From Bryoerythrophyllum caledonicum (lineage: Eukaryota; Streptophyta; Bryopsida; Pottiales; Pottiaceae): a DNA stretch of 64,000 nt. The notes under the pieces were generated by a model. The model saw nothing but the letters and a program-made list of their open reading frames with translations. It was not told the DNA's origin and did no database searches. How positions within the stretch are numbered: the first letter of the stretch is position 1; every line of letters begins with the position of its first letter. The stretch spans positions 21,443,022 through 21,507,021 of the forward strand of contig OZ020524.1 in NCBI GenBank assembly GCA_963971425.1, given 5' to 3'. The position numbers and the translations under genes are program-made. Below, one piece after another: positions 1 to 64,000 of this stretch.

Positions 1-943
1 AGCTTGATGCACGTGATGTCATGTGCGAGCTTGATGCATGTTGTCATGCTTTGTGATGAGGTTGACTTCTTTTTTCTGGTGATTAAGTCTTGATGCATCA
101 TCTCTTGATGTTGGTGATGTGGGCTGCGCCATCCCTTTATCTTGTTGGCCTTGTCCTTATGAGTCTGACACCCTCTCAAACATTGGTATATTACTTTGAA
201 AATATATAACTAATATATATCTTATTAGAAAATTGTGAAATTACTTGCCGTAAGATCGTAATACTAAATATAATCAATATAGTCTCATTATTGTGCATTC
301 CTCCAAATATGCACACTACTTATTTGGTGATAATAGGTTTGATTATATTAGAGGACCATTCATCCATGACTATGATGACACTCTGATGTAGGTCCTTCGG
401 CTCAAGATTCTTCAAGTAACATCTTTCATCTGGAGATCATTTCAATATCTGAACCTTATCATGTTCAAATACAACACAATACGTGTAGAATACTGTGGCC
501 ACGAGTGGCACCTTTTGACGTTAAAAAGGTTGACCTATTAACGCCCAAGTGGACCTCGAGGCTTGTGAGAATGTACAATTGGAATTGATTATGTAGAACA
601 TCTTTTATACAACAGATACATTTTATCCCGACTACAATTCTTGAAAAACAGTGTAGTTCGCCAATGCAAGCATCGGTTGGAGATCAGAGAGAGATCTATT
701 GGAAAGCTAACAACTTGCCCACTGAAGACCGCGACTACAAGTGCCAATTGTCAAAAAAATTAAAACACCAAGATCACCAAAATTGATCCTTCGAAGGCCT
801 CGTAGGCATTAGAGGGTGAATGGCTCAAGCAAGACACTTCCACATAGTAGCACATTGGTTTCTTCTCCCATGTTCTTTTATGAGGGGTGATAAGAATTGA
901 ATTTGGTCCCGGAACCCAAGTTTGCTAAACAAAATCCCACAAC
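1..943. other. AT-rich intergenic DNA, no gene seen
   Basis: No reading frame with coding character. Positions 392-495 match, in inverted orientation, segments near 20385-20485 and 20785-20860 and, in the same orientation, 8150-8210, so this is one member of a short dispersed repeat family. Confidence 0.5.
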
Positions 944-1537
944 CACTACACAAAACATCGCATTTAGAGTATGGTTGCGAATAGTGTACTTACTTTCATA
1001 CACTATTTGTGAATAAGCTCATAATTAGTGTAAGGTGCCAACATCATTTATGAAACCCTCAATCAATCACCTACGGGTTGTCAAAGCCTTTATTCTCCCC
1101 ATTGACTCCTCTTTATTCCCAAGTCTATTTACAAGCAGAATCATTGAATGACCATAATTTCCTGCAATTCTGTCCAAATCAAACATATGAATTTTTTTTA
1201 CATCTACAGAAAATGTAGATGTCAAAAACACCTCATATGCCCAATTCAGAGATGTTATGAGTGAGATACGGCCTCGAGAAGTTTCTAGGCAAGATACCTT
1301 GCAGTTTACAGCAGCACGCTTTCCATACACTAAATGTACACATGTAAGAAAAATATGCTTCAAATCTTTATTGGAATTTGTATATAGTGTATTATTTCAG
1401 ATTTAGTGTATTGTTGTGTCACTACACTAATTGTAATCTTACATTTAGTATATAGGTTTGTATTTAGTGTGCAATATACTAAATGCGATGTTTAGTGTAC
1501 AAAGCCTTGAAATAGCAATTTTAGGGATTTGTAGTAG
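944..1537. repeat. Palindromic, CACTA-like non-autonomous element
   Basis: The left end begins CACTACA and carries an arm at 951-970 (core ACATCGCATTTAG). An inverted copy of that arm lies at 1477-1500 (core CTAAATGCGATGT). The reverse complement of the right end reads CTACTACAAA. Between 1380 and 1500 short TTAGTGTA-type motifs recur in both orientations, as in subterminal repeats of CACTA elements. The inside holds no transposase. CACTA membership is an inference; the inverted arms are directly visible. Confidence 0.45.
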
Positions 1538-1601
1538 CAGACATGAACAATGTTCTCCAACCCAAAAATGGGTCATGGACAAAGCTTGATGGGATACTTC
1601 A

Positions 1602-2130
1602 ACCTTTTAGTGCCCAAGAGATGTCTTTGGATGTCTGAAATCTCAATTTGTATGAAATCTTTGAAAAATTAGATTGTGAAAATTGAAGTTCAAATTTGTA
1701 TACACATATTAAGTACACTCTGCAAAAATCAAATCACAATTTTGAGTTATAGAAATCATCCAAAAGCTAGGAATACATTGCAAAGTACACAAACAAAAAT
1801 TATGAATACCTATGCATACAATACCACATACTATTTTATATTTCATACACATGCAAAATGATTTTGGTCTTAAACTTTGATTGAAACTTGTCTTTAAGAT
1901 ATTCTTCATTGTTTTGTGATTGTTAATCTCTCTCATTGCATTGAGAACTTCATCTTACATTGTATAAGTTTTGGAACATTTCCATATACAACTATGTAGG
2001 TAGAAGTTGAAAATTTAAAAAACATGCACAAATGTTTAATTCACATATGAAATGTCAATGAAAATCTATTAACCTAGTGCACACATGAACCTCTTTCATC
2101 CAAATCCGTTTTTTTCTCGCAAATTTTTGG
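1602..2130 (+). repeat. Dispersed repeat family 1, copy A (diverged)
   Basis: Starts at a CTTTTAGTGCCCAAGAGA motif and runs colinearly with copies at 20936-21620 and 28910-29590. Shared landmarks include the TTTCATACACATGCAAAATG segment and the following TTTTGGTCTT. This copy is the most diverged and shortest. No coding capacity is evident, and inverted termini were not seen. Confidence 0.7.
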
Positions 2131-2270
2131 ATCATCAATTATGTGTTTGCTCAAATATAGATTGAAGGGTAATTGTGCTCTTCTACATATATCCCTATGA
2201 TTTAATTACACTCCCAAAATAGACATGAAGTGGGACAAGGTATTGCGCTTGGACATAGCCTTAAGAGACT

Positions 2271-2308
2271 GCCCTTGCCCCGTCGGGGACAATGGGAGTT
2301 CTACTAGT
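2271..2308 (+). other. Helitron-like 3' terminus candidate
   Basis: A short hairpin (TTGCCCCGTCGGGGACAA, arms around GTC) is followed about a dozen bases later by CTAG and then T. This is the layout of Helitron 3' ends (hairpin, then CTRR, inserted before T). A related segment starting GCCCTTGCCCCGTC occurs at 39425. No Rep/helicase gene is present, so it would be a non-autonomous copy. Confidence 0.3.
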
Positions 2309-2309
2309 T

Positions 2310-4652
2310 ATAAATATTATAATGTTTGATTATACTCTACCGTACTTAGTTTTGTTGACCATGAAATACGAAGAGGATTTCCCAAGACGTAGATCTAATT
2401 AGATCCCCTGCAACTCAAAAATTATTCACCACTTAATTAGATACATTTAATATTTCATATTTTGAGGTTAAGAACTTAAGGTTCATTTACTTGTTACTTT
2501 TACTATGTTTAATTTTTAAATGTAATTTTGAATTTTTTGAATGAATATTTCTTTTCAAAATTTTTAATGATTATTTATTTTCAATTCTTTTGAATGGTTT
2601 TTTTTTAATTCAAGATTATTTCTTTTGAATGATTGATTTTTTTGAATGATTAATTTAAATTGACCAATGATCCTATTGACCAAAGTGATTAACTCAAATG
2701 ACCCTAAATTTGTAATACTAAGCATGATGAAATGAAATGACCAATCCAATGACCAATAAAATGAACCTTAAAATTTGCAATGATTGAATCTAAAGATGCA
2801 AAAGCCATAGTACCAAGTTTTAAATGGCATACACTTGCATGAAAACAAATATTCAATCAAAACTTAACATGCATGTGTTTGATGTCACATGCTAATAAAA
2901 AGTACAATAATCAATGCTACATTTTGATGAACATTATGGCAAAAGTATGTCCCTAAAAAGTAGGTTCAATTTAAAAAACTTTTAACAATATACGCATCAC
3001 TCAATCTTAAATAACAGACTTCAATTTTTTTAATAATGTACAAATCACCCAATCTTAAATAATAAACTCCATACATATGTATCGATTTCTTCTTTACATT
3101 AAACTAATGGTAGTGCCATTACTACAGGCCATTGATTCCATACATTTATTCGTCCATTGTACATTTTAAAGGTAAAATAAGTTTCACCAGGGTTTTCAAT
3201 GAGATTCTGATTGAATGTGCTAAATTAAAATCCGCATCGTAAAACTTTCAAATGATAGGCCGAGTTCATTTTGGATGGATATTAGCCCATGTATTGATAA
3301 TTATGTGAATATTGAGGCTCTCTTACTCTCATGCTTTTCAGCTGCCACCGCTTTCAGAATTACTTACAGCAATACAACAAAGTATTACCTTTTCTGGATC
3401 TCTTTTCACCAACAACCCATAAGAGATGTCAAAATTGATTCATTCCAAATACAAATCTGGACAGACAGAACTTGAAGCATGCATACTACTACTGAGAGAA
3501 TATCATCTAAATTGTACATGCTAGTAAAGTAGCAAGAGCTTCATCCTTTTTTTTCTTGAAATAACTCAATTAACACCATCCTCGTACTACATCCAAACAC
3601 TGAATATAAAGTGAATTCATAATTGATGTGGATCGCCCACACTGATTTCCATAAGCACATGCATGTCAAAATTTGATTGGCTATTAATTTTCAAGCAAGT
3701 GTGTGTATGTCGCTAATTGGATGTAAATTTCCAAATAGTGTAGAAACTCAAACTACTCCAATCCACACTAATTCACTGTTTGGTGTAGTGAATCATCCTC
3801 CATACACTAAACACAATCTCACAAGTGCAGACTACGCCCAAACGCCGACATGCTAATTAACCCCTAAAGTCGAAATCGACCAGAATGTGGTCGATCTGAC
3901 TCTGGTCAGGCTCTCAGTTACTAAATTTAGATCGTATGAAGTTCAACTTTTGGAAGGTTGTACAGTTTTCCCATACCCTTAAAATGACACCATTCATGCT
4001 TCAAAATTCCTGGTACTTTAGGAGATATTCACGGTCAAAGTTTGAAAACACTGTTAGGGCATGCTGAAATCTGCCCAAAACTGCGGTACATGCTCATTTA
4101 TTCTCAAAATCTGCCCAAAATCAATTAGATCGCAGTAACTTCAAAAATTCACCAAAAATTGAGATTTTACTTTTTTCCGAATTTTGTTTTTCGTACATGT
4201 AAAAGAGGTAGTAAATCATGATCTCACCGTTTGGATTTTCAATCCACTAATTTTTTACATGCCTTTTTAATTGTTGAAAATGGGCATTTGTATTTGTATT
4301 TCAGCATACCTCCATGTGAAAAATTAAGCATTTCTTTAGGTTTTATAGGTCCTATGAGGGTAAAAATTATATGGACATATTCCTTACTCACATAGGAACA
4401 AGAATTTGAAGAGCCTCATGTCAAATTTCCTTTCAAAAATGGTTTTTTTGGCCCCCAAAACATTAGTTTTCCATTCTACAACAAGGAAAAAATCTTTTTT
4501 TTCAACTTTGAACATTACGATCTCACAAATGGTGAGGAATTTGAATCTAAGATTCGGTATGCATGTACATGTACAAGTTAGGTACTAGATCTTACGGTTA
4601 CTTACTCAAAAATTTGTCAAAAGTTAAAAATTTTCACCTTGCATTGAAAGAG
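2310..4652. other. AT-rich intergenic DNA
   Basis: No supported gene. Around 3715-3840 there are short inverted motifs of the type TAGTGTAG / CACACTAA / ACACTAAAC, similar in style to the palindromic element at 944-1537, suggesting another decayed copy. Confidence 0.4.
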
Positions 4653-4800
4653 GGCAGTTTTGAGGGTTTTTGGCAGTTTTGAGGGTTTTTGGCAGTTTTG
4701 AGGGTTTTTGGCAGTTTTGAGGGTTTTTGGCAGTTTTGAGGGTTTTTGGCAGTTTTGAGGGTTTTTGGCAGTTTTGAGGGTTTTTGGCAGTTTTGAGGGC
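4653..4800. repeat. 19-bp minisatellite, about 7.8 copies
   Basis: The unit GGCAGTTTTGAGGGTTTTT begins at 4653 and repeats every 19 bases at 4672, 4691, 4710, 4729, 4748, 4767 and 4786; the last copy is partial. The copies are essentially identical, which implies recent expansion. Because 3 x 19 = 57, the array stays open in several frames and creates spurious repetitive ORFs on the minus strand. Confidence 0.95.
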
Positions 4801-5922
4801 TATCGACTTTAGGGGTTGAGAAATGCAAGTCCATCCCCCAAAACTGAAGGGCTTCAAATTCAAAGACCCTTGCAACTTATTTTCCGACAGCTAAAAATAC
4901 ATTGCAAAACTCTAAGGTCCACCTCAACCTTTAAAAACCAGCAATTATGACCCACAATTCAACCTGACTCTTTCAAGACAAGGCAACTCAATTTGGATAA
5001 CTATAGCTATTTCCAAAGAGTAAGAACAAATGCCTCGTCCACATCAATCCTCGTGTGTTGTTGATAATACAAAATCCTAGGATTATCATTCTACAGTCCC
5101 CTTCAATAAAGTTACATACTAGAGATAAACGTAAACGATCCACGATGCGGATGCTGTGTTTGTCCTATATCTTGTGAATTTTAAGATAGACGTAATTGCT
5201 TCCCCTGACAAACCGGCGCTTAAAAGTGAGGGCGGTGAATGTGGAAGGGGCTTGATTTAGAGGCGCAGAATAATACTGAAGCTTGAATTAGAGGCACTGA
5301 TTATCTTTTCGTGATCCACGTGATCTTGCTCCACAAGAAACGAACACGGCGTGAAGTTTCTAGCCGCTCGGTTTAGGGACCACAAGCCAACCCGTTCCCT
5401 ATTCTACGCAACTGCCATCAAACCTAGGCCTTAACTCCCAGACCCTGGAAAACTTTCTGGATTTGTAACTCACCTTGTCTTTTTTTTAGCACAAATGAGA
5501 GCACGCTAAACCTAGAGCATACCCTGGGTTCAGAGGAGATTCGGCATGGAGATGCTGAGTTTTGGTTCGTTTACGTTCATCTCTACTCTTACTAGAACAT
5601 GACACCCATAGTTTAAGCATGGACAACTTTGAGAGAATCTCTCACATTGAACATAGTGTGCATTACACCCAAAATTGGCATAGCTCTCTGTCTAGTCACC
5701 TACCAAACCCTGACTTACAGTAAACACATTCATTTGGTTAGCCTTAGATCTAAGCGCCTCCGCTGCCCTTTGGCTATCACCTTCACCTTGTTGTATTTAA
5801 GGGCTTGCCCTTTCTGCAGACAACAGCTTCTCTATTGCACAACCTCTCATGTGTCCACCTTCGTCTTTCCGGATTCCAGATGCAACTGAATTGAACTGTG
5901 AAAGATGTGCAAGAGAAGCTAC

Positions 5923-7508
5923 TCACATGATCGGGAAGCGCTTGAGGTTGCGAGCAGGAGGAGTTTGCACCTGGGGCTTGTTCCTGTTGATGCAGTAGAT
6001 TTCCGTGAAGGAGATGCGGAGCTTCGGGTTGAGTTTGCGGAGGGCGCTGTTGGGGATGGACAGCCAGTTGTGGAGGAGCATGCGGTCTTCGAGGTCCGGG
6101 TTGTCGAACTTGTTCTTGTTGTGCTTGCACTCGTTGACGAAGAAGCGGCCCAAGTAGTTGGAGAGCTGGATGGCGAGGTCGCTGCGCTCGATGCGCCACG
6201 CCGGGTTCCACTCCCACGGCGCCTTCTCCGGGTGCCACTGCGTGGCGTACAGCGGCCACGTTTTGCCCTCCACGGTGGAGACGAACGGCTTCCCGTTGCG
6301 GTCGAGGTCCACGGAGAGCACGTTCATGTGCTCGCTCAGGGGCGTGTTGTTGCGGAACGAGTCCGGGTTGATGCCGAGCCCGTGGTTGTTGAACGCCAGG
6401 CGGCCCAAGGGCGAGGCCACCTCCGCGAAGAGCTCGTCGCTCATGGAGCGGAACAGGCGGCTGTCCCACGCGGGCGCCGTGAGGCCCAGGTTGATCGCGT
6501 AATTCTCCGCGTCGAACGCCTCCACAATCTTGCCCTCACCGTCCTCGGCGATCAGCTGCAGCAGGCGCTCGAACCCGAGGCACGTCCCCCACAGCGGGTA
6601 GTAGTTCCCGCGGCTGTTCTCGCGGATCACGTACCGCAACACGTACTCCGTCGCGCGTCTGCGAACAATCGGAAAACCAAATGATGAGAAATCACTCGCT
6701 GGAGAGAAAAAGAAGAAAATCAATACGTGACCTATGCTCAGATTCTCAGGGCTTCTTCTTATAGATACCGTGTCGCGCGCGTGCAACGAAAACAAAAAAA
6801 AATCGTGCACTGTACCAGAGAATAGCATTATTCATCATCAGAGCGAGCGCGACGAGCTCGAAAACGACGAATGTCGTTCTATGGCCACAAATTTGTTCAC
6901 AACGTCATCAATGTCTTCTTACAGACGCTGTCTCGCGCGTCTGCAACAAGAACAAAATCATGTACACCAGCCGATGGCATAACTCGCCATCGGAGCGCGC
7001 ACGAAAGATAAAAACAATAAACATGTTCGTTCTACGGCCAGAGATTAGGTAACAGCATCAGCATCACGCTTCTCACAGAGACCCGTCTGGTACAGCGCTC
7101 ACTCGAAAGATAAACATGATCCACCGCGAGGTCGAGCCGTAAAATTCCTTACAGATACTGCGTTCCCGTCTTGGCCTCGGTGTGCGGGTTGAAGTCGACA
7201 TTGCCGCCGGTCCAGAACACGCCATTGACGCGGCTCAGCACAAAATCGAGCTCCTCCGGGCTGGAGTCGTAGAAGATAGGCACCACGCGCGCGCCGCCGG
7301 CCTGCAGCCACCGCGCATTCGACGTGACCACCACCTGGTCGCCGTACTGCATGCACCGCGCCTCCGGCAACGTCAACACTCCGATCACCGGAGGATGCGT
7401 CGCAACCTCCTCGCCCCGGATCGACAACACCGGCCCCGCGGCCCCCACAACAAGCAGCCCGTGCCACAAGACTAGCGCCGTGAGCGCGAGCAACATCGCC
7501 ATCACCAT
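5923..7508 (-). CDS. GGH: Gamma-glutamyl hydrolase (folylpolyglutamate hydrolase)
   Basis: Predicted to remove gamma-linked glutamates from folylpolyglutamates. In plants this is a vacuolar or extracellular enzyme of folate turnover. Two exons: 7508-7153 and 6658-5923, joined by a 494-bp GT-AG intron; together they encode 363 residues in one closed frame. A hydrophobic N-terminal signal peptide covers roughly residues 1-24. The class I glutamine amidotransferase-like fold shows the nucleophile elbow WGTCLGFE with Cys145 and the partner His261 in TQWHPEK. The length is somewhat above the usual 320-350, owing to a basic C-terminal tail ending RNLKRFPIM. The start is the first Met of a typical signal peptide. 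The intron contains degenerate duplications of its own splice-site regions (see separate entry). Identification is firm; the exact start is likely. Confidence 0.93.
6740..7152 (-). repeat. Tandem duplications inside the GGH intron, with a potential 18-nt microexon
   Basis: The intron contains roughly 160-bp imperfect repeats starting near 6753, 6914 and 7070 on the plus strand. Each carries a TTCTTA(C/T)AGA...CTGTCTCGCGCG-like core resembling the true exon 1 end and exon 2 start. In the middle copy, read on the minus strand, 6940-6923 is an 18-nt block flanked by TTGCAG and GTAAGAAG. It begins ACGCGCGA like real exon 2 and ends CGTCT. Its inclusion would add six residues and keep the frame. 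Use as an exon is unproven. Confidence 0.55.
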
Positions 7509-8315
7509 CGACGAGGCAGCAACAACAGTGACGACGTTCTAGAAATTATCATGAAGCAGCTTCCGCTTCATGACAACTACGAGATGTGAGAATGTGAGCT
7601 GCAGTGAGACGGTTTTAAACGGAGTCATGAAGATATTGCGAAGAATGTTCTATAACTGCGCCTGGGTTTCTCCGCCTCCCACTCGCAATGAAACAGTTCC
7701 TTAATGATATTTTAAACTTTTTTGACTTTTTCTTTTTCTGTTCGGTTGGAACAAAGTCCGAAGAGAAAAGGGTTGCAGCGCTTCAGTGTTTCATGATTGT
7801 CTTGTGAATCATAATATCTCAATCAAATGAAAGGTGCACGTCGTAGTAGGTCCGATGTCGTTAATTGTTGGCACCAGATCAAGACTAATTGTTTCGACTT
7901 GCGAATAGCATGTTTTTAGAATGAAACTCATCAGGTTACGAGTTTTGAGTGTCCACATAAAGTTTGAGTTCGTTGACGAGGACCAGGATTTTTCTATGCT
8001 GCCTGCTGCAATTCTGTCGAGCGCTCCCATCACCGCAAGTATTATTAGACCATGAAAATAGGCACCACTGAATATCTAAACATTTACGAAATGTAAACCT
8101 GAATGCGCATCAGAGTCGCTAAAATGTATTTGAAATTTAGCAAGACATGCACCTTTGGATTGAAGATTCTTCAAACAAAATCTTTCATTTGGAGGTCATT
8201 GCAAATGTGGCTTCTCAGACCTCTAAGGGTTAACCAAAGGCACCGCTGAAGAGATTATCTTCGTCCTCACTGCACAGTAAGTATTTGGATCTTATCCATT
8301 CCAACTCGATATTTC
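7509..8315. other. Promoter/intergenic region of GGH
   Basis: AT-rich upstream DNA of the minus-strand hydrolase gene. Positions 8150-8210 belong to dispersed repeat family 2. No confident TATA box or other gene was identified. Confidence 0.4.
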
Positions 8316-8980
8316 ATGGCCAACAGTGCACTTTTTGAAATTTCTCCGGATGATCATGTTTCGGGGATGAGATGGCTTGGGATGAATATGGACGCTGCGG
8401 GGGACTTGGTGCATTTATGCATTGAGGACAAGGCACACTTGCGACAGTTTACTCAGTTCTTTCTGAGGCTTGACATGGGCCGTCCAGTTCTGGAATATAA
8501 CCTGGCATCAGATGCTGATGCGTTTGTACGTGTTGTTTCGACCGAGAGCTTTCTTTTTTACAAGTGCTTGTGCATAATTCAGTTTTCTCCCTCAAGTTAC
8601 ACCTCAGTGCGAATTTGCTCTAGCATGCTGAAAGTTATCACGCTGTAGAACATGCCATACTTTTCTGTAGAATTTTTTGAGTGGCATGATGTAACCTTGA
8701 GTAAGCAGAAAGTAAATGCACACTGATTAGAATTTTTGGTGTGGCTCTCAGCTCAGAGGCAGCTGTGGCATTCTCTGGGGTTTGGCTTCTAACATGGGTT
8801 TAGCTACCAACCCGGTTGAAATTCAGAAAATTGGCTGAGGAATTTAGCACTACATTTCAGATATCCTTTGCAGACATCTTTACAAATTTCAACACTTCAT
8901 TCAAGTGCGAGGCCAAAAACTGGATTCTCAATTCCATCAACTACACAATCTGGGACAACGCTACAGGTCACCTAGAGTGA
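8316..8980 (+). CDS. Hypothetical two-exon protein (106 aa)
   Basis: I do not recognise this protein. A first exon 8316-8529 begins MANSALFEISPDDHVSG and has coding-like composition up to a GTGTTG donor. A second exon 8874-8980 follows a TTTGCAG acceptor and ends CLEAR in-frame as ...NATGHLE then TGA. The two parts join in frame and give 106 residues. No signal peptide, membrane segment or known motif is seen. Without splicing, the frame would run on to 8648. It could be a fragment of a larger gene or a spurious call; the donor choice was made so that the frame closes. Confidence 0.3.
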
Positions 8981-9240
8981 GTTCTACATGTTAGGTACAA
9001 TACCCTCAATGTCGAATTTCTACAAACTTCTTATGAAATCGAGCCCTATAAAAAGTGAGTAAGCCGAATTGTTGACCGACCTGCCAAATGGAAAAAAGAC
9101 AGGGAAAATTCAGCACTTCACCATCTGCAGGAGATGTAACTCAGCAAGACCCAAAAATTTCACCTAGATTTGACATCATTCTTAGCCTGAGAGTTGAAAT
9201 CCTAAGAAATATTTTCACGTTATTCCGATCACTAAAAACT

Positions 9241-11848
9241 TCAAGGAGTAGGAAATTCTCCTAGTTCTCTGCCAAATATGGACGGTGGCAGCGACTCAAG
9301 GACGGGATTGCTTGTCAGCCCTCCCAGCAAGTTCAACGAAGGCATGCCCAACCCACCTATCTCACAGCTGTGTCGTCCTGACGCTCCCGGACTCGGCAAC
9401 GAAGGTCCGTCCAGATCTGAACCAGCGCCCCCCGGATGAGTAGCGCTCCAATAGGCTCCTCCAGGACCTCGAGGTCTGAACCCGCCTCCGATGTTGCCAA
9501 GTCCTGGAAAGCGGTCATAATCTCCTCCAATCACGCCGGGGAACAGAGGCGTGATGGGAGGCGGTCTCATCAACAGCGACGATGGGAAAGCCTCGTTTCG
9601 CAGCTGCCTTTCCGCCTCCCTCCTCTCCTCTTCTCGCCGTCTTCTCCGAGACAACTCGCGAGCAAAAGCCGCTTTCCAGCCACGGCCTCCCGGGGCTCGG
9701 TCCGCATCAGAAGATAATCCGAACTCCTCCTTGAAACGAGCCTTCCATAACTCCTCATTTGCAGCCAGGAACTTGAGCTCCGAACACACGCAACAGATGG
9801 TGGCGAGTGCTGCTGCTGGGAGATTCTCCAGCACCTTAATCTTGAGCTCCGTGGGCAGCAGCAAGAGCGAAGCAGGGGGTTGCAGCCCTGCCTTCTCGCA
9901 CATGCACGTGAGAAGGGGCAGGGACAGGTTGTCTTTCACCTGCTGCCACAGCTCGAATACGTTGCAAAACATCTCGACTTTGTTCGGCAGCACCGATTTC
10001 TCTGCTCTGGTCTGATAATCCATGAGCGTTGCGTCCTGTTTCCCACCAGGCTCGCCAACATTTGCCAACACCTGTGGACGTCTCAAAGAGCAATGGAACA
10101 GTCAGAATATGAAACAACGAAACAAGAAGAATTTTATGCAATCAGAAAGTCAGGATCCGAAACAGCGAAACAATTGCAATTTAATGAGACGTATGAACAC
10201 AAAAAACAGCAACAGAATCCGAGATTCATCGGAAACCCTTATAATTCACCTTGAGAGCATCGCCTGATCCATTATCTTCCACCACGAAATCTTTTAGGAG
10301 ATACCGTGGCACAGGCAAACTCAGCCTGTAAATTTCAGAGCCTTGTCCGCCAGTGACAACGCCGTACACCACAAGCGCATTGCCAATAACCTGGCACCGC
10401 AGAAGCGCATCGCCGACATGAGCCGAGGTCGGCGCGCCCGCCGATGCAGCCCGGATGATTTCCGGAAGAGTGTACGTCAGGTTCACGAGGCCCCCCTTCC
10501 CGCTCCAATCCGCCGGCAGCCCGCACCTGTCCGACGAGCCCACCACGCCCATGGGCTGCTGCAGCACGAAACCCGTCTCCAGCATCACGGCGTGGACGGC
10601 AAGAACCAGCACCGCTTGCCGCTCCTTAACTTTCTCGTACTCGATCAAGAGCACCCGCTGCAGGAGATCCGGGAGCGAGGAATACGTCTTCTCGTGTGAG
10701 CTAGTAAGAGATTGCAACAGCCCATGCTCGTCTTCCTCGATCTCCATTTCCACCACTCCGCTTCCTGAGGCGCACTCCATCTTGCCCTTCCCTTTCTCGC
10801 TCTCTGACACGCGTGAGCAAGATGCTGAGTCGCCGGACGTTGATCTGAAATCCTCAGGACCGGGCGAGATTGTGGTCCTTTCCAATGCGGCGGCAGCACA
10901 AAGCTCCCGGCGCAAGCTCACAGGATCCACACTACTTTTGCCCTTGTCATGTGCATCGCTAGGACTCTCTAGATTCGAGCTCCTACTCGCAGTGCTCGGC
11001 GGAGTCGATGATGGTGTTGCATTCCTCGTGGCGGCACTTAAACTCGCAGCCTGTGCAGCAAACAACATGAGCACTTCCAGATTATCACCACCACAACAGC
11101 ATGTTAGACTATGGAAGATGCCCTCCTTAATTGTCACGTCAGTGTTGGTCACCAACATGCCAATGTTCGTTCTCAGCATTACAACAACATTCGACGATTA
11201 CACTCGAACGGCAATCAACACTAAACCCTAGAAGAGGTGGACAGCAGAATTCAAGGCTGTCTCAAAACAGAAGTAAGCGATCAGATTAAAAAGAGCCAGG
11301 AAAGTTTCCAATTCACATCATTTCTGACACGCTTCTTGGATTCAACAAGGGCAAAAGAGAAAGGAAAGTATCCGGTTCATATAATTCTGACATGTTTCTC
11401 AAACTCAAAGAGAGAAAAAGAGTCAGAAAAGTATCCGGTTTATATAAATCCTAGCATGATTTCAAAGCAGCACTCAAATCTTCATCCATGTTGAACCTCG
11501 CGGTAACGTTAAATTGCGTCCTACTAGCGCTCTCGCACAGAAAAAACAACCCAGCACTGGTAACGAGATCGAGAAGCTGAGCCGACTTACCGCAAAATTT
11601 GCAACTCCTGCGCAAGGGATATAAAATAGCAGATCTCCGCTAATCACACCGAAAGTGGACAGAAGAACGCCAGACGGCCCACTGATCGTATCCTTCTTGT
11701 TCAACGACACGTCAAACGCCGAAGTCGGTTCGCCAATTTGCACCGCGATGGCGTCCTTGAGCGCTTGCAGCGTGCACGGCTGCGGCAGTTGTACTCGCAG
11801 CGTCGGCCCTCCACTCGCCGCCCTTACCCGCACCTTCAAAGTAGCCAT
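9241..11848 (-). CDS. SKIP22-like F-box protein (FBXO7/PI31-like domain layout)
   Basis: Likely the substrate-recognition subunit of an SCF ubiquitin ligase. Exons 11848-11591, 11050-10250 and 10071-9241, all in phase 0, give 629 residues. The N-terminus (1-86) is a ubiquitin-like segment (MATLKVRVRA...). A Ser-rich acidic linker follows, then a domain with PI31/FP-type features (about residues 180-350, SLPDLLQRVLLIEYEKVKERQ through SEIYRLSLPVPRYLLKDFVV). The F-box lies at about 421-466 (LLLLPTELKIKVLENLP ... NEELWKARF). The C-terminal tail is Arg, Pro and Gly rich, as in PI31 and FBXO7. The order UBL, FP domain, F-box, Pro/Gly tail matches plant SKIP22. Exon 2 follows a TTTGCTGCACAG acceptor. 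Confidence 0.85.
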
Positions 11849-14021
11849 TTATAACTCGGAGAAGAAGAAAGAGTTCGGAGGACTTCACACCGCACCTCTG
11901 AACCCTCAAAAATCACAAACCGAAACTAAACGCGGCGCATCCCCGTCCATAAAGAATTGCGATCCCAAACCCTAAAAATCCTATCGACACAGAAACCAAA
12001 CCCTCGGCAACACACATGCAATTGCAGCTCAATTACACCACACAACCACGCCTTTCCCCTCAGGAGACGACTAAAATGAAGCTAAGAGTGCTCACCACTC
12101 AAACCCTGATCTCTCGCCACATCCATACCCTCTCTCAACAAGACAAAGAAGCATCCGATCGATAAACGGCAATTAGAGCTCGCAAGACCATGCCAAACAA
12201 GGTTGCCCCTCCCAAATCCTAAAACCTCGACTGATCTCGCTCAAGGTGATCCAATTGAAGCAAAGTTACATGTGTGAGCTTGGAGATAAGATTAGAGGGA
12301 CGTGGAACATACAGGAGGCTGTGACTTGGGGCTCAAGTCACCATCGTAATGGATTGAAACTTGGCCTCCGCTATTCGATGGTGGTTGCAGGAGAAGATGA
12401 GGAGGAAATGGAGGCGATGGCGATGGCGATGGCGATGGCGGAGAGGTTGCAATGGAGAGTGTGTTGGGACGTAACGACGAGGACGACGACGACGCCCGTG
12501 ACGCGGTGAAGGGGTGCCAGGTGCGCGCCTATACGCGAATTCAGACCCATCGCCGCGGAAGCATCTTTGTAACATGACCCAAACATGGGCGTTTAGGATT
12601 GAAAAAAAAGTTTTAAAAAAAGTTTACATTAGAGAGTATGTTACGTAATAAGTCTTAATTAAGATCCTCCGGTTAAAACTGGAAATATAAAGTTTTTGTT
12701 TCCTTCCTTGCTCATTGCACTAGAATCAACAATTTTGTCAGATTTATAGGGTTAAAATTTAATATTTTAATTAGATTTGAATGACTTCACAAATGCCTCT
12801 ACTTTGTCCGACTAAGCTTAAATTTATTCATTTCTATTTATGGCTTCTTATTTTAAACTTAAAATAATCATAAAAAAGAGATGATTTCAAAAGAGAATGA
12901 TAATCACAAGAGTTAGTTAATTGTGTTTAAGTTTCTTTTTCTTTTTTGTTTGCTTTTGAGTAGACTAATGACGATCCTTAACATAAGGATCTGGAACGAG
13001 TGCTAAGGCAAACTTCGATTTACTGTAGATCTTTCAGGAGGAGGATTCTTGAGTAAGGTTAGAACCAAACTGGAAGAGACTAACTCAATGCAAATGAACC
13101 AGGTGACCATCAAAAAGGAAGAAATAAATAGATGCGTCTCAGCAAAGAAATGTGCCACAACTGGTGAAACTCCAAAATAGCATTCAAGGCTCTAGAAATG
13201 TTTAGATAGTTATGGTTCTAAATACCCATAAAAAGAGAAATGATAGAAACTGCGTGAAGAAGGAACCAACTTTACATGAAAACATGTCGGCGCAAAAACC
13301 TGTTCCGAACATCCCACTTCATTTTTATTGAAAATAATGAACAGTCTACAGTCCCGTTGTCAGAGGGTCGAGATAATAATGATAATAAATAATGCAATTA
13401 TAGTGCAAAATTTCACAAAATACATTCAAGGCAAAAACCTCCCTTGAAGTTGGAAGGGTGTTGTTGAAGCAATGCATCATTGACAGGCCCACACTAACCA
13501 GAAAACTGTCGCAGATGAACGTACGTTCCAAAGCCAGCACCTCATGTCTCCACACTGAGAAGCAGCAGCAGAACAACAAAACGAGTAAACTCAACCATTA
13601 GAGATGCTGTCAAGAGAACATGCAATTCTAGAGAAGGTGAAAGTAGAGAGATTGAGTGAGTATTTACCAGCTGTATGTCCTCTGTTGAGAGAATCGTCGC
13701 TCTGGCCCTTTGTGCATCAAAACTAACTTGAGCACGCAACACTGGATGCATGCCGACGGCTTTAAACAGATTCTACTGCTACCAGTTATTCACTATTAGA
13801 ACAAACCAAAAACCTCGACGTGAGGAACTCTCTCCACGAGGGTAGATGCCAATGGGCAAAACTCGCCCGCCGGTAAGGAAAACAGCCGAAGAATGGTCAG
13901 CACCTCCATACGATTGAGTGTCCTCGTCAACCTTATATCCTCTGTCTAGCATGTAAGCATGCTGAGACTTGCTGTTTCCAGTGCCATAGCTCCCAAGCAG
14001 TAAATAGACGTGACGTGCACC
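11849..14021. other. Intergenic: SKIP22-like promoter and COG4 3' region
   Basis: 11849-12245 holds the leader and promoter of the minus-strand F-box gene. A (GGCGAT)n tract of about 4.7 units lies at 12413-12440. 12600-13350 is AT-rich with nothing recognisable. 13350-14021 is downstream of the COG4 stop and probably includes its 3' UTR; a CAGCTG|GTAAATAC donor-like site on the minus strand near 13669 may mark a 3' UTR intron. Confidence 0.4.
12413..12440. repeat. (GGCGAT)n hexanucleotide microsatellite
   Basis: Four-plus perfect GGCGAT units upstream of the F-box gene. Being a multiple of three, it keeps spurious ORFs open on both strands (MAMAMA on plus, HRHRHR on minus). Confidence 0.9.
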
Positions 14022-17000
14022 TTATTCACTTCCATGTGAACGGAAAGACGAGACTGATTGCGCAGTGATTGATGCGGTCGGACTAGTGACTTGTTGATTC
14101 CAGCCTTCCAGAAGCCTACGTACTGCTTCCTGGGCTGCACTTAAGAACCATTCATCTTCTTGCAACACACTGCGATGCAAACAAGGAATGAGATTTCAGA
14201 GCCATTCCCGGCAGGGAATTTATCGTCATAAACAAAGTTTCGTGAAGACATAGAAGAACCACAAGTTCTACAATTTGAAAACTGACCTGTGGGGGTCGCC
14301 GCCTGTGGCGGCAAAAGCAGTGACAGCACGAGCTGTGACATCGTTTACCACTTGACGCATGTGTCTTGACGAGAAGCGGCCATTTATTGCAACCTGGATA
14401 ACAAACTGCATATCCAAAACAAACTGGACCCACAAAATAGTTTCAATGATTAAATGCACATTAAAAGACACGGTCATACAGGAGCTGTACATATTATCCT
14501 TCTTTTGGAGCAACATCACTAATACTCCTCCTGAGAGCCAGGACTAATTTCTGGTTTCTAATTTCTAGTAGTTATTGTCATCGATGAATATTTCAATCCA
14601 GCTAACTAACGGAAGAAAGATACAGAGAAGAGATGTATTCATTCAGGTATGTCTTGTTAAAGATCGAGAAGTGCGTGGAGGGTCTTACTTGCTGCAGACC
14701 GATAGGGCCTAGTCTACTTTCTCCATCTTCAATTGCATCCCAAAAGTCCTGATCTTCGGATAGCCAGATTACTAGGGTTTCAGTAAGTCGCATGAGCAAT
14801 ACAACCACCACTCTTTCCCTCCCTGTGAGCAAATCTGCAGTTGTTTGCTGAATGGAGGTCAGCTTGTGGAACAAAGCCTGCCAGTCCACAAGTTTAGATG
14901 GTAAGTTTCGGAAGACATACTGCGTACTTACTGAAAAACAAGCTAACTGAATTCAGACTGCAATAATTAATGAGAAAGACCTAATAACTGCAAGCACAGT
15001 AACAAAAAATGTGAACTTACAAAACCTACAACCGCAAAGAAAACGGAGAAAGACACAAACATGTTACGTAGGAAAGTAGCACAGATGCTATACTTACCTG
15101 AAAAATAGGAGACGGCATTGGATCTTGAAGCCAGACGGTAGGGTCTCCGCCATCATTGTCAAGTATCAAGTAGGTTTCTGGGCTGAGCTGAGACTCTGGA
15201 TCTTCAGAATAGTATATCAATTCAAGAACATGCTGTCTACAAAGATGATCTCTAAGTCTGTCAACTCCTCGCTGCAACCTTCGCCGCCAATCTTTAAGCT
15301 CCGGTAGACGATTTGCAATGGTTCCAAACTGAGTTCTCTCTGCATTCCAATTCGAACAACTGTTATCAGAAGGCTACACCTATCTTGTGAAGATCTCATC
15401 ATCGATACACAGGGACTTTCCAAGCGTTTAATGATTCGAATGTAGAAGCCAAACTCGTATTTACCTTGCTCCCGGTCACGCCCACGACGGGTTGCTGACC
15501 GCAAGTCATCCCTGCTCATCGATGTCTGCATACCCCCCGGAACTAACTTCGAGGCAGCTCGGGGCAGAAGTTCATCTGCAAGTGCAGACGCGTTTCCAAG
15601 AAGTGCAAGTTGTTGACTCTCACTTACTGCAGCCCGAACCTGCAACAGCCAGCCGGATTGGAAATATTAAACAAGACCCTCGTAGCGACAACTAATAGTT
15701 GTCCAGAAATCTCAGGACTATTAGTCCTTGATAGATACGATCTGAAAAGCTTCCTACAAATCTGAGCCAATCACACTCCTCTCAGCGCTGCCCGATTACA
15801 GGCATTGCAGATGGAATTTTCTGCAGAGTATACTAGGATACACTAAACAATCGAAAGTAGGCACTCATGTGAGGCTCCGTTAGGAATTAAGCATAATAGA
15901 ACCAGAATTATCAGCTTCCAATATTCCTACCTTCCGATCATCCCCACTCTCTGCCCCGCCTTCCTCGTCCTCACCACCAGGATTGGGAACAGCTTTGATA
16001 AGCATGTCAATGTATTGATCGAAAAGCATAGAGAGACCATCTAATGTAGGACCCCCTAACTGCATGCTTATTAGAGGGGCGACGTCCTCTAAAAAGTCCT
16101 GCAACAAATTAAACTCATAAGTTTAGATTGAAGGAAATAAACGGTCAGCCTTATAAACTCAGAAGTAAGAGTAACTAAACGTTTAACGACAACAGCATTC
16201 CGATTAATTAAGCATCACACGGCCAAATAAAAAGCATGGACCATCAAGTAAACACATGGTGAAACACTTTTCAATTGACAAATATTCACGGACCACAAAA
16301 CCCTCGTTTGCAACAGTGAACCGGTCATGACAAACCTGCACCATAAAGTTGAACCGATGTGCACTGCTGGACAGCTTTACGTAAGGACCATGTCCAGCAC
16401 CATAAGAAGACCTGCCATATGATCCGCGTAATAATGCACCCGGAGGACTCAGCACCCAATCATCCGCTGCTGCTAAAGCAGCCACACTCTCTTCAATTCT
16501 GGTCAAATTTGCTTCCAAAGCTTGCTCGACACTTGGCCTTACGAGCTTAGAAAGGACTGGACAAAGAGCTAATCCTTGATCTTCAAGTAACTGACAGTGG
16601 CCGAGAGCAATCTGCACACATTCAGCAGCTGCTCGTAGACCTCCAGCAGCGGCTGAGGAGGACAGGACGTGCCGTTTTACTAAGGATGCAAAAAGTTCGG
16701 TTTCTGAACGAGCCCACAACACTAGCTCCGAGGCATAAGCAGGTTCTTCTCCAAACACTGCCACTGAATCTCTAGATGCCTGCGCAAAGAATACCATCAG
16801 CGACATTGCAGTAAGATAAATGACGTCACTTTCCATTCACATTTACAATGTAGATCAATTACATGCAAAAATCATGATCAGCATACCAGACACACTGCCC
16901 TAAATGAGACCTATAATCTGCCAACCCTGATTGCATGATTAATCCGTGTACAAATTCTGCTTCATCAGATTATGTCTCATCTGAAAAGACAAAATATACC

Positions 17001-18295
17001 TGGGCGATTGCGGAGAAAACTAGCTGAGAAAGGGCAGCGGTGTAAGCTCCACCATACGATGTACCACTCGGGCGAAGTCCTCTAATATTGTGCTGGAGCC
17101 TCTCGTGATGAGAATGCAACAGAAGTGTATGTGCTCGAGTTCCATCACCCAACTTATCTAACGCAGCAATAGCAGCTCGCAGCTCTGAACCTCTAAAAAA
17201 AGGTTGTTGAATTGCTTCGGCGAGTTGCTCGGCTAACCTAGCTCTCCTCTCAGACAATGCTACCTGCAAGTTTGAAGCTGCAGCAGTATTCATTCTACCC
17301 TCATAACCTGTTGGCTGGAATCCTTCTGCAACCAATGTATCCCCTTCTTCTAAGGCCAGCAGAGATTGATCCACCTTCTTCTCAGCTAGCAGGACATCTA
17401 GAATATCAGGCAGGGCGTCGGCTCGTCTTTCCAAATGAGAGGGTTCCTGTTCATGCTGAGGAAGATCTTTTCTCTCTGTGTCATCCTCAGCCGTACCACT
17501 TGCAGTTTTGGAAGCACCACTTTCTGCCAAGCTACGAACAAGTGCTGCCTGAGACGTTAGGAGATTTCGCATGGCAACTAGCTCGCCCTCCAGATCAGAT
17601 ATTTCACGGGAGGTCCTGTCGCATCCGAGAAACATGGTGAGGAGGCAGGAGAAAATAGATCAACGATCATCTCAGATTGGAGAAATAAATTGATGTCACA
17701 CAAATTTATTGAAAGAAAATTGGTGATCGCTAGCACGAAATTTGGAAGAAACTCTAAACAATGATGGAAAGTGCCACCACAACCGTACTGAATGAGAGTG
17801 AGCATCGACCTAAAGATGCAAGGAAGATAAAGTAAGATATTGCACCTTATAAAAGCAGCATAATTAGCATAAACGCTCTTACGCATTTCCTCCGCAGATG
17901 ATTTCTTCAAATCTAGTAGATCATCGCACAATTTACGTATACCCTGTTAACAGGAAAAAGACACACTCAGCAGCCGCACCGCATTTTCAACTCGTTCAAA
18001 ATCTTCAGCTCTGATTCTAACGTCAGCTTCTGTAACACATTGTCACATTACGGTTCAAAGGCGCGGTTTCGGATCCAGAGCCAACCTTTTCACTCATAGA
18101 TTGGCACTTATATTGAACGTAACCCTGGGCATCAAAATCCTCCTTCTCGAATTCAGATATTTCATTCCGCAAGTAATTGACGTAACCATTACTAACAGGC
18201 GCTCCATTCACAACGCCATTGCTTCCAGCTGATTGAGCCACGCTCGGCGGCGCGCCAACGCCCCGATGCCGAACGGACGGCTTCACGGAGCCCAT
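14022..18295 (-). CDS. COG4: Conserved oligomeric Golgi complex subunit 4
   Basis: COG4 belongs to lobe A of the COG tethering complex, a cytosolic complex on Golgi membranes that captures retrograde vesicles. Ten exons: 18295-18086, 17943-17846, 17615-17000, 16779-16336, 16098-15931, 15639-15465, 15339-15098, 14877-14689, 14423-14287, 14169-14022. All junctions are GT-AG, and the chain closes to 808 residues. Recognisable family blocks are KKSSAEEMRKSVYANYAAFI, ISDLEGEL, AIAALDKLGDGTRAHTLLL, RPSGTSYGGAYTAALSQLVF, SSAAAGGLRAAAECVQIALG, the E6-E8 region with LADELLPRA and LLMRLTET, and a C-terminus ending SPTASITAQSVSSFRSHGSE like plant orthologues. It is slightly longer than the roughly 740-residue Arabidopsis protein, mainly from an N-terminal extension. 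The start is the first Met of the open first exon. Confidence 0.96.
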
Positions 18296-18761
18296 TGCTT
18301 CAGCCGGAGATCACGCACTCCACTTCCCGGTCCAATCTGCCAAAACGCAGACCATGAGCTGAAAGCACAACAAGACGAGATCCTCCTACTCCGCCTCCTG
18401 AAAACTCCTATCCGGCTCCCGAAATTCCAATCTCCACCTCTCAAGCCCGGATCGACCTAACCTAGGTTAACCTCAAACCACAAAACTTCCGTCACCAGCT
18501 CCGAATCGCTGGCAGCATTGCAAAGCTCTCGAACTCTCAAAGCCGCGCCATCCAGCACAAAATGCCACAACACATAGGAAACCCCGACTCCACAGACCTG
18601 AAATACCCTGCGTCACCGGAACCGCGCCATCAATCTCTCGCAAACACCACCACCTGCAATCCAGCCCTCTCACTCGAACCCCAGCCTGCAATTCCGCCTC
18701 ATGAAAACCTCCACACCAAAACGCAATCCGCCAAATCGCGCGATCCGCCAGAAAATTCCCG

Positions 18762-18838
18762 CACTCACTCACTCACTCTCTCTCTCTCTCTCACTCACTC
18801 ACTCACTCACTCACTCCCTCCCTCCCTCCCTCTCTCTG
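18762..18838. repeat. (CACT)/(CT)/(CCCT) microsatellite in the COG4 5' region
   Basis: Runs of ACTC, then TC, then ACTC, then CCTC. The tract lies about 470 bases upstream of the COG4 start codon and reads as GA-rich on the gene's sense strand, so it may belong to the leader or core promoter. Similar CT/GA tracts lie upstream of the ARID4-like and enoyl-ACP reductase genes. Confidence 0.85.
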
Positions 18839-20384
18839 CCCGCTCACAGAACCTCAAAATCCTCCACCATGCACCCGCTCCTCCTGCTCAAATCCTGCGC
18901 CGTAAAGCTCCAAAAAACAGCCACAGCCAGACCAAAGACAGTACGCACGCTCTCGGAGCGCGCACTGACGCTGAGAGGACGGGATCGGCACCGGCGTCAA
19001 AGGCTGGATGCCATAGCTCGCTAGACAAACAACAAATGAGCTGCATCGCTTTCGCCATATGAGCAATTTCACAATGATCCGACGATAGCACCAAGAACCG
19101 TCATGCCATCCTAGATTCTAAGTTCAATCATGTTATCACTCGTTAGATATTAATGGTTTTGGGGGCTGTGTAACGGGTTTGGGATGCTGACGAGTCACGG
19201 GCTCCGCGCTAACCTGATGACTGTTAGCTTGTTCCCTGATTTGGATGGATGAATATGGGCATGAGTGGATGAAATTTATTGCGGATGTAAGTTAGGCTCT
19301 GTTGTAATTTGTACGTATAGGTGTTGAAATGTGTACGGTTGAATTTGACGAATTGGTGGGAGGACCATCATGAGAGGGGATGGCATCATTGTTTCTTAGT
19401 GAAAAGTGGTCATTTTTTCAATATTAATCCTTTAACCGCTATATTCTAAGGGTCCCCTTGGAAGACTATCATATCCAAGGGTCGGATTTGGCACTCTTGT
19501 GGTGAATAATTATTTGTTTCTAAAATAGAATATTCTTCAAATCCGTTTTTTCATTTTGTTAAAACATTGAAGTTTTTGAAGAAGATTTTCCAAAAAAATT
19601 GGTAGCTATTTTCAGAAATATTTTTAGCGGAATCCGACCCTTGAGTAAGGTATGAGAGTCCCCTTGGACAAGAGGCTCATAGGTGGTCACTTATGGGGTA
19701 ATTTGCAGATTGGTGGACCATTACTTCATCTTTGTTTGCTCTGTAGCCTAATTTAAGTTCCTTGGATTTATGTGCTTCCAACGAATGCAATGAGGATGTG
19801 CGCCAAAGTTTGATGGATGAACTGTACTAATGTTTGTAATGAAAAAAAATTGCGTACTTCATGATTTCTTCTATCTTCAAATTGAAAAGAAAAATAATGT
19901 GAGTTTGAATAAACTCGAGTATTAAATTCATGATTATTAGAAACATATTCTTAACTCAATAATAAAATTTATATTGCAAAGTGGGACTCTATATTAAGAA
20001 AATCATTGTAAAATACAATAAAAATATTGAATTTAAAAAATGTTACTTTAGAGATTGGTGAGTTAAAAAATGTGTATGAGCTAATTAATATTTCTAGATG
20101 CCCAGTTATTAACCCAAGCAAAACTTAACAGGATTCAAAACCAGGCAAACCTTAACAGGATTCAAAGGTGTTCATTATTCGTGGTAAATGCATTGTACTT
20201 TTGGTTGTTCACCATCTGATTACATACAATAATACTAGATTTTTCTGTTCATACACCAGATATGCATGATGACAATTGATTAATTTCACAAGGAATATTC
20301 CAAGCTATAAAGAGTGATAGATGGTATTGTAACCGTATCGTAACTGAGGGTTGGATCCGAACATTTTATTTCTTGAAATATTCT
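18839..20384. other. Intergenic DNA upstream of COG4, with a foldback element
   Basis: 18839-19100 is GC-rich promoter-proximal sequence of COG4. Beyond that it is AT-rich with no supported gene apart from the foldback at 19452-19668. Confidence 0.4.
19452..19668. repeat. Foldback (MITE-like) element flanked by 11-bp direct repeats
   Basis: A perfect 13-bp inverted pair, CAAGGGTCGGATT at 19476-19488 and AATCCGACCCTTG at 19631-19643, with weaker pairing outside it. An 11-bp direct repeat GTCCCCTTGGA lies at 19452-19462 and 19658-19668. The repeats may be a target-site duplication or part of the termini. Confidence 0.45.
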
Positions 20385-20860
20385 ACATGTATAGTGTCGT
20401 ATTTGAACATAATAAGGTTTAAATATTGAATTGACCTTCAAATGAAAGATATTGGTTGAAGAATCTGCAATCCAAAGGTATAAGTCTTGTTCAAATTTAA
20501 TACAATTTTGAATTCTATAGAGTAAAACATTTGTCTGTATACACAATTCTTGAGTGATGTTGAAGGGTTAGAGGTGTGAGAAGCCAAACTTGGGTTTCAA
20601 CATGATTTACAAGTTATAAGAATTGATGTACACAAAAGTTACAAGAATTGATGTACACAAAAGTTATAAGCCTGTAAGTTATAAGAATTGATGTACACAA
20701 AAGTTACAAAAGTTACAAAAGTTTGTATTCGTGTTGAGTCCGGTTCTATAACACATGTTTGAGAAGTTGCAAAATGGTCATGTATTCTACAATGTGCATG
20801 GTGTTGTATTTGAACATGATAATTAAATGACTTTCAATTGAAGATGGTAGTCGAAGAATT
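20385..20860 (-). repeat. Dispersed repeat family 2 copies plus a short tandem repeat
   Basis: 20385-20485 and 20785-20860 read, on the minus strand, like 392-495 (landmarks: GATTCTTCAA, ATCTTTCAT, ATGTTCAAATAC). Between them, at 20615-20725, the unit ATAAGAATTGATGTACACAA(AAGTT) occurs three times in tandem. Confidence 0.6.
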
Positions 20861-20935
20861 GTCATGACTATGTCCTAACAAAGGACGTCATTATGGTGGC
20901 GGTAGTTATTTTCCAACCGCTCAATTGCACCTTTG

Positions 20936-21620
20936 ATCCTTTAGTGCCCAAGAGACCCAAAATGGGACTCTAGAGGTGTTACAACTCAATTTTCATGAAA
21001 TCCATGAGGAGTTAGGTTGTGACATTTGAAGTTTATATTTGCGCACACATTACATAAACTCTCTCCAGAAATCAGATCATGATTTGGAGTTATAGAACTT
21101 ATGAGAATACAACACAAAATACACCAAATATCTTGAAATACAAGGAATACCATGCCGCATACTATGTTGTATTTCATACACATGCAAAATGATTTTGGTC
21201 TTCAATTTTTGATTAAAAAAATCCTTCAAGAGATTCATCATCGTTTTGTGATTTTTGATCTCTCTCATCGCATACAAAACTTCTATTTTAATTTGTATCA
21301 GTTTGGAACATTTTTGTATACAATCAAGTAGAAAGTAAAAAAAAATCAATAATCATGTACAAATGTTTTCTTGACATATGATATTGTTAATGCGAAGCTA
21401 CCAACCTCATGCACATGTGAACCTCTCTTATTCAAAGAACAAAAATTCTTGCAAGAATCTATTGATGGATATAATACTATACCCTCCGAAGTCCACAATT
21501 TTCATAACCAATATACAGTAGCTCTAATCACTATAATATATTCCATAAACCGTTGGATGTTGTGCAAATTTCCCCCAAAGTTTAGGTCACGGGTTGAGTT
21601 CAATTTAGTAAGGAAGATAT
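20936..21620 (+). repeat. Dispersed repeat family 1, copy B
   Basis: Colinear with copy C over about 685 bases, from CCTTTAGTGCCCAAGAGACC to the CCCAAAGTTTAGGTCA segment and GTTGAGTTCAATTTAGTAAG. All three copies share the same orientation. No coding capacity or clear inverted termini. Confidence 0.8.
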
Positions 21621-23568
21621 GCTCTGTAACATGAGCACTACATTGAGTGGCTTTAAAAGAGTTTAAGATTCAGTTATGAGTCATAAGATAGAATGAAAGA
21701 TTTTTAAATTTTATAAATTCCATCATTCACAATAAAATTATTAAAAAAACACATCACACCGAATCCTTGTTTCTCTACAAGAGAAGAATGATTTTCCGTA
21801 AACAAGCGTCACAAATTCCATGGCTTTCCTGAGGTTGGTGGAAAGTGGGCATCCACGTCAATTCCAAAATTAACAAAAAAAAATGCTACAACCTGCACTT
21901 GGAAGGAGCTAAGAAAGCTATGCAAGCACATACTATGTGGCCATACTATGCAATATCCGAGATATATCGAGATGACACCTTGTAATATCCATGATATACA
22001 TAGGTGATACCCATGGATATCATCTCAAATGATGGCTAAATACGGATGATGCTCGTGAGCTAAGTTTCATTAATTTTTTCAAATTTCCACAGTGTATGCG
22101 TAGCAGCCCACTTTTCCATGTAGCTTTTCAGCTAATTTAGCCTTTTCAGGAATCCCTGCTCAAGGGGAGTACTGTACCTTGTCTTAGCATAAAAAAATAA
22201 AAACAAAGGTATGTCCCCAACAGTGGCAGTACAGTACAGTGTCAAGTGACACATGAAAATACACAAGAGGGAGCTCAGCCCCCAAGATTCGAAACGTGGC
22301 CACGGAAATAGAACCCCTCCTCAAAGCTCCGCGGAAAAAGAAACGCACCCGATTAAAAAACGCGCGGTGACCAGGCCCGACACAGCAACCCCACGACGTC
22401 TGGCGGCACGGATGACGTGGCACCCAATCAGCCGACTCCGTCAGTGTGAACAGGCGACCCGCCTGCTGACGTGGCAAATCGAACAAGCGACGTCGCCCGT
22501 GTGAACAGGACCCCGGCGTCGTCGAGAAAGGGACGAGCGAGAATCGAGACGATCACTTCCTCTAGACGATTATGTAACCAAAGGTTAGCAAACCTGGCAA
22601 TTGGGTCCCTCTTTTTCCACTCTTGTCGGTACACTCCGGAGTGTGAGACTGACCAGGCCACTGATTACTAGCACGCGGCTAAGTAGCCAGGTACGACGGT
22701 GCCAGGAATCCGGCAACAGTGGTAGTAATTACAGCAAGGGAGGGAGAGAGAGAGAGAGGGAGAGAGAGCGAGGGAGTGGCCGTTGAATGTAGCGACCAGG
22801 GCGCCAGGATGATGACCTGGGAAGATTCATCATCAAGGGTGGGAGTGGGGTGGGAGAGCAGTAGCAGAGGGACTCGGGGGAGAAGATGCCGTCGTCCGAA
22901 GCGCAAGGATGATGAGGGCCCGGTTATGAAGTTTATAATAATTATACCAGCGGGACATACATGCCGCAAAAGATGTGGCCACGCTCGGATTATTTGGCGA
23001 GCGCATGCTATTAGAATCTATCTGGGAAAAAGGGTGCTGGCTGGTTGGGTGGATCTATGATAGTGAACATTTGATGGCGAACGTTATAAATGGTCAGCGC
23101 GGGCGCCCCATCCCACGCCTGAGCTGCAGATCAGGGCCTGGCAGAGAGATAGGGCTTCTCCCTCTTTAACTCGCGCCAGTGTATCTTATGTACCGGATTC
23201 ATGGGCCCTTCCTATTATTGTTGTCGTTGCTGCCCTAGCCAGGACGTCGGGGGTTTCGCTGGGCTATGGAGGCGTGGCGCGGGTGGGATTGAAGGGCTGG
23301 CCGTGCGCCAGGAATTGTTGGGGGGCAGGGAATTTCAGGCGCCCGGGGTTTTTGCCTTTTCGATCGTCTTGAATTTTACTTTTCGTGGGGCGGAGGAGCA
23401 GCGAATTAGGGCGTGACGATCGGCATTGTGGACCAGGTTTTTGGGTTGATGCCGCGGCGAGGAGGAGAGGTTGGATTTCTAGGTTTGCGGCTTCATGATG
23501 GTGGAGGGGCTGTCTTAGTTTTGTGGGTTGTGGGTTGGTGAGGTTTAGAATCATCGGGGTACTACAAG
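21621..23568. other. Intergenic DNA, promoter and leader of the ARID4-like gene
   Basis: AT-rich to about 22230, then GC-rich towards the gene. A GA microsatellite lies at 22734-22777. No independent gene is supported; the overlapping short ORFs here are low-complexity or compositional. Confidence 0.45.
22734..22777. repeat. GA-rich microsatellite upstream of the ARID4-like gene
   Basis: GGGAGGGAGAGAGAGAG-type tract. It could bind plant GAGA-binding (BBR/BPC) factors; that role is an inference from sequence type only. Confidence 0.8.
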
Positions 23569-26500
23569 ATGTCGAGAGCGACGACGGCTGGGCTGTCAAG
23601 AAGCGCGAAAGTGAAGACGGTGCGCACATTACTGACGGTGATCTGCGGGCGGAGGAGGATTCACTTCGCGGAGGAGGAAAAAAACGATCGTCCGAGGCAT
23701 GCCAACGGGCGCGCTCTGGACTCCCCCATCAGCAGCGGGCAATTTCAGCATGAGTTCGCTGATCTTGAGTCGTCTGGGTACCTCGAGGTTTGTGTTTCTG
23801 ATGGCTCACACGTTTCGATTGCAGGTCTCGTGTTGGCTTTTTGAGGTCTAGAATTCTTTTGCCAACAAGAGGGACTAGACATGTATGTTTTACGTTCACA
23901 TGTCGTGAGGATGCGCACGTTATGGTGCAACAGGTCTTGTATTAGATGATGAGGTGTAGAATTCTCGGTAGCTTATATTGCTCAAAGAGGGACTAAACAT
24001 GTATGCATGTCGTGAGTTTCTGATTGAGGATGGTGCAGATGGCTCTCACGTTATGATTCCAGGTGTTGTGTGTTGGATTTCTGGTACTCATAAAGGGGTA
24101 CTAGACGTGTATGTTTTCTTTCGTGATGGATTTGTTTGATGGCCTTTTTTTTTTTTTGGCAGGTGCACATCTTAGATGATCCGACCAAGGAAGAGTTGGG
24201 ACGGAAACTGGAAAAGCTGCATCCTGATTTTCTTCTGCTCCATGGAGAGGGTTTGCCTGGCAAAGATGAGATCGGCGGTCTGGTGATCAGAGATGGGAAG
24301 CCGCTATCCGCTGATACGCTTGCGTCCTTGTATGGTGCTAAGGTTCCGAATCTGGTACGTCACACTATCTTGAAAGTTGTTGGATTGTCCTCTTTGAATA
24401 GGTTCATTGCTGAACCAGTTGCTTTTCTATGTTTTCAGATATACCTGGAGACTTCTGGAGCCAAGCTCGGTGAAGCCCTGCGCTCTCAGGTATGTTTTGT
24501 GAACCTCAGGCGCCTTCATTCTGAGTGCAAGTGTTTTTGTTCAGCGTGTCGGATATGCACAGTTTATTGAACACCTCTGTTTCAGTTATCGGTAGAGCTA
24601 TGGAAGATAAGAGGTGTCTGCTTGTTGCTGCAGGGTGTACCTCATGTGATTTACTGGAAAGGCGCTCCCACTTCGTCGTTGGCATCTCATTTCCGCCAAA
24701 CCTTATTGACGGCCTTGCGAAGGTAAACCCTCTATTCTTTGATCATTGACAGGAATCTGGTTGAGGTGGTTACCCTATGATGCATCATACTTGGATCTAG
24801 ACCTGATTAATGTGTGTGCTGATGCAACAGCTCTGCAACCGAAGCCAAGGATGCCTTCCAAATAGCGAATGCTTCGTTTCAGATTCATTGTGGGCAGACC
24901 AAGACGGCCAGCGTCAATGGCCATGAGAAGGCAGGCAATGTCGTGCCTGTGCTTTTAGCGCCTTCAGAGTCGGGGTCATCTGATTCTGAGGGGGAGGAGG
25001 ATGGAAAGGATGCCGCACCCTCTGATGCTGCACCTGTGCAAATCTACGACGATGACATCCATATCCGACTTCTGGTTTGTTCGGAAGCTAGCCGACCGGT
25101 ACATTCTTCTTACCTCGGATGAGCATTTCATGTCTGTTCAGCTTCTCAGTAAATGTGGCTAGTTAATATAACCGCTTGCAAGAGTTTATTTGGTTATTAT
25201 CTGATGCCTGCAGAGGGTGTTAATGGAAGTTCGTGAAGCTTCTGTCTTACGCATTTGTTGATCATCTTTTTCTGCAGACCTCTGCTTGGTTTGGAGCTCT
25301 TGAAGCGGGATTGAGTGCTCTTTTGACAATTGAGGTACTTAACTCTTGCGTTTTGTTCACTACTCTGTGCGTACTATTAGGTTCAGTAACCTCTAGACAA
25401 GGTCACGTTGGTGAATCAATAATGTTTATTTCTGAGAACTCACTGTTGAATGTGCCCTTTGCAGGCCAAAGGGGCCCGACTCTTGCATCGTGTCAGGTTT
25501 GTAAACTTTCTCAATTATCTGTTCCGATGTGTTTTTAATACTGTAGTCTAGATTATCATGTGAAGGTCATACGAAATACAATTTTCAGTTGATTAATTGG
25601 CTGTAGATTATCCTGTGATCAGTGGCTCTTTTTCTACTCGTGTGTCTGCAGTCATTTTCACATCATCTTTATTTTTCGTGATATTTTTTCAACGTTGCCC
25701 TGATCGCACTTTGTTCTTCTGGTTTGTTCCAATAAGGATTCCCTCAGATTCACTCAGTTACACATGATTTATGCAGTGCCCCTCCACCGCCTATGGCGGC
25801 CTCATCCTTACATCGTGGAGTCGTCACCATGCGGTGCGACATTTGTACAACAACTTTTGCTCGTATAGCTCTTCTAGTTTCAGGAGCGGCTCAAACGTGC
25901 TTTGATGACCAGGTGAGCTCCTCATTGAGTTTTTACTTTTCTAAATTTCTAGTTTTCAAAATTCTATTTCTTTCCTAAGTTGCGACTCGTGACCACCTTT
26001 ATCTGCATGCAGCTACTGGAGAATAGCGTGAGAAAGGAGTTATTAGAACGGTGTGAAAATATTCGATTAGTTGAGGATAATGACAACCAGAAAGGTCGCT
26101 TGAATTGCGACTTACGGCGTTCCATTTCTATTGCAAGTGGCTCATCGGTTGTTGAGCTCAAGATCAAGGCGCCCACTTGGGTTGGTCAGGTAAAAACATC
26201 TGAAGCATAAATTGAAACCAGCTTGCCTAATTGAAACCACGTACATAAGAACCAGTTACTGCAACTCATTCATTGAGATCTATATGCTTCCTTACATTGA
26301 GTTTGTTCATGTGTATTCAGGTGCTGAGGCAGCTTGCAGCGGAGCCATCCTACCGGAGTTTGGTGGCGCTGGGAATAGCGGGAGTGGAGGGCGCCCCTGT
26401 GAACGCGTTTGTGAAGGAGGACTCGGCGCACTTGGTGTCGTTGAAGCGTTCCCGGGGCAGCCCATCCAAGCGAGAGATCTCCAGCGACTCGTTCGTGCCT

Positions 26501-28353
26501 CAGTGGTTGGCTCCGCCACCCGCAAGCAGGAAACGGATGCGCCTCTTTTCAGGCTCTAATTCCGGCATCGAGAACTGTCTGAAAGCAGCAACCAGGGCCA
26601 ATGGACATGGTAACTCTGCCTCCTCCTCCGGACATAGCAAGCAAGGGAATGCTGCGTCACTCTTGGCAGCCATGAGGCCTGCGCCTCATGCCAATCGGAG
26701 GCGGTTCATGCCTTTTGCGAATGCCGTCATGGCAGCGCAGCATGCTGGGTGGACTATGAAGCTCGACCAAACAACCAGGTAGCTTTACTTTGTCTCAGCA
26801 GTAGAAGGAATTAGAAAAGGAATTAGAGATTTGAACATCTCAAGAGGTTGGCCTGGCATGGGTTCTAGAATGCTATGAAGTGTTGTTCTGAGCTTTGGCA
26901 TACTTTATTTCTATCAGGGTGGAGCGGAGACGGGCACGAAGGCCAAACGATGGGAGACCAAAAACTAGTACCACAACTCCAGGTCGTGATGCTGCTGGAG
27001 CGAACCCTTTCTTGTCCATCACGCCTGCCAATGTCAAACCACACGGTTGTAATCGGCCGCCCATGGAAGAATGCTCTGAGGTAGCTAGCTCTTCTACAGC
27101 CGAGTCATTATGTTCTACACTACTGTAGAGGGAAATTCAGTATCACCTCCGCTAGTCACCCTCCCCCTCTAGTGACTGTAGCTAAAACTGTTCCGTGTTC
27201 TTCATGTTGGAATAATCCTTGTTTTGGATTTGACGTGAAGGTCCTGATGTTTTTGTTGAATTTCAGGATGAGTTTCTCCAGGATCTTGTAACTTTTCTGG
27301 AAGCAAGAGGTCACAACCGCCTTGTTCCTCCAACTGGCCTTGATGCGTTCCCTGAAGTCGTCCTGAACGGAAAACGCCTCGATTTATACAACTTATACAA
27401 AGAGGTCAGTTTACTACAAGATTATTCCTACTGTTTATTTCTTCTTGTACCACGTTTTTCCACATGTGATTTAACATCGTTTCTGCAACTACAGGTTGTG
27501 TCAAGAGGAGGCTTCCATGTTGGAAATGGCATCAACTGGAAGGGCCAAGTTTTTGCGAAGATGCACAACCATACGTCAGTCAACAAGATGACGGTAAGTC
27601 AAGTGAAATTAAATGTGCTGCTTCTATTTTTGAGTTTTTACTGATTTGTCACTTGATTTTTTTCCTGCAGGGTGTTGGAAACACACTCAAAAAGCATTAC
27701 GAGACATACCTCTTGGAATACGAGCTCGCTCACGATGACGTTGATGGCGAGTGCTGCATATTGTGTCACAGGTAAGTAAAGTAGTGGTACATTTTAAGAA
27801 AAAGCGGTTTGTTGTTTGTGTAACTGGCCTGGTTGTTTGCTGGGGTTTCTTTCCCCTTGATTACTATATTCTATATGACATGGATTCTGTGGTTATGACG
27901 CAGTGGATCAGAGGGTGATTGGGTCAACTGTGGAAGTTGTGGAGAATGGGCCCACTTTGGGTGTGATACTCGGCTAGGACTTGGAGCTTTTAAGGTAAGC
28001 CCAACTTCAAGACCCTAAAAACGATAATTAGTGCTCCCTCTCTCAAAACAAGAGTCCAAAATCACATATTTTCTTGCCTGTGCGAAGTTCTTGTTCACGA
28101 GTAGTTCTCTGAAGAAAGTGAGGTGAAGTTTTCATCCTTTTCAGTGTAGTTTTCATGGCAATTCTCATGTTTCCAATTCTAAATTGTGCAGGATTACGCA
28201 AAGACAGATGGTCTGGAATACATCTGTCCTCGCTGCAGCGACGGCAAAACGAACTCACGCCGGTCCAAGAAATGCTCAGAAGTGAAGAGCTCTCAAGAAA
28301 TACCGTCCCCGCCAAGCGACCATGTTCCACCTCCAAAGCAGAGAAGAAGCTGA
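23569..28353 (+). CDS. ARID4: ARID-PHD chromatin protein (plant ARID4-like)
   Basis: Probable nuclear chromatin factor that binds AT-rich DNA through an ARID and reads histone tails through a PHD finger. Sixteen exons: 23569-23787, 24163-24354, 24439-24489, 24634-24722, 24831-25098, 25278-25334, 25465-25496, 25777-25912, 26013-26189, 26321-26778, 26918-27080, 27267-27404, 27495-27593, 27671-27771, 27904-27994, 28192-28353. They close to 810 residues. The N-terminal half matches plant ARID4 (PTKEELGRKLE, IYLETSGAKLGEALRSQ, GVPHVIYWKG, HRGVVTMRCDICT, APTWVGQVLRQLA). An acidic Ser stretch lies near residues 170-190. The ARID spans about 615-715 (NGKRLDLYNLYKEVVSRGGF, GINWKGQVF). The PHD spans about 721-773 (CCILC ... 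CGEWAHFGC ... YICPRC). The first ATG of exon 1 is the assumed start; an upstream start cannot be excluded. Confidence 0.93.
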
Positions 28354-28703
28354 TCGATGCCCACTTTTTCATTACGATTTCATTGCATCGAGACAGGATC
28401 AGCGGTCTGGACAAAAGCGGTCTTCTAATTTATGCGTTGAGGGATATTTTGGATTTAATGACTCCCTCTCGAGAACAGAGAAATTGCACAGTTTTAGGCA
28501 CAGAATTTTCGGAATCAGCATCATTATTGTTACTATAGAGCCTCCTGTATAGTACTCATTTTACATCCATGGATTTGTTACTCTCTCTTTCACGCCATCA
28601 TATATTTGCGTTGGTGCAGTGAATGAATGATTCCTGTTGAATTTGGTAGGATTTCTGAGACTAACCAGCACTGTAGTGAAACTGACCTTTGCTTTATCAT
28701 TTG

Positions 28704-28709
28704 AATAAA
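28704..28709 (+). promoter_or_regulatory. Candidate poly(A) signal of the ARID4-like gene
   Basis: AATAAA about 350 bases after the stop codon, before a change to AT-rich repeat DNA. Position and sequence fit a near-upstream element; not proven. Confidence 0.4.
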
Positions 28710-28909
28710 AAAGAGAAGGGCAAATTACTGCTCGTGTTTGGTTTATATTCGCAGAAGCAACTTCATAGCAGATCCGGAGAGTCCAAGCACCATACTCTTA
28801 AGAAAGTAAAGAAAAAGTATTAGCTCTTTTCACAAAATATAACCCACTTCACAAGTTCATTATCGTGTAGCGAAGGGGCAGTTTCCATGTAACAACGTCA
28901 CGTTCTGAT

Positions 28910-29590
28910 AACCCTTTAGTACCCACGAGACCTAAAATGGGACTCTAGAGGTGTTACAACTCAATTTGCATGAAATCCATCGGGAATTAGGTTGTGAAAT
29001 TTGTAGTTCAGATTTGCACACATTACATGAACACTCTACAAAATCAGATCATGATTTGGAGTTATAGAACTCATGGAAAAGCCAAGAATACAACACAAAA
29101 TACATCAAATATACTAAAATACAATGAATACCATGCCACATACTATGTTGTATTTCATACACATGCAAAGTGGTTTTGGTCTTCAATTCTGATTGAAATT
29201 TGTCTTGAAGAGATTCTTCATTGCTTTGTGATTGTTGATCTCTCTCATCACATACACAACTCCCATTTTCATTCGTATAAGTTTGGAACATTTTTGTATA
29301 CAATCAAGCAGACAAAAGTTACAAAATCATCAATACTCACGTATAAATGTTTTCCTCACATGTGATATGTCAATGCGAAGCTATCATCCTAGTGCACATG
29401 TGTACCTCTCTATTCAAAGAACAGAAATTCTCGCAAGAATCTCTTTGTGGATGCCAAAGTCCACAATTTTCATTACCAATATACAGAAACTTTAAACACT
29501 ATAACCTATTCCATCAACTCTAGGATGTTGTGCAAATTTTCCCCAAAGTTTAGGTCATGGCTTGAGTTCAACTTTGTAAGGTTGGATACT
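28910..29590 (+). repeat. Dispersed repeat family 1, copy C
   Basis: About 680 bases colinear with copy B. Shared blocks include AAAATGGGACTCTAGAGGTG, CAATATACAG, GGATGTTGTGCAAATTT and CCCCAAAGTTTAGGTCA. It sits between the ends of the convergently arranged ARID4-like and CCX genes. Confidence 0.8.
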
Positions 29591-30229
29591 AAATTAGGAA
29601 TTCTATTTCCATCAAAGTTAGTTCAAAGAAAAAAATCAGCTCATTTCTTGGTTTTGGAGAAACATGACCTGGGCGCTTTAAGGGTTAATAATCTCCCCTC
29701 CAAATCACTCCCTAATTTGCAGTGGAAAAGCAGCTCACATGTTCAGGATACAGGTTGCCACTTTAGCAATTCCGCTCCATAAGTAAGCATTTCCTGCAAG
29801 AAGGTCAAGACAGAAATCAGTCCAAGCTTTGAAAAAAAAAAAACAAAATAAAAATGAGCCGTCTTGACTTATACAACTCTGTAAGAGTGAGTAGCTAACC
29901 TTTCCATGTACGTTCACATCAGTCTTCACGTTGAAGGCCGCATCCGTCGTGTTACAAGGAATAATCTCAGAAAGGACTCGTTGATGTCACCAACTCATAT
30001 AATACACGGCTCCAATCTAAAGAATAATGACACCCTCCGAATACAAAGGATGCAAAAGAATAAGCCCTCACTAACCTACAGAACACGGGCCGTAGAATGT
30101 GGACTCCATCAAAATCGACCCTTCTTCTGCTGATCTATGGTAGAAACAGAATCATGTTCTATATTCACAAAGGATCAGGTTGAAACCCTGATGCTGGCTA
30201 TCTGTTCAGAAAAAAAGAGGAGCAACCTC
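29591..30229. other. 3' flank of the CCX gene
   Basis: Downstream of the CCX stop on the minus strand. No gene seen; it includes the probable CCX 3' UTR. Confidence 0.4.
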
Positions 30230-32339
30230 TCAGGTCAAGTTTCCCATCTGAGCTACCACAACACTGACCACCATGAAGAGCACATACCACGCGATCAAGC
30301 ACTTGCCCCACGTGCGCGTGAGGCGAAACCCGGACGCCGACACGACCGAGAGCGTCCCGAGCAGGTTCAAGGTGAGGAACGCGAACGCCACGAGAATGCC
30401 CAGGGTGTGATCCAACCGATAGCCCACGGGAAACTCCTTGAAGGTCCGCAAGCAGAGCGCGGATCCCAGCCCCACCAGCATGTTGAACATGGGTCCTGCG
30501 AAACAACCCGCCACCGCCATCGTGGGCTGCCCCACTCGTGCCACCGCGACGTCCGCCACCAGGTCGCCGATGGAGTTTCCCCAGGCGAGGACGGTTAGGC
30601 CGAGTAGTGCGGGGGAGACGCCGAGGAGGATGCCGAGGGCGACGAGGCAGCCGAGCAACTCGCCGGCGATGAGGGAGATCCAGAACACGCTCATGACGAA
30701 GGCGATCACGACGGCGAGGGAGTGCACTTGGGCCGGGGGGCGGTGCACGGCGAGGTAGTACGCGGCGCCCATGAAGGCGCCCTGGAGCAGGATGAGCAGC
30801 CAGATGGGGAGGCGGAGGGAGGGCGAGATGAAGACGATGTGGCGGTTCAGGGACACCAGGGAGGTGAACATGTAGATGAGGAGGAGCGGGCAGAGAACCA
30901 CGTTCGCGGTGCCGTAGTTGCGGCTCCACTTCGTGGGCTCGATCTCCGGGATGGTGGACTTGAGCAGCACAGAAACGGGGAGGTTGAGCGCGGTGATCAC
31001 CTGGTGAAACAACAGAAGTAGCTTGTCAACGTGGTTCATGGTTCGAAGCGGACAGGTTGTTGTCACAACAAGATCATCATGCTAGAAACCATACATACCT
31101 CCTCGACGCTGATGAGCTCCATGAACCCCTTCGACAGCGAATCCCAGCACTTGACCTGGTCTTTCTCGTCGTTGAAGGACAAGACATCCACTGTCACTTC
31201 ACCTTCTTCAGTGACATGTTCCGCATCAGCTTTTGGAGCCTTCTTCTCCTCCTCCGCAACCTCTTTCTTCTGATCCGTGCACAGCACCACCATGACGAAC
31301 ACCACGTAGAACGACACCATCCCCACGGCCTGCCAGAACGCGACTTCGCCACGGAGGTAAACGATGAAGAGCAAGCCCACCGCGCCGAGGTAGAACATCA
31401 CGTCGCGCACGAACGGCATGGGCTGCACTTGGAACGGCGCCGCCGCCATCGCCACGGACCCCACCACGAACGCCGACACGAACGTGCCCGCGCTCAGGAT
31501 AGCCCCGAATCCGATCCGGGAGTTGTCTCCCCCGATGGCCGCGAGCGACGCGAAGATGTCCGGCGCGCCGTTCCCGAGCGCCAGGAGCGTCACGCCGCCC
31601 ATGCTCGGGGTGAGTCCCAGCAGCGCCACCAGGCGGCGCACCACGGGCGAGAAGTAGCTCTCGGCGGTTTCGGCTAAAATATAAAAGGAGAAGAGGAGGA
31701 TGAGCACCAGGATCGGCACGGAGACCCACTTTGAGCCGCCGAGGGCGCAGTAGTGGAGCACGAGGTAGTTCACCATGCTGCGCCCGCTGTCGTGTGCGCA
31801 GTACATGCGCGCCATCTCGCAACGCACGAGGGATGGCTCTGCTGCGACGCCCTCACATTGCCTTCTGCGGATAGAATGTCAGTGACATGGTCCATAACCT
31901 AACCCTCACAATCGACAACCTAACAAAACACTGCAACTATGCGAGAGTCGCCGTGACATCCTTCAGATCCGAATTCCCAGCAGAGTGACTTAACCTTCTA
32001 TCACAATCATCAAAAAACCGAAACGCTCACATTGTCGACATTGCCAACTACAGCACTAAAAATCTTCACCACTGCAAAGAAAGGTCCTCTACAAACGCAG
32101 CTACTTCTCATATGTGAGCTCCAAACCCTAACCCACTTTTCGTACCTGTTTGTTTCAATTTGAGGTGGTGGTGCTGCTGCTGGTGCCTGAGACTCCAGCA
32201 AATTCCTGTGATGCGCGACGCTTTCTGCCGAGTGCGCTTCCTGAGCACACCACGAGTAGAACGACGCCAGGAGGAAAAACCCCACAATGCCGGCGCCCTT
32301 CACCTTGAACCGAAACGCGAGAGACGAGGTCCCTCCCAT
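30230..32339 (-). CDS. Cation/calcium exchanger of the CCX (NCKX6/NCLX-like) family
   Basis: Multi-pass membrane antiporter exchanging cations such as Ca2+, K+ or Na+ for H+ or Na+ across vacuolar, ER or Golgi membranes. Three exons: 32339-32146, 31864-31099 and 31000-30230, closing to 576 residues. A hydrophobic segment at about residues 14-30 is followed by a lumenal Cys-containing loop (CEMARMYCAHDSG). Two hydrophobic halves carry the paired alpha repeats: GNGAPDIFAS at 162-171 and GNSIGDLVAD at 461-470. They are separated by a charged cytosolic loop (KKEVAEEEKKAPK). The two-half organisation, motifs and length match plant CCX1-5. Which ion it prefers cannot be told from sequence. The start is the only Met before the first hydrophobic segment. 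Confidence 0.92.
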
Positions 32340-33344
32340 GATGCAGCTCCTCCAAGGACCCGATCAGCATGGCTACCAACATGAAAACCTCTCAAACTCT
32401 CTAGAGGCACAAACACCCTGCTGCTTCCTCAAAAGCCTATCACCACCCAAATGATTGCAACTCTCTCTAAATAAAATTCCATTCAACTCCAATCTCTAAT
32501 TACCACGAATCACTTCCCATGTCACTGAGATTCACATTCTATGTCCAAATCATCAGGAAATGCGGAAACCATTCAATATTTGCATCTGCGGAACCCTGAA
32601 GAAAAAGCCAAGATGGATTTTTTTACGCAGAAAAAGGAAGAATAAGTTTTTCATCTTCTTATGGGTTTTTAATTATTACAGTTTTCCTGAAAGTGCTTCC
32701 TGAATTGGAAAGCCAGTATGATAGTGGTGCCAGACAGGCCGAGATTCTTCTATTCATGAGTTCCAAAAATCTCATACCTTCTTTTTCTGCACCAATGAGA
32801 TGCACGGTGACATGCGGGGCGACATGCGGGGTCACCTTCCTTGACTTTCGGGAAAACTTTCTGAAAGTGATACTCTATTCTTTGCACAAATAATTGCAGA
32901 CGTGACCGGGTCTTGAGGGCGTGCGTGGACTCCGGGTGCTTTTTGGGGAGATAAATTGGGGGGAGGCGTTGCAGAAGGTAACATTTGTTGTGGGGTGCTG
33001 GAGACAGCTCGGTCATGTCTTTGTGATGTTCGGTTAGCTTTCTTCGTCTTGAGGTTCTTTCGGATGGGGTTTTGTCGGTTTTGCTCCTCTTTGCATGCTG
33101 TTGTTGATGTGGATGTGAGATCAGGTGGCTTTTCGGCTTTCATATATGTTTGCGTGTGAGGAGGAGAGCTCTTCAGTGATTTGGTATGTTTGGAGTTCGG
33201 TTGTGTGCTTATGATTCACGTATCCTTCTTTGGAGGAGGTGATGGAGGAGAGCTCTTCATCGATGAACAGTGATTTGGTGTGTTTGGGGTTCGGTGATGG
33301 AGGAGTTATTCGTTTTTTTCCTTGTGTCTATGGGGTTTGGTTTT
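32340..33344. other. CCX promoter and intergenic DNA
   Basis: Upstream of the minus-strand CCX gene. 33150-33310 repeats the phrase GGAGGAGAGCTCTTCA with ATTTGGT(A/G)TGTTTGG, a short degenerate duplication leading into the hairpin array. No gene seen. Confidence 0.4.
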
Positions 33345-34215
33345 TGCGCTTATGATAGATGTGCCTGTGACTCGCACCGAACATTCATAGTCCGCTACCA
33401 TTTTCTCCTGGCGACTCTCGTTTTGAGGGAATAGTAGCCGGGTGTGAAGGTTCGATGTGAACGGTTGTTTGCACATGATGCTGGTTTGATGGTTGTGAAC
33501 ACTGCTTGACCGGAGTTGATTGTACTCAATGATGTCTGATGATTTACATTGGTATCCATCACCTCCATCGAGCATTCATAATCTGCTACAATGGTATCCT
33601 CAAGATCTGATATCTTTCGTAGCCTGTTGCATGGGAGGTGGTGAGTAGCATGGCTTCTTCACCTGATTGGGTTCATTCATTTGTACTCATCACTTGCATG
33701 GAACACTCATAATCAGCTACAATGGTATCTTATCTGTCGTAGCCGGTTATGGATGTTCCATGTGGGTGGTGAGTGCTGGGTTTTAGGCATATCCTTCATG
33801 TTTGTACTCGTCACCTACATGAGCATTCATAGTCCGCTACAATGGAATCGCAAGATATGATATCTTTTGTAGCCGGTTATGAATGTTCCATGGGGGTGGT
33901 GAGTACTGGATTCTCTTTTTGAGAGCACTGTCGTTTCTTCATCGAGTGATATGGCTACACATTTGTACTCATCACCCACATTGAATAAGTCTGCTACAAT
34001 CGTCTCAAGATATTCTGGCTTTTGTAGCTGGCTATGAGTGCTCAATGGGGATGGTGAATATGAGCTCTTTGAGCGCGCCGAGCTTCTTCACATGACTTGG
34101 GTTACACATTTGTACCCTAAACCCTAAACCCCCATCGAGCATTAAAAATCTGCTACAGTTGTCTCATTGAATGTGAATTCTGTGGCCGAATCTGAATCTC
34201 AATGCAGATGTGCTA
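33345..34215. repeat. Tandem array of about six imperfect hairpins
   Basis: Units begin near 33360, 33545, 33675, 33805, 33963 and 34110 (spacing 130-195). A left arm like GAGCATTCATAGTCCGCTAC is followed after 15-30 bases by its imperfect reverse complement, like GTAGCCGGTTATGAATGTTC. Outer arms also pair: GTACTC(A/G)TCACC with GGTGGTGAGTAC. The clearest stems are 33804-33906 and 33683-33776, with arms of roughly 40 bp. Linkers share CTTCTTCACATGA...GGTTACACATTTGTAC. No coding frame spans the array. Confidence 0.8.
34115..34131. repeat. Interstitial telomere-like motif (CCCTAAA)2CCC
   Basis: Two and a half units of the plant telomeric repeat lie in the left arm of the last hairpin, where other units read GTACTCATCACC. 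It also matches the plant telo-box found in promoters. Confidence 0.8.
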
Positions 34216-35262
34216 ACCGATATGTGTCAAAATATGATAGTCCTAGTGATTATGTGTGTGTTGATGAATAAATCCGGTCACAATGGTTACATGCCACTTA
34301 TGTAGAACATTTCACTTTCTGCTTCATAGCACCAACACTTTCCTAAGGATGTAGATAGTGTTGATGTTAACTTCTGCCCATTTCCAAAGTACTTTCTGCA
34401 GACCAACGTCCGATACTTTGCTGTCTGGGCGATGTGTATAGCAAACCACGAAGTATTTCCCTGTCACTCCATTGATTTGTGAATTTGTTGCATGTAGACA
34501 TGTAGACATGTTGTTACCCTGATTATCATGGGCAGGGAGAATGGGTCCCTACTCGTCCACCCATGGATGGAAGTGACGGATGATGTTTGCATTTTCTCAA
34601 CCCATGAACCTCTAACCAAGGTTAATTCCGGTGAAACTCCCTAGTGGAGCATGTGATCTAGGTCAATATGGTTTCCATTGTATTTTAGGGAAGAATTCAA
34701 TATGGGTTGCCACTTTATTCAGCCTCTTCACATGATGGATTTCATTTCGAATACAATATTGAAAAGAGACATGTCATTCCTTGGAAAACTACCATTTCCA
34801 TATTTGCAAGAAGAGTGTAGCGAACAAAATTAGAAAACCAAAGAAAATTGTTTCCTTAATTTCCCACTTGTACAGTTCAAATTGTAAGTACAATCATATA
34901 TTCAGCAATTAGAAAATATTTTGTAAACCAATCATCAACAATGATGAATAGATGTTTAGAATGGGAAGTCAGATCATTAGAAATAGAGTAGTTGTATATA
35001 TCATTTGGGAATTATAAAGTTGAGTTCAAAATGATCATTCTATGCTATATCTGTTCTTCCCTTGACCTTTATTTTTCCTTTAATTTTCATCTTATATTTT
35101 ACGTATAGATTAGATTAAGAAGACATGTTTGTGAATTCCATGTTCTTTAAACAATCATTTTCATTTCATGTTCTTTGATGTAAGAGTTGTTAGATGTATT
35201 GTATTTATAGAATTTTAGTGATGATAATAGGAAGATGATTCCCATTCAAGGAAGGGTATTGC
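34216..35262. other. AT-rich intergenic DNA
   Basis: No supported gene or clear repeat structure. Confidence 0.35.
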
Positions 35263-35570
35263 CAATGATAGCTCTCTCTAGATGGTTGTGATGGATATTT
35301 TTGGGCGACTCCTCTCTTCTCAACCAGGAATGTTCCTTGTCACAAACGAGTCATCGCGATGGTTATTGTCCATGATTATATAATTTTATTTTAGAGATGG
35401 ATATTGCCGAAGATAATCTTAAGTCAAACATATGATGGGTATTGCCAATGATAGCTCTATCTAGATGTCTGCGATGGGTATTATTGGCCTCCTCTTTCTT
35501 CTCTCTTCTCAACTAGGGATAGTTCATCGTCATAAAATGATCATTGCGATTGTTATTTCCCATGATTATA
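35263..35570 (+). repeat. Direct duplication of about 130 bp
   Basis: 35263-35390 and 35436-35570 share GGGTATTGCCAATGATAGCT, TCTTCTCAAC and CATGATTATATA in the same order, about 173 bases apart. It lies at the 5' side of the dead transposase-like gene and may be an internal duplication in its leader. Confidence 0.65.
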
Positions 35571-37010
35571 TAGAATTGTTTGCAAAACTACTATGGGATC
35601 TAGAGGCACCTCCAAAATCATCTTCTTGCAAACAATTTCCTACCTTAAGTTTGAGTCTATTATATACAGCGGCCTTGCAAGGTGATAGGAAATATATAGA
35701 GATTTGTTTAAAAGAGTTAAGAAACGCTCCTAAAAATCCCATTGCCTCTAGTATTGCATGTGCTCATAGACAATGCAGTAGGTGACAACAAGAACAAATT
35801 TGTGTTTTGTTTTTGGTCACTCCTTGTTGCTAAACGTATCTTTCGCAAAGTGTATGTTATTTTTATTTTAGTTGATCACACTCACAATGATATTGATGCA
35901 TTGTTTGGTTGTTGGAGCACAGCTTTATAGAAGGTGGATTATCCAACCATTCCTCTCTTGATGAGGTTGTTCATGAGGAATGAAATAGTTCACACCATCC
36001 TACATCTAATTCAAGAGGTTCTTGACTTTAAGGAGTTGATCCGGGATTGTATTGCGGATGGAGATGAAGCTTTGCAAGGTTATACAAAAGCTCATTAGTT
36101 CTAGTTTTATCTCAATTCCAATGAATGTCCGGTCATGAAGTATAAAATACTTTGTCACGATGAAGATAGACTACCTAAAGAAGGCAGCGACATTAAATTG
36201 TGGAAGGACAATTCAGAAGGAAGGTCATTATGGCCTCGTCGAGAACATGATGCATTGCAACGGTCTACAATGCCGCATCTCCCTGAGGTGGTGAAGGGAC
36301 TATCAGGTTTTGTTAGCCTCTAGGAGAAATTGTCGTAGAAAGTTATGATTAGTGAATATCAAAGATGGTACGAGCCTTTATCATACTATTGGAGTAGGGT
36401 GAGAGATGCTTTAACTGTTGCAATGGATCCTCAAATATCCTTACAAGATGAATTTGGCCAACAATACGTATAGGACACACGGTTGAAGATGAGTTTAGAG
36501 AAGAGGGTGAGGTTTGCGAAGAGTTTGGTGAAGACAACCATTTTGTAGGCCAGAGACGAGACCGTCGTCCCCCTTCTTTTTGCGTTGGATGTGATCTTTT
36601 TGTTGATTATTATGTTGCATTATGGTCATGTCATTGAGAGAAGCGTCCAGTTTGGATTGCCCTAGCGTTGGCATATCCTAACTCTGACCGAAAGAGGCCA
36701 AATTCTATGAATATTAGATTCTTTCGTCTTATGTCGCGTAAAAAAAATGTTTTGCAATACTATACAAGTTGGGATATGAAAGGCAGGTATCAATGGAAAG
36801 TTGAAAAGGGGGTAGAAGAGTCATGGGAGAGTACAAATTCTATCTTAGCTGCTTGGAAATCGCGGGCTCAAACATTGACCAGAAAAAATGTTATGACATT
36901 GATACCAAAGGAGCAAATCATCATCATCTAGGAGTCCTTGAAAGCAAATGCTACGTCCAAATCTTAAAAGCAATAGATCTATTAGCTTTCATTGCATGGA
37001 ATAGCTGAAT
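35571..37010 (+). pseudogene. Degenerate transposase-like gene (DUF7869-like relic)
   Basis: From 35742 one frame reads LHVLIDNAVGDNKNKFVF ... LLVAKRIFRKVYVIFILVDHTHNDIDALFG. That pairing of a DN..xDNKNK block with a later HTHNDID block is typical of DUF7869 proteins, which are transposon-associated. The same frame continues past a TAG at 35928 and further stops (YPTIPLLMRLF, KYKILCHDEDRLPKE, PHLPEVVKGLSGF, YEPLSYYWSRVRDAL) to about 36470, after which the frame changes (RKRPNSMNIRFFRLMSRKK). Several in-frame stops and at least one shift mean it is inactive. The acidic residues in the two blocks remain visible. The 5' end is unclear. Confidence 0.6.
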
Positions 37011-38067
37011 GTAGAGCCGATTGCTTCATATACATTGATTATTATGATGAAGATTTAGTTTATTGCTGCATCGGTTAGGTCAGTTTGACCTAAACTATAT
37101 GCATGTGGTTTTCCAATTTTTGTGCATTAGTCGGTTGTTGTGTTGTGTTTACGTGTATCACATTGTATGAATTGCCTTCCACCCATTTAATGCTTCATTT
37201 TTGGAATTCCAAAAGTGATTTTAGTTAGAATGTAAATGATAGTGCACACTTCAGGTCAACTCAACAAAAAATTTGTCTACAATATAAGTTCAGTTTTTAA
37301 TTTTAAGTGAAGCTCATATGTTCTATGTACATGTCTTTTCATATCAAAATCTACATGGTACATTGGAATCCTTTTCTAAGCGGTACTACAGTCAAAAAAT
37401 GCATTTATTAAAATTTCTCAACTAAATTGTTGGTCTATTGATTAGCATGGTGTGAGCAGGGCGTTGTTCTAGATTTGTACTTTGAAGTGGTAATTATATG
37501 TTGAATATTGTGAAATTTATGGCCCTACTGCCTATTGTTCTAAGGATTTTTGAGTTGAACTTGACCTCCCAATATAATGGAAAATCTTTGGAGCAAAAAA
37601 TATATCCTTCCGTACTATAGATTTTACATGTGCACTTTAACTCTAATGCATTACATGTGTTAATTTGGGAGACGCTTAATCTCCCAATATAACGAATATG
37701 GTGTTCTTGGAGTCAAGGTATAAAACCCCTCGGTGGCTATCGGCCGAAAGGCCCTAGTTTCAATGATTTTTCTATTGTAGATCTTTCTTTAAGCTTTTCA
37801 TAGCCATTTTCCATTTGTGATTTGGAGGTGTGTGTAAGATATTATGAATTTTCAAAGGTGAGGGAGATTTTGAGGGTTTCATTCAGGTTGCGGCGGCTGA
37901 ATCTAACCTGCCGTCTTCGGATAGGTTCAAACCTGTGGTTTTATATTTTTCTCTTGTAGATCACCTCAAAAGCTTCCTCTGGCCGTTTAGAACATGTGAT
38001 TTGGTAAAGTAATGAACTAGATATGAGCTTTCGAAGATTGGAGGCATAGTTGCATGGTTGTTACTAT
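37011..38067. other. AT-rich intergenic DNA
   Basis: No supported gene. Around 37740-37960 short phrases recur (TTTTCTCTTGTAGATC / TTTCTATTGTAGATC, AGCTT(C/T)..GGCCGTTT / GCC(A/G)TTT), suggesting decayed duplications. Confidence 0.3.
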
Positions 38068-38127
38068 CTATGTGTATTGAATCGAGGCTATGTGTATTGA
38101 ATCAAGGCTATGTATATTGAATCGAGG
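38068..38127. repeat. 20-bp tandem repeat, three units
   Basis: CTATGTGTATTGAATCGAGG and two near-identical copies. The last copy forms the left target-site duplication of the LINE tail fragment that follows. Confidence 0.8.
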
Positions 38128-38263
38128 GTTTATCCTCGAGAGGGGGGAGTAATTCTATTACACTAGCCTATGTCCCGTGGCCATATGCTTAGTGAAGAGA
38201 ATGAACAAACACTATATTTACGCCGGTCTCCTTTGAAGACCAGAAGTCTTTTTCTTCTTCTTC
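38128..38263 (+). mobile_element. 5'-truncated LINE copy (3' tail only)
   Basis: About 136 bases match, in opposite orientation, the 3' end of the 12-kb LINE (minus-strand 40945-40809). Shared features in order are CCTCGAGAG, a GAACAAACAC/GAACAGACAC block, ACGCCGG followed by a short hairpin (GGTCTCC...GAAGACC), and a (TTC)n end. It is flanked by TATTGAATCGAGG at 38115-38127 and TATTGAATTGAGG at 38264-38276, a 13-bp target-site duplication with one mismatch. The divergence shows it is older or from a sister family. Confidence 0.75.
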
Positions 38264-38599
38264 TATTGAATTGAGGTTGTTGGTGTGATGTACAAATGTT
38301 ATTTGGTTTGATATATTTCTCTTTGTAGAAGATTTTAGTAGCTTCCCAGATCTATCTTACATGTTGGATTTGAATTAAAATTGAGTTAATTTTATATTTT
38401 ATTGAAGTTAGCTACAATTTCTTGTGAGCTTTGTCAATGGTGGCCGTTGAAGCAATGCTGACGGAGCGAGGTAGGTCTACCACATAAGTTTGATATTTTT
38501 TTCTTGTACTTCATTGCATCAGCTTTTCAATGGTGTATGACACGCTCAAATCCAAGTTGTAGTTAATTAGTTATGAATTTTTGAAGATGGGATAAACAA

Positions 38600-38760
38600 C
38601 TAAAAATAGAATAAAATCGTGGAATGGATGATGTAGTGTGGATGAATGTATGGGCGAATGATTGGATGATGGATACTATGGATGAATGATGGATGAATGA
38701 AAAGTATATAATGGATGAAAGTTAGTATTGGTTGAGAATTGGATGAATGACAACGAATTA
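38600..38760. repeat. GGATGAATG-rich degenerate microsatellite
   Basis: Irregular repeats of GGATGAATG and GATTGGATGATGGA. No other content. Confidence 0.6.
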
Positions 38761-39424
38761 ATGGTTGAATAAACCTTGTATCTTTAAGGCTTCATAACTT
38801 TTGCATTTGTTATCCGTTTTGAGTGAATTTTATATCCACGGAAAGCTCTAGAGATGTAGTAATGGATTGTGCATATCAAAGTCAGAGTTGAGATGATTGA
38901 GGGTGTTGTTTTGGTCACTTAAGAGGGCTAAATTAGTAGAGTCACATTCTGACAATTCATATGAACTAAAGTTCCATTGCTTGAAGTCCAATTTGGTTGC
39001 ATGTGCTGTGAAGAGTTACATTTGAGCAAGTTAAGTGAAGTAAATATCTAAGTGAATGAATAAAGCTCAAATTACTCACATGTGAGTGAAATAGATCCAC
39101 TTGACTACTAAACACAATTAAAATGTGGGGAAACATTGCTTATACGCGCCGCGTATGCCATAACTTCGTAAAAAATTCACACAAACAAACGATTCTAAAA
39201 GTTGGTATTTACCTTATTAAGATCTTTTCCTTGGATGGAAGATGTATGTTGTATTTTTATGTGCAACGGCTTCTGAAAACAACTCGATGCTCTTGAAAGG
39301 AGAATTACATGGAGATGAAAAAGAATGCGCATCATTGTTTACATCGGCTTAATCGCATTTGTTTGGTCAATTTAATATGCTAATGACTCTTAAATGTTTT
39401 GACAAATTTTACGTCACTAAGAAT

Positions 39425-39465
39425 TGCCCTTGCCCCGTCAAGGACGACAAGTATTTAATTAGTTT
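39425..39465 (+). other. Second Helitron-like terminus candidate
   Basis: GCCCTTGCCCCGTC matches 2271-2284, then a weaker hairpin and a terminal TTAG before T, rather than CTAG. Low certainty. Confidence 0.22.
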
Positions 39466-40117
39466 TGTATAATAATAAGGTGAAAGTCCACTAAGGTGGT
39501 ATATTTATAGTGTCACAAATCGTTTTGGAAATAGTCACGAACCTTCTATCGCTGCATAGTGAAAATGTGGGACCGATCTTGGAATTCTATTGATAAAATG
39601 TAATAGTTGCCTTGATTTGAACTACAAGAACTTCAAAAATGTTGAGTTTTGACTTACGTTTTGGCCAATGTAGGTATATCTTTCATCAGTAAATACCTGT
39701 CACAAATATATGACAATTACCAAATATACTTATTTTGAGAGTTCTAGGAAGCTAAATACTTCAAAAAATTTGGGACACATTGACGCCACAATGTGTTCAT
39801 ATATTGTAATTGAAAATTCTAGATCGAAAACTTATTTTCACTTTTATTGCTAAAACAATATATTTCTTTAGGGCTCCTAAAATAGGGATCAATGTTGATT
39901 TTTTTTTGGTTTCTTATCGAATATTTTTTTGCTCAAAAGTGAGTAATCCTAGCTGAGTCCTATCCAATATAATTTTGGCGCTACATCAATTGTTTCTTGA
40001 CTTTGATATGGGATAGATGAGAATGAACTTCTAAGACCCGCTGAAGAGCTTGTTCAAAAAAATTCATAAAATATGCATAAAATTGCAATACTCCTGATCA
40101 TAAAGAATTGGTTATAC

Positions 40118-40543
40118 TACCGTACTTCAAGGGCAGGTTCGGCACCTTGGTGCTGAATATTTATTTAAAGTGGAAAATATGCCTTCGGCAATAAAAATCG
40201 GAATTTTTGAATTTTCGACTTTTTAAAAAAATAAAATTTAAAATTCCGGCATTCATCCTAGTGGGTGGATGAAAAGGGAACAATATACCGGTACTAGTTT
40301 AAACGTAATAGCGGTAGTGACAGCTTATCACTAATCCAACCGTTCCCTACTCTTAATCTCTACTTTGAAAAACTTTTTGACTTTGTCACTCTATTTCGGC
40401 AAGGTAATGGCAATTTTTGAGTTTTCGACATTATAGTTGTATATTTTCACAAAATTTTGGCAACTGTGACCTTTAATTTTTAAAAAAATTCGGCATGCAT
40501 GTTTTTAATTATTTTTTGCCGGAGCTGCCCTTGAAGTACGGTA
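40118..40543. mobile_element. MITE with about 23-bp terminal inverted repeats
   Basis: The left terminus TACCGTACTTCAAGGGCAG is inverted at the right end (CTGCCCTTGAAGTACGGTA), with further matches TTCGGCA / TGCCGGA just inside. TAC lies immediately outside both ends (40115-40117 and 40544-40546), a possible 3-bp target duplication. The 426-bp AT-rich interior has no ORF. Confidence 0.7.
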
Positions 40544-40796
40544 TACAAGGCTTTTGTTATGTTTTTACCAATCTTTTGATATTCAAAATCCATTTTTTAT
40601 CTTTGAATAAGAAGAATGTCTATTCTTAATCTACATAAAATAGACTCTCATTTTTTCTTAAATGTTGTCACGTTGTTCATTCTTCAATAATTAGGAATGA
40701 AAAAAGAGCCTTGTGACACTTGTGATATATTCTTTTAACATTCACTATGGATGTCAAATCATCATACACTTCATATTTGCAAATCTTTCAGGAAAG

Positions 40797-40808
40797 TAGT
40801 GCCCTTCA
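40797..40808. other. LINE target-site duplication, 3' side
   Basis: TAGTGCCCTTCA, identical to 52874-52885. It directly abuts the (GAA)n, i.e. the (TTC)n tail of the minus-strand element. Confidence 0.9.
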
Positions 40809-40844
40809 GAAGAAGAAGAACGCCGGTCTCCGAAGGTGCCGGCG
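40809..40844 (-). other. LINE 3' end: stem-loop plus (TTC)n tail
   Basis: 40821-40844 forms a near-perfect hairpin (CGCCGGTCTCC ... GGTGCCGGCG). It is followed on the element's sense strand by a TTCTTCTTCTTC end at 40820-40809. The same order occurs in the truncated copy at 38220-38263. It is probably the structure recognised by the element's reverse transcriptase during target-primed reverse transcription (inference). Confidence 0.7.
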
Positions 40845-40991
40845 TGAATAGAGTGTCTGTTCGTTCCACTACTAAGACCGCGCCCACTGGACAAGGAATT
40901 AGTAAGCTGGGACTACTTCCCTCTCTCGAGGGTAGACACTATGCAACAAGTAACCATAAACCGAGAACCATAGAAAGGAAGAATGGTAATT

Positions 40992-43900
40992 TCATGGGGT
41001 GTCTTGAATATCGGGGAGGGCTTGGTTGTTTTCAATTTTGCGTTTATGCAGGAGGATGGACATAGCGTGTTGTATGGCAATGATGTTGATATTCTTGAAA
41101 GTGTTTGTAATTGTATTGATGGGAATTTCGAAGATATCTTCTAGGACTTTTATAGATGGGATAAAGGTGGTGGCGCGAGCGCCGGCAGTGATTACCATAA
41201 GGGGGTCCACTTTCCAGCCAAGGGCATTGATGACATCTATTAGGGGTTGATATTTATTGATTTTGTTTTCGATTGTTACAGGGGAAAATCTATCATTGCA
41301 ATATGTAAATTCAATGAATTGAATGGTATAGTTTTGGTTTATGTGGTCGGGTGGGGGGTCTTTGTATGGGAGGCCTCTAACGCATAGTATGTCTGGTTTG
41401 AGTCGGGCATTGCAATGGCATCGTTGGGTTTCACATGTACATGGGAGTAGCCAAGATGGGACCGTGTTTTCTTGTGGGTTGTTGTTAAAGGTGTCGGCAT
41501 TCATGAGGATAAAACATCTAGATTTGCTATGGGAGGTGATTAATTTGCGGATTTCCCATACGGCTTTGTTATGTCTTTTGACAATTTGGGAGTGTATGTG
41601 GTGGTTTTGACATTTAAGTAGAACATGTAGCCAGGTGTCAGGGTCTGTGGATGTGCATATTGGACATGTTATAGATGGGAATCTTTCTATTCCAAAGAAG
41701 AGCTGTTTTCGGGCATTTCCCATGTATTGTCCGGTACGGAATTTAATAAGGCATGTTATTTGTGAGTCGGTGATGATTGGATTTTTCCAAAAATTTGTAG
41801 AGAGTTCATTGTCAATATTGTTGTTGTTAGTCCACTTTTCTATGTTAGGGAAGTTATCTGAGATTGTGTCAAGGTTATTATATAGGTCTTGTTTTTGTAG
41901 GTATTTGTTCAAAAATCTAATCGGGCCTTTATCAGGGGTGTCTTCTTTGGAGGGCCAATCTTCTTTTTGGAAGTAGTATGGGGTGGCATGGGCATGTTCG
42001 TGTGGGTCTTTGGCATTTTTGTATGATTTTTCCCGGCCCTCTTTTGCAAGTTTATCCGCTTGTTCATTACCATCAATATCGGCGTGGGCTCGAACTTTGT
42101 GGATAGTTGTGATTTGTCTTCGTTTTAGTATCATTTGTACCATAGATTTTAGTATTATTTGGTCGGGGTGGCTATTGTGGAGGGTCGGATGTGTAATTTG
42201 GGTGTTTAGTAAGTATAGTGCGTTAATGCAGTCTGAAAAAATGTGTGCTGGTTCATTGTTGTCTTTTGTTGTAACAATCTCTAGTGTTTTGTGGATGGCC
42301 ATGAGTTCTACTCTGAGGATGTTTTGTAGTCCATGCAGTCGTTTGGCTAGTTTGATTTCTTTTGAAGGATTATATATTCCATAACCGGCTTTTTCTCTAC
42401 GCCAATTACCCGGACTGATCTGTTCTGGTGGTTTGAAAGAGCCATCGGTATAGTAGCTATATGTAGGGTCAAATTTTGGTACGGTGTTAGTTTGGTAGTC
42501 TGGGAGGGGTGGAAGTGGGAAAATGTGATCTAATGTGTTGTTATTGTAGTTTAGTTTTGACCATTTTTTGCTTTTATTGACTAATGTTTGTATAGGTGTT
42601 GGTGGGACTATCTTTGTATATATCCGATTTATGTTAAGAGTTTTTGCTATGGAGGTGAGTTCGGTAAGTTGGTCTATGGTGCCAAGGGTTTGGTTTTGGT
42701 GGTGGACGCATATTATTTGTAATGTAGATGGTTCAATTCTCGGCTTTTTTAGCTCGGGTGGTATAGTAGGTTCTTCATAATGAATTGAGTCTGCTTCAAA
42801 TATTGCAAGGATGTGGGAGTCTGCAAATGGGCTTGACTGGGGATTAAAGTTTTGGTACCAATTTTTGTCTGGGGTGATAATGAGTGTAGATGTGTGTTGT
42901 GGGTCGTTTTTCGCAGCGAGGCGGGCCCAATGTAGTGCTTGTTGAGTTTCTTCTTCACTGTGGGGGTGAGCTATACCATTTCCGACCCATTTATAGTCAA
43001 ATGCTTTTCCCAGGGAGCCAAATATTTTATCTCTTTCAAAAGGTGAGTAGAATTTTTTTAATTTGGTGGAACATGTGACGGGGGAAGAGAAGTATGATTG
43101 TTCAATGTTAAAGGATGATATTAGTGAGTCTAGAATAGATGTGGGTATTGTGTATTGTGCATTTTTTAGGGGGTTATTTTTTGGGATGCGGTATTTATAT
43201 CTTTGGTATAGCCAAATTATTTCGGTTTCAAATGGTTGTGTAATTGGTTCGATGTTTGTAGGGGTTTTTAGTTTTCTATTGTATTGGTTCCATAGCCATC
43301 GGAGTCTAGTAGTGGGGATAGTGTGTAAATGTCGGCCATTTGCTTCACATAGATGGGCTTGATTGTTCTCTAGTTTTATTGAGTTCGAGGTTGTGATAAT
43401 ATCTTTTTCGGGATTACATTCCGTTGTATAGATGTTAAGGAGTGGGATGATTATAGGTGGAGTTACGGATCTTGAGTCTTGTAGTTGTTCTTGGGGGTGG
43501 TGTGTTTTAATGATTTCCGAGTAGAATTTATCTTTGATTTTTTTATAGTATTGTTTTAGCTTTTCGGTGTTGAATGTGGAGGTATTACAGTCGTGTCTTG
43601 GAAAAAGGTGTCTTTGAGGGACCCATTTGTTGAATGTATTGTTGTTGTGTTGCCATTGGCAAAGGTATTTTGTATAGGTATTTTGTATTCTATTGGTATC
43701 TTTTTGTTGTATGTGTTTGTGGCTTATGATGTTATGGACAGGGTATGTGGTGGGATTTTTGGTGATGTATGTTGGGGGGTGAGGGTGGTATGGGTATGAG
43801 GGGTTGGGAGGATGGATTGGTGGTAGAGTGGTTCTTGGGAGAATGTTGTTGTTGATGGTGATGAATTGGTCTTGTAGTGTGTAGGAGTGTGGGTGTATGT

Positions 43901-46900
43901 TACAAGGGATATTGCATGTATTTGGGCATGTTGGATGGCAAAATAGTTGTTTGGCAACATTTAGTGCATTCTTGATTAGTTTGGATGGGGTGAAGTGGAA
44001 GGTTTTGAAGTCCTCATTATTCATGATGTGTGTGCCGTTTGGTAGAGTGATTTGTTTTAGTTCAAAAATGTTTTTTGAGAGGAGTTTTTGTAAAAGTTTT
44101 TGGGAGAGTTGGGCGTTGAGTGTATTATGGTTGCATGTTTCTTGCCGCCATAATGTTTCTAATGGTGTTTGATCTGATAGGAAATTTGGAAGAGTACTTT
44201 GAAGGTGAACTTTAGCTACGTGTTTTAATAAGAAAAATGTACGGGTTATAGGTGATCTTATACAATCTGTTTTTTTAATTCTGGGTATATTTTTGGCACC
44301 ACCATATTGAGCAAGAACGTATTGTGTTAGTCCATTATATATTTTTCCGAGCCTACCTTTGTCATTTAGAGCGTTTTGTAGTTGTTCCCCGATACATCTT
44401 AGATAGGCATTTTTTAGGGAGAAAGCTTCAAGTCCAAATAGGTTATGTGGGAGTTGGGTTATTGCATTTGACATGCATTTTGGCATACCGCAGATGGTTT
44501 TTTGTATGGCTATAATTTTTTGGTCAAGTTTTTTAATAGCTGGCATAGAGTATGGTACTGCGTAGAAGCTGTATGCTACCCCTGGGCGTATTACGGTGTC
44601 AACCATTTTTATTTTTTGTTTCATGGTGGCCGGACATGTTATTAGTTCTTTGCATTGTTTAGTGAGTTTTGTTGTTGTAGTGTGGATTTGGATTTTCCAT
44701 TTTAGAGAGGGGACAAGATTTGTGCCTAGGTAAACATATGCTTCGTTTTGGTGTAGTATGGGGATTGGTTGACCGCGGTAGTTGATGTTAGAAGCTTGCA
44801 TTAGGGCTTTAAATGTGGTTGGGTTCAATTTGGATTTGTTTGGGCATCCTGTAGCGGCACATTTTGGGACGCCTACGTCCATACCAGTCCATTTACAATA
44901 TCTGTCGATTTTATCAAGTTGCGTTTGTATTGATTTTATTTTGTTGGTTATAGTAGCAAGATCATCGGCGTATGCGGCGGAGTTTATTGTGATTTGTGAT
45001 GTACCAAAGGTGTATCCGTTATTGCCTCGCTCTAACCATCTAAGTAGTGGTTCTAAAAATATAATGAATAGGTATGGACTAAGGGTGTCTCCTTGTATAG
45101 TGCCTCTATGAATGGAGATGGGTTTAGTTTTACCAAAGTGCTCACCGATGTAGTAAGTAGATGATTGAGAATAGATATTACCAATTAGTGCAATTGCATC
45201 TTTTGGGTATCCGATATCAGTCATTATTGCTAATAGTCGGGCGTGGTCTATAGAGCCAAAGGCATTTTTGAAGTCAACATATAGAACGTATATGTCTTGA
45301 TTTGTGAATCGTGCATCTTCTAGTGCCGCTATTATAGTTTGTATTTGTCTAGAGGTACTTCTCTCTGCTCTAAATCCTTCTTGGCTATCGTGTAGGATTT
45401 TAAACTTTTCACCATATGAAGATAATATTGAGGTAAGGGTACTGGTGTAGAGTTTATATATTGTATTGGCTAATGCTATTGGTCTATGATTTGGTAATAT
45501 TGAGGGATCTCCTTTTTTGTATAGTAAAATTGTTGCACTTGTTTTCCATGAGTTTGGTATTTGTTTTTGTTTATAGCAATGAGAGAAAAATAGGAATATT
45601 AATTTGTGAAATCTTGAGGGCATGTTTTTGAGTATTGAGTTTGGTATGCGGTCTGGTCCTGGGGCTTTGTTATTTCCGAGGTTGCGTAGGCATGTATCGT
45701 ATATGGCTCTGTTGAAGTATGTGTGTAATGGAGTTTCTGGGTCGCCTCGTTTGTCTAGGGTAAAACCATCTAGATCATGCCATGGGTATTGGCGTACTGC
45801 ACATGTGCATTTGATTGGATGTTGTGGTTGGTAGTTGCATGTTGGTACTGTGGGTCTATTGTTTTTTGTCTGTTGTTTGAATATTTCGTTTGCGATGTCT
45901 TCTGGACTGGTTAGGATGTTATTATACTGGTCGATGATACAATCTAGTGGGGGGGATTCAGAGTTTTTAAAAACTTTTTTATTTATTTTCTTAGGGCTGG
46001 TTTCATATAGTTGTCTATATTTTGAGATGGCTTTTTTAATATTGTCTTTTGAATATTTTGTAGTTACTTTTCGGGCTTGTATATTGGCATTTTTTGCGAT
46101 TAGTGCAATGTCTTTTATCCATGTGTCATGGGGTAGGTTTGGGGGCGGTGGGACGGGAATTTGGGTATGTTGTAGAGTTAGTAATTCATTAAATATGGGG
46201 TGGTTACGCCATTGTGGGTTATTTTTTACGATTCTAATTGTTTTACGTATTGTATGGTATGTGGTTAAGTGTTGTTTCCATATTTTTGAGAGTTTTCGGG
46301 GTAAGTAGCCTCCTTGTTGTGCTGTACGGTTTGTCATTTGTGGTATTGGTTGGGCCATGCAGGTCTGTTCCAATGTGTTAGAGATATTGTTTATAATTAT
46401 ATCTAGAGTGTGGCATGTTTCGTGCCATTGTGTTTGAGAGAGTTGATTATTATTGTCAAGGATGTCTATGAGAGAGTCAATTGATATGGAGTTTTCTTCC
46501 AAGAATTTTGTGTTGAATTTTTCTAAGTTATTTTTTGGGATGGGGTTGAGTATGCGTTTAGTAGTATTGTTTACGGTTGTGGGTGTACGACTTATTAGTA
46601 TCTTATTTGGGATGTTGAGTTGTATTGGTGAATGGTCTGAGTTAAGAATAATGTCTTTGTTTGTAGTGGAAGTGTATTGTGTACTGTTATTTGTATTTAT
46701 ATAAAAGCCATCTATTAGGCTCCAATCATTATAGTTGTAGCCACCTTGTCTAGAGTATTGTGTATCAGTGTTTATATAGGTGAAGTTAAGATTTTCTGTG
46801 AAGTGGCGCCATTGATAATCTATGGTTTGAGGTGGTGTATTATGATTTCCGTTTTGTCTTCCAATTAGTGCTATGTCTCTGTTGAAATCTCCACATAACA

Positions 46901-47315
46901 AGTATGTATGATTAGGGTTTTGATTTAGTTGGGATGTGATAGTGTTTTCTATATCTATAATAAATCTAGTATCTTCGGGGTGAGATGGCATATACATGTG
47001 AAAAATTATCCATGGTTGTAATGGTTGGTTAGTAATTCTAATTATTTGAAGATAGGGGGATATGTTCATTGGGGTAGGGATTTTTTTGATGTTGCCCGGG
47101 AAGGCATATTTTTTGTGTATTAGTGTAAGTAGGCCTCCTTGTCCTGGTGTATATGGTCTCCGTTGTTGGATACATCTGGTTAGTGCATGCGTGTTATTAA
47201 GAACTAGTTTATAGTCTTGGAATAGGTTTTGTATGTATTTGGTAGATTTTGTGGCGGATATTTTAGTTTCTTGAATGACTATTAGGGCCGGTGGTGTTTC
47301 TGCATATGTAGCCAA
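40992..47315 (-). CDS. LINE ORF2: APE-RT-chromo-like-MTase-like-RNase H-REL polyprotein
   Basis: 2107 codons without a stop; residue numbers count from 47315. The AP endonuclease covers 1-236 (QETK 15-18, CGDFN 141-145, SDHSP 226-230), continuing upstream through an in-frame TAG. The reverse transcriptase covers about 545-830 (YVDFKNAF with Asp681, QGDTLSPYLF, YADD 782-785). A Cys cluster lies at 1126-1138. A chromodomain-like stretch is at about 1216-1260 (KYLCQWQ ... KWVPQRHL). A segment at about 1395-1540 resembles PCIF1-type adenine methyltransferases (FSSPVTCS, IFGSLGKAFDYKWVG), with AHPH where NPPF is expected. RNase H spans 1618-1760 (D1624, E1670, D1695, H1744, D1754). The REL-like end has C1884, C1887, H1897, C1902, RHN 1914-1916, KPD 1973-1975 and E2002. 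Function: nicking target DNA and reverse transcription. The chromo-like and methyltransferase assignments are tentative. Confidence 0.9.
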   Translation of the reverse strand: MATYAETPPALIVIQETKISATKSTKYIQNLFQDYKLVLNNTHALTRCIQQRRPYTPGQGGLLTLIHKKYAFPGNIKKIPTPMNISPYLQIIRITNQPLQPWIIFHMYMPSHPEDTRFIIDIENTITSQLNQNPNHTYLLCGDFNRDIALIGRQNGNHNTPPQTIDYQWRHFTENLNFTYINTDTQYSRQGGYNYNDWSLIDGFYINTNNSTQYTSTTNKDIILNSDHSPIQLNIPNKILISRTPTTVNNTTKRILNPIPKNNLEKFNTKFLEENSISIDSLIDILDNNNQLSQTQWHETCHTLDIIINNISNTLEQTCMAQPIPQMTNRTAQQGGYLPRKLSKIWKQHLTTYHTIRKTIRIVKNNPQWRNHPIFNELLTLQHTQIPVPPPPNLPHDTWIKDIALIAKNANIQARKVTTKYSKDNIKKAISKYRQLYETSPKKINKKVFKNSESPPLDCIIDQYNNILTSPEDIANEIFKQQTKNNRPTVPTCNYQPQHPIKCTCAVRQYPWHDLDGFTLDKRGDPETPLHTYFNRAIYDTCLRNLGNNKAPGPDRIPNSILKNMPSRFHKLIFLFFSHCYKQKQIPNSWKTSATILLYKKGDPSILPNHRPIALANTIYKLYTSTLTSILSSYGEKFKILHDSQEGFRAERSTSRQIQTIIAALEDARFTNQDIYVLYVDFKNAFGSIDHARLLAIMTDIGYPKDAIALIGNIYSQSSTYYIGEHFGKTKPISIHRGTIQGDTLSPYLFIIFLEPLLRWLERGNNGYTFGTSQITINSAAYADDLATITNKIKSIQTQLDKIDRYCKWTGMDVGVPKCAATGCPNKSKLNPTTFKALMQASNINYRGQPIPILHQNEAYVYLGTNLVPSLKWKIQIHTTTTKLTKQCKELITCPATMKQKIKMVDTVIRPGVAYSFYAVPYSMPAIKKLDQKIIAIQKTICGMPKCMSNAITQLPHNLFGLEAFSLKNAYLRCIGEQLQNALNDKGRLGKIYNGLTQYVLAQYGGAKNIPRIKKTDCIRSPITRTFFLLKHVAKVHLQSTLPNFLSDQTPLETLWRQETCNHNTLNAQLSQKLLQKLLSKNIFELKQITLPNGTHIMNNEDFKTFHFTPSKLIKNALNVAKQLFCHPTCPNTCNIPCNIHPHSYTLQDQFITINNNILPRTTLPPIHPPNPSYPYHPHPPTYITKNPTTYPVHNIISHKHIQQKDTNRIQNTYTKYLCQWQHNNNTFNKWVPQRHLFPRHDCNTSTFNTEKLKQYYKKIKDKFYSEIIKTHHPQEQLQDSRSVTPPIIIPLLNIYTTECNPEKDIITTSNSIKLENNQAHLCEANGRHLHTIPTTRLRWLWNQYNRKLKTPTNIEPITQPFETEIIWLYQRYKYRIPKNNPLKNAQYTIPTSILDSLISSFNIEQSYFSSPVTCSTKLKKFYSPFERDKIFGSLGKAFDYKWVGNGIAHPHSEEETQQALHWARLAAKNDPQHTSTLIITPDKNWYQNFNPQSSPFADSHILAIFEADSIHYEEPTIPPELKKPRIEPSTLQIICVHHQNQTLGTIDQLTELTSIAKTLNINRIYTKIVPPTPIQTLVNKSKKWSKLNYNNNTLDHIFPLPPLPDYQTNTVPKFDPTYSYYTDGSFKPPEQISPGNWRREKAGYGIYNPSKEIKLAKRLHGLQNILRVELMAIHKTLEIVTTKDNNEPAHIFSDCINALYLLNTQITHPTLHNSHPDQIILKSMVQMILKRRQITTIHKVRAHADIDGNEQADKLAKEGREKSYKNAKDPHEHAHATPYYFQKEDWPSKEDTPDKGPIRFLNKYLQKQDLYNNLDTISDNFPNIEKWTNNNNIDNELSTNFWKNPIITDSQITCLIKFRTGQYMGNARKQLFFGIERFPSITCPICTSTDPDTWLHVLLKCQNHHIHSQIVKRHNKAVWEIRKLITSHSKSRCFILMNADTFNNNPQENTVPSWLLPCTCETQRCHCNARLKPDILCVRGLPYKDPPPDHINQNYTIQFIEFTYCNDRFSPVTIENKINKYQPLIDVINALGWKVDPLMVITAGARATTFIPSIKVLEDIFEIPINTITNTFKNINIIAIQHAMSILLHKRKIENNQALPDIQDTP

Positions 47316-47357
47316 AGTTTGTAAGCTAGGGAGAGCGGTGTTTAGAGATGATGCATT

Positions 47358-48014
47358 CTATGTGATGATGTTTGTATGTTCGTTGTTTGTGCTAGTGTTT
47401 TGGTTCGGTGGGGGGGAAAAAGAGGGGGGAGGGGGTGGGTGTGTGTATTCTATTATGGGGTCAAAACATTTTAGTGTTTCATTAATTAAATTATTAGGGA
47501 GGTAGGGGAATTTCTGTTTTATTGTGTTGCTTGTGGGGGGTGCGGTTTGACTGTATATAAAGTCGTATAATTCTTTATGTATTGAGTTTCCGTGGTTTAT
47601 GATATTTAGGTTATCTGCGAGAAATTTTGTATAGGGGTGTGTGGTGCGGATATGTCTTTCGGGTGGATTTGGTAGGTTTGATAAAGTTTGTAATAATGTG
47701 TTAGTCCATGTAGTTATATTTGGGTTTTGTAGATTTAGGAGACGGTTACATTCGTCTATGTTTGGGTGGGTGGTAATGACTAATGCATATAAAATATGTG
47801 TTGATGGATGTGTATTTTTTTGTTGTATATATTGGGCAATATTTGGGTGCTTTATGTTGTGTAGTTGATGTAATATGTGTGTGGTTTTGAGAAGGGGTGA
47901 AAATGTCTGAGCAATGTGTTTGTATTCCGGTTGTAGTTTTATGGTATTTGGTATGAAGTATAATTTGGCGTTTTTCTTATGCGGTGTGGGATGTCTTTTT
48001 AGTATATTAGGCAT
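47358..48014 (-). CDS. ORF2 N-terminal segment, cut by one TAG from the endonuclease
   Basis: A 218-codon open frame beginning MPNILKRHPTPHKK and ending NEHTNIIT before a TAG at 47360-47358. It is in exactly the same frame as the long ORF; reading resumes immediately as NASSLNTALPSLQTLATYAE. AP endonucleases of LINEs start with a WN motif (ITWN.xSL), so IIT-stop-NASSL indicates a Trp codon (TGG) changed to TAG. The segment itself has no recognised domain; the C-terminal part is Pro-rich (PPPPPSFSPPPNQ). Frame openness continues upstream to 48593 without a Met. Confidence 0.7.
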   Translation of the reverse strand: MPNILKRHPTPHKKNAKLYFIPNTIKLQPEYKHIAQTFSPLLKTTHILHQLHNIKHPNIAQYIQQKNTHPSTHILYALVITTHPNIDECNRLLNLQNPNITTWTNTLLQTLSNLPNPPERHIRTTHPYTKFLADNLNIINHGNSIHKELYDFIYSQTAPPTSNTIKQKFPYLPNNLINETLKCFDPIIEYTHPPPPPSFSPPPNQNTSTNNEHTNIIT

Positions 48015-48062
48015 GAGTCCCGGGTTGGTTTCTATATCTCCACTTAGTAATAATAGGATTTT
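48015..48062 (-). other. 2A-like ribosome-skipping motif (NPGL variant)
   Basis: Codons read KILLLLSGDIETNPGL, directly before the Met at 48014 and in frame with ORF2. The 2A consensus is D(V/I)ExNPG followed by P, usually preceded by a Leu-rich helix ending in SG or similar; all positions match except that the final Pro is Leu (CTC). In AP-type LINEs of animals and trypanosomes, 2A motifs occur at ORF2/ORF N-termini. One C-to-T change from CCC explains the Leu; canonical skipping is expected to be lost or weak in this copy. Confidence 0.8.
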
Positions 48063-48454
48063 ATAGTGTAGAGGTTTAGGGTGTTGTTCTTGGTTTTTTG
48101 GTTTGTGTATAAGTTTTTGGTAAGTTTTTGTTTTTATGTTCTTGTTTTTAGTATTTGTGTGTGTGTTTTTGTTTGTGGGATTTGTTGCGATTATGATGTT
48201 TTCTGTGGTTTTGAGTGTTATCTTTGTATATGTATTTTTTATAGTGTGTGTGTGGGCTTGTTTATAGTTTTTTAGGTGTGTTTTTGTGTGTGTCTTTGTG
48301 GTTTTGTGTAGGTAGGGTTGTGTTTGCGATTGTGGATGTGTGAGTGTGTGTGTTTGTATGTGTGTGTATGTATTATGTGTATTTTTGGTCTTTTGTGTGT
48401 ATATTTGGTTGTGTGGATGTATTTTTGTTTTTGTGTAGGTGTGTACATGTGTAT

Positions 48455-49276
48455 TTATGGTTTTATTTTGTGTGTATTTGTGTGTGTGTGAGTGTGTGGG
48501 TGTTTGTGTGTTTGTCTTGATTTTGTGTGTGTGTGTGTGTGTGATGGTATGTATGCAATTATGATGATTGTTTTTGGTGAGTTTGTGTTGGTGCTAGTTT
48601 GTTTGGTTGTGTTTTTGGGAGGTGTGTGTAAGAGGTGGCATGCGAGGTGGTAAGTGTTCTTATAAGTTGGAGGTGTTTGTGGGAGTAGGATTTGTGTGTT
48701 GTGTGTGTGTGTATGGGGTGTGTTTGTGATGTAGAGATGTCGTAAGGATGTATGAGTGTTGAGTGTGTGTATCTTGTATGTTTTTTCCCAAGAGATATTC
48801 ATACCGTAATGGTATATGCAATGACAATGTTTATAGATATGTGGGGTGAAACCCCAAAAACAATACATGTGTTCATCGTGAGGTCTCAAGGTCATGCATT
48901 TAGTTGTAAGTATTTTGTGATAATAGTAGAGAATGTGTCTAGAGTAGGAGGTGACTAGTGATGAAGAGGTACACCCTGTGGTAAGGCTAAGGTATACTGC
49001 AACTATAGTAGTGAAAAGATATGTCAATATTAAGGGCAAGATAGTGAGAGGGTGAGGCCTTTGGGAGTTTACATCTAGTTGTGGTGGTGTGGGGGGTACT
49101 AATATAGTATGTGTGAGAGTACTAACTAGCATATAGTAGTAACAAGAAGAGAACATACTAGAGGGGGTAATAGGAATGTTCGAAGAGAATTGAGGAGTAT
49201 GGAAGGGAGGGGAGCTAACCTTGTCCTTCCATGTGGTGCCGTATTGGTGATTTCTTCGGCTGGAGTCATTGATCAA
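48455..49276 (-). other. Inter-ORF spacer with a low-complexity open frame
   Basis: An open frame rich in Thr, His, Ser and Pro (THTHTH from CA repeats) ends at TAA 48457-48455. The 2A-containing frame opens at 48593 and overlaps it by 139 bases in the -1 frame. It might be coding, or only open because of CA-rich composition. No known domain. Confidence 0.35.
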
Positions 49277-50916
49277 TCCACGTTTGAGTGGTCTTCCAAG
49301 GCTGGAGTGTGTGGTGCCCTCGATCCCGTAATTTGTTGCATAGCCATCAATGCTGAGGTCATTAGCTGTTCCACATTTGATAACTTGGCCTATAGCTCAC
49401 TGGTGCGGTTATCGGTGTAGGCTCTAGTGTCTTTGATGATGTCTTCTCTAAGGGTAGAGAGTTCCTGACGCAGTCTTTTGTTGCCTGCATCTATAATGGA
49501 GGTCATTTCTGACCTGGTGATGCTTGTGGGAGCGGGGGTAGTTTGGAGAGACTCCACGGTGTTTACGAGGGCTTTGTTAATGTCATTAAAATCCCACTTC
49601 TCCAATAATGCGGTGGCGGGTGGGTCCTCTCCTTCGAGGCTACGGCGGTGGGGAGAAATCTCCACTTGGTGATGCCCTATGGTGAATGTCTTGTGAAGAA
49701 ATTGGCGGTAGATGATGGGGTTAGGGAATTGCACATTGGCACTACCGTTGTGCATTCCTCTCTGCTGCCTGTGAAACCATAGGGAGATGATATTCTTGGC
49801 CTCAAAGGTTTGGTGAACGGCTGCCGTGGTTTCTGCCACGCTCATAAGGATGGGAAGATGTGAGAGGGTGACCGTTAATGCATCCTTCTTGGCTCTATCA
49901 GCTGGAGAGAGGCCTCCAGAGCTACTAGCACGCGCTGGCATCACCTCATGTCGTGTGGTAATTTGGTGTAGCTCGAATTTCTTGGCTTGTTGAGGGGTTG
50001 GGGCAACAATGAAGGCGTGTGAATCTTCCTGTACCTTCTGCACATCTGTAATCTCGAATTCCAAGTTTCTCGAGAAACTGTTTGTCACCACATCTTGAAA
50101 GAGGGTGTGGGCAGTCACACCTTTGAGAGTCTCGCTCTTGATTCGCACTGATAGATTCTTCCTCGCTACTGCATGGAAAGTTTTACATACTTTCCCTAAG
50201 GAGGCCTGTCCTATGGGGTCCAAATGTAGAATGAAATATCTAGTGCCACGAAGGAGGGCAATAGCATCCACCTCTGGCCTAAGGAGGTGGAGTTTAATAA
50301 TTCCTGACCATATACCCTTCTGCCCCTCTTTTTTGACCCCTTTGCATAGAACGGCCATGGGGTCCATTAGGTTGGTGCCTAATGGGATGTGCATGTGTTC
50401 GAGTCTAGCTAGTGCTAGCCTCTTCACATCATCATGGTACATGGGGTGCGGTGGCAATTCGAAGTGAATTGCCACATGGAAGTCATAGGATAGTCCGGTG
50501 ATAGGGTGCGTAGGGATGTCGAAGGGTACCTGTGTAAGGTTGTAGTGTTGGCCTTCGATGTTGTCGTTGCGAATCGATGAATATTATAATTGCGGGATCC
50601 TCGGGTAAGCCACAGCGGCGCCAAGGGCCACCTGTGCTTCATCCTTGGGTACTCCACGCGTGATCATATCTCTAATACTCTCTCCACTGAATAGGGGCTC
50701 CTGTCCTACATCCTTGGCGAGCTTTTCCATGGTAGAGAAGCCTAACCAAAAACGAAATGAGGAGAGGTCAGGGATGGAGACTTGAATGGAGGTGGGATAG
50801 TTACCTCTAGCTTTCTTGGATGGGGTTGGGCCTCCACTTGCCATTGAGGCTAAGTCTTCAGCCTCTGTGATCTTCATGACTCCTGGATGTGGGTTCTCGG
50901 TGTCCATGGCATCCAT
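49273..50916 (-). pseudogene. LINE ORF1 (RNA-binding protein), disrupted
   Basis: The first part, 50916-50584, starts MDAMDTENPHPGVMKITEAE and ends IPQL-TAA. A shifted frame opens immediately after and continues (RNDNIEGQHYNLTQVPFDI, AIHFELPPHPMYHDDVKRLA ...) to a TAG at 49392-49390. It then runs on in the same frame (AKLSNVEQLMTSALMAMQQI) to a TGA at 49275-49273. So there is one frameshift and one or two nonsense changes. The end, LREDIIKDTRAYTDN through the MTSALMAMQQI block, looks like a coiled coil. No zinc knuckle is present. It is expected to be a nucleic-acid-binding ORF1p by position. Confidence 0.6.
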
Positions 50917-50974
50917 GGGGGGTTCTGATAGGTGTAGGGCGCTGGTCTGGAGTCTTTGAGCAGGGACTGATGGG

Positions 50975-51252
50975 CTAGGGTAGGTCGTTAAGGGGTGGGT
51001 AGGTCGCTAGGGGGTGGGGTAGGTCGCTAAGGGGTGGAGTAAGTCGTTTGGCCTGGCTGGGAAAGGTTGGTATGAGTGTGGGTGTCTACTAGGGAGGTCG
51101 TTAGAAGGGAAGGTCGTTGGGCTGTTTGGGAGAGGGTCGCTAGACTCTTCGGGGAGGTCGCTGTCCTCTTGGGGGAGGTCGCTAGCTTCCTGGGGGAAGT
51201 CGCTGGTCTCTTAGGGGAGGTCGTTGGCCTCCTGGGGGAGGTCGCTGGTTGG
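50975..51252. repeat. About 21-bp tandem repeats in the LINE 5' leader
   Basis: A GGGGGAGGTCGCT(G/A)-type unit repeats about eight times at 51090-51252, and a related GGGTGG(G)GTAGGTCGCTA unit three to four times at 50975-51050. The period of seven codons keeps the minus-strand small ORF open. It is comparable in position to the promoter monomers of some mammalian L1s (analogy only). Confidence 0.8.
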
Positions 51253-51398
51253 TATTTCACCACTTCTCCTTCGAGTAGCAATCGCTCTGTGAGTCTCCGC
51301 TTTTGCGTGTATAGGTTTCTGGTGTCTCTCACTCGCTGCGGGCTCCAGTACTCGCGGTGGACTTGTGTGTTCTGGACTTTGAGCTCTCGCTGCAGCAC
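51027..51398 (-). CDS. Small ORF in the LINE leader with TSPKR heptads
   Basis: 123 codons, beginning MLQRELKVQNTQVHREY. The centre holds five to six heptads of the pattern ATSP(R/K)(R/K)(P/L/T), encoded by the 21-bp repeat. S/TP(K/R)(K/R) motifs are known minor-groove DNA-binding motifs of histone H1-type tails. It could be an ORF0-like protein or a by-product of the repeat; no homologue comes to mind. Confidence 0.35.
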   Translation of the reverse strand: MLQRELKVQNTQVHREYWSPQRVRDTRNLYTQKRRLTERLLLEGEVVKYQPATSPRRPTTSPKRPATSPRKLATSPKRTATSPKSLATLSQTAQRPSLLTTSLVDTHTHTNLSQPGQTTYSTP

Positions 51399-52873
51399 TT
51401 GTGTGTACGAGGATAGTACTTCCTGCGGGCGTCCTTACTCACTGTGGGCTCCGGTACAACTCACTGTGGTCTCCAGTCCTGGGTTTGGTTCTTGGGTTTG
51501 GTTCCTGGGTTTGGACTCCAGTACGGATTTAGTTTTTAGGTCGTGTGTGTTCGCAGAGGGCTCTAGCGGTACTTCAATCCAGATCTTCAACGTTAGTCTG
51601 CGGCTTGTGTTTGTTGTGTCTTGTGCCTGCAACGTCTGTCTCCAGCTCCGGTCTTCAACGTCAGTCTTGATGTTGGTCTAGGTCTTCTATGTGTAGGAGG
51701 CGCAGGTCTGTGTCGATGCTGCGTGGGTTTACTCCTGTTGTGTGTCTTGTAGGTCTGTGCTAGTTGCTGGTCTACTTTGGTTTGAGTCTGGGTCCTGTTG
51801 AGGCTATGTTGATCCGGGTTGTGAGTCTGCTAGGTTATGGGTCTGTGCCTGCTGCTGCTGTCTGAGTCTGCAAGTTGCGAAGTCGATATGAGGTTCTATC
51901 TAAGTCAAGTTGATTGTTTCTGCAGGTTGGTGGGTTTCGTTGCGCACGGAGGAGCTGCTCTCTTCTTGGCCGTTGGTTGGAAGGTGCTGATTCGGTCTTG
52001 AGGTGTCGACTTGTGCTCTTGCAGCGTCTTCTATGTTCCTGCGAGATTCTAGGAAAAATGTGCAGCGCTTCCGCGCTCTATTGTGGATGTAGTGAATTCT
52101 ATATGCGTGCACATGGTTATTGTGATTTAGGGTTAGGTTATATGTATTAGGTTAGTCTATTGTTGTACCTACTGGTGATCTATGTTATGTGCGAGGTTGA
52201 TTCAAGAAGATAATTGTAAGACAGAGGGTGTTGACTAATGGTGTGTGAGCTGCATATCATATGTGTCAATCAAAAAATTTGAGACGTTTTGGAGAACTTA
52301 CAAGGGTGTTTCTGTGTCTTGTTGCTGCAATATGGGCTTGTGCGTTTGTTGTTGCTGATTGTGGTGCTCTCTAGGGCTGAGGGTGCGATTGCTTGATCTC
52401 CGTGTGCCAATGTTGGACGATGTGCTTCTGTTGTCTTCGGTTGGTCTTGTCTTCCTTGCTATACTTGTAAGATAAATCCTTGGGTTGGGGAGGTGTGTCG
52501 ACTTAACAGAGAAGGCTTACAGATCTACTATCCAACATTCAGATCTAAGGCAGAACTTGTGGCACGAGGTTAAGTCAGATCTATGCGCCAACACTTGCTC
52601 CCAGGCTTCTCAGTAAACGCACATCATAGATCGAATCACTCATACATTCACTCAAACTCCAGATCTGATGTTTGTGAGCTCTTTCCAACACGGTCTGCTT
52701 CCCGAGCCTCTCTTCTCAGATCTAAGATGTGCGGCGAGCTCTCACCAAAATCAGCCACCTTTTGGTGCCCACAGTCTTATTTCTGAATCTAAGTCTCACC
52801 TCCCCTCACCAAGAATTTCGGAGCTCACTCAGTCCTCATTCCAGCCCTCGTAAGCCCCGTGAAAAACTCATTA
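51399..52873 (-). other. LINE 5' untranslated leader
   Basis: Sequence between the 5' target duplication and the first small ORF. It has GT-rich minus-complement composition and several repeated AGATCTA motifs (52520-52560, 52575, 52722). No coding frame is supported. Assignment to the element rests on the flanking duplication. Confidence 0.6.
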
Positions 52874-52885
52874 TAGTGCCCTTCA
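52874..52885. other. LINE target-site duplication, 5' side
   Basis: TAGTGCCCTTCA, identical to 40797-40808. Confidence 0.9.
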
Positions 52886-54908
52886 CTCAATAGATAAGTT
52901 GTGAAAGTGGAATAAGCAACCTTGTTTTGTCACCCCGTTGTCGTATGAGATATCTTTGCTTTAAGAAACTTTAGGTCTTTTTTGCATTTAGTTGATTAAA
53001 GGCAAGACTTGTCTTGTGTACATAGTTTAAAAGTACATGAATGAGGTCTTCATGCTTGTCTTTACCTCTTTATTCCGCCACTCAATACTCAAAGACTAAT
53101 AAATTCAATTTCTACATTCTGCCATAAAGAACCGAGTACAAAATTCTCTATAACTTCTACCTTAGATGTTCAATGCTACTAAGATCTGTACAAAAGCTTT
53201 ATTCATCCTATGAGATGCTATCTACCAAATTTCACACCTATTGGATTAATGTCCACTCAAAACCACTCTCTCAAAATGTATTGCCCCTGTTTTAGACCCC
53301 CACCAATTCATTACTACTAATCGGAGTTGTCATGAAGCACAGAGGTTGTTTTGAATAAAAAGGGGATTTAGAAAATATGGCAGTGGTATACAAAGACTTT
53401 GAAGGAGTGATTTTAAGGATACCATTGGCGATCATTGTGAATATGGTAATGAAATTTTAAGGATGATACTGTAATTGCTTTAAAAAATTTGTGTCAAAAT
53501 CTTGGGTGCATTAAATCTCTAAGGTAAAAATTATGAGGGAATTTGCAACCGGAATTTCGACAAGCATTCAAAGGCAAAACTTAGGATAAGAAATCTTGGC
53601 TATGGGAGAATGTTGGAAGAATTTTTTATAGTTCAATTCTTTATGAAGGTGTTCTTTGATATATTGGAATGTTATGTACAAAGTTCAAGGTCCTTATTCC
53701 TAATAGGGCAGTAGTAATGAAGGAAGGAAGGGAAAGAAAGTCAAGGACCTACATTAGCCTATGCCTTTCAAGCCTCCTCTTTTTACTACACCTTAGGTGC
53801 CGAAATGAATTTACTTCCAAATCCTTGCTTATATCTTCCATATAAACCTAACTTCTCTCTTATTTCTTATTTATTACTTCTACTATTAGCTGCCCTATTT
53901 TTTCTGTCTAACTCGAACTTAAATTCCAACATTTCTTACTTTTACTACAAATTAAAACACCATAAGACTCTATTTAGGTTTTTTGATCTTTGAAAAGTTA
54001 GATAATGACTTAAATGTCATTAGAATCCAAATATTGTTATTAACCAGAGCTTAGTTTGGCTCGCTGATCATTCCTTCGCACATTGTTGGTCCGGATTCAA
54101 TTCATTGGCATGTTAGAGCGGCTGGGATATGGATGGTCACGAAACTACTGGAATTAGCAAAAAATCAGCCAACACACATTTTTGAATTCTGAGCTAGTAA
54201 CATGATGTAATAAAGATCCCATAAGATAAAGATGCCGCTTGGTGGAATATGACTGCGTAATTGAGGATAAATCCACTAGTCATGCCTTTGTCTTGGGCCC
54301 TAACCACTCACTTTTCCTTTTTTTATAATAAATCAGTCTTCTTACAATATCTACTGAATGCCTGCACAACATCATACCTTACGGTCTTATAAAAATCACA
54401 TGGAGAATGTTAGTTGGCTCATGAAAGTGTCGGGAATTACTATAGGCCAACTTTTTAAAAAACTAAGAACTTTAGATTTGAGTGGATAAGATCCAAGTAT
54501 ATTGATTGCCATTACTACAACAATCATGCATTCCATTTGAATGCACAAAAGAAGCAAGCATGAGATTTACTCACCCTCTTTTCCTTTACGTACTAAAGGT
54601 CTTGCCCTCTCTCTCACCCTCTCTTTCCTCTCAAGAAAATCTAGTACGAACACCGTTTTTTTCTCACGGTAGCCCCCAAGGCAAATTCCTCTACCAATTA
54701 CTCTACACTCAAAAAGACATTAGGTGTATCCACACCTACTGATTTAAAAATGCTATAAATTTGTTACTTTTGATGAGTTGGTTTTACCAACAATGTCTAC
54801 AATAATCCACCTTTCTAGGTAGTATAAAAAGTTGTGCTCTCGGTAAAAACAATTCATTACAGGTAAAAAAACTAGAGCACTTCCAAATCATATAGTGTGG
54901 ATACAGTA
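52886..54908. other. AT-rich intergenic DNA
   Basis: Flank of the LINE insertion up to the promoter of the enoyl-ACP reductase. No gene seen; a Leu-rich open frame at 53805-53993 is compositional. Confidence 0.4.
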
Positions 54909-54971
54909 AATGTCATTTTCAGTGTAGTGTGCACACCCCTTTTCACACTAAAGCCCAAGGAAAATGACATT
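54909..54971. repeat. 12-bp inverted repeat near the enoyl-ACP reductase promoter
   Basis: AATGTCATTTTC at 54909-54920 pairs perfectly with GAAAATGACATT at 54960-54971, enclosing an inner AGTGTAGTGTG / CACACT pair. It lies about 180 bases upstream of the start codon. It may be a small palindromic element or a regulatory hairpin. Confidence 0.7.
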
Positions 54972-55100
54972 CTGGTTTGAACAGCCCCTTTCACACCACA
55001 GGCCAAGGCAAAGAAGCACGGACGGAGTGGACGAAGTGTTGGGCCTTCTTCACCCACTCCACCCCACGCTCCTGGTCCCACTCCTCGTCTCTCTCGCACA

Positions 55101-55133
55101 CTCGCTCTCCCTCCCTCCCTCTCTCTCCCTCCC
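55101..55133 (+). promoter_or_regulatory. CT-rich tract in the enoyl-ACP reductase leader
   Basis: CTCGCTCTCCCTCCCTCCC-type pyrimidine stretch ending 15 bases before the start codon, so probably in the 5' UTR. Plant Y-patches and CT-rich leaders have this form. Confidence 0.5.
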
Positions 55134-55148
55134 AATCTCGCTGCCGCA

Positions 55149-58100
55149 ATGGCCACCATGTGCACGCGCGCAGCAGCAGTGGCGACGGCCACCATCACGG
55201 CGTCCTCCTCGCCCGTCTCAAAGTCCTCCAACGCGCACCGCCTCGCCCTGAAATCCTCCTTCCATGGCGCCCGGACGTCGTCTTCTCTCGCGCCCGGCGT
55301 GCGCACCAGGAAGCAGCAGCAGCAGCCTCTGCGATGCGTGCGCGCTATGTCGTCTGCCAATGGCGCCTCGGGCCCCCCCTCGGGCCTGCCCATCGACCTC
55401 CGAGGTAGTACCGTCTCGTTAGAATTCGCTTCGCTCTTCTGCTCTTATTGATGATTTGGGTGTTGGCTTTGGTAGGGAAGAGGGCGTTCATTGCGGGTGT
55501 GGCGGACGATCAGGGCTTCGGGTGGGCCATTGCGAAGGCCCTCGCCGCTGCGGGAGCTGAGATTCTCGTCGGAACTTGGGTGCCTGTACGTGGAATTGAG
55601 TTCGATTGGATTGGATTGGATTGTGTTCAGGGTTTAGGGCTTTTGGTTTGATCTCTTCTTTGTCAATGCAGGCGCTCAACATCTTCGAGACCAGTTTGAG
55701 GAGGGGCAAGTTCGACGAGTCGCGGAAGTAAGTGCCTACTGCATTGGAAAGTTCTAGGGATGCATTAGTACATTGGGGATATCATGGGAGCTCATTGGTT
55801 CATGTGCTACTCTTTCAGGCTCGCTAATGGAGGGCTTCTTGAAATCGCCAAAGTTTATGCCCTGGATGCTGTTTTTGACACTCCGGAGGATGTGCCTGAA
55901 GATGTAAGTCAGCCTCGCCGATTAAGTTCATTGACATGTTTTGTCAAGTGTAGAATCTGAACCATTATCTTGACCTTAGGATCAATGTTCCATTTAGAAT
56001 TTGAATCACAATCAGCATATGTTAGAATATGAATCATAATCATTGTATAGTGTAGAACTTAGATGTTGAACCATAAATATTACTTCACAATGATTGGGGG
56101 GTTATGGTTAGATTTTGAATCAGTACATAGAGTTTGAGCCATAATCCTTGTGAAGTACAGATATTAGAATCTGAACCATTAATTTTGCAAGAACTTTTTT
56201 TTGGATTTTTATTAGTTTCTGTACTAGAGCATACCCTGCCCTTTTTCAGATAACTTCGGATGGTGTGTCTGAATTGGCGACTGTGATATTATGTTAGTAT
56301 GACCGTTTGGGGGGTTGTTTTTTATCCAGATCAAGAACAACAAGAGATACTCTGGGTCATCCGCTTGGACCGTGCAGGTATATTATTTCTCAATCATTCC
56401 ATATTTCCCAGAGCGTTCGGAGTAACAAGACTTTTGGAAATGCTGAGCTGAAAGCTTTTTTTTCTTCGGTATCTAGGGAACTTTTCCTGTACCCTTTTCT
56501 TGTTTTCTCTAGGGAACACGAATGTACAATATTGGCGTTTTCCATTGACAAGTTCTTCTGGGATTTTGCTTAATGTCACAGGAATGTGCCGAAGCTGTGA
56601 AGGCCGATTTTGGCACCATCGACATCCTGGTGCACTCACTCGCCAATGGTCCTGAAGTAAGTACTAGTAATCAAGTCGAGCCTGGAACGTTTTGCTTTTT
56701 GTATATTCGCATCGATGTCCTTCAATTTGATAAGGAATTGTTACTTGCGTTTGGCTAAATATGTGGCTCTTACTGTCTTCAGGTCACCAAGCCACTTATG
56801 GAGACCACACGGAAGGGATACTTGGCTGCAATCTCAGCTTCCACGTATTCCTACGTCTCACTCTTGAAATACTTTGCTCCTATCATGAACCGAGGTACAA
56901 ATTGACTCCCTATTACGTTTTCTAAAGGATGCAGTTAACATTTATAGACACTGAATTGACAACCACTCGAGGTGTTTGAATTGTCATATGTGATTTTGAT
57001 TTTCCTTGGACTCGTGGTATAGTATTAGTTGGTTTTTGGTATCACTCTCTAGATGTGTGAGCTTTCTTGCTTTTACAGAAAATAAATATTGTGCTTGAAT
57101 TCACTTGAACGATGCTCGGTGGATCCAGGTGGTTCTGCTCTTTCTCTGACTTACTTGGCATCTGAGAAGATCATCCCTGGGTAAGATTCAGATCTATGCG
57201 CATCTTTGACTTGGAGTAGTTCGCGAAATACGATAAAATTTATGGTTTTTATTGATTTGTTCTTCCCGAAAATTCACTGTCCACAGTGATTTTGGGCGTT
57301 GGTTGTTCTTTTTATTGTTCATCTGCATGTGTTCTAAGAACGTCCTGAATAGAACAACGTCTCGGGAAGCAGGTCTTTCGCTGCACACATCCTTCCCAAT
57401 AATTTAAGTCAGTACAATGACTGAAAATGGAATTGTTTGTCCTCATGGCAGATATGGAGGAGGGATGAGCTCCGCCAAGGCTGCACTTGAAAGTGACACA
57501 CGCGTAAGTTACAAAATTTCCTTTCTGGCTCGTGTGAAAATGCGTGCAAAGATTTTTCCGAGTCCATTATGAATCGCAGCAGTCACGTTGTGCTTCCATG
57601 GGTTGTTTGTTTCATAGACCGCCTGTGTTTCAGGCGTTGAGGTCAATCTGTTGATTTTATTTCTCATCAGGTTCTCGCCTTCGAGGTTGGCCGGAAGTAC
57701 GGTATCCGGGTGAATACCATTTCAGCAGGTATGGAAGTGTTGACGCGCTCATTTCATCTGGCAAATATCTCACTTTGTCAGGTTGCTAGTGTCACTACTC
57801 TCTACAGCAATTGTCTCTTCTGCCAAGTTTGTTGGAAACAGAGATTTGTACTACAGTAAACGTATTGGGTTTGGAGTTCTGCAATCGAGGTTTTTTATAA
57901 CCCTTTTTGTGTATTGTTGGCTTCTACATCTATTTAATGCAGGTCCTTTGAGAAGCAGAGCAGCTAAGGCTATCGGTTTCATTGATGACATGATTAATTA
58001 CTCCACTGCTAATGCACCTTTGCAAAAGGAACTTGAAGCGGGTAAGATCTTACGCATCTTTCATGATTATGGAACTTAACCTCATGAGGACAAAAGTGTC

Positions 58101-58751
58101 CATCGCCATAGCTCATCAAACCTCAAACGAATCATGAGAAACTTGTAGGAAAGGCCCAAATTGCATACTAACAGATAGAAAGAAGTTTGTCCGATGACAT
58201 GGGATGCTATCCATATGTTTCCATTTTTGCTTTCTTCATGTTCGGATGAAAATGCAAGTCCCTACTCATATAGTCCCATTTTCAATTTTTCCTTTGTTCT
58301 AAAACATGGGGTGTAAAGGTTTGAAGTCCCATTTCCAGCTGTCACTCTGTTCAATAACACAGGGTAGTTTGGATGCACTTACAAAGTTCATATGTCTATG
58401 CATAGAGATTCGAAGTCCCATTTCCATTTCATGATTGGGCATTTAGGGCTTAATTTCATCATCAACGGTATCAGGAAGATGCCTGAGGGGGTTGTTTCAT
58501 ATTATTTCAGCATGTTCTATTGGCCTTCTCTTTCTGTTCTTGTCTGCATTGACATTTGGTTATGAATCACGAAATGTGCAGATGACGTTGGACACACCGC
58601 TGCGTTCTTGTCATCACCTCTGGCCAGCGCTGTAACCGGGTCATTGATCTATGTTGACAATGGGCTTCACGCGATGGGCTTGGCGGTGGACAGCCCATCT
58701 GTTTCGAAGGCAGCGGCTCCAGCGCCGGAGAAGACCAATGTTGCGGCTTGA
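55149..58751 (+). CDS. MOD1: Plastid enoyl-[acyl-carrier-protein] reductase (NADH)
   Basis: Last reductive step of each plastid fatty-acid elongation cycle: reduces trans-2-enoyl-ACP with NADH in the type II synthase. Twelve exons: 55149-55404, 55476-55585, 55672-55727, 55819-55903, 56330-56377, 56582-56656, 56783-56894, 57129-57180, 57452-57503, 57671-57728, 57943-58041, 58582-58751; 390 residues. Residues 1 to about 70 are Ser/Ala/Arg-rich without acidic residues until late, a chloroplast transit peptide. The FabI/SDR fold shows the nucleotide-binding [16 protein letters not shown], the HSLANGPE segment, the STYSYVS tyrosines, and catalytic Tyr266 and Lys274 in YGGGMSSAK. It ends in a short Ala/Pro-rich tail. 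Length and motifs match plant MOD1/ENR. The first ATG has good context (GCAATGGCC). Confidence 0.96.
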
Positions 58752-61700
58752 ATGTCTTGAATATTGTTACTTTGTTGGTAGAGTTTTGTACTAATTGAAG
58801 CGGTATGTACCACTTCTAGGAAGAGGTGATGGTAGGGTGTTTATATTCTCATAGGTTTATGGCGATACTGGCAACCTCACCGCTCTTCTGTGATGAGGTT
58901 AGGGACGTTCTACTTCTTTTGGATGCTGTTGGTGGTAGAATATGCCTCCTTTTCCATTTTGTGAAGTTGTTGAGGCATTTCTTGATTTTATGAGGAACAT
59001 TGATTTACCTAAGTTCTAACGTCCATTTTTGGGTCGTTTGGGCACGTTAACCTTTGTAGCAAGCACTACATGCCACCTCTGAGAAAAATCTGATGAAAAT
59101 CTAGAGGCAAAGCAAGATGAGCAACTATTGGGATCGGTGCTACCAATATCGATGCAGGCATTAGTGAACTCCAATGATTTTTGTGAAGTGGGGTCACATA
59201 AAATGTACCAGGTGTGTACATAATGTTCTGCATAATCTATTGCCCTTGTAGGTTCTCCCAGGCCTTGTGAGCTCGTAGGTCTTAAAGGATTAACTCCTAA
59301 AGATTACGGCTTTACTTTTTCTATATTCAAGTGCTCCAGATTGATAGCTTTGAGGAAAATGTGATTTTAATGTCTAATATTCATGTTTAGAGTTGTTTGT
59401 AAGGTCATTCAAAGTTTCAATAAGGTACTCTTTTTGTTGGATTCATAATAATATCCTTTTCTTAGTCTTACTAGTTACTAGATCAATTAATACGATTGAT
59501 GGTATCTCAAGTATAATCTTTATCTAGTAAGGAATGGATGGTGGTTTCTACACTCAAGTTAGAAGTGGATTTAGTCGCCTTTTAGAAGGAAGGAGGAGAG
59601 GTCATGTTGTACCATAAAGCTTAGTTGTCTCCTTGATGTGGAGGTTTAGAAATATATAAATTATTAGGAGCTTTGCACCTCTACGAACTTGTAGATTGTT
59701 CCTTGTACTTTCAGTTTTGAGTTACTCATAATCCACATTGTGCTTAGATGCTTCAATGAATGTGGAGTGTGATGAAGTAGGATTTGATGGAAATAAATAC
59801 CTTTAGAATTTGAAGTGTACTCTTTTTCATTCTTATTTTAGGTGTATAGTAAATATTGTATTTTTGAGTTACAAAAGTGTGGGATTTGAGGAATTAGGAG
59901 TTTGTACTTTTAAGCACATTTAATTTTGTCCTTTTAGCTACAATTTAATATTAGTCAATGTGGTCCTTATGTGGTTTAAAGAGTGATTGCTTAAAGTTCA
60001 AATTGAATTTTTGAATGGAGGTTTCTTCTTTCCTTATGGTTTTGAGGAATTATAACATGTGGTGGAAGTGGAGGAAATTTTTTAGGATGCTCATGAATAT
60101 AGTAATGAAATTCCTTCAATTGAAACAATGAATGAGACATACTATTAGATTCATTGTTAGATTGCGAATCTAATATTGAAATCAATGGTAATGATTAGTG
60201 GTGGAGAATAGGAGGGGCTTGACCACTAGGATCTCAACTTTTTGAAAGACATCACTAAAATTTTGACAGATGAGCCTTTTCTTCCTTTTTTTTAATTGAG
60301 ACTTTTCAAAGTATGTTCATTTTGCAATTGTAAGTGAGAAATAGATGATCATTTGAATATGAAAAGAAACGTTGCCTCATAATCAAGGTTGTGCAGTGGT
60401 TCTAGTTTTTGTCCCTTCTCTATGAATCATAGGCATACTATATATGTCAATGTATCATTGAGAGATGTGAAATCTTTAGGACCATGTGAAGGTGGTAGTT
60501 CTTATTGTTGGATTTGTATCATCCTCTATAACACAATCCTAAAGACAGGGAAACTTCTCTTGTTGAGGTTTGATATTCTACAGTATAAGGTTTTAAATTT
60601 AATGCTAGTGAGAAATACTTATCTTTAATAACTATATTTGGTGCAAATTAATAAATTGGAGTACTAATTTTTAAATAGAAGGAATTTATAATTTGTATGT
60701 AGAAATTTGCATTCAATCTTGTCTAACTTATATAGGTGATAAGTTTGGAGATGAGGTTTATAAAGTTTCTCATAACCTTTTCAATGCTACTCTATATAAT
60801 ATATGCTTAAAGCATTTGGTGCAAGAGAGGGTGCTCCAAGTTTGGCATTTGAAAGCCTATGCACTTATATCTACCACCGCCATAGGGAAGAAACAATTAT
60901 TGCTTTCATAGAAAAACAACGCAACTAAACCTTCTAGAGATAAAGATATTAAACAAGTGAGGACGTCTAGATCATGTAGTAGTTCTTTTTAGTTGAAACG
61001 AATTAATGAACCACTAGTAGATGATAAGATAAATGACTTTTCCAAGGAAGGAGAAGAAGATACTATTTATGTTGGGACAAAGTTTACATGACGTAAACGA
61101 GGTTCTATGGTGATCAATTAATTTTATATGCTACAATATAAAGAAGTATTGTGTGTGTTTGGAAAGGACGTGGCTTATAGTAAAGGTAGTTGTTGTAACT
61201 ATTCTCATAAATTCACCCTTTAGACCAAATGTCAAATTTATTTACCACTTTTATCTAGATTATCTATTAAGGAGACTTTGCATGTACATTGAAGACCTCA
61301 TCTGCTATCTAGAAACAATATCTCATGACTAATAATGCTTCCCACATATAAATGGTAACTAGTTCCCACAATTATACCTTATTGCCTCAATATCCCCTCC
61401 AATACTTGGTTACATTTACTAAATTTCTTTTATCAACTTGTATATGCTATGCACTTGAGATTTTGACAAATTGTGAATAAGATATTGAAGAATTTACTTC
61501 TAAAATTTTGTTGTCATAGCTATCAAATGAGAAACAAACCTTCAAAGTTACTTTTCCAATTTGTATGCTTTCTAGACCTCTTCTACTCCAATGCTTCCTT
61601 GCTCCTTGCTTGATTGAGGTCTTTGCTATAATTCATCGCAAAAAATGATGCCTCTTACCAGAGATACAGTCCCATATCAAGATTCCTTGTCTATCATGCA

Positions 61701-63648
61701 AAACACAACAAAAACCGTAGCCTAGTAAATTCTATCCTCTTCATAAATCAAGTATAGAAGATTCAACCAATGCTTTTTAAAGTCTCTCTTCATTCTTCCA
61801 ACCACCTCAACATCTATAGCAATATAAAAACTTAAAAGCACTGGAGCCTCTCACTTTCTAATACTAAATTTTCAAATGCACAAAACTTAGACAAAGATTC
61901 TACATATTATTACTAACCTCTTCACACCACCAACTTAAGAACACTATTTTCAGCTTCCTTGGCCGATAGGAAAGATTTGGGATTAGGGCTCAATGAAACT
62001 CAAGGTGGCTAGTGCTTGGCTGCCGCAGTCTACTTACTCCATCATAATCCTCTCTCTTATCCTTTTCTTCCTATCAGTCTTGGTCTTCAACCAAGAAACT
62101 AGTCCTTAATCAACCACCAAGTAGTACATAAAGTAGAACACCAATACTCTAACCTCTACTTACTCGGACACTTAAAAAACTAATAAACTCACATAAACAA
62201 TTGTTTCAAATTGCTAATTAGCCGACATCATGACAACAATTGTAATAATGGTCCGAAAGAGTTTGAGGAGAGTGATCTCTCCGCCTACCATGGCTTTGGC
62301 GTATTAAAGCAATGTCAAACAACTTCAAGAGATGGTGGAAAGTTAGAGCAAGTTACATATTTTTTTCTTCATCATAATATTAAAAGACATTATTGAATTT
62401 CAACATTTTATAAAGATAAAATATAAATTTTCCTTTATCTATGCTGTATTGCTCATTAAAAAAATTTGAACTTAAATGCATTCAAATGGACATATAATGT
62501 GTATTTTTTAGATTCTTTAGGCAAGAACAATTTCATTGATTGTTGACAAATCAAGATTACAAGGTTGCAAGGTGAAGAGAAGTAGATTTTTTATCAACCG
62601 TATGCATCTAATCACAAAAATGCATTGAATTAATCATTTATGGTAGTCATTTGAGACAACTAGATGAGACAGCTTACTAGAAGATTTCCATGATGTAAGT
62701 CATGGGCATTAGATTTGATTTTTCAACCAAATCGTATGCAAAATTTAAACCATATGATCTACGTTGTAGTTGTTTTTTTTATCAAGATGGGATGGTTGTA
62801 TGTGTCAAATTTTGCATACAATTTGTAATTGCAAAATCTTCTTATGTCATTTCCATGTCCTAAAAGTTAAGAATAAGAATCTTGTCACTAATATTGTTAT
62901 TCTTGATAGAAAAACGTTTGGATAGCTTTGCATGTTTTGATGCATTGTCTTCAAAAAGACCATTTTGGTGATAACTTAAACAAGTTCTACAAGGATTTTC
63001 AACGTGTATTTGGTGTAATAGACTATATATAGGGAGTAAAATAGTGCAAATGTGCCATCGAAAAGGCTTCAATTTGGTTGAATTTCTTGTAGGTGGTGGT
63101 AATGAACATTACCAACAGCATGGAACAATATTGGAAGTACAATTAGTGTATTCTGCTCCAAGAAAGAGTGAACCATCTTCTCAGAGATATTATAATTTTC
63201 ATTGTCAAGAGCACAACAAATAGAAGTCAAGCTAAAGGACCAATCAAACTAATTGATCACTTCAAAATGGTGCAACTTATAAGAAGCTTTTGGAAAGCAT
63301 AAAAATTTCATATCGATGGTTATATGATATTAATATTTACCATTACCATGGATATTGAAAATTCAAATGCATCTTCTTTTAAGCTAGGTGTATTTCAACT
63401 TTAGGTGGTTCTTGCAGAATTACACAATAATACAACATAGTGCACCGTAGGTGTTTAAAATAAAAACATATATTAAAAGCGTACCAAGGGACTCAAAATG
63501 TAGCCATGCCAAGGGTTGATGAGGAATATATGTTGTTTCATGTGATGAAGGAGAATTTCCATGATATTAGACAATTTTTTTTATTGAGCACTCATATTTA
63601 TTATTGTCCAACTCGTATATTTACTTTCAAGTACATATTTTGGAGGTC
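58752..63648. other. AT-rich intergenic DNA without recognised genes
   Basis: 58752-59050 includes the reductase 3' UTR. The rest is AT-rich. Short open frames near 60389-60911 (SMNHRHTIYVNVSLRDV, YKVSHNLFNATLYNICLKHL) have a faint coding look and may be a decayed transposon gene, but no family could be named. Nothing else was seen. Confidence 0.35.
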
Positions 63649-64000
63649 TTACAATTTTTGAGAGACTATTTTATACACCTTGTTGTAAAAGAACCAAAAT
63701 GGAATTTTATGCCAAAGAATCACGATGTTATTGCTATTGATGTTAAATAAAGTAGAGAGATGGTTGCACAAGCAATTCGGCCCCTCATCTTGATCCTTGT
63801 ACGGTTCCTTGTCTTCATCCCAATCATGGCTTGCCAACACCCTGGCGGTTTCGTAGGTGGTTTCCTCGTTATCACGTAGTAGGTCATAATGGTGGTAGAG
63901 GTGGTACAGAAAAGGGAAGATTGGGGTAGGTCGCGCCTCACCTAATCCGGTAAGCAACTTCTCCACTAATTCCCCACTATCTCTCCCCACGCTATCGGCC
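63649..64000 (-). CDS. Partial unknown gene or gene fragment at window edge
   Basis: An open frame runs in from beyond the right edge: ADSVGRDSGELVEKLL, then RPTPIFPFLYHLYHHYD, EETTYETARVLASHDWDEDKEP, then into AT-rich sequence and a stop at 63649. The first 80 residues look genuinely coding (GC-richer, amphipathic). The last 30 are probably intron or decayed sequence. I do not recognise the family; it may be the 3' part of a repeat-associated gene. Confidence 0.35.
   Translation of the reverse strand, partial: ADSVGRDSGELVEKLLTGLGEARPTPIFPFLYHLYHHYDLLRDNEETTYETARVLASHDWDEDKEPYKDQDEGPNCLCNHLSTLFNINSNNIVILWHKIPFWFFYNKVYKIVSQKL

Follow-up and report, generated by a model that had tools for sequence, protein, structure and literature searches.

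In this study, we examined a LINE copy of 12,065 bp which occupies positions 40809-52873 on the minus strand of the window, that is, of the whole stretch of 64,000 nucleotides analysed. The copy is flanked by 12-bp target duplications, and since the sequence TAGTGCCCTTCA directly adjoins both borders, the ends given in the original prediction were right. The features recognized are the following:

40809..52873, minus strand: whole LINE copy, 12,065 bp (duplications at both ends; alignment with an intact copy)
40797..40808, no strand: target site duplication, 3' side, TAGTGCCCTTCA
52874..52885, no strand: target site duplication, 5' side, TAGTGCCCTTCA
52842..52873, minus strand: copy-specific 5' leader of about 32 nt, inner border uncertain
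49276..50916, minus strand: ORF1 remnant with stops at codons 111 and 509 (tblastn, 90% to the ORF1 of an intact copy)
48015..48044, minus strand: 2A-like site SGDIETNPGL, P to L in this copy (NPGP in 21 of 22 loci)
46611..47375, minus strand: AP-type endonuclease region, borders approximate (Pfam and motifs)
47358..47360, minus strand: nonsense codon TAG inside the endonuclease motif NIITWN
44772..45509, minus strand: reverse transcriptase, RVT_1 (Pfam)
43566..43778, minus strand: chromodomain-like stretch, sub-threshold (Pfam)
42861..43265, minus strand: PCIF1-like domain with HPHS at the NPPF position (Pfam PF12237, 2e-11)
42033..42458, minus strand: RNase H (Pfam)
41568..41666, minus strand: CCHC finger and RHN of the R2-type endonuclease region (motifs, R2-matching profile)
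41226..41399, minus strand: KPD..E stretch of the predicted restriction-like endonuclease (motifs; core unaligned to R2 in the profile search)
40821..40844, minus strand: 3'-terminal hairpin CGCCGG..CCGGCG (fold -13.7 kcal/mol, z -3.2)
40809..40820, minus strand: (TTC)n 3' tail

The 2107-aa frame at 47315-40992 on the minus strand is part of the ORF only, as the same reading frame extends upstream past the TAG. All the motifs that had been described in this frame were located: QETK, CGDFN and SDHSP of an AP-type endonuclease (APE), YVDF and YADD of the reverse transcriptase (RT) and, at the C-terminal end, C-x2-C-x9-H-x4-C, RHN and KPD..E of a predicted restriction-like endonuclease (RLE). The RNase H residues D1624, E1670, D1695, H1744 and D1754 are likewise present and correspond to the invariant columns D1858, E1904, D1929, H1978 and D1988 in the numbering of an intact copy. 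Pfam searches with the window frame returned RVT_1 at 2.8e-28 and RNase_H at 3e-12, together with a weak, sub-threshold Exo_endo_phos match (1e-3). The frame is not a product of chance, because in this genome at least 22 loci were scored whose proteins are 85-100% identical, and relatives in other genomes have the same domain order. The APE precedes the RT in all 99 examined proteins with 500 aa upstream of the RT, and the RLE region lies at the C-terminal end in 97 of the 102 examined proteins with 900 aa past it. The land-plant membership inferred in the original prediction is one possibility: the telomere repeat CCCTAAA, which fits many plants and algae, was seen at two contigs (C1 and C3). 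At least 13 of the contigs covered are of chromosome size, and contig C894 (115,000 bp, GC 0.23 over 200 bases) may be the plastid.

The original prediction had further proposed that one element carries two nucleases and had suggested a profile search of the C-terminal region. In that search of the PDB, R2 proteins alone scored better than E 0.1 (2.9e-4, 4.8e-4 and 0.022), these matches being sums of two weak pieces, which for the best match have values of 0.29 and 25 when taken singly; a single-sequence search with the RLE region gave no relevant match. The alignment to R2 covers the CCHC/RHN region and leaves the RLE core unaligned, the canonical lysine is missing from the RLE region, and PD and D/E are missing in two of ten alignment rows (P0006 and P0007). 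A profile search with the APE region matched the LINE-1 endonuclease. Across six pairs, dN/dS was 0.06-0.11 for the APE, 0.05-0.08 for the RT and 0.05-0.09 for the RLE and, judged by these ratios, purifying selection acts on both nuclease domains. The motifs, the profile that picks R2, the LINE-1 endonuclease match and the constraint on both domains thus support the view that the element encodes an AP-type and a predicted restriction-like nuclease. It is extremely unlikely, to our mind, that this is a plant L1 with a single nuclease and a zinc knuckle at its C terminus. The unaligned core of the predicted RLE would suit such an element, as would the finding that LINE-1 RT outscores the Bombyx-type R2 chains (8gh6 and 8ibw); however, the best PDB matches of the RT are other R2 chains, the profile matches are to R2 only and are joined by the PD..E motifs, and the 3' tails consist of TTC/TTCTCT, with no poly(A) tail in the 3' ends read.

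The claim that all catalytic residues are preserved proved wrong for the window copy, in which the TAG takes the place of W in NIITWN, the first APE motif. This stop, the two stops in ORF1 and the change of NPGP to NPGL show that this old copy is dead, and stops are also found in the four scored copies nearest to it (L002-L005). The suggestion that the lineage may still be active fails for the window copy and holds for the wider family. A sister subfamily (L009-L020) comprises 12 loci, with 11 distinct flanks, that keep ORF2 open and share 99.9% identity or more across 7,026 nt; at two of these loci, L013 and L019, the target duplication is not clear. Such near-identical intact copies in the same genome suggest that kin of the window copy moved recently.

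Several features were not part of the original prediction, namely the 2A site, the PCIF1-like domain, the chromodomain-like stretch and the lesions of the window copy. Between ORF1 and ORF2 lies a low-complexity linker whose frame, in one intact copy, contains no stop in 423 codons against 18.8 expected, and none of 500 shuffles was stop-free. The linker is open across the full 257-258 residues compared in 17 of 22 loci and has a dN/dS of 0.57-0.90. NPGP of the 2A site lies in an open frame in 21 of 22 loci, the window copy being the exception, and ExNPGP occurs in 18 of 129 proteins. L1Tc and sea urchin elements are LINEs that carry 2A peptides, and they share with this family a DxExNPGP before the ORF2 enzyme; unlike in those elements, the 2A site here follows a stop-free low-complexity linker and belongs to a dual-endonuclease element.

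The window protein matches PF12237 (PCIF1) at 2e-11, with 44.3 bits against a cut-off of 31.1, and the region matches PDB 6irv both by profile (1.9e-7) and by single sequence (0.017). This domain is present in all 102 long-enough proteins examined, PF12237 being already annotated in 48 of 120 relatives among the matches listed, and its dN/dS is 0.09-0.14 (six pairs). The homology to PCIF1 (CAPAM), a cap adenosine methyltransferase, is therefore shared, whereas the catalytic motif NPPF, visible in the 6irv alignment, is not: [N/D]PP[F/Y/W] was found in none of 114 aligned stretches (four of which are gaps), with near misses such as NPPP, NPPG and SPPF. The domain has probably lost catalysis and probably serves as an RNA-binding module, perhaps a cap-binding one. 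The Chromo match of the window fragment (8e-4) reaches 19.7 bits against a gathering score of 25.1, and Chromo was listed by Pfam for seven of eight hand-picked fragments, each time below the cut-off.

At the 5' junctions, differing leaders lie between the target duplication and the element in 17 tabulated copies. They are 15-22 nt long in 11 of the 17 and range from 1 to 68 nt overall. One explanation is that they are fillers of end-joining repair, untemplated or copied from distant DNA, left after an ordinary LINE insertion. Plant end joining does leave fillers, and the variation in length would be in keeping with this, and the explanation is possible if somewhat doubtful; however, it would be unusual for end joining to leave filler in almost all copies and with lengths so tightly clustered, and in all eight leaders tested the match to their own ±1 kb flank or to the element was no better than that of shuffles, so that a filler templated from either finds no support. 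For leaders of at least 14 nt, the best match elsewhere within the 360 kb of sequence compared was 12-13 nt. It is improbable that the leaders represent 5' transductions, each carried over from a different source copy that is transcribed from a flanking promoter. No new enzyme step would be required, but among copies that are 99.9% identical the leaders do not nest within one another and have at most 10 nt in common, so each would need its own source.

A third reading brings in the PCIF1-like domain, which would hold capped host mRNA while a nuclease of the element cuts about 15-22 nt from the cap, the leader then being incorporated at the 5' end when a new copy is made. The predominant leader length and the presence of the domain in every long-enough protein would fit such cap-snatching. 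Against this, a purine is the first leader base in just 12 of 17, a weak bias, leaders of 1, 6 and 68 nt fit poorly, and the need for such a step is doubtful because LINEs normally rely on the host to make their RNA. We thus consider it distinctly improbable, as we do the notion that a catalytically dead cap-methyltransferase fold acts as a cap grip and gives every copy a new 5' end from capped host leaders. A further point in its favour is a study of a cockroach R2 which reported that the element's endonuclease resembles cap-snatching nucleases in HHpred, a result that the authors called unexpected (PMC7650587).

At the other end of the element, a 3'-terminal hairpin is predicted in five of five folded ends (z -2.2 to -7.4), and an Rfam search of 11 loci gave no match up to E 0.5. 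Site specificity was rejected as flanks vary between copies, and a shared ACTAC, spotted by eye at the three target sites read first, disappeared once more copies were included.

With a probability of roughly 0.78, we favour the reading that the window element is an old member of a Dualen/RandI-type family of autonomous LINEs with two endonucleases, which was active until recently and operates as follows. Translation would run from ORF1 through the low-complexity linker into ORF2, with the products separating at the 2A site, and the ORF2 protein would bind the 3' hairpin. One nuclease, probably the APE, would nick the target, where the RT primes, and the RLE, as the other nuclease, would cut the second strand. 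On reaching the 5' end of the RNA, the RT would jump onto a short RNA, resulting in the copy-specific leader, and the chromodomain-like part may tether the complex to chromatin. Both the order of the cuts and the origin of the leaders in template jumping onto short RNAs are what we infer.

The assignment to Dualen/RandI made in the original prediction is likely from a comparison with named relatives in Haematococcus and Pleodorina, which lie close to the element by RT and in many cases have the same architecture. RT trees built from rows picked by similarity to the element (Pleodorina P0091, being too short, was left out) group it with Haematococcus rows, 21 in one tree, where human L1 was the sole L1 outgroup, and four of these in the other, and apart from R2. 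Dualen/RandI elements, known from Chlamydomonas and related green algae, combine an APE with a restriction-like endonuclease (PMC4640811, PMC3636483) and have an RNase H (PMC4640811), and RandI tails are short repeats rather than poly(A) (PMC3747384), all as observed or predicted here. Their hosts are given as green algae (PMC4438587) and cryptophytes (PMC12747079). The passages compared, all from accounts later than the original description of 2005, make no mention for them of a PCIF1-like domain, a chromodomain-like stretch, a 2A site or 5' leaders that vary between copies. Although the best PDB matches of both the CCHC/RHN region and the RT are R2 chains, the element was not placed in R2, as it has an APE and its flanks differ from copy to copy. 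R2 elements are not known to have an APE. One report describes them as inserting at a single 28S rDNA position (PMC7650587).

Elements of the Dualen type have been taken to show that AP-type LINEs came about when an R2-type nuclease was replaced (PMC4640811). The near-identical open copies and the similar constraint on both nucleases make the role of each testable. In addition, a cap-enzyme fold that is kept without its catalytic motif in every long-enough relative examined, together with short leaders that differ at the majority of 5' junctions, suggests that LINE integration includes a so far undescribed step at the 5' end. Five loci on viral contigs were also noted, with the match confined to the RNase H part.

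The element in the window is most probably (about 0.78) an old copy of a recently active, autonomous dual-endonuclease LINE family of the Dualen/RandI type; this figure was reduced from 0.80 because of the scores of Bombyx-type R2 proteins described below. The features concerned are as follows.

40809..52873, minus strand: the element, 12,065 bp, with 12-bp target duplications
47358-47360: TAG replacing the W of the motif NIITWN of intact copies
50978-51249: tandem repeats (20-42 bp) within the element's 5' region
30230-31827: two adjoining frames matching sodium/calcium exchanger domains, probably a single gene interrupted by a break or an intron

The 2107-aa frame is indeed present in this element, and using Pfam it matched RVT_1, RNase_H and, above the gathering score, PCIF1_WW (PF12237; 2e-11), with Exo_endo_phos sub-threshold. 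However, the claim that all catalytic residues are preserved fails, as the TAG lies inside a motif of the AP-type endonuclease (APE) and the frame is a fragment. In addition, ORF1 contains two stops and the 2A site, an NPGP-type peptide ahead of the ORF2 enzymes, reads NPGL.

A whole-genome search scored at least 22 copies of the family. Among these, L009-L020 form a young group of twelve loci with at least 99.9% identity over 7,026 nt; since L013 and L016 have a flank in common, they represent eleven distinct insertions. L021 and L022 are 100.0% identical to each other, and the two groups share 90.4% identity. The window copy is nearest to L002 (95.2%); its identity to the young group is 82.6%, with one member at 82.5%. 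The matched part is free of stops in L006 and L009-L022, whereas L002-L005, the nearest kin of the window copy, have one to four stops each. The suggestion that the lineage may still be active is therefore borne out as recent activity of a sister subfamily, but not of the subfamily to which the window copy belongs. A full-length comparison of two copies gave 99.78% identity over 12.6 kb, with the same 2809-aa ORF2 frame in both; ORF1, read in one of them, has 546 aa. By eye, the young copy in contig C15 (L011/L026 flanks) sits in a copia-like protease reading NNWYLDSGATTH, contig C16 (L065, first 200 bases) begins within a further, diverged copy of the 3' coding part of the element, and the start of contig C14 (L064, first 200 bases of a 22-Mb sequence) resembles bacterial coding DNA, a possible contamination.

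Reverse transcriptase (RT) scores were 115, 101 and 101 bits for R2 chains, about 71 for LINE-1 and 60 and 56 for Bombyx-type R2, and a full-profile search gave the same order of groups. Based on this order, the RT is closer to some R2 proteins than to human L1, though not to all R2 proteins. Trees of 129 rows (quick) and 51 rows (careful), omitting RT pieces under 330 aa (P0002, P0091), gave full support to a split between R2 and 126 and 49 rows, respectively, which is expected because rows were picked by similarity to the window element. In the 51-row tree the window lineage groups with P0010, P0011, P0029 and P0121 (support 84/90); P0029 and P0121 have a cytosine DNA methyltransferase domain (PF00145) plus PCIF1_WW.

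For the proposed second, R2-type restriction-like endonuclease (RLE), a single-sequence search found nothing relevant. A profile from the last part of eight rows, run against the whole PDB, did place R2 proteins first (2.9e-4, 4.8e-4 and 0.022; next match 0.7), but the best chain's score adds up two weak matches, one in the finger/RHN part and one after the core (i-E 0.29 and 25), leaving the RLE core unaligned. Of 10 rows, 8 have the PD and the following D/E; the remaining two, P0006 and P0007, have neither.

Three protein searches returned 2, 7 (query included) and 423 proteins; the listing from the third covers its best 120. Among the relatives listed, those with a species name come from Haematococcus lacustris (21) and Pleodorina starrii (1). 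A set of 129 proteins, including the window piece and an intact copy, was scanned with iterated home-made profiles, which found the APE in 105, the PCIF1-like domain in 112, RNase H in 101 and the RLE in 99; the chromodomain-like count (84/129) is soft, as it grew from 16 by iteration and the profile covers a variable region. Where at least 900 aa follow the RT (102 proteins, with the intact copy but not the window piece), all 102 have the PCIF1-like domain and 97 the RLE; the APE is present in 99/99 with at least 500 aa before the RT. Pfam alone detected PF12237 in 48 of the best 120 of 423 relatives. No Haematococcus row was among these; the iterated profile matches 17 of the 21 (RLE 15/21, APE 20/21). 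Some of the best 120 rows carry PHD, Ulp1, OTU, Josephin or DNA cytosine methyltransferase domains. In P0009, a 3608-aa NCBI protein with a 2A site, visual inspection shows a Ulp1-like protease and also a PHD-like finger ahead of the PCIF1-like domain, neither listed by Pfam.

dN/dS by region (Nei-Gojobori; six pairs, two with the window copy, one with L002, which has one stop, and three between stop-free copies)
Whole: 0.09-0.11
APE: 0.06-0.11
RT: 0.05-0.08
Chromodomain-like: 0.02-0.22
PCIF1-like: 0.09-0.14
RNase H: 0.05-0.13
RLE: 0.05-0.09

At the position aligned with the NPPF motif of PCIF1, the most frequent reading is NPEY (35 of 114 stretches); NVPA occurs in 17, and the window lineage has HPHS/HPHN. 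[ND]PP[FYW] is absent from all 114 stretches, with near misses and, in four rows, gaps at the motif. A domain kept and constrained while its motif varies would point to a non-catalytic role. Among the papers listed by searches of an open-licence library, we saw none linking PCIF1 to a LINE protein; a 2016 review of adenine methylases may mention such a link. PMC8324889 concerns m6A and LINE-1.

The linker of one intact copy, running from the ORF1 stop to the 2A site, has no stop in 423 codons of the ORF2 frame versus 18.8 in shuffles, and 22 and 12 in the other frames. With a dN/dS of 0.57-0.90 upstream of the 2A site (15 pairs), this suggests that the linker is translated with its sequence hardly constrained.

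All 21 3' ends read (nineteen, then L004 and L005, judged from the 3' arm alone; the L008 end was not found) show by eye a CCGG-type inverted repeat, imperfect in some, followed by a (TTC)n or TTCTCT-like tail, and the five tested all fold as predicted hairpins. The 5' ends were inspected in 21 of 22 copies (L016 left out), and 17 were tabulated, with target duplications of 9-13 bp. Outside this table are L007, which has a duplication but an unclear inner border, L008, where nothing was found, L013, which is truncated at the 5' end and lacks a duplication, and L019, whose duplication is not clear. The oddest and least explained result is that the leaders, short sequences between the 5' duplication and the element, differ between copies. 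They measure 1, 6, 12, 15, 15, 16, 17, 19, 19, 20, 20, 21, 22, 22, 32, 38 and 68 nt, with inner borders uncertain in L006 and the window copy; their first base is a purine in 12/17, and the longest stretch common to any two of them is 10 nt (L010/L020).
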